Part shown: piece by piece, positions 1 to 9,277 of the stretch
Position numbering within the stretch: position 1 is the stretch's first letter
Layout: every line of letters starts with the position of its first letter
Source of the DNA: Nitrospinae bacterium RIFCSPLOWO2_12_FULL_45_22
GTDB taxonomy: Bacteria > 2-12-FULL-45-22
Direction of reading: 5' to 3'
DNA length: 9,277 nucleotides
Assembly: GCA_001803565.1 (NCBI GenBank)
Contig: MHDQ01000071.1
Coordinates: 1 to 9,277, forward strand
The notes under the pieces: model-generated
Seen by the model: only the letters and a program-made list of their open reading frames with translations
What the model was told of the DNA's origin: nothing
Databases searched by the model: none
Made by a program: the position numbers and the translations under genes

Positions 1-39
1 CGAAGGCTTGCTCGCCTCTATCCAGGTCCTTTGCCATTC

Positions 40-75
40 CTTAGTGACTTTGTGCCTTGGTGGCTGAACGATTAC
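40..75. repeat. Dispersed-repeat-like stretch before the PEP-CTERM fragment
   Basis: This stretch has internal near-repetition (GTGACTTTGTGCCTTGGTGG) and ends in GGCTGAACGATTACT. It resembles a class of intergenic repeats of the 'gtgcctttgtggctgaacgattac' kind that I recall from anaerobic proteobacterial genomes; that resemblance is memory, not a search. Its end runs straight into the open frame of the PEP-CTERM tail, so it may mark the break point that removed the front of that gene. Nothing else is visible in bases 1-47. Confidence 0.3.
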
Positions 76-230
76 TATTTTTTTTAAGTATTGTAACTTT
101 CTTTTTGTTGACATGGACTGCCTTCGACATGCATCTCACCGGGACCCCAGTGCCGGTTCCAGCGACACTCTGGCTCTTCGGGACCGCCATGATCGGCCTT
201 GCCTGGTTCAGGAAAAGGTTTTTGATTTAA
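48..230 (+). pseudogene. Orphan PEP-CTERM sorting-signal tail (gene remnant)
   Basis: The frame is open from base 48 to TAA at 228-230. From about 144 it encodes a classic PEP-CTERM tail: the short motif VPVPAT, a hydrophobic helix (LWLFGTAMIGLAWF), then a basic end (RKRFLI). An exosortase recognises such a tail on an exported protein and removes or replaces it. There is no exported domain here. Upstream residues (LLFFLSIVTFFLLTW) are hydrophobic but derive from T-rich, repeat-like DNA, and the only starts are GTG at 60 or ATG at 129, neither with a clear ribosome site. I read it as the 3' end of a PEP-CTERM gene whose body was lost. A real 56-residue microprotein (GTG 60) with signal peptide plus sorting tail is the less likely alternative. 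Confidence 0.6.
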
Positions 231-253
231 TCTTAATCTGAGAAGGGAAACAA

Positions 254-2341
254 ATGAAGAAAGTAGGAAGTTTACGGCTCATTGTTCTTCTATCGCTACT
301 GGTCGGATGCTTTGGCAGTATCGAAGACAGGAGGGACAAGTTCTTTGAGAAAGGGAAAAAGTATTATCATGAACAGAACTATGTAAAGGCGAGGCTAGAA
401 TTGAAAAATGCCGTCCAGATAGATCCTAAATTTGCTGAGGGTTATTACTGGCTCGGCCTGTGTGCCCTCCAGCTTCGAGACATCCGGCAGGCCTACAGCA
501 GTTTTTTTAAGGCCGTGGAATTAAACCCTGATCTATTAGAAGCCCAATTACAACTGGGTACACTACTACTATTGGCTAAACAACCAGATAAGGCCATGGA
601 GAGGGCGAATATTATCCTTTCACAAGAATCTCAGGATGTGAATGGTCTATCTCTTAAGGCTTCTATCCTGACTGCTCAGGGAGACCTGGCCGGGGCTATA
701 GATATACTCCAGGGGATAATAGAAAGACACCCGGAAAAGATCGATACCTATCTGATGATATCTGCTATCCTGGCCAGGCAGGGTAAACCCAAAAAGGCAG
801 AAGCGGCCTTGAAAAAAGGACTGGAGAGGGAGCCACAGAATATCTCGCTCCATCTGGCCCTCGCTACTCTTTATATGACCCAGAAGCGCTACCGGGATGC
901 GGAGAAGATATACCAAAAAATAGTGCAAACAGTACCTGAAAACCCGGATTACCGCCTCCTATTGGCCCGCTACTATAATACCACCGGTTACCCGGGAAAA
1001 GCGGAGTCCATATTGCGCTCGGTTGTCAAGGCAGATCTCAAGAGTGAGAAATATATGATTGAATTAGCGAGATTCTTGATCCGTCAGAAGCGACCTGGGG
1101 ATGCCGAGAAGGAGCTGATTAAATTTATTGAGAGTGTACCCAGTGCCTATAAGGTACGCTTCAGCCTGGGTGAATTATATGCCGCTACTAATCAGATGGA
1201 TAAGGCCGGAGAAACCTTCCGGAAGATCATCACCCTGGAGCCGGAGGGTGCCAATTCTGCCCGGGCAAAGAATGCCTTAGCAAAGGTCCATCTGGTCCAG
1301 GGCCGATATGATGAGGCCCTGAAGGAAACAGATGAGGCTATACAGAAAAATCCCAGGGACCTGGAGGCCCATCTGACCAAAGGGCAGATTTATCTTGCCA
1401 AGCGGGATGGGGTCAATGCCGTAGGGTATTTTCGGACAGTTATCAAAGAGAATCCTGACTATATCGAAGGATATGTTCTGTTGGCCAAGGCCCACCTCCT
1501 CAGTCGAGAACCGGCCCTGGCAGAGGAGCAATACAAGAAGGCCCTGTCTATAAGACCCGCATACCTGCCGGCCCTGGAAGGGTTAGGTGATCTGTACGTG
1601 CTCAAGAAAGACCTGGACAGGGCAGAAAAGACCTATCAGGAAATAAAAGAGCGCTTCCCCAAAAACCCCCTGGGTAGTTTCAAGCTAGGCGGGCTTTACC
1701 GCCTCCAAGGGCGGTATGAGCTGGCCGGACAAAATCTTGAGCAGGCTATAGAGCTATCGCCTGCCTGGCAATTGCCTTACCGAAACCTGGCTGAATTATA
1801 CATCCAGGAGGGAAAACTGGGGCCGGCAGAGGATAGCTTGCAAAAAGCCTTACAGATAAACCCTGACTCCTTTTCTATTATCCTGTTGCTCGGGAGCATT
1901 TATGAAAATAAGGGGGAAATCGAAAAGGCTATGGGTTGCTATCGGAACATCCTGGATAAGGATGCCAAATTTGCCCCGGCAGCGAATAATCTCGCCTATC
2001 TCCTTGCGGAATACTATCCTACCCAGGAGAATCTTGCTAAGGCCCTGGGCCTGGCAGAAAAGGCTGCTAGCCTCCACCCCGATAACCCTTTTATTGCCGA
2101 TACCCTGGGATGGGTGAAATACAGGCTTGGGAAAAGCGATGAGGCCATCATACATTTCACCAAGGCCCTTGAGGCGAAACCTGAGGAGCCCATCTTCCAT
2201 TATCATCTGGGGGCCGCCCTTTATGAAAAAGGCGATCAGCAGAAGGCCAGAGGGGCCTTACAAGCAGCCCTGAGAAAGGCAGAGACATCCGCTAACTGGC
2301 TGTCGGATGCCAAAAAATTAATGAATTTATTGGAACAGTAG
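254..2341 (+). CDS. PEP-CTERM-system TPR-repeat lipoprotein (PrsT-like)
   Basis: This 695-residue protein begins with a lipoprotein signal peptide (basic MKK, hydrophobic core, lipobox L16-V-G-C19), so it should be a membrane-anchored periplasmic lipoprotein. The rest is an almost unbroken array of tetratricopeptide repeats spaced about 34 residues (motifs such as AEGYYWLGLCALQLRD, AANNLAYLLAEY, IADTLGWVKYRLGK). TPR superhelices bind partner proteins. The early segment (GKKYYHEQNYVKARLELKNAVQIDPKF) and the ending with NNLAYLLAE and DTLGWVKY match the PEP-CTERM-system TPR lipoprotein family, whose members are usually longer (about 900 residues), so this is a short version. A role in EPS/PEP-CTERM export or assembly is inferred from family context and from the PEP-CTERM genes on both sides. 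The ATG has a GAAGGG ribosome site about seven bases upstream. No terminator follows before the next genes. Confidence 0.85.
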   Translation: MKKVGSLRLIVLLSLLVGCFGSIEDRRDKFFEKGKKYYHEQNYVKARLELKNAVQIDPKFAEGYYWLGLCALQLRDIRQAYSSFFKAVELNPDLLEAQLQLGTLLLLAKQPDKAMERANIILSQESQDVNGLSLKASILTAQGDLAGAIDILQGIIERHPEKIDTYLMISAILARQGKPKKAEAALKKGLEREPQNISLHLALATLYMTQKRYRDAEKIYQKIVQTVPENPDYRLLLARYYNTTGYPGKAESILRSVVKADLKSEKYMIELARFLIRQKRPGDAEKELIKFIESVPSAYKVRFSLGELYAATNQMDKAGETFRKIITLEPEGANSARAKNALAKVHLVQGRYDEALKETDEAIQKNPRDLEAHLTKGQIYLAKRDGVNAVGYFRTVIKENPDYIEGYVLLAKAHLLSREPALAEEQYKKALSIRPAYLPALEGLGDLYVLKKDLDRAEKTYQEIKERFPKNPLGSFKLGGLYRLQGRYELAGQNLEQAIELSPAWQLPYRNLAELYIQEGKLGPAEDSLQKALQINPDSFSIILLLGSIYENKGEIEKAMGCYRNILDKDAKFAPAANNLAYLLAEYYPTQENLAKALGLAEKAASLHPDNPFIADTLGWVKYRLGKSDEAIIHFTKALEAKPEEPIFHYHLGAALYEKGDQQKARGALQAALRKAETSANWLSDAKKLMNLLEQ

Positions 2342-2402
2342 AGAGAGTAAAAAAAATATCAAAAAATCGTAGCTAAAAATGGTTGATTAGTTGAAAGGAC
2401 CT

Positions 2403-2459
2403 ATGATAAAAATAAGAAACATTGAGGGAAGTGGGATCATTTTTCATGGTCTTTTCTAA
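2403..2459 (+). CDS. Possible 18-residue leader ORF upstream of the PEP-CTERM genes
   Basis: ATG at 2403 follows AAAGGA by a few bases and opens an 18-codon frame (MIKIRNIEGSGIIFHGLF) closing with TAA at 2457. Its first bases nearly duplicate the start of the next gene: AAAATAAGAAACATT occurs at both 2409-2423 and 2492-2506, so the peptide begins MIKIRNI where the neighbour begins MKIRNI. It could be a translated leader, or the stump of a duplicated PEP-CTERM gene start. The downstream residues are not hydrophobic enough to be a signal peptide. Evidence is only the ribosome site and the duplication. Confidence 0.25.
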   Translation: MIKIRNIEGSGIIFHGLF

Positions 2460-2488
2460 ACCAACGGTTCATGGGAGGTGTTATTATT

Positions 2489-3034
2489 ATGAAAATAAGA
2501 AACATTACCACCATCACATTTTTACTGATCTCGGTGATAGTATTTTCCTCGACCGAAACCGTTGCCGATAGCCGATTCTTCATGGTGGATGGGGACGATG
2601 CGGAAAATTCGGTGACGGCTACATTCATCAATGCTACCCCATACTCCTTCGGATTTTTGGATGAGACTTTGACTTTTGAAGAAATAGCGGGAGGCGGGGA
2701 ATTCGGTAGTTATGACTTTATAGGAGGAGAAGCCCCCAATTTTGCGCTGTATTTAGGAGATAGTTACCTGACCTTACTGACTGATGATGCTACCGTCACT
2801 TATTTGGGACCCATTGATTGGGAGAATTCGGAGAACCCTTCACTATCAACTGATTATTGGAGAGGGGCCTGGATAGCATGGGCTACACCATTCCCCGACA
2901 TCACAATAGGAATAACTACCAGTCATCCAAATGACGGCTTCTCCCCGGTTCCTATCCCCACTACTCTTCTCCTGCTTAGTACGGGGTTAGTAGCCCTGGT
3001 AGGGTTGAGGAGGAAGTACATAATTCAGGATTAA
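2489..3034 (+). CDS. Secreted PEP-CTERM sorting domain protein, 181 residues
   Basis: The chosen start is ATG 2489, eight bases after a strong GGGAGGTG; an in-frame ATG at 2471 lies upstream of that ribosome site and is unlikely. Residues 1-26 form a Sec signal peptide (MKIRN, then TTITFLLISVIVFSS, likely cut after TVA). The mature part is acidic, lacks cysteine and is rich in aromatic, Gly, Thr and Asp residues, with beta-like segments; I recognise no domain. Residues 154-181 are a PEP-CTERM tail: VPIPTT, a hydrophobic helix (LLLLSTGLVALVGL) and RRKY. The protein should be exported, then processed by an exosortase and released into or anchored in the EPS layer. Only 30 bases separate it from the next PEP-CTERM gene, so the two are probably co-transcribed. 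Its specific function is unknown. Confidence 0.85.
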   Translation: MKIRNITTITFLLISVIVFSSTETVADSRFFMVDGDDAENSVTATFINATPYSFGFLDETLTFEEIAGGGEFGSYDFIGGEAPNFALYLGDSYLTLLTDDATVTYLGPIDWENSENPSLSTDYWRGAWIAWATPFPDITIGITTSHPNDGFSPVPIPTTLLLLSTGLVALVGLRRKYIIQD

Positions 3035-3064
3035 AAGAGTATATTCGTAAATAAGGAGGGCGAG

Positions 3065-3766
3065 ATGAAAAGGGTGGTGAGATTTATAAAGATTTTATTA
3101 CTGGCTGCATCTTTAGTGATGATTAACGTCTTGCCAGCTAAGGCATCCTTGTGGGATGCGCCTGTTGATCCAGGCGATTATACGGGATCGCGTACCTCAG
3201 CCTCAGGGGGAGGAGTTTATGCAACCCAGAGCTGGGACAATGGCGGCTTCACCATCTCATGGGATATCACGAATAACAATGATGGTACATTAACATATAA
3301 GTACACACTAACTGGTGAGAAAAAAAGTATTTCCCACTTTATATTGGAACTGAGCGGTGATATCGAAGGCGATATTTTCGACGGATCGGATCCCTACCAA
3401 GGACCAGCGTCCTGGGGTCCCGGTCACGGCAATAGCAACCCGGGATTCCCTGAAGGAGCCGCCATATATGGAATCAAATTCGAATTTGGGGGTAGTCCGG
3501 TTACTTATACATTGGTAACCAACCGATTGCCGGTATGGGGAAATTTTTACGCTAAGGACGGCAAAGAAAGTGGTGACTTTCTTTTCGCTTATAACAATGC
3601 GCTAGCGCTTACTGGTTTTAATAGCGATGTGGAAAATGACTTCATAGCCCGTCCCAACAGTATTGTCCCCCTACCCGGTTCGATGGTTCTTTTCGGCACT
3701 GCACTCGTTGGTTTGCTGGTGTACGGTAGAGGGAAATTCAAGCCACAAAGATATAGGCTTCTTTAA
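3065..3766 (+). CDS. Secreted PEP-CTERM sorting domain protein, 233 residues
   Basis: ATG 3065 lies four bases after AAGGAGGG. A signal peptide covers residues 1-27 (MKRVVRFIK, hydrophobic LLLAASLVMI, cleavage after AKA). The mature chain has no cysteine and looks like an all-beta extracellular domain (WDNGGFTISWDITNNNDGTL, SISHFILELSGDI, VWGNFYAKDG). The phrases FYAKDG and NDGTLTYKYT recur in PEP-CTERM proteins I have seen, but they give no function. The tail at residues 201-233 is VPLPGS, a hydrophobic helix (MVLFGTALVGLLVY) and a basic end (GRGKFKPQRYR), longer after the helix than usual. It is the second gene of the PEP-CTERM pair and is followed by a hairpin-plus-T-run terminator about 80 bases downstream. 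Export through Sec and exosortase processing are family knowledge; the enzyme itself is not in the window. Confidence 0.85.
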   Translation: MKRVVRFIKILLLAASLVMINVLPAKASLWDAPVDPGDYTGSRTSASGGGVYATQSWDNGGFTISWDITNNNDGTLTYKYTLTGEKKSISHFILELSGDIEGDIFDGSDPYQGPASWGPGHGNSNPGFPEGAAIYGIKFEFGGSPVTYTLVTNRLPVWGNFYAKDGKESGDFLFAYNNALALTGFNSDVENDFIARPNSIVPLPGSMVLFGTALVGLLVYGRGKFKPQRYRLL

Positions 3767-3844
3767 CCTTTATAAATCACTATTCATAGCTGTCCCATCT
3801 GGCATAACCATTCCCGGCTCTAACTTCCTTGACCTCATTTGAAC

Positions 3845-4066
3845 TTATCGCCCTTCGGGCGGGCTTTTTGTATTAGTCCAAATAAAATCACCACCGCACT
3901 TAGGACACACTAATTCTTCAGGCTCTCCTTCACGCTCGGCATCAAGAATACAGGCCACATCCATCACTTCTTCTTCATACCTACAATCCTGGCAGCGATA
4001 ATTGTAATACTCTGGCTTGCCCAGGAACTCCAGCTCCTCCGGACCCAATTCCCAACCTTTGATCAT
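3845..4066 (-). CDS. Small zinc-ribbon protein, 73 residues
   Basis: The start is ATG at 4066, chosen because GGAGAAGGGG lies just upstream on the minus strand; an in-frame ATG at 4096 would put that ribosome site inside the gene. The protein has C25-x2-C28, a single C39, and C54-x2-C57 in CPKCGGDF, a treble-cysteine layout expected to fold as a zinc ribbon of rubredoxin/FmdB-like size. The N-terminal part (GWELGPEELEFLGKPEYYNYRC) is not one I can name. Such proteins are often small metal-binding or nucleic-acid-binding regulators, but no role can be read from this sequence. It runs opposite to the PEP-CTERM genes and is separated from the EPS genes by transposon debris, so it is probably an independent cistron. 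Cysteine spacing and ribosome site make it a convincing gene. Confidence 0.65.
   Translation of the reverse strand: MIKGWELGPEELEFLGKPEYYNYRCQDCRYEEEVMDVACILDAEREGEPEELVCPKCGGDFIWTNTKSPPEGR
3849..3869 (+). terminator. Rho-independent terminator-like hairpin after the PEP-CTERM pair
   Basis: CGCCC, a TTC loop and GGGCG form a five-base-pair stem; alternatively GCCC pairs with the GGGC that directly touches TTTTT. The T-run (3865-3869) places it as a plus-strand terminator for the gene ending at 3766. It overlaps the last codons of the minus-strand zinc-ribbon gene, whose final residues (SPPEGR) are encoded by the hairpin. Confidence 0.45.
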
Positions 4067-4125
4067 ACTTCCCCTTCTCCATTTAGTTAAACTCATCGTA
4101 TATTATTCCATACTTGGGGTGCCAT

Positions 4126-4154
4126 ACCTGCCTGTGCTGGCACGGCAGACAGGT
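4126..4154. repeat. Palindromic repeat, single copy form (CCTGCCTGTGC family)
   Basis: ACCTGCCTGTGC faces GGCAGACAGGT across a short centre, an imperfect inverted repeat with one mismatch and a bulge. The same arms occur in the larger nested palindrome at 4378-4433, so this is a dispersed palindromic element. It lies in a stretch (4067-4344) with no recognisable gene on either strand. A 7-bp inverted repeat (AAGGGGT 4212-4218, ACCCCTT 4230-4236) is the only other structure seen there. Confidence 0.5.
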
Positions 4155-4377
4155 CGTGCAGAGGTCCATCTCACTCCTGAATGCAATGAAGGACCTTATC
4201 TGGAACAAACAAAGGGGTCTTTACCAGATACCCCTTGGTAACGATCTCTATAGCGCTTAAGGACTATTATCCGGTATGCCCCTTTAACTGCCCTCCCTAT
4301 CCGTTAGATTCGCTGTACTCACTACAGGCTTATCGCCTCTGAGACTACCTCCTTAACCCGATTAAATGTGCGGGTGG

Positions 4378-4433
4378 CCTGCCTGCCTGTGCGTAGCCTG
4401 CCTGTGCCTTGGCAGACAGGCACGCAGACAGGT
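4378..4433. repeat. Nested double palindrome of the same CCTGCCTGTGC family
   Basis: Two left arms (CCTGCCTGTGCG, then CCTGCCTGTGCC) are followed after TT by two right arms (GGCAGACAGG, then CGCAGACAGG). The inner pair forms one hairpin and the outer pair can extend it, as if one palindrome had inserted into the centre of another. It resembles the unit at 4126-4154 and lies just beyond the 3' limit of the transposase remnant. Open frames read through it on the minus strand are repetitive (AQAGYAQAGR) and not real protein. Confidence 0.55.
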
Positions 4434-4449
4434 CCATTAGGGTATCTCT

Positions 4450-4475
4450 TCCACATCGGGGGTACCCCCTGGGTG
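4450..4475. repeat. Direct repeat copy A (16-bp core around GGGTACCC)
   Basis: The core GGGTACCCCCTGGGTG (4460-4475) differs at one base from copy B at 4613-4628. Weaker similarity extends to about 27 bp, including TCCACA on one side in both copies. The two cores are exactly 153 bp apart. This copy lies four bases after the last transposase-like codon (VDKW). Confidence 0.55.
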
Positions 4476-4479
4476 CTAC

Positions 4480-4777
4480 CCACTTGTCTACATACACCTT
4501 CCCACAGGATAAACAAAAACCACTCTTACAACTAAAGGCTATCTTCTTCTCATCCCATCCACAATGAAAACACATGTAGCTACTGTAACCATAAGCTACA
4601 TCTCCACACCCCGGGTACCCCCAGGGTGATCTTCTCAATAATCCCATCATAATAAGGATCGTTATAGCCTGGATAAGAGAGCTTAAATCCTTCCCAATGA
4701 TCCCTAAATATCTGCTTGAAGCTCTCCTTATCAACCCCTTGTTCTCTTCCCACTTCTCTACCCCCTCCATCAATACT
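4480..4777 (-). pseudogene. Frameshifted N-terminal remnant of an IS91-type transposase
   Basis: On the minus strand, 4777-4628 encodes KESFKQIFRDHWEGFKLSYP followed by GYNDPYYDGIIEKI. After a frame change, 4611-4480 encodes GCGDVAYGYSSYMCFHCGW, then IAFSCKSGFCLSCGKVYVDK. Together these match the start of IS91-type (Y2, rolling-circle) transposases: a short helical lead and the zinc-binding module with CxxC, C and CxxC. The catalytic domain with its tyrosines is absent; beyond VDKW the frame encodes only palindromic repeat DNA. No start codon precedes the first segment, since a TAG at 4780-4778 blocks the frame. The remnant is non-functional. It lies just upstream of a chain-length gene that lacks its 5' end, so this element or its decay is the likely cause of that loss. 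The family call rests on remembered motifs, not an alignment. Confidence 0.7.
4603..4628. repeat. Direct repeat copy B, inside the transposase remnant
   Basis: The core GGGTACCCCCAGGGTG (4613-4628) lies at the point where the transposase reading frame changes. The two matching frames end at 4628 and resume at 4611, leaving 16 intervening bases (4612-4627), which is the core length. An insertion of the repeat would therefore explain the frameshift by itself. Confidence 0.55.
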
Positions 4778-4898
4778 CTAGATATTGGGCTATAAATCAT
4801 TAAAGTCTACCATATCTAGCAGAGAGGGTAAACTCTTTTCTACTTTGCTTCTCCCCCTACCCCCTTGGGATTCATCTCCTGAAAAACCGCATTATTAA

Positions 4899-5900
4899 AA
4901 TGAAAATTCCTATACTATCAAGATAAACTTCCAGGCCCGTGATTCCGGGCTGGCGTCCCGGGTAGCCAATACCCTGGCAGAGCCATATATCCAGTCTGAC
5001 CTTGAGGCCAAGCTCTCCGCTTCCCGGGAAGCTACCCATTGGCTGAGGCAGAAGCTAGAACCGCTAAAAGAGAAGGTAGAGGAGTCGGAAAGGGCTTTGC
5101 AGGAGTTTATGAGCGCTGAGCGTATCATCTCCTTACCTACCCTGGAAAAGGCCGAGAGGGGCAGTGAGAACATTGTTGCCCAGGGTCTGGCAGAACTCAA
5201 TACCGAGCTGACCAAGGCCAAGGCCGATCGGATTGCGCTGGAGACCATGACCCATGAGATGGAGCGCCTCGCCCAAAAACCAGGCATGCTGGAGGCACTG
5301 CCCGCAGCCATCAACAATTTGCTGGTCCAGGAGCTCAAGGCCGATTATGCCCGGCTCCTCGGTGAATACTCCACACTCAGTGAAAAGTATGGCCCCAGGC
5401 ATCCCAGAATCGTGCAGCTCCACTCCCACATAAAAGAGATGGAGGAAAAGATAGCCTATGAAGTAAACAAGATTGCCCGCAGTATAAGGACCCAATACCA
5501 GGCGGCATGCGCCCGCGAACAGAGCCTCCTAAATACCCTGGAGGAACAAAAGCAAGAAGCCCTGTCCCTCAACAAAAAGGTCATCCGCTATGGTGTCTTG
5601 AAAAGGGAAGTCGAGACCAATAAGCAGCTCTATGAGAACTTCCTTCTGCGTCTCAAAGAGACCAGCGCCACCGCGGGCTTGAAGACTACCAACATACGGA
5701 TCGTAGACCGGGCCGAGGTACCTGCTAGGCCCATAAAGCCCAGAATCATCCTTAACCTGGTTCTGGCCCTCATCTCCGGCCTTACCCTTGGCATTGGCAT
5801 GGCCTTTTTCCTGGACTATCTGGATAATAGCATCCGTACTCCCGAGGATGTAGAGCAGTACCTGCAACTGCCCATCCTGGGCATAATACCCCATCATTAG
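4899..5900 (+). pseudogene. 5'-truncated polysaccharide chain-length determinant (PCP/GNVR, PEP-CTERM locus type)
   Basis: The frame is open from 4899 (after TAA 4896-4898) to TAG 5898-5900 and lacks any start codon before TTG 5097 or ATG 5109, yet the homologous reading begins at once (YTIKINFQARDSGLASRVAN, then TLAEPYIQSDLEAKL). Domains in order are the tail of the Wzz-like periplasmic domain, a long coiled coil (about 4980-5560), the GNVR-type segment (YGPRHPRIVQL; YGVLKREVETNKQLYENFL), the second membrane helix (NLVLALISGLTLGIGMAFF) and a short cytoplasmic end (DNSIRTPEDVEQYL, LPILGIIP). Missing are the cytoplasmic N-terminus, the first membrane helix and most of the Wzz domain, probably 150 or more residues. 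Intact members set EPS chain length in the inner membrane and activate a partner BY-kinase, which is the next gene. Internal initiation would give about 265 residues with only one membrane helix, so normal function is doubtful. Confidence 0.8.
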
Positions 5901-5910
5901 GAATAGCAAA

Positions 5911-6834
5911 ATGAAAAACAAAAATAACGCCCTAATGGCTACAAGAGATAAAGAGAGGCCCCCGGCCATAGATTATTACCGCAACCTCTGGGCCAATATC
6001 CGGTTTAGTCGGATGGAAGGCCCCCTCAAGACCATACTGGTTACCAGCAGCATGGATGGGGAGGGGAAATCTACCCTGCTGGCTAATCTCGGCATGGTGA
6101 TAGCCCAGGCCGGCAAGCGTGTACTCCTGCTCGATACCGACCTGCGCGCTCCCGATCTCCACAAGCTTTTCCGTGTGAAGAGAGAACCCGGGATTACCGG
6201 GACCTTAAGGGATATCTTTGAGAGAGAGATAAAAAATGGCCTGTTCGAAGAGATTAGTCCGGCTGAGTACTTAAGGATCCTCAAACTCCAGGCCAGGACC
6301 GGCTATCTTACCTTTGAAAGCAATGACGAGTCCCTCACCCTGACCCTTGACCGGGGAACAGTAGTCGATACCTCATGGCAGAACAGGCCTTTGACCAGGA
6401 GGCTCGGTAACCTCCTGCTCAGGGACGGCAAGATAACCGGGGAACAACTTCAAGAGGCCCTTAACCGGCAGGATCAAAACAATAGTTCCTTGCCCCTGGG
6501 CCATATCATGATCAAGCTCGGCTATATCGCGCCCGCTGACATAAAAGGCCCATGCCAACACCAGATAAGCGAGGCTATTACCTATCTAATGCGCTGGCGT
6601 GAAGGAAGATTCTATTTTCAAGAAGGAGAAGATGTAACTTATGAAAAGGAAGTCATAAACCTCTTAACCGATCCGGACCCTTTCTCCCCGATGATAGAAC
6701 CCATGGCAGGCGGCCCTTATATAGAGACCAGTCTTTCCAGGGTAATACAGCCGACTATTATAGACAATCTCTGGGTTATGCCCAGTGGCCCCCTCCCACC
6801 CAACCCCACTGCCATACTGGAATCAGCAGGATGA
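5911..6834 (+). CDS. BY-kinase N-terminal half with inserted PATAN/DUF4388 and MshEN-like module
   Basis: Residues 17-104 are the front of a CpsD/CapB-type tyrosine kinase: lead helix (AIDYYRNLWANIRFSR), Walker A (SSMDGEGKST, 46-55), Walker A' (VLLLDTDLRAPDLH, 71-84) and PGITGTLRD. Residues 281-303 (IIDNLWVMPSGPLPPNP) are again kinase. Between them, residues 111-250 form an unusual insert. It starts PATAN/DUF4388-like (LRILKLQARTGYLTFES, LTLTLDRGTVVDT), holds two 24-residue MshEN-type motifs (164-187, RLGNLLLRDGKITGEQLQEA; 195-218, PLGHIMIKLGYIAPADI) and returns to PATAN (ITYLMRWREGRFYFQEGE). MshEN motifs in other proteins bind c-di-GMP; binding here is inferred. Walker B and the tyrosine tail are on the next ORF, which overlaps by ATGA. 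The ATG follows AGGA at the end of the chain-length gene, 10 bases away. The kinase would phosphorylate its own tail to control EPS assembly. Confidence 0.8.
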   Translation: MKNKNNALMATRDKERPPAIDYYRNLWANIRFSRMEGPLKTILVTSSMDGEGKSTLLANLGMVIAQAGKRVLLLDTDLRAPDLHKLFRVKREPGITGTLRDIFEREIKNGLFEEISPAEYLRILKLQARTGYLTFESNDESLTLTLDRGTVVDTSWQNRPLTRRLGNLLLRDGKITGEQLQEALNRQDQNNSSLPLGHIMIKLGYIAPADIKGPCQHQISEAITYLMRWREGRFYFQEGEDVTYEKEVINLLTDPDPFSPMIEPMAGGPYIETSLSRVIQPTIIDNLWVMPSGPLPPNPTAILESAG

Positions 6835-7121
6835 AGGAATTCTTACGGCTGCTGCGGGCACGGTTTGATATGGTCCTGCTCGACTCACCGCCCGTTATGG
6901 CGGTAGCCGATGCCAGTATTCTGTCTAGCCTGGTTGACGGTGTGATCCTGGTAGTACGTTCCGGTCTTTATCCCCGCAAGGTAATAAAAGATGCCAGGGA
7001 GCATCTGGAAGCAACCGGTGCCCGGCTCCTGGGCGTTGTTCTGAACGACATAAGCAGTAAAGATGGCGGGTATTATGTCCGTTATCCCTCCAGGTATTAT
7101 AAAAAAGAATCCGCCGTTTAG
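6831..7121 (+). CDS. BY-kinase C-terminal half: Walker B and tyrosine cluster
   Basis: These 96 residues continue the kinase fold: helix (MKEFLRLLRARFD), Walker B (MVLLDSPPVMAVADA, residues 14-28), then VDGVILVVRSG, a helical segment (VIKDAREHLEATG), RLLGVVLNDI, and a tyrosine-rich end with Y81, Y82, Y85, Y89 and Y90. That end is the autophosphorylation cluster typical of BY-kinases. ATG 6831 sits in an ATGA overlap with the TGA of the previous ORF, and no strong ribosome site precedes it, so expression would depend on translational coupling or on frameshifting. Nearly the whole family has both halves in one chain, and the join here (ILESAG then MKEF) is contiguous with a normal kinase lacking about one residue. 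One lost base, a real split kinase, or a sequencing error are all possible. Downstream there is no clear terminator. Confidence 0.8.
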   Translation: MKEFLRLLRARFDMVLLDSPPVMAVADASILSSLVDGVILVVRSGLYPRKVIKDAREHLEATGARLLGVVLNDISSKDGGYYVRYPSRYYKKESAV

Positions 7122-7185
7122 CAGAATAGGATCCCCATACCTGAAATCAAGGGAGGCCATCGCCTTCATGGGTTCTTATACCCGT

Positions 7186-7204
7186 CCTGAGCATAGCCGA
7201 AGGG
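7186..7204. repeat. Dispersed repeat core CCTGAGCATAGCCGAAGGG
   Basis: This resembles the widely seen 'cctgagcgtagccgaaggg' type intergenic repeat found in many environmental bacterial genomes (recalled, not searched). It is the clearest item in the stretch from 7122 to 7275, where I see no gene; open frames there are shadows. A weak GGGC-GGC-GCCC hairpin (7225-7235) follows but has no adjoining T-run. Confidence 0.45.
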
Positions 7205-7275
7205 ACCGTCGCAATAACGCATGGGGGCGGCGCCCAGATGCCAGGACAGGATTATTGCTAATTATTTTTTGATAG

Positions 7276-7365
7276 CGTAGAATAAAACCAAAAGAGGTAA
7301 TAACCGATCTGCCTAAAAAGTTTCAAAAATGGGTTATCTCTGAAAAGCACCGTGGAACACATTAA
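7276..7365 (+). other. Short coding-looking fragment of unknown origin
   Basis: After TAG at 7273 a 29-codon frame reads RIKPKEVITDLPKKFQKWVI and then SEKHRGTH before TAA at 7363. It has a protein-like composition (amphipathic, Lys/Pro/Trp) but no start codon or ribosome site, so it may be the 3' end of a lost gene. I do not recognise it. The rest of 7366-7400 shows nothing. Confidence 0.25.
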
Positions 7366-7401
7366 TCTTACTAGATCCCCGGAGGGTAAACTGCATAAGC
7401 G

Positions 7402-7632
7402 CTAACTTAATTTAACAGTCTGATTAAAACAAGTATTAAATATTGAATATCGAACAAGGAATTTCGAATTATGAAGTTTTTTGGGAGCAGGTGACGTACC
7501 GCAACGAATGAGTTGCCCGGCAATGTGATTTCCAACTTTTGTCTTTGGCAAAGACTCCGCTGTGCGAATAATTCTGACGGCAAAATCTATTAAACGTTCT
7601 TCAATATCAAATATTTTGTTCTCCTTCGACAT
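7402..7632 (-). pseudogene. Truncated four-helix-bundle protein (23S intervening-sequence type)
   Basis: The first 50 residues (MSKENKIFDIEERLIDFAVR, then PKTKVGNHIAGQLIRCGTSP) match the start of the four-helix-bundle family originally described from 23S rRNA intervening sequences. Intact members are about 115-125 residues and continue after the SPAP motif with an N-x-x-E-A-rich helix. Here the frame instead enters repeat DNA (KKLHNSKFLVRYSIFN) and stops at 76 residues, so three of the four helices are missing. The ATG at 7632 is only six bases from the divergent mntA start, which leaves no room for separate promoters and implies that the mntA promoter lies inside this remnant. Family function is uncertain even for intact members. 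The loss probably came from repeat-mediated deletion. Confidence 0.7.
7445..7468. repeat. Short direct repeat at the break of the four-helix-bundle gene
   Basis: GAATATCGAA (7445-7454) and GAATTTCGAA (7459-7468) are near-identical units with a 14-bp period. They belong to an AT-rich stretch (about 7432-7482) that resembles common 'aatatcgaacaaggaatttcgaa' intergenic repeats. It directly replaces the rest of the adjacent four-helix-bundle gene on the minus strand. Confidence 0.4.
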
Positions 7633-7638
7633 TCATTG

Positions 7639-8064
7639 ATGAATATCAATACGGCGGAAATTACCCTGCTTTTGAGGACATACCCTTTTATTGCTGCGGC
7701 TTACCTATTCGGTTCAAAGGTACATGGTTCAGGTGGCCCCTTGAGTGATCTGGATATCGCGATCTTAGTAGATGAGCAAGCACCTTCTGGCATTGACCTT
7801 CTGCGGATCGAGCTCATCCTTGCCTATGAGCTCCAAAAACGTCTCAACGTGCCGGAAGTTGACCTCATCAGCCTCAATCACCAACGACTAACCTTGCAGC
7901 AGACCGTCTTGCGGACAGGACGGTTGATTTACGATGCTAACCCAAAGTACCGCATCAGGTTCACCCAAAGAGTTATTCAAGCCTACTTGGACTTGCAACC
8001 CACCTTAGAGCTGATGGGTAAATTCCACACCCGGGGCCGGCTGAGGAGGTGCGGTATCCGGTGA
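7639..8064 (+). CDS. mntA: MntA-like nucleotidyltransferase antitoxin (type VII TA)
   Basis: This 141-residue minimal nucleotidyltransferase has the MntA signature GS-x10-D-x-D: G25 S26, then D37 and D39 (SDLDIAILVDE), with a third carboxylate at D75 (EVDLISL). In characterised MntA/HepT pairs the antitoxin transfers AMP from ATP to a tyrosine of the HepT toxin and so silences its RNase. All three metal-binding acidic residues are present, so it should be active. The start chosen is ATG 7639; the TTG at 7636 is in frame but less likely. No strong ribosome site is seen. Its TGA (8062-8064) overlaps the GTG start of hepT by four bases (GTGA), the tight coupling expected of a TA operon. The C-terminal end (FHTRGRLRRCGIR) is basic. 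Confidence 0.85.
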   Translation: MNINTAEITLLLRTYPFIAAAYLFGSKVHGSGGPLSDLDIAILVDEQAPSGIDLLRIELILAYELQKRLNVPEVDLISLNHQRLTLQQTVLRTGRLIYDANPKYRIRFTQRVIQAYLDLQPTLELMGKFHTRGRLRRCGIR

Positions 8065-8486
8065 GGAAAGAAGATGTGCAGAGCAAGCTCGATATTATTC
8101 CGGAGAATCTGGAAAAACTCGCGATCCTCCGGGCCATGAGCTATGAAGAATTCAAATCCGATTTCCGCAACATCGACTCAGTCTTGCATCGCCTTCAGAC
8201 CTCCATCCAAGCCCTGGTAGATATTGGGGGTTACATAATTGCCTCACTTGGGTTACGGACTCCGAGCGCCAGTGGGGAAGTGATCGACATCTTGGTGGAG
8301 CATAGCCTCATTAAGATCGACCAAAGAGAGCGATTCATTTCGATGATCCAGTTTCGCAATCGTATCGCCTATTTCTATAACAACATTGATCTAAAGATCC
8401 TTTACCGGATCCTTCAAGATGAGCTGGTCGACATCCGCGAGCTTTATCAGACGCTCATTCAGATCATTGAAGAACACCCCGAATGA
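8061..8486 (+). CDS. hepT: HepT-like HEPN toxin with altered active site (His to Tyr)
   Basis: This 141-residue all-helical HEPN protein is of the HepT type (DVQSKLDIIPENLEKLAIL; FRNIDSVLHRLQTSIQALVD). GTG 8061 is chosen over an in-frame GTG at 8049 because GAGGAGGT (8043-8050) lies ten bases before it and because it overlaps the mntA stop. The HepT RNase motif is R-x4-H-x-Y. Here residues 99-106 read RNRIAYFY: R99 and the AMP-acceptor position Y106 are kept, but the catalytic histidine is Y104 (codon TAT, 8370-8372), one base from CAT. By family knowledge, loss of this histidine should abolish RNA cleavage, so the toxin may be inactive or repurposed. The length and the rest of the fold look intact. 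No terminator directly follows. Confidence 0.85.
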   Translation: MRKEDVQSKLDIIPENLEKLAILRAMSYEEFKSDFRNIDSVLHRLQTSIQALVDIGGYIIASLGLRTPSASGEVIDILVEHSLIKIDQRERFISMIQFRNRIAYFYNNIDLKILYRILQDELVDIRELYQTLIQIIEEHPE

Positions 8487-8688
8487 GCAAAAGCATGTTT
8501 AATGAAGCTTATATAATAGCTAATAATAGATCCCACCACTTTTTTCCGCTTCTGCCTAAAGAACCCGGGCTTATGGCAGGGCTAATATATGAACCCTTAT
8601 TCCTCACTCTTCACTTCTCTCTTGCCTGAATCCCGAGCCAATGCTAATAGATGATTGCCAGATAAAGATTTGCTCATCACAAGATGTG

Positions 8689-8736
8689 ATTGGGAATGAC
8701 ACCACTTGTGGTGTCATTCCACCTAGTTTTCCCAAT
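8689..8736. repeat. Perfect 13-bp inverted repeat between convergent genes, with outer arms
   Basis: GGAATGACACCAC (8693-8705) and GTGGTGTCATTCC (8708-8720) are perfect inverted arms with only TT between them. Outer arms ATTGGGAA (8689-8696) and TTCCCAAT (8729-8736) overlap and could compete or extend. It lies between hepT and the convergent CopG-like gene and may end transcription from both sides, though only a short TTTT (8727-8730) adjoins. A smaller ATCAC/GTGAT repeat lies just before (8676-8690). The rest of 8487-8675 has no gene; it holds AT-rich and TTCACTTCTC-like low-complexity DNA. Confidence 0.55.
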
Positions 8737-8742
8737 AAAGGT

Positions 8743-8787
8743 TGATTCGCTCTAGATCCAGGATAACTTTACCCTGCAAGCGAATCA
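8743..8787. repeat. 9-bp inverted repeat at the 3' end of the CopG-like gene
   Basis: TGATTCGCT (8743-8751) and AGCGAATCA (8779-8787) are perfect inverted arms 27 bases apart. The right arm includes the stop codon of the minus-strand gene. It might form a 3' structure on that transcript, but lacks a T-run. Confidence 0.35.
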
Positions 8788-9075
8788 CTTCGCTTCTAAG
8801 ATCTTTTCCACTTTTTCGAGAAGCCACTTATGAACTAAAGCTTGTGGAGATAGCCCCTCTTGGTCTGCAATATGCCGGATTTGTTGGCTGAGCTTCTTCT
8901 CCACCACAATAGTCTCTTCAACCTCAGTGAGCGAATCCAGAATCTGGATAGTAAGGGGTGATGCTACCTCAAAAGCGACTTCCGTGGCCTCCAAATCGGC
9001 AGTGGAATGGCTATCTAACCACTCGGCTGCTTCCTCGTAATTCTCGAATTGGGGTAGAGTTTTATGTTTTCGCAT
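8785..9075 (-). CDS. CopG-family (ribbon-helix-helix) antitoxin-like protein
   Basis: The 96-residue protein begins MRKHKTLPQFENYEEAAEWLDSHSTADL, the pattern of CopG-type antitoxins whose N-terminus has an acidic E-x-A-x-(F/W)-(W/L)-D-x-H segment. Residues about 60-90 (VVEKKLSQQIRHIADQEGLS, then LVHKWLLEKV) resemble a ribbon-helix-helix DNA-binding module: a strand, then two helices. Such antitoxins neutralise a toxin and repress their own operon. It begins six bases after the stop of the Doc-like gene, with a weak TGAGGCG ribosome site, so the two are co-transcribed. The order (toxin first, antitoxin second) is the reverse of most Phd/Doc operons, and CopG antitoxins more often pair with BrnT or RelE toxins, so the partnership is an inference. 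Confidence 0.7.
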   Translation of the reverse strand: MRKHKTLPQFENYEEAAEWLDSHSTADLEATEVAFEVASPLTIQILDSLTEVEETIVVEKKLSQQIRHIADQEGLSPQALVHKWLLEKVEKILEAK

Positions 9076-9081
9076 AGCGCC

Positions 9082-9277
9082 TCAGCCATTTCTCTCTAAG
9101 AAAAGACAGGCAGCGCCTATAGCTGTTCGCTTATTACCATCAAGGAAAGGATGGTTTCTAATAATAGAGTCCAGGAGAGCAGCCGCCTTAGAAAAGATAT
9201 CTGAATAAAGGTCTTTCCCTTCAAAAGTGGCTTGTGGCCGGGCAGCCGCTGCTTCTAATAGATGAAGGTCCCGCACT
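9082..9277 (-). CDS. Doc/Fic death-on-curing toxin, cut by the window edge and short at its C-terminus
   Basis: The visible 65 codons run off the window at 9277, so the start is unseen; the GTG at 9276-9274 is internal to the family's usual VRDLxLLE segment. The core motif HPFLDGNKRTA fits the Doc version of the Fic motif (H-P-F-x-D-(A/G)-N-K-R). Doc enzymes phosphorylate elongation factor EF-Tu and stop translation. The frame ends with TGA right after LFLERNG, whereas family members such as phage P1 Doc continue about 40 residues in helical structure. So the gene appears truncated, by a stop or an earlier deletion, and toxicity may be lost although the catalytic motif is complete. The CopG-like gene follows after six bases. 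Confidence 0.75.
   Translation of the reverse strand, partial: VRDLHLLEAAAARPQATFEGKDLYSDIFSKAAALLDSIIRNHPFLDGNKRTAIGAACLFLERNG

Follow-up and report, generated by a model that had tools for sequence, protein, structure and literature searches.

A DUF4388/PATAN domain inserted in the catalytic domain of BY-kinases, found in a probably decayed gene and in intact relatives mainly of Desulfobacterota

Two adjoining open reading frames in the 9,277-nucleotide stretch analysed here (the window) are best read as one BY-kinase gene whose catalytic domain has acquired, probably once, a DUF4388 insert that would act as an internal regulatory or docking domain, and the window copy itself is most likely non-functional. 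We regard this reading as a whole as reasonably likely. BY-kinases are cytoplasmic tyrosine autokinases that work with a polysaccharide co-polymerase (PCP) to set exopolysaccharide chain length. Their known cycle is autophosphorylation against a phosphatase. A folded PATAN/DUF4388 domain at one site of the catalytic domain across deep divergence is a direct candidate for a signal input into Wzy-type polysaccharide export, and DUF4388, found in many bacteria with no function assigned, gains an enzymatic context where its effect would be measurable. Since the copy in the window looks broken, the finding carries less weight for this genome. As far as the literature searched shows, the DUF4388-bearing kinase variant is undescribed; the search found no earlier description of PATAN joined to a bacterial tyrosine kinase.

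Wzc and the BY-kinases of the CapB/CpsD/EpsG type (TIGR01007 eps_fam) are P-loop kinases that share Walker A, A' and B motifs, a C-terminal tyrosine cluster and an adjacent or fused Wzz/GNVR co-polymerase. The same kinase motifs are present in the window, divided between two frames:

5911..6834, + strand: ORF1, N-terminal half of the BY-kinase plus the insert (TIGR01007 85.3 bits in two stretches, cut-off 108; CapB alignment)
6046..6075, + strand: Walker A (TSSMDGEGKS), from the sequence, kept in 25 of 25 family members
6121..6147, + strand: Walker A' (VLLLDTDLR), from the sequence
6214..6723, + strand: insert, residues 102-271, a complete DUF4388/PATAN domain with linkers (PF14332; boundaries from four insert-free kinases)
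6400..6471, + strand: MshEN-like motif I, R164-Q187, with six of six key residues (RLG..L..L..Q; NF053729)
6493..6564, + strand: MshEN-like motif II, P195-Q218, with three of six key residues replaced (R1P, L17I, L21C)
6724..6828, + strand: resumption of the kinase, TSLSRVIQPTIIDNLWVMPSGPLPPNPTAILESA (CapB alignment and four insert-free kinases)
6826..6834, + strand: break point GCAGGATGA, an ATGA overlap of the ORF1 stop and the ORF2 ATG (reading frames; family alignment)
6831..7121, + strand: ORF2, 96 aa, in the -1 frame, encoding the C-terminal part of the ORF1 kinase (TIGR01007 71.4 bits, profile positions 117-203; alignment with the relatives L069-L071)
6870-6893, + strand: Walker B (MVLLDSPP) in ORF2, from the sequence
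7071-7100, + strand: tyrosine cluster (YYVRYPSRYY) in ORF2, from the sequence

A sequence-only reading of the window had recognised, in the frame at 5911-6834, a BY-kinase with Walker A and A', an insert and a resumption of the kinase, and this is confirmed. It had also treated the gene as intact, which does not hold: ORF1 (307 aa) is closed by the TGA at 6832-6834 ahead of Walker B, and the kinase continues in the -1 frame as ORF2, which supplies Walker B and the C-terminal tyrosine cluster typical of BY-kinases. The three Walker motifs, which lie in one chain in intact relatives, are thus split, both window pieces score below the TIGR01007 cut-off, and with a stop before Walker B the gene is unable to encode the full kinase chain.

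The extent of the insert was defined by alignment with CapB1 (4jlv), in which window residues 9-97 correspond to 52-140 and residues 273-304 to 146-177. Whereas CapB has about 5 residues between A' and B, the insert family has a DUF4388 domain of about 170 residues in their place, with no kinase residues lost. Four insert-free kinases yield the same boundaries, which are somewhat wider than the 6228-6690 first proposed. The kinase sequence of ORF1 restarts at TSLSRVIQPTIIDNLWVMPSGPLPPNP, and the segment following the DUF4388 domain ends in PPNPTAILESAG. Identification of the insert as PATAN/DUF4388 is borne out by PF14332, which matches residues 110-244 (E=1.3e-19, 70.8 bits, gathering cut-off 25).

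Within the insert, two 24-residue motifs joined by a seven-residue spacer lie exactly where the sequence-only reading had placed them. They had been read as MshEN-type motifs. When about 24 DUF4388 proteins from other phyla are aligned with the window insert, it is colinear with them over its whole length, both motifs included. We therefore rejected the addition of an MshEN pair onto PATAN, since ordinary DUF4388 proteins carry the pair too; judged by these alignments, the pair is the helical middle that DUF4388 normally has and not a foreign addition. In line with this, the paper that first described PATAN, Makarova et al. 2006 (in the references of PMC7690835), speaks in its title of a domain "with an alpha-helical insertion". 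The PATAN domains of the response regulators PatA, PixG and PixE are likewise complete domains with a helical middle part, but they lie N-terminal to a receiver domain, whereas the window domain lies inside a kinase catalytic domain. We also rejected an origin of the insert from a paralogue within this genome, where the window insert is the only DUF4388 match.

A single-sequence model of the window protein was discarded (pLDDT 34), and the intact relative L069, about 30% identical to the window protein, was modelled from an alignment of 50 rows (pLDDT 82, pTM 0.79). Superposed on CapA1B1 (4jlv), its two kinase halves align with 202 of the 228 residues of that structure (Z 30.1, 1.6 A), the insert being skipped. 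The secondary structure of the L069 insert in the model is as follows:

118-120: strand
126-135: helix
140-145: strand
150-156: strand
159-161: strand
171-234: helices
240-244: strand

This order of strands, helices and a closing strand fits PATAN with a helical middle. In the L069 model, the insert is thus shown as a separate predicted fold within an undisturbed BY-kinase fold, although for a relative and not for the window protein. The PDB fold matches listed for kinase and insert queried together cover the kinase, and none of those listed is an MshEN or PATAN hit to the insert.

The position of the insert between A' and B, which the sequence-only reading had singled out as unusual, proved to be conserved in 24 other kinases. 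Scanning the genome contigs with the window protein alone gave no match; the family was found with an alignment of the kinase halves as query, the DUF4388-domain alignment being too divergent for searching. The first intact kinases with an insert at the same site, matched over nearly the whole query, came from a deltaproteobacterial MAG (L069), a Desulfobulbaceae (L070) and the cable bacterium Candidatus Electronema (L071). A profile built from these three and the window (whose two ORFs were joined in script for trees and similarity search only) recovered insert-bearing kinases in 11 of 257 genomes of L070's class and in 13 of 395 sampled genomes of L069's phylum. Because G102 (L070's class) recurs in the sample of L069's phylum, we infer that L069 and L070 belong to one phylum, Desulfobacterota by L070's name. 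The family comprises 25 distinct members, the window and 24 intact kinases, mainly of Desulfobacterota. At strict cut-offs, no insert-bearing kinase was found in the 195 genomes of G029's phylum or in the seven of G036's phylum, in searches run without a positive control. Two other BY-kinases of the window genome, both intact PCP-kinase fusions (L002 and L003), have no insert. One of them, L002 (G000:C92), has about 150 extra residues after its tyrosine cluster.

Intact members retain the hallmarks of functional kinases. Walker A, A' and B are kept, 22 of the 24 relatives have 4-9 tyrosines in their last 25 residues, and the TIGR01007 cut-off is exceeded in L069 (176), L070 (166), L071 (165) and L171/L177 (203). 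Given these motifs, the insert-bearing relatives should be active enzymes. Two of them, L174 and L176, have extended C-termini, and the tyrosine cluster is absent from their last 25 residues. In 24 of 25 members the kinase lies beside a PCP or is joined to it in one chain, and many have a TPR protein downstream. In L167, L172, L173 and L175 the PCP is fused in front of the insert-bearing kinase in single open frames of 862-962 aa; the presence of the insert in both fused (PCP-2a style) and separate kinases indicates that it tolerates both gene arrangements. The nearest relative of the window is L171, with identities of 53% in the N-terminal kinase half, 32% in the insert and 49.5% in the co-polymerase, and its locus (L177) is an EpsL-EpsE-EpsF-kinase-Gmd-Fcl-ABC polysaccharide cluster. 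The gene context resembles that of XrtA/XrtB-associated EpsG and pepcterm_TyrKin, with EpsE/EpsF-like export and PEP-CTERM genes, but the window scores far below the corresponding models (TIGR03029 73.6, equivalog cut-off 313.8; TIGR03018 59.4, cut-off 230.65).

If the insert was acquired once, the insert-bearing kinases are expected to group together. A free kinase-domain tree requires four changes of insert state, with most of its deep forks weak. A tree holding the 25 insert-bearing kinases together reached a log-likelihood 16.7 above the free search and was not rejected (p-AU 0.756). In a tree with 24 other DUF4388 domains, a single branch also separates the inserts from all the rest (SH-aLRT 90). 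The simplest reading of these trees, although not proven, is that a single insertion probably took place and has been retained since.

Retention bears on whether the insert does anything at all. It might be an inert decoration or spacer without a regulatory role, consistent with the low identity among inserts (20-32% between the window and the others) and with the drift of the MshEN key residues. However, its length is 167-170 aa in 24 of 25 members over deep divergence, where erosion or loss would be expected of an inert segment, and in the L069 model the domain forms one self-contained fold; an inert insert is thus quite improbable. The exception in length is L163, with 150 residues; in L163/L164 (G138) most of motif I and the spacer are deleted and the kinase frame is open.

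A role in c-di-GMP sensing had been proposed from the two motifs, such that the MshEN-like pair in DUF4388 would switch the tyrosine kinase and couple the messenger to polysaccharide chain length. Each of the 24-residue motifs of MshE holds one half of the ligand, with six residues per motif in key roles (PMC5013675). The kinase inserts share with MshE, PilB and PilF the two tandem 24-residue motifs and, in the window, a match to NF053729, the MshE-related c-di-GMP motif (residues 164-211, 46 bits, cut-off 38). The cut-off is also exceeded in L069 (41.5 bits), L070 (40.4) and L171/L177 (39.5), and the insert resembles the MshEN domains of PilF, MshE and PilB in the PDB in sequence. Motif I is intact in the window, motif II is intact in several relatives, and imperfect motifs can still bind (PMC5013675). 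The host genome encodes GGDEF proteins, so c-di-GMP is probably available.

The motifs themselves argue against such a gate. The near position-by-position fit claimed earlier is good for motif I, with all six key residues, but not for motif II, whose key residues read P-L-G-I-C-Q in the window. The change of L21 to C corresponds to one listed for the non-binder XpsE, which lost binding through changes that include L58C (PMC5013675), and in MshE the substitution G11I abolished binding (PMC5013675). Across the family, the motif-I arginine is kept in 3 of 25 members and the motif-I glycine in 6 of 25 (lost in 22 and 19, respectively), every member has at least one degenerate motif, and none has all 12 key residues, the best having 10. 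The motifs also differ from those of MshE, PilB and PilF in lying inside a DUF4388 fold, and the spacer of 7 residues in the window compares with 5 in MshE and most relatives. DUF4388 and NF053729 exceed their curated cut-offs, but Pfam MshEN/T2SSE_N has no match to the window protein up to E=1. Free-standing DUF4388 domains have key-residue scores comparable to those of the kinase inserts. Because the key residues drift and non-kinase DUF4388 domains look similar, we favour reading the pair as an element of the common fold over reading it as a conserved site for c-di-GMP. The inference of a c-di-GMP-gated kinase is therefore weak: gating is possible but, on balance, unlikely, and it is not supported as a family function. 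PATAN domains of cyanobacterial regulators dock on type IV pilus motor ATPases such as PilB (PMC7690835, PMC10519157), which makes a protein-docking role of the insert at least as likely as c-di-GMP binding.

We propose that an ancestor gained DUF4388/PATAN in the loop that leads from the A' strand to the PPNP region in the catalytic domain, probably once, and that site and size have since been kept in kinases mainly of Desulfobacterota. As an internal regulatory or docking domain, the insert would take a state set by a bound partner protein or, less likely, by a cyclic dinucleotide. Such a state may change the kinase ring or its assembly, or how freely the tyrosine tail reaches the neighbouring active site and becomes phosphorylated, and would in this way tune polysaccharide chain length or export. 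A stronger form of this proposal, in which the Desulfobacterota kinases, including those of cable bacteria, are switched allosterically by a built-in PATAN/MshEN-like sensor, possibly of c-di-GMP, seems to us rather doubtful; if true, a signal would act directly on polysaccharide chain length and not via transcription or a synthase.

In the window, this function of the insert has most likely been lost, and the two intact insert-free BY-kinases of the genome could substitute. The kinase break is accompanied by a second defect immediately upstream:

4905..5900, + strand: 5'-truncated PCP (EpsF-like) gene retaining GNVR and the TM2 part (GNVR PF13807, E=1.1e-17; no Wzz)
4345..4800, - strand: remnant of an IS91-type transposase, zinc-binding domain (PF14319 Zn_Tnp_IS91, E=2.6e-9, 37.4 bits, cut-off 26.3)

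The Wzz/TM1 part of the PCP is missing, and there is no in-frame ATG near its 5' end. It matches residues 172-489 of the 499-aa PCP of L069, so that the first ~170 residues, the N-terminal third, have been lost. The full-length Wzz/GNVR partner typical of PCP-2b is thus absent from the window, whereas the L069 PCP is complete and matched by both Wzz and GNVR. The transposase remnant adjoins the missing end of the gene. Beside the remnant lies a repeat-rich stretch (4110-4470) of CCTGCCTGTGC / GGCAGACAGG-like units.

The break in the kinase would be explained by the loss of a single base from an ancestral ESA-R-MKEFL. All 24 relatives read through this point without interruption, in open frames without internal stops. 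Programmed -1 frameshifting is not supported, since GCA GGA TGA contains no slippery heptamer and the break occurs in no relative. ORF1 and ORF2 could instead be translationally coupled and assemble one kinase domain from two polypeptides. ATGA overlaps are a usual coupling arrangement, the start of ORF2 coincides with a Met codon in the family alignment, and the codon-position GC of both ORFs is still coding-like. However, none of the 24 relatives is split here, the sequence is what single-base loss would leave, the ATG at 6831 has no good Shine-Dalgarno at the proper distance, and the partner PCP is likewise shortened. We consider a two-polypeptide kinase very improbable.

An assembly error could account for the frameshift, and perhaps for the PCP truncation too, in which case the strain would carry an intact insert-bearing kinase. 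The window makes up an entire 9.3-kb contig, the assembly it belongs to is fragmented (321 contigs, 85% complete), and the region upstream of the PCP is rich in repeats. The truncation is a defect independent of the frameshift and could itself reflect misassembly near these repeats. Two independent defects in adjoining genes, one of them near a transposase remnant, nevertheless suggest real decay, and we give assembly error some weight as a minority possibility. Thus, with a frameshifted kinase and a shortened PCP, the window locus looks like decay, and the copy is most likely non-functional.

Other window genes lie on either side of the PCP and kinase. Upstream (254-3766), a PrsT-type TPR lipoprotein (TIGR02917 above cut-off) precedes two proteins whose C-termini are weakly PEP-CTERM/VPDSG-like. 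An Rfam search of the window gave no match. Downstream, an MntA-like nucleotidyltransferase (PF18765) and a HepT-like ribonuclease (PF01934, E=9.1e-26) overlap at 7636-8486 as a typical MntA-HepT toxin-antitoxin pair, and a small CopG-type antitoxin-like protein (8785-9075, - strand; PF12441, below cut-off) lies near the contig end.
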